Shown here in pieces: positions 1 through 6,396 of a stretch of 6,396 nt of DNA. The number at the start of each line of letters is the position of its first letter. Positions within the stretch are counted from its first letter, which is position 1. This stretch comes from Deltaproteobacteria bacterium. Its GTDB lineage: Bacteria > Desulfobacterota > Syntrophia > Syntrophales > UBA2210. The DNA lies in NCBI GenBank assembly GCA_016935935.1, contig JAFGPZ010000299.1, forward strand, positions 1 through 6,396, written 5' to 3'. The translations under genes were made by a program, and so were the position numbers. The notes beneath the pieces were generated by a model. The model had not been told where the DNA came from. It did no database searches and saw nothing but the letters and a program-made list of their open reading frames with translations.

Positions 1-1563
1 GTCTATATTGATCAATGCAGTCAGATATGGACGACCTTCTCCGAATATGACGGCCTCCTTTATGTAAGGACTGAATTTCAAGCGTGTTTCGATAAAATCG
101 GGAGAAAAAGCCTGTCCTTCTTTATTCCTTATTATTTCCTCCTTGCGCCCGATTATAACCATGTGCCCGTCATCGTCGATATATCCGGCGTCGCCCGTCT
201 TCAGCCATCCGTCACTGAAGGCCGCATCCGTAGCCTCGTAATCGTTATAGTAGCCCCTGAAGGTTGTGGGACTCAATATAAGCACTTCCTGATCTTGCGA
301 TATCCTGACATCTATACCTGAAAGGGATTTACCCACAGTTTCTGCCTTTACTTCCTTGTCGGGCTGAACCTGGAATATACCCCCTGCCTCTGTAAGACCG
401 TAACACTGTTTAAGATTCAACCCTATGGAACGAAAAAATCTGATTACTTCAGGACTTATTGGGTGTCCACCCGTGTATGCGCTTGCCAGTTTAGAGCAGC
501 CCACCCGATCCAGGAGGGGACGAAATATTATTGGCGACGCCAGTTTCCGCATTATCTTTAAATATTGGGGAACAACCTGCCCCTTTGCTTCCAGATCGAC
601 CACTCTTCCCCCTATTTGTTCGGCAATTGAAAAGAGTTTTCGTTTAATAAAACTGGCATCATTCATCTTTACCCTTATCACCGAGGCAAGGTCTTCCCAG
701 AACCGTGACGACGTTATGATTACATTTGCTCCCAGTTCACGGAAATCTCCAGTAACCGTTTCAGGAGTTTCAGGGAAATTCATCGTCATGCCTCCCACCA
801 GCGCAGTTCCCAAACCCCACATCTGATCAACGATCCATGCCGGTGGTGATATGGAGAGCCAGTCGACTGTATCATTTATCGAAACTTCCTCAAGCCACCG
901 ATAGCCCATTTCCGTAAAATTATAATGAGACAACATGGCAAGTTTGGCAATGCCCGTTGTTCCTGATGTCATTATCATCAGTGCGATGTCGTCGTGCCTT
1001 CCCTTCCACAATTCCTGATCAAAGAGTCGAGGCTGCTCCCTTTCCAGTCGAGCGCCTAATTCCAATAATTTCTGAAAGCTAAGCAACCATTCATCCTTCT
1101 CATAGGATCTCATGCCTGTCTGATCTATATATATGACTTTTCGTACGTGAGAAAGCCTGGTTCGAGCCTCGATGAGTTTATCCACTTGTTCCTGATCCTG
1201 GGCTATGACATAGGTTGCCTGGATCCGGTTCAGCGTGTTTGCAAGCTCATCACTTACAGAAGAAGTGAATAAGTTGAGCGTTACGGCGCCAACAGCTTGC
1301 CCTCCCAGTTCACTGAAGAGCCATTCGGGATGGTTGTCGGTTATAATGGCAATATTTTCTCCACGACTAACCCCGAGGACCTTCAGCCCCAGGGCCATCT
1401 TTTTCATGTACTGGAAATAATCCTTCCAGCTGTATGATTGCCAAATTCCGTATGCCTTTTCGCGGATTGCCGTGCCTTCTGACCCAAAACGCTCGGCATG
1501 TTTTGCCAGTATCTGAGGCAGTGTGTGTTGCGCAAAATCCCGAGTGTCTACCTTAGTTTCCAT
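1..1563 (-). CDS. AMP-forming acyl-CoA ligase (long-chain acyl-CoA synthetase-like), 3' end cut by window edge
   Basis: The ATG at 1563 opens a frame I translated codon by codon to base 1: 521 residues without a stop, so the C-terminus lies outside. It belongs to the ANL superfamily, which makes an acyl-adenylate from carboxylic acid plus ATP and then a CoA thioester. Visible core motifs are the P-loop TSGTTG at residues 199-204 (with Lys207), YGLTE at 388-392, GWLKTGD at 452-458, and the hinge segment GRKEEII at 472-478. The catalytic lysine of the C-terminal domain is off the window. The N-terminal part (GIWQSYSW near 39-46, DQEQVDK near 123-129) resembles the roughly 640-residue FAA1/FadD15-like ligases often found inside LIV-type ABC operons (family recalled, not searched). 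The gene starts 29 nt after the livG-like stop with only a weak GGA-type ribosome site, suggesting the same mRNA. The P-loop is unusual: Ala206 replaces the near-invariant Pro. The substrate cannot be read from sequence; an aryl or fatty acid is possible. Confidence 0.93.
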   Translation of the reverse strand, partial: METKVDTRDFAQHTLPQILAKHAERFGSEGTAIREKAYGIWQSYSWKDYFQYMKKMALGLKVLGVSRGENIAIITDNHPEWLFSELGGQAVGAVTLNLFTSSVSDELANTLNRIQATYVIAQDQEQVDKLIEARTRLSHVRKVIYIDQTGMRSYEKDEWLLSFQKLLELGARLEREQPRLFDQELWKGRHDDIALMIMTSGTTGIAKLAMLSHYNFTEMGYRWLEEVSINDTVDWLSISPPAWIVDQMWGLGTALVGGMTMNFPETPETVTGDFRELGANVIITSSRFWEDLASVIRVKMNDASFIKRKLFSIAEQIGGRVVDLEAKGQVVPQYLKIMRKLASPIIFRPLLDRVGCSKLASAYTGGHPISPEVIRFFRSIGLNLKQCYGLTEAGGIFQVQPDKEVKAETVGKSLSGIDVRISQDQEVLILSPTTFRGYYNDYEATDAAFSDGWLKTGDAGYIDDDGHMVIIGRKEEIIRNKEGQAFSPDFIETRLKFSPYIKEAVIFGEGRPYLTALINID

Positions 1564-1592
1564 TCTCTATTCCAGCTTTATCTTATCATTCC

Positions 1593-2420
1593 TCAAAGAT
1601 TCCCTGAATCACCAAGATATGCCTTAATTACTACAGGATTGTTTTGAATTTCCCCGGGTGTTCCCTCTGCCAGTTTCTCTCCGAAATTAAGAACGACTAT
1701 TCTCTCGGAAATAGTCATCACTATGGACATATCATGTTCCACAAGAATCATGGTCTGATTCCATCGTTCATTTAACTCTGAGAGAAACCTCACCATGTCC
1801 TCTTTCTCTTCAAGAGTCATCCCGGCAAAGGGCTCGTCGAGTACAAGCAGGTCAGGTTCAAGAGCCAGCGCACGTCCCAGTTCGACACGTTTCCTAAGGC
1901 CATAGGGTAAAGAGCCAACCAGTTGTTTCCTGATTGCCTGCATCTCCAGAAAATCGATCAGTTCTTCTATAATCAGTCGATGGCGCACCTCTTCCTGGCG
2001 AACAGATCGAGAAAAAAGGCACGCCAGTCCAAAGTTGTAACTACAGTGGACATGACGCGCCAGCAGCATATTAGATAAAACTGTCATCCCGGGGAAGAGC
2101 TCAATATTCTGAAAAGTTCTCCCTATGCCTCGATGTATAAGCTCATGTGTGGGCAGATATGTTATATCGCTGTTATTGAAATATATCCTTCCCTTCTGTG
2201 GCCGATAATAACCTGTAAGGCAATTTAGAAGACTCGTCTTTCCGGCGCCATTCGGTCCGATTACAGCCAGCAGTTCCCCTGTATTAACATGCAGGTCAAT
2301 CTGGCTAAGGGCCATGACACCACCGAAGCTCAATGAAAGATCTGTTACTTTTAATTCGGCTCTCTTTTTGTAACGCTCTTTTGAACTGAAAATCCGAGGT
2401 TCACCGCGATAGGTCTTCAT
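1593..2420 (-). CDS. livG: LivG-type ATP-binding subunit of a branched-chain/hydrophobic amino acid ABC importer
   Basis: This 275-residue cytoplasmic ATPase would power a HAAT-family (LIV) importer together with a LivF-type partner and two permeases not in this window. Motifs in order: Walker A GPNGAGKT at 55-62, Q-loop Gln104 in RTFQN, degenerate signature LPYGLRKRVELGRA at 171-184, Walker B LLVLDEP with Asp195 and Glu196, and switch His229 in VEHD. The C-terminus ends in the AYLG segment typical of LivG/LivF. I chose the ATG at 2420 because its A is also the last base of the upstream TGA stop (TGATG), a usual sign of translational coupling; a TTG one codon earlier is possible but less likely. 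About 20 charged residues precede the usual family start and carry no known motif. The family assignment is firm; the substrate is not known, and the symbol denotes family, not proven leucine transport. Confidence 0.93.
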   Translation of the reverse strand: MKTYRGEPRIFSSKERYKKRAELKVTDLSLSFGGVMALSQIDLHVNTGELLAVIGPNGAGKTSLLNCLTGYYRPQKGRIYFNNSDITYLPTHELIHRGIGRTFQNIELFPGMTVLSNMLLARHVHCSYNFGLACLFSRSVRQEEVRHRLIIEELIDFLEMQAIRKQLVGSLPYGLRKRVELGRALALEPDLLVLDEPFAGMTLEEKEDMVRFLSELNERWNQTMILVEHDMSIVMTISERIVVLNFGEKLAEGTPGEIQNNPVVIKAYLGDSGNL

Positions 2421-3616
2421 CAATCACCTATAATCTTGATCTTACCCTCTCCAGGCGCAAAGAAATTAGTTTTGGGTGTATACTGACCATTTTCGTGAAC
2501 CTGAACTATACGCGCCGTAAACGACCCCTCATGATTTGTTTTCGAATAGGAAACTGCCGGTACCAGCCCTCCGAAATCTTCCCCCTCAAAAGATTCCATC
2601 GCCTTATTGATATTTTCGCTGGTTATCTTTCCATACTTTTCTTTAGCCCTGATAAATGCCCGTTCCATAATCATGCCAACAACAACACCCTCCCAGTACG
2701 ATGCGTCAAAGGAATCAACGGTTTTGTATTTTTCCCACAACTGTTCCATTACCTTCATTCCTTCGCTCTTATCTGCCGGAAGGCCTCCAGGAAACTGCAT
2801 TCTTAGACGATCTTTAATAAGACCCTTGCCCATATCAAAGAAACCGGGATCGGTTGATGTCCAGGTTCCGAAAAAGGCGGGGTCATAGCCAATCCTGTCT
2901 GCTCCCTTTAACGCAGTGATAATTGTCGCCGGTAGCAACTGCATGAATACATATTCGGCACCCTTTTTGTTCAGACGAAGAAGCTCCGTCGTCAGATCAA
3001 CAGTTTTTGAAGGAAATTCTTCAATGGCAACTATTTCTATGCCGTGCTTTTCGGCATATTCCCTGCTGGGAGCATGGATGGAGCGCCCATAGGCATTATT
3101 ATATGTCAAGAGTCCAACCTTTGGCGCTCCGGCACCCTTGTGAACCGCCTTTATATATTCGAGTATGGCATAGCAGTCAAGCCTATAACTGCCAAAGGGC
3201 AGATACATGTATCCTATGGGGTCCTGTAGAATCTCCCAACTGGTGGAATAATTGATAGTTGGTATTTTATATTTCTGAATAATGGGCTTTGCAGCCAATC
3301 CTGCCCCGGCGCTCCAGGTTGCAATCATATCAACTTTGTCACTAACGGCAAACTTTCTTACAGCCGAAATGGCCTCGTTAACTTTATAGGCTGTGTCTAC
3401 CAGCTTCATTTCTATCTTTTGCCCGTCGATACCGCCCTTTACGTCATTTACATAATTAAAGTAATCCTGATGTCCCTTTGCATGAAACTGTCCCCATGTC
3501 GAGGCTGGTCCTGTTAGATTAATCGCGGCCCCAACTTTGATGGATTCTGCCTGCGAGGTCAAAGATAGACCCAGCAGGGCAACTGTAACAATAATAACCT
3601 GCATCACCTTTTTCAT
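2420..3616 (-). CDS. livJ: Periplasmic substrate-binding protein of a LIV-type ABC importer
   Basis: This is a 398-residue precursor of the periplasmic receptor that captures substrate and delivers it to the LIV-type importer. Residues 1-23 form a Sec signal peptide: Lys-Lys at 2-3, a hydrophobic core at about 7-19, and an SQA cleavage site before Glu24. There is no lipobox cysteine, so the mature protein should be soluble. From about residue 26 the IKVGAAINLTGPAS segment is the typical start of the Peripla_BP_6 fold, and the mature length fits that family. The ATG at 3616 is preferred because a GGGAGG ribosome site sits 8 nt upstream and the signal peptide starts exactly there. An in-frame start at 3664 would put 16 extra residues across the terminator hairpin. 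It is the first structural gene after the Phe-codon leader, so the attenuator would control it directly. Ligand unknown; amino acids, amides and aromatic acids are all bound within the family. Confidence 0.92.
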   Translation of the reverse strand: MKKVMQVIIVTVALLGLSLTSQAESIKVGAAINLTGPASTWGQFHAKGHQDYFNYVNDVKGGIDGQKIEMKLVDTAYKVNEAISAVRKFAVSDKVDMIATWSAGAGLAAKPIIQKYKIPTINYSTSWEILQDPIGYMYLPFGSYRLDCYAILEYIKAVHKGAGAPKVGLLTYNNAYGRSIHAPSREYAEKHGIEIVAIEEFPSKTVDLTTELLRLNKKGAEYVFMQLLPATIITALKGADRIGYDPAFFGTWTSTDPGFFDMGKGLIKDRLRMQFPGGLPADKSEGMKVMEQLWEKYKTVDSFDASYWEGVVVGMIMERAFIRAKEKYGKITSENINKAMESFEGEDFGGLVPAVSYSKTNHEGSFTARIVQVHENGQYTPKTNFFAPGEGKIKIIGD

Positions 3617-3624
3617 GTTTTTTC

Positions 3625-3630
3625 CCTCCC
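3625..3630 (-). promoter_or_regulatory. Ribosome binding site deciding the livJ-like start
   Basis: GGGAGG lies 8 nt before the ATG at 3616. It sits immediately downstream of the leader terminator's U-tract, so it appears in an mRNA only if polymerase reads through. This strong site is the main reason to reject the upstream in-frame start at 3664. Confidence 0.85.
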
Positions 3631-3640
3631 TTTTAAATAA

Positions 3641-3669
3641 TAAAAAAGCCGCAGAATGTTCCACGGCTT
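3641..3669 (-). terminator. Rho-independent terminator (3:4 hairpin) of the attenuator
   Basis: The arm AAGCCG (3669..3664) pairs with CGGCTT (3651..3646). The helix extends inward by U-G, G-U, G-C and A-U pairs to an ACAU loop (3659..3656), giving 10 pairs in total. A run of six T (3647..3642), two of them in the stem, follows. It lies upstream of the livJ-like ATG, where a terminator makes sense only as a control element, or as a stop for hflKC read-through. Confidence 0.82.
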
Positions 3670-3691
3670 AAAATATAAGAAAAGCCGTGGA
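3660..3691 (-). promoter_or_regulatory. Antiterminator helix (2:3)
   Basis: TCCACGGCTT (3691..3682) is a perfect 10-bp reverse complement of AAGCCGTGGA (3669..3660), with a 12-nt loop rich in A and T. Segment 3 is exactly the 5' arm of the terminator, so forming this helix excludes the terminator. An exact match over the whole competing arm is hard to explain except as an alternative structure. Confidence 0.78.
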
Positions 3692-3716
3692 CAATCTCTT
3701 TGGCCTGCCCACGGCT
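3683..3716 (-). promoter_or_regulatory. Anti-antiterminator helix (1:2)
   Basis: AGCCGTGG (3716..3709) pairs perfectly over 8 bp with CCACGGCT (3690..3683), and G-U pairs can be added at both ends. It takes segment 2 away from segment 3 and so favours the terminator. It is followed by TTTTCTTATATTTT and might also act as a weak terminator by itself. Confidence 0.72.
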
Positions 3717-3756
3717 CATAATTTACAAGGATGCAAATGAGCGCTATAGGCAGACC
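3702..3756 (-). promoter_or_regulatory. Composite 5' hairpin overlapping the end of the leader peptide gene
   Basis: Two nested helices can form. GGTCTGCC (3756..3749), inside the last leader codons, pairs over 8 bp (one G-U) with GGCAGGCC (3709..3702). Within it, GCTCAT (3742..3737) pairs with ATGAGC (3719..3714), and TTGCA (3736..3732) pairs with TGTAA (3727..3723) with one G-U, closing a TCCT loop and leaving a 3-nt bulge. The structure uses bases 3716..3714 and 3709 of segment 1, so it competes with the 1:2 helix. A ribosome at the leader stop codon would be expected to break it. Confidence 0.6.
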
Positions 3757-3809
3757 CCCATAAAAAAGCTAAAAAAACTAAAGTTTCTGACTACTTCTTG
3801 TTTGCCCAT
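3744..3809 (-). CDS. Phe-rich leader peptide of the attenuator (21 codons)
   Basis: ATG at 3809 to TAG at 3746..3744 encodes 21 residues. Residues 10-16 read FSFFSFF: five Phe in seven codons, all UUU, separated by AGT and AGC serines. The C-terminal residues are MGVCL. A GAGG ribosome site (3821..3818) lies 8 nt upstream, and the predicted transcript start is only about 33 nt before the ATG. Enterobacterial PheA leader and PheM peptides have the same character (short, Phe-clustered, translated only to sense tRNA-Phe charging), and this peptide is inferred to act in the same way rather than as a working protein. Caution: the Phe codons come from runs of 7 and 6 T, so base composition alone favours Phe, and a sequencing error in a run would break the frame. 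The promoter, ribosome site and hairpins around it make chance unlikely. Confidence 0.72.
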   Translation of the reverse strand: MGKQEVVRNFSFFSFFMGVCL

Positions 3810-3848
3810 TTCCACTGCCTCAAATTCTCATCTCACATTTTATTGTAC

Positions 3849-3878
3849 TTTATAGAATCAGGAGTTTATTAAAGTCAA
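3849..3878 (-). promoter_or_regulatory. Sigma70-type promoter of the LIV importer/ligase operon
   Basis: The -35 hexamer TTGACT (3878..3873) and -10 hexamer TATAAA (3854..3849) each match consensus at 5 of 6 bases, with an 18-bp spacer. Transcription would begin near 3842, giving a leader of about 225 nt before the livJ-like ATG. The promoter starts only about 20 bases after the hflC stop. No GC-rich terminator hairpin lies between them, only an AT-rich run, so some hflKC transcripts may enter the leader. Confidence 0.7.
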
Positions 3879-3897
3879 GAAAAAAATGAATCCCTTC

Positions 3898-4740
3898 CTA
3901 TTTTATGTATTTGAGAAACTTCATATCCGGGGTTAGAACTACTGTCGTCTTATCTTTCAGCGTCCTTTTGTATGCCTCAAGGCTTCGTAAATACTCGAAA
4001 AATTCAACATCCTGCTGATAGGCATCGGCATAAATCTTGATAGATTCGGCATCTCCGACTCCTTTGAGTTCCTCGGACTCTTTGTAAGCCTCAGCCAGTA
4101 TTATAGACCTCTCCATATCGGCCTTAGCCGTAATCTTCTGAGATTCCTCAACCCCTTCTGATCGGTACTGCTTGGCCTGACGTTCCCGCTCCGCCTTCAT
4201 CCTGTCAAAAACGTGCTTTTCGTTCTGTTCAGGGAGATCGGCCCTCTTGATTCGCACGTCTATGACCTTAATTCCATAACTCTTCGCCAGTTCATCCGTC
4301 TTCTTTGTAACTTTCTCCATTATCTCGCCTCTCGTTATAGAAACCGAATCTTCCAGCGTATGATTACCCATTTCAACTCGAAGCTGGGCGTAGATAATAT
4401 CATCCAGTCTTGAGCGGGCGCCCATCTCGTTCTTGACGGTCTTATAAAACTGAAGCGGGTCCGTTATTTTCCATTTCGCGTAGTTATCAACTAACAGGTT
4501 CTTTTTGTCTTCCGTCAGGACTTCAGTTGGATTGGCATCATACACGAGTATCCGATTTTCGAAGTAAACCACCTCCTGAATAAAGGGGATTTTGAAGTGA
4601 AGCCCAGCCCCCCTGATGCCTTCGAGTGGTTTCCCCAGCTGAATAACAACCGCCTGCTTTGTCTGGTCTACGGTATATATGGATAGAGATACCGCGAAGG
4701 CAACAAGGAATAGAATTATTATAGTCAATTTTGCTTTCAT
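3898..4740 (-). CDS. hflC: HflC, SPFH-domain subunit of the HflKC membrane complex
   Basis: The 280-residue protein has one N-terminal membrane segment (about 5-23) followed directly by the stomatin/prohibitin-like SPFH domain, which opens with VDQTKQAVVIQLGKP. A long charged helix (about 175-258) includes the family motif GDAESIKIYADAY at 229-241, and the C-terminus is short. In E. coli, HflK and HflC assemble into a large cage that surrounds and modulates the membrane protease FtsH, with most of the protein on the periplasmic side; the same role is inferred here. It is somewhat shorter than the 334-residue E. coli protein. AAGGAG lies 11 nt before the ATG, slightly far but with no better start. 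It follows hflK after 26 nt and is surely co-transcribed. No hflX, hfq or purA neighbour is visible, unlike in enterobacteria. Confidence 0.95.
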   Translation of the reverse strand: MKAKLTIIILFLVAFAVSLSIYTVDQTKQAVVIQLGKPLEGIRGAGLHFKIPFIQEVVYFENRILVYDANPTEVLTEDKKNLLVDNYAKWKITDPLQFYKTVKNEMGARSRLDDIIYAQLRVEMGNHTLEDSVSITRGEIMEKVTKKTDELAKSYGIKVIDVRIKRADLPEQNEKHVFDRMKAERERQAKQYRSEGVEESQKITAKADMERSIILAEAYKESEELKGVGDAESIKIYADAYQQDVEFFEYLRSLEAYKRTLKDKTTVVLTPDMKFLKYIK

Positions 4741-4766
4741 ATCAATAGGTTCTCCTTATGAATCTT

Positions 4767-5813
4767 CTATTTTACCGCTTCTTCAAGCTTCTTGCTAAGG
4801 GGAAGGTGCGGTAAAATATTTCTTCCCAATTCAGTTTCTATTATAATCTTATCAACGCCGGGAAGTATACTCTCCATCGTCTCGATATACAGTCTCTTCC
4901 GGGTAACATCCTTTGCCATTTTGTACTGTTCAAGCATCTGGAGAAATCTGCTGGTGTCTCCTTTCGCGGAAATAATCTTAGATTCCTTGTAGGCAATGGC
5001 ATCATTCGTTATCTGAGCCGCCTTCCCCTTGGCTTTTGGAAGTATGTCATTACTGTATCCGTGGGCATCGTTAATCAATTTCGACCTATCTTCCTTGGCA
5101 CTGGCAACGTCCTTGAAGGCTCCCATGACCTGATCCGGAGGATGCACGTCCTGAAGTTGAACGGCAACGATATTCACGCCGGAGTTGTAGGAATCCATTA
5201 TGCGCTGAAGATGGGTTTTTGTTTCCTGCTGTACCTGATGCTTGCCGGTAGTCAGGATGTCATCTATATTATTCTTTCCGGCAGTCTCTCTCATAGCGGC
5301 TTCTGCCGCGTCCTTCACGGTCTTTGGGATATCATACACGTTGAAGAGATACTGCACCGCATCCTTTATCTCGTACTGGACTATAAAGGTGAGATTAACA
5401 ATGTTTTCAGCCTTGGTAAGCATCAGACTTTCACTTGGTACGGCCCTGTTGCTTCCTATTTGTCTATCCCCCAAGCTCCTGAAACCTACCTCCAGCCTCC
5501 TTACCTGAGTAACTTTCGGCTTTAACACCCTTTCTACAGGAGCTGGAATATGATAATGCGGACCCGGCGTTGTCGTTCTCACCGCTTTACCGAATCTTTT
5601 CACAACACCAACTTCATCGGGAGCAACGAAATAAATGCCCGATATGATCCACAAAATCAACGCGATGATCACTACTATCGGAATTAATTTAAATTTTTTC
5701 AAGAAAGGAACATTAGAAAAGGGTATTGATTTCTTAAACTTTTCAAACAACGCCTTCAGATCGGGTGGCTGATCCTTTCCCCATGGATTTCCTTCGTTTC
5801 CATCCCAAGCCAT
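4767..5813 (-). CDS. hflK: HflK, SPFH-domain subunit of the HflKC membrane complex
   Basis: The 348-residue partner of HflC. The N-terminus MAWDGNEGNPWG is the characteristic HflK opening, in a shorter form than the long glycine-rich leader of the E. coli protein (419 residues). One membrane segment runs from about 43 to 63, followed by the SPFH domain beginning YFVAPDEVGVVKRFG. The C-terminal third is a charged helix with the family's QLQDVHPP and AKGDTSRFLQMLEQYK stretches. With HflC it is expected to form an inner-membrane complex that controls FtsH proteolysis of membrane proteins. The start is fixed by AGAGG 8 nt before the ATG. It is the first gene of the pair and diverges from the phosphohexomutase gene. 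Both subunits are intact, so the complex should be functional. Confidence 0.95.
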   Translation of the reverse strand: MAWDGNEGNPWGKDQPPDLKALFEKFKKSIPFSNVPFLKKFKLIPIVVIIALILWIISGIYFVAPDEVGVVKRFGKAVRTTTPGPHYHIPAPVERVLKPKVTQVRRLEVGFRSLGDRQIGSNRAVPSESLMLTKAENIVNLTFIVQYEIKDAVQYLFNVYDIPKTVKDAAEAAMRETAGKNNIDDILTTGKHQVQQETKTHLQRIMDSYNSGVNIVAVQLQDVHPPDQVMGAFKDVASAKEDRSKLINDAHGYSNDILPKAKGKAAQITNDAIAYKESKIISAKGDTSRFLQMLEQYKMAKDVTRKRLYIETMESILPGVDKIIIETELGRNILPHLPLSKKLEEAVK

Positions 5814-5847
5814 ATTACATACCTCTCAATTTTCAAACATTTCGGTG

Positions 5848-5876
5848 ACGTTAACATGCTCATACAACACAGTCAA
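5848..5876 (-). promoter_or_regulatory. Candidate hflK promoter
   Basis: TTGACT (5876..5871) and TAACGT (5853..5848) are separated by 17 bp, and a TG one base before the -10 could make it an extended -10 element. The -10 itself is poor (3 of 6). Transcription would start about 28 nt before the hflK ATG. No heat-shock (sigma32-like) consensus was seen. Confidence 0.4.
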
Positions 5877-5908
5877 CATATACTTGTTTTAGATTATTCC
5901 TTATGGTA

Positions 5909-5929
5909 GATAACACTTACGCAGTTATC
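5909..5929. repeat. Inverted repeat in the divergent hflK / phosphohexomutase spacer
   Basis: GATAAC (5909..5914) and GTTATC (5924..5929) form a perfect 6-bp inverted repeat with centres 15 bp apart. This is a spacing and size that would suit a dimeric DNA-binding protein. It lies upstream of both divergent promoter candidates. No known operator consensus was recognised, and arms this short could arise by chance. Confidence 0.35.
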
Positions 5930-5965
5930 GTAGCAACATTGTTCCATAATTCAACTCTTATATGG

Positions 5966-5993
5966 TTCGAAGTTTAATTATCGGGCAGATAAT
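5966..5993 (+). promoter_or_regulatory. Candidate promoter of the phosphohexomutase gene
   Basis: GATAAT (5988..5993) matches the -10 consensus at 5 of 6 bases and sits about 36 nt before the ATG. The best -35 at a suitable distance is TTCGAA (5966..5971, 16-bp spacer), which matches only 3 of 6, so this is a weak call. Confidence 0.3.
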
Positions 5994-6029
5994 AACCTTT
6001 TAAAGCAAAGCAGAAGTAAGGGAGAAGTA

Positions 6030-6396
6030 ATGAACCCGGAAGTATTCAGGGAATATGACGTAAGGGGCGTTGTTGGGAAAGATCTTAATCCGGAGTTTGT
6101 TCATAAACTCGGAAAAGCCATAGGCACCTATGCAAAAGATAAAGGTGTCAAGACCATGACGGTTGGGAGAGACACACGACTAACATCTGAAGAATATCAA
6201 ACATCTATTATGAAGGGCATCGCATCTACAGGGATCGATGTGACAAATATAGGTCTCTGCGCCACCCCAATCCTCTACTTTTCCATCCGACACTTAGATG
6301 CAGGCGGAGGCGTCATGGTGACAGGCAGCCACAACCCCCCCAATTTCAATGGATTCAAGATATGCGTAGGACCTGATACGATTTACGGTGACGAAA
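6030..6396 (+). CDS. Phosphomannomutase/phosphoglucomutase, N-terminal part (3' end cut by window edge)
   Basis: The first 122 residues of an alpha-D-phosphohexomutase are present, about a quarter of the usual 450-460. The start is set by AAGGGAG (6018..6024) 5 nt before the ATG. VFREYDVRGVVG at 5-16 is the standard opening of the PMM/PGM (AlgC/ManB-like) branch. GRDTR at 46-50 is conserved domain 1 sequence, and TGSHNPPNFNGFK at 98-110 is the active-site loop whose Ser100 carries the phosphate. The enzyme interconverts 6-phospho and 1-phospho forms of mannose or glucose, feeding GDP-mannose or UDP-glucose for surface polysaccharides. Metal- and sugar-binding loops lie beyond the window, so preference between mannose, glucose and glucosamine cannot be settled, although the PPNFNGFK form favours PMM/PGM over GlmM. 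It is divergent from hflKC with no functional tie visible. Confidence 0.93.
   Translation, partial: MNPEVFREYDVRGVVGKDLNPEFVHKLGKAIGTYAKDKGVKTMTVGRDTRLTSEEYQTSIMKGIASTGIDVTNIGLCATPILYFSIRHLDAGGGVMVTGSHNPPNFNGFKICVGPDTIYGDE

Follow-up and report, generated by a model that had tools for sequence, protein, structure and literature searches.

A transcription attenuator that would sense charged tRNA-Phe precedes a LIV-type importer and acyl-CoA ligase operon in the window, the whole 6,396-nt stretch of DNA analyzed here. By every sequence test made, identification of the element as an attenuator is close to certain, and we infer that ribosomes translate and stall on its leader and that phenylalanine regulates it. 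The best explanation for the locus, and in our judgement a probable one, is a tRNA-Phe attenuator in front of an aryl-acid salvage operon, with a predicted route from aryl acid to aryl-CoA, arylpyruvate and amino acid. From comparison with related leaders and operons, we infer the salvage role as well as which compound is imported and in which direction the pathway runs.

Architecture of the leader element

The element is encoded on the minus strand, as are the other features of the window described below. Its promoter (3849..3878) is composed of TTGACT (3878..3873), an 18-nt spacer and TATAAA (3854..3849), and from this position the transcript start is expected near 3842. A consensus promoter scan, the rule of which requires T as the final -10 base, does not list this TTGACT-18-TATAAA arrangement. 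A ribosome-binding site (GAGG, 3818..3821) is located 8 nt 5' of the start codon (ATG at 3809) of a 21-codon open reading frame (3744..3809) that encodes the leader peptide MGKQEVVRNFSFFSFFMGVCL and ends with UAG at 3746..3744. The putative control codons are UUU at codons 10, 12, 13, 15 and 16 (3762..3782), corresponding to five Phe codons in seven. Reading of the sequence confirms the promoter, the ribosome site and the 21-codon frame with five UUU codons in seven described in an earlier note on this DNA, and the interval given there (3641..3842) ends short of the promoter. The tandem-codon frame is positioned between promoter and first structural gene, as expected for an attenuator.

Downstream of the control codons, the leader can fold into mutually exclusive helices. 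Segment 2 (GGUCUGCCU, 3748..3756), located within the final leader codons, pairs with segment 3 (GGGCAGGCC, 3702..3710) to form the antiterminator (2:3; 3756..3748 with 3710..3702). Segment 3 shares nucleotides with the 5' arm and the loop of terminator 1 (3:4; 3677..3716), which consists of a stem formed by 3716..3705 and 3694..3683 followed by UUUUCUU to position 3677, and the antiterminator is exclusive of this terminator (3716..3683). Terminator 2 (5:6; 3637..3669) possesses a stem at 3669..3646 and a U-tract. A 10 bp counter-pairing between arms 4 and 5 (4:5; 3660..3691), formed by 3691..3682 (UCCACGGCUU) with 3669..3660 (AAGCCGUGGA), excludes both terminators. A possible segment 1 (AGGCAG, 3815..3820) complements CUGCCU of segment 2, and 1:2 pairing exceeds the shuffled mean in 63/78 sequences, but it is kept tentative because several of the sequences shown have no match at all. 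The fold of the leader has a z-score of -4.27 with 0/200 shuffles equally stable. The mutually exclusive helices and the U-tract terminator upstream of the first gene that the earlier note had claimed are found, as 2:3 and 3:4. The second terminator with its 4:5 counter-pairing and the PaaK-like ligase encoded downstream in most relatives extend beyond that note.

Enterobacterial attenuators of pheA (pheL) and pheST (pheM) combine a leader peptide containing Phe codons, alternative 2:3 and 3:4 helices and an intrinsic terminator. The window element shares these features but differs in possessing two tandem terminators and in the operon under its presumed control, which encodes an importer and CoA ligases. 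In the his operon attenuator, alternate pairing of six arms forms or avoids the terminator. The layout of the window is his-like in its six-arm geometry; unlike in the his attenuator, 3:4 and 5:6 both resemble intrinsic terminators with U-tracts. Known Rfam leaders, including the enterobacterial Phe leader and the T-box, were rejected as no covariance model matches at its cut-off: the window contains 0 matches at gathering score, and among the 22 matches at E ≤ 10 in 3600-3900 the Phe leader is absent and the top match (trpB motif) reaches 23.2 bits compared to a cut-off of 59.

Conservation and covariation in relatives

The earlier note had made its reading depend on orthologous leaders that keep both the Phe frame and the hairpins, and such leaders are found. 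The relative set consists of the best 80 of 183 relatives (67-79% identical) obtained by a binding-protein scan of genome contigs. Record titles of these loci name Deltaproteobacteria, Syntrophales, Syntrophobacterales, Syntrophaceae, Smithella and similar taxa together with one Proteobacteria, one Pseudomonadota and one Thermodesulfobacteriota; the host, correctly assigned as non-enterobacterial in the earlier note, is Syntrophales-like. The GGUCUGCC core of segment 2 (at most one mismatch) is present upstream of the binding-protein gene in 78/80 loci. As for the two exceptions, L067 ends at 55 nt while L043, lacking a core within one mismatch, nevertheless carries a Phe-rich frame (VDFYFFSFIKSRICLKAS). 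Directly 5' of the core, at least four Phe per eight codons are encoded in 75/78 sequences and at least five in 58/78 (window included). When any small frame up to 420 nt upstream is counted, at least four (five) Phe in eight codons are found in 74 (57) of 78 loci compared to 19 (3) of 773 other ORFs from the same loci, with some loci, for example L006 and L043, scoring via a frame other than the one preceding the core. TTGAC is found 5' of the core in 77/77 sequences versus 100/770 shuffles, and the first Phe of the best eight-codon stretch lies 29 nt 5' of the core in 43/77.

Covariation was assessed in an alignment of 66 leaders (A2) comprising the window and 65 of the 80 loci. Besides L043 and the cut-off L067, the truncated L056 was left out, as were three loci with a mis-detected terminator (L044, L047, L073) and, by the analyst's choice, nine near-duplicates or loci with odd spacing (L005, L006, L010, L021, L025, L042, L055, L063, L068). 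The terminator is paired in 94.8% of cells with double changes in 6 of 12 pairs and in 60 cells, compared to a mean of 18.3 cells in shuffles. For the antiterminator, 95.6% of cells are paired and 3 of 9 pairs show double changes, in 8 cells compared to a mean of 2.2 in shuffles. For both helices, 0/500 shuffles reach the observed number of double-changed cells. The number of double-changed pairs is no higher than in shuffles, of which 186/500 reach it for the terminator and 72/500 for the antiterminator. Sliding the partners by 1-3 columns lowers pairing to 27-52%, and an inner helix that lengthens the antiterminator is 76.3% paired with double changes in 5 of 6 pairs. Terminator and antiterminator are mutually exclusive and both are conserved, as is characteristic of attenuators. 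The second hairpin (terminator 2) is scored in the window and 41/75 relatives (42/76 in total, some unconvincing) and is not found in 34 other relatives, several Smithella-like loci among them. In 34/42 cases, the match between its 5' arm and arm 4 exceeds that of shuffles, and the 4:5 pairing is without covariation (own pairs 17.6 versus cross pairs 17.8).

All five Phe codons of the window are UUU and U-rich sequence yields Phe in any frame, as would be expected if the hairpins were tandem terminators of the usual kind and a U-rich tract had produced the Phe-rich frame by accident. The second-best frame likewise contains three Phe in eight codons in 40/78 and four in 7/78 sequences. Such an accident is nonetheless very improbable. 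The 445 Phe codons of the 78 sequences comprise 356 UUU and 89 UUC, and the use of UUC in 54/78 sequences favors codons over a U-rich element. The stop-core distance is fixed in 59/77 sequences, in which the stop follows the core start by 19 nt; it precedes the core start by 2 nt in 14/77 and follows it by 10 nt in the window. In addition, the antiterminator covaries when counted by cells. Any frame with at least five Phe in eight codons arises in 17/2000 dinucleotide shuffles of a 226-nt stretch.

Folding and the proposed switch

Under assumed ribosome footprints, the leader geometry is such that a stalled ribosome would free segment 2 while a ribosome at the stop codon would cover it. When the ribosome is placed at the first UUU, the combination of 2:3 and 4:5 in the window is calculated at -51.0 kcal/mol versus -45.6 kcal/mol for 3:4 and 5:6; when it is placed at the stop codon, terminators 1 and 2 both fold. 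An assumed footprint was used in each case. When the window and 74 loci are considered, 2:3 is formed in nascent RNA before arm 4 in 73/75, and the terminator is formed in 75/75 with the ribosome at the stop. Classic attenuators switch kinetically. At equilibrium, the terminator is still preferred in 58/75 leaders despite a stalled ribosome (52/75 over a longer stretch), and in most leaders the switch would consequently have to be kinetic. Equilibrium folding was for this reason dropped as proof of a switch, and nascent folding and covariation were used instead.

We propose that the element acts as a ribosome-mediated transcription attenuator sensing charged tRNA-Phe. When phenylalanine is short, the ribosome would stall at the first UUU codons and leave segment 2 free, allowing 2:3 to pair ahead of the synthesis of arm 4, which would next pair with arm 5. 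Both terminators would be avoided in this way and the operon transcribed. When phenylalanine is plentiful, a ribosome reaching the UAG would mask segment 2, and the 3:4 and 5:6 terminators would form.

Related leaders precede amino acid biosynthesis genes

A covariance model built from the 66 leaders matches all 18 relatives' genomes at E ≤ 1, these genomes having been picked for holding a LIV locus, and 52/60 genomes of the order and 48/148 of the phylum at E ≤ 1e-5. With the top LIV matches set aside, 40 of the 87 order-level matches were fetched. DAHP synthase genes follow in 34 of them, with mixed Tyr/Phe/Trp leaders. Two are located before trpE and carry a Trp run (L227 and L230: SWWWRNF, SWWWQRF; R1-like attenuator), and trpG and trpD are found downstream of L230 by Pfam. 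The remainder precede a second AMP-forming ligase (L202, L203) or, with Phe-rich leaders, an ADP-forming acyl-CoA synthetase (L234) and a thiolase (L236). Within the 18 genomes, eight further matches are located at DAHP synthase genes (L101-L104, L106-L108, L110), no DAHP synthase is found downstream of L105 (E 1e-5), and a second AMP-forming ligase is preceded by the element in L099 and L100. In Smithella sp. D17 (L109:348-469), an Ile/Leu/Val-rich leader with the GGUCUGCC core precedes ilvB, encoding the acetolactate synthase large subunit. In general, leader codons match the product made downstream, as for DAHP synthase, trpE and ilvB, which supports the window Phe codons as a sensor.

Individual loci show further features. 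An aroB-like gene is located downstream of DAHP synthase in L110, and the thiolase of L236 is accompanied by a ChsH2-like zinc-ribbon protein. In L234 and L236 the antiterminator match is just 5 pairs, and in L203 the Phe-rich leader frame runs open straight into the downstream ligase with no stop. In a phylum sample (L242-L267), many aromatic leaders are seen before genes resembling ADH synthase and shikimate kinase; family comparison covered L245 and L257, and the others were judged by eye. A Phe leader is also found on the gene for another LIV binding protein (L242).

The downstream operon encodes a LIV-type importer and CoA ligases

The first structural gene encodes a LIV-type periplasmic binding protein (Peripla_BP_6; 2420..3616, ATG at 3616) and is followed by genes for a LivG-like ABC ATPase (1593..2423) and an AMP-forming acyl-CoA ligase (AMP-binding, AMP-binding_C_3; 1..1563) that is cut by the window end. 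The LIV-type importer with an AMP-forming ligase named as target in the earlier note is thus found downstream. Two Band-7 (HflC/HflK-like) genes are located upstream of the leader on the same strand. In L001, the operon order is binding protein, LivG, AMP-forming ligase, LivH, LivM, LivF and PaaK-like ligase. Ligase, LivH and LivF are present in 48/48 loci with enough sequence; the PaaK-like gene follows these in 33/48 and is not found in the other 15/48 testable loci. Identity between the LIV-operon PaaK-like ligase and the PaaK adjoining iorAB is 31%. The former scores under the PaaK cut-offs, and an AMP-binding_C_2 domain is not detected in it.

By sequence, the best PDB relative of the binding protein is 3lkb, which carries the annotation of a probable branched-chain amino acid binding protein. 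This annotation and the LIV family membership would fit an importer that takes up phenylalanine itself, or aromatic and branched-chain amino acids more generally, under the control of a genuine tRNA-Phe attenuator, with the ligases being passengers or parts of another pathway. An AMP-forming ligase is, however, encoded in 48/48 testable loci with a PaaK-like one in 33, and aromatic leaders are also found on CoA ligases elsewhere (L100, L202, L234) and on iorAB-paaK, none of which is needed for amino acid import. We consider this possibility unlikely. On our preferred reading, aryl-acid salvage, the most likely role of the LIV operon is uptake of an aryl acid, for example phenylacetate, followed by formation of the CoA ester. 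The aryl-CoA would then be converted to phenylalanine via reductive carboxylation by indolepyruvate:ferredoxin oxidoreductase and a subsequent transaminase step.

Aromatic leaders on iorAB operons point to probable aryl-acid salvage

Indolepyruvate:ferredoxin oxidoreductase is found above cut-off in 15/18 relatives' genomes. Leaders upstream of the 30 iorA loci in these 18 genomes are Phe/Tyr-rich in three (L111, L113, L114) and Tyr-rich in one (L112), and four contain two to four consecutive Trp (L129-L132). All eight aromatic leaders precede a terminator. Most iorA loci are without a clear aromatic leader (8/30 carry one, and L115, L127 and L128 are not judgeable); in genome G001, the iorA above the family cut-off (L119) has none. 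In a phylum sample, 2/29 further iorA loci have a clear one (L283, L294), with L287 not judgeable and five others scoring 4-4.5. The antiterminator match before iorA, scored without a control, amounts to 7-11 pairs in four loci (L112-L114, L129) and is short, at 5-6 pairs, in the other four (L111, L130-L132).

In the four loci with Phe/Tyr or Tyr leaders, iorA, iorB and paaK follow. Three of these (L168, L172, L174) were read further, and each encodes an ACT-pair protein and a TRAP transporter (DctPQM) after iorA-iorB-paaK. The PaaK of L168 scores 650.3 bits compared to the curated TIGR02155 cut-off of 646.3 bits. Trp leaders are followed by iorAB-paaK in L173, L175 and L176 and by iorAB-TRAP in L171, where a related paaK is located directly upstream of the leader. 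Runs of four and three consecutive Trp codons precede iorA paralogues in L129 and L132, respectively, which suggests salvage of indoleacetate to tryptophan. Together, Phe leaders on the importer/ligase operon, Phe/Tyr leaders on iorAB-paaK-TRAP and Trp leaders on iorAB-paaK or iorAB-TRAP constitute the candidate regulon set. The Phe/Tyr and Trp iorAB leaders of relatives suggest aryl-acid salvage as a likely reason for the target of the window attenuator, a point beyond the earlier note. Prephenate dehydratase is present in 17/18 relatives' genomes, and salvage would therefore supplement rather than replace de novo synthesis.

Syntrophs are known to use aromatic acids, and the attenuator could in principle control degradation of these acids for energy, with phenylalanine shortage serving as a proxy of nutritional state. 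The Phe-rich leader before a thiolase gene in one locus (L236) is in line with this possibility. Yet sister leaders correspond to the amino acid that the downstream genes serve to produce (DAHP synthase, trpE, ilvB) and Trp leaders are found on paralogous iorAB units, making energy degradation improbable. The cognate leader codons instead favor the biosynthetic direction in the relatives' iorAB operons. For Methanococcus maripaludis, the available text of two papers describes aryl acids as being converted to aromatic amino acids via indolepyruvate oxidoreductase (PMC4162585, PMC3462420), and the available text of another describes this enzyme in the fermentative direction (PMC5817080).

Discussion

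Most known leader-peptide attenuators control genes for biosynthesis or for tRNA synthetases. Here, predicted control codons are located on an operon for transport and CoA activation and, in some relatives, on iorAB operons. The matches listed in the open-licence literature contain no report of attenuation on iorAB, paaK or LIV operons nor, for these bacteria, of Phe attenuation or an aryl-acid pathway. The proposed route is similar to the aryl-acid pathway of M. maripaludis, as far as described in the available text, in leading from aryl acids to aromatic amino acids via indolepyruvate oxidoreductase, and differs in being bacterial, in its importers of the LIV or TRAP type and in its use of PaaK-type ligases and codon-specific leaders. 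The ABC-leaders of Naville and Gautheret (2010; PMC2965389) are likewise attenuators located before ABC transporter operons. In the portions of that paper available, however, they are tied to the T-box and conserved motifs instead of a leader peptide, and its main text does not mention Syntrophus, phenylalanine or Deltaproteobacteria.

On balance, we lean towards the view that Syntrophales and related Desulfobacterota organize aryl-acid salvage in several regulons under codon-specific attenuators, in which the missing amino acid would be remade from phenylacetate, hydroxyphenylacetate or indoleacetate. Indolepyruvate oxidoreductases and the associated ligases can run either way and act on several aryl acids, so that the leader codons represent an independent and testable clue to both substrate and direction. 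This clue applies to largely uncultured syntrophic bacteria. If the regulon reading is true, leader codons would reveal, for IOR and PaaK paralogues that are otherwise ambiguous, which substrate they use and that they work in the biosynthetic direction.
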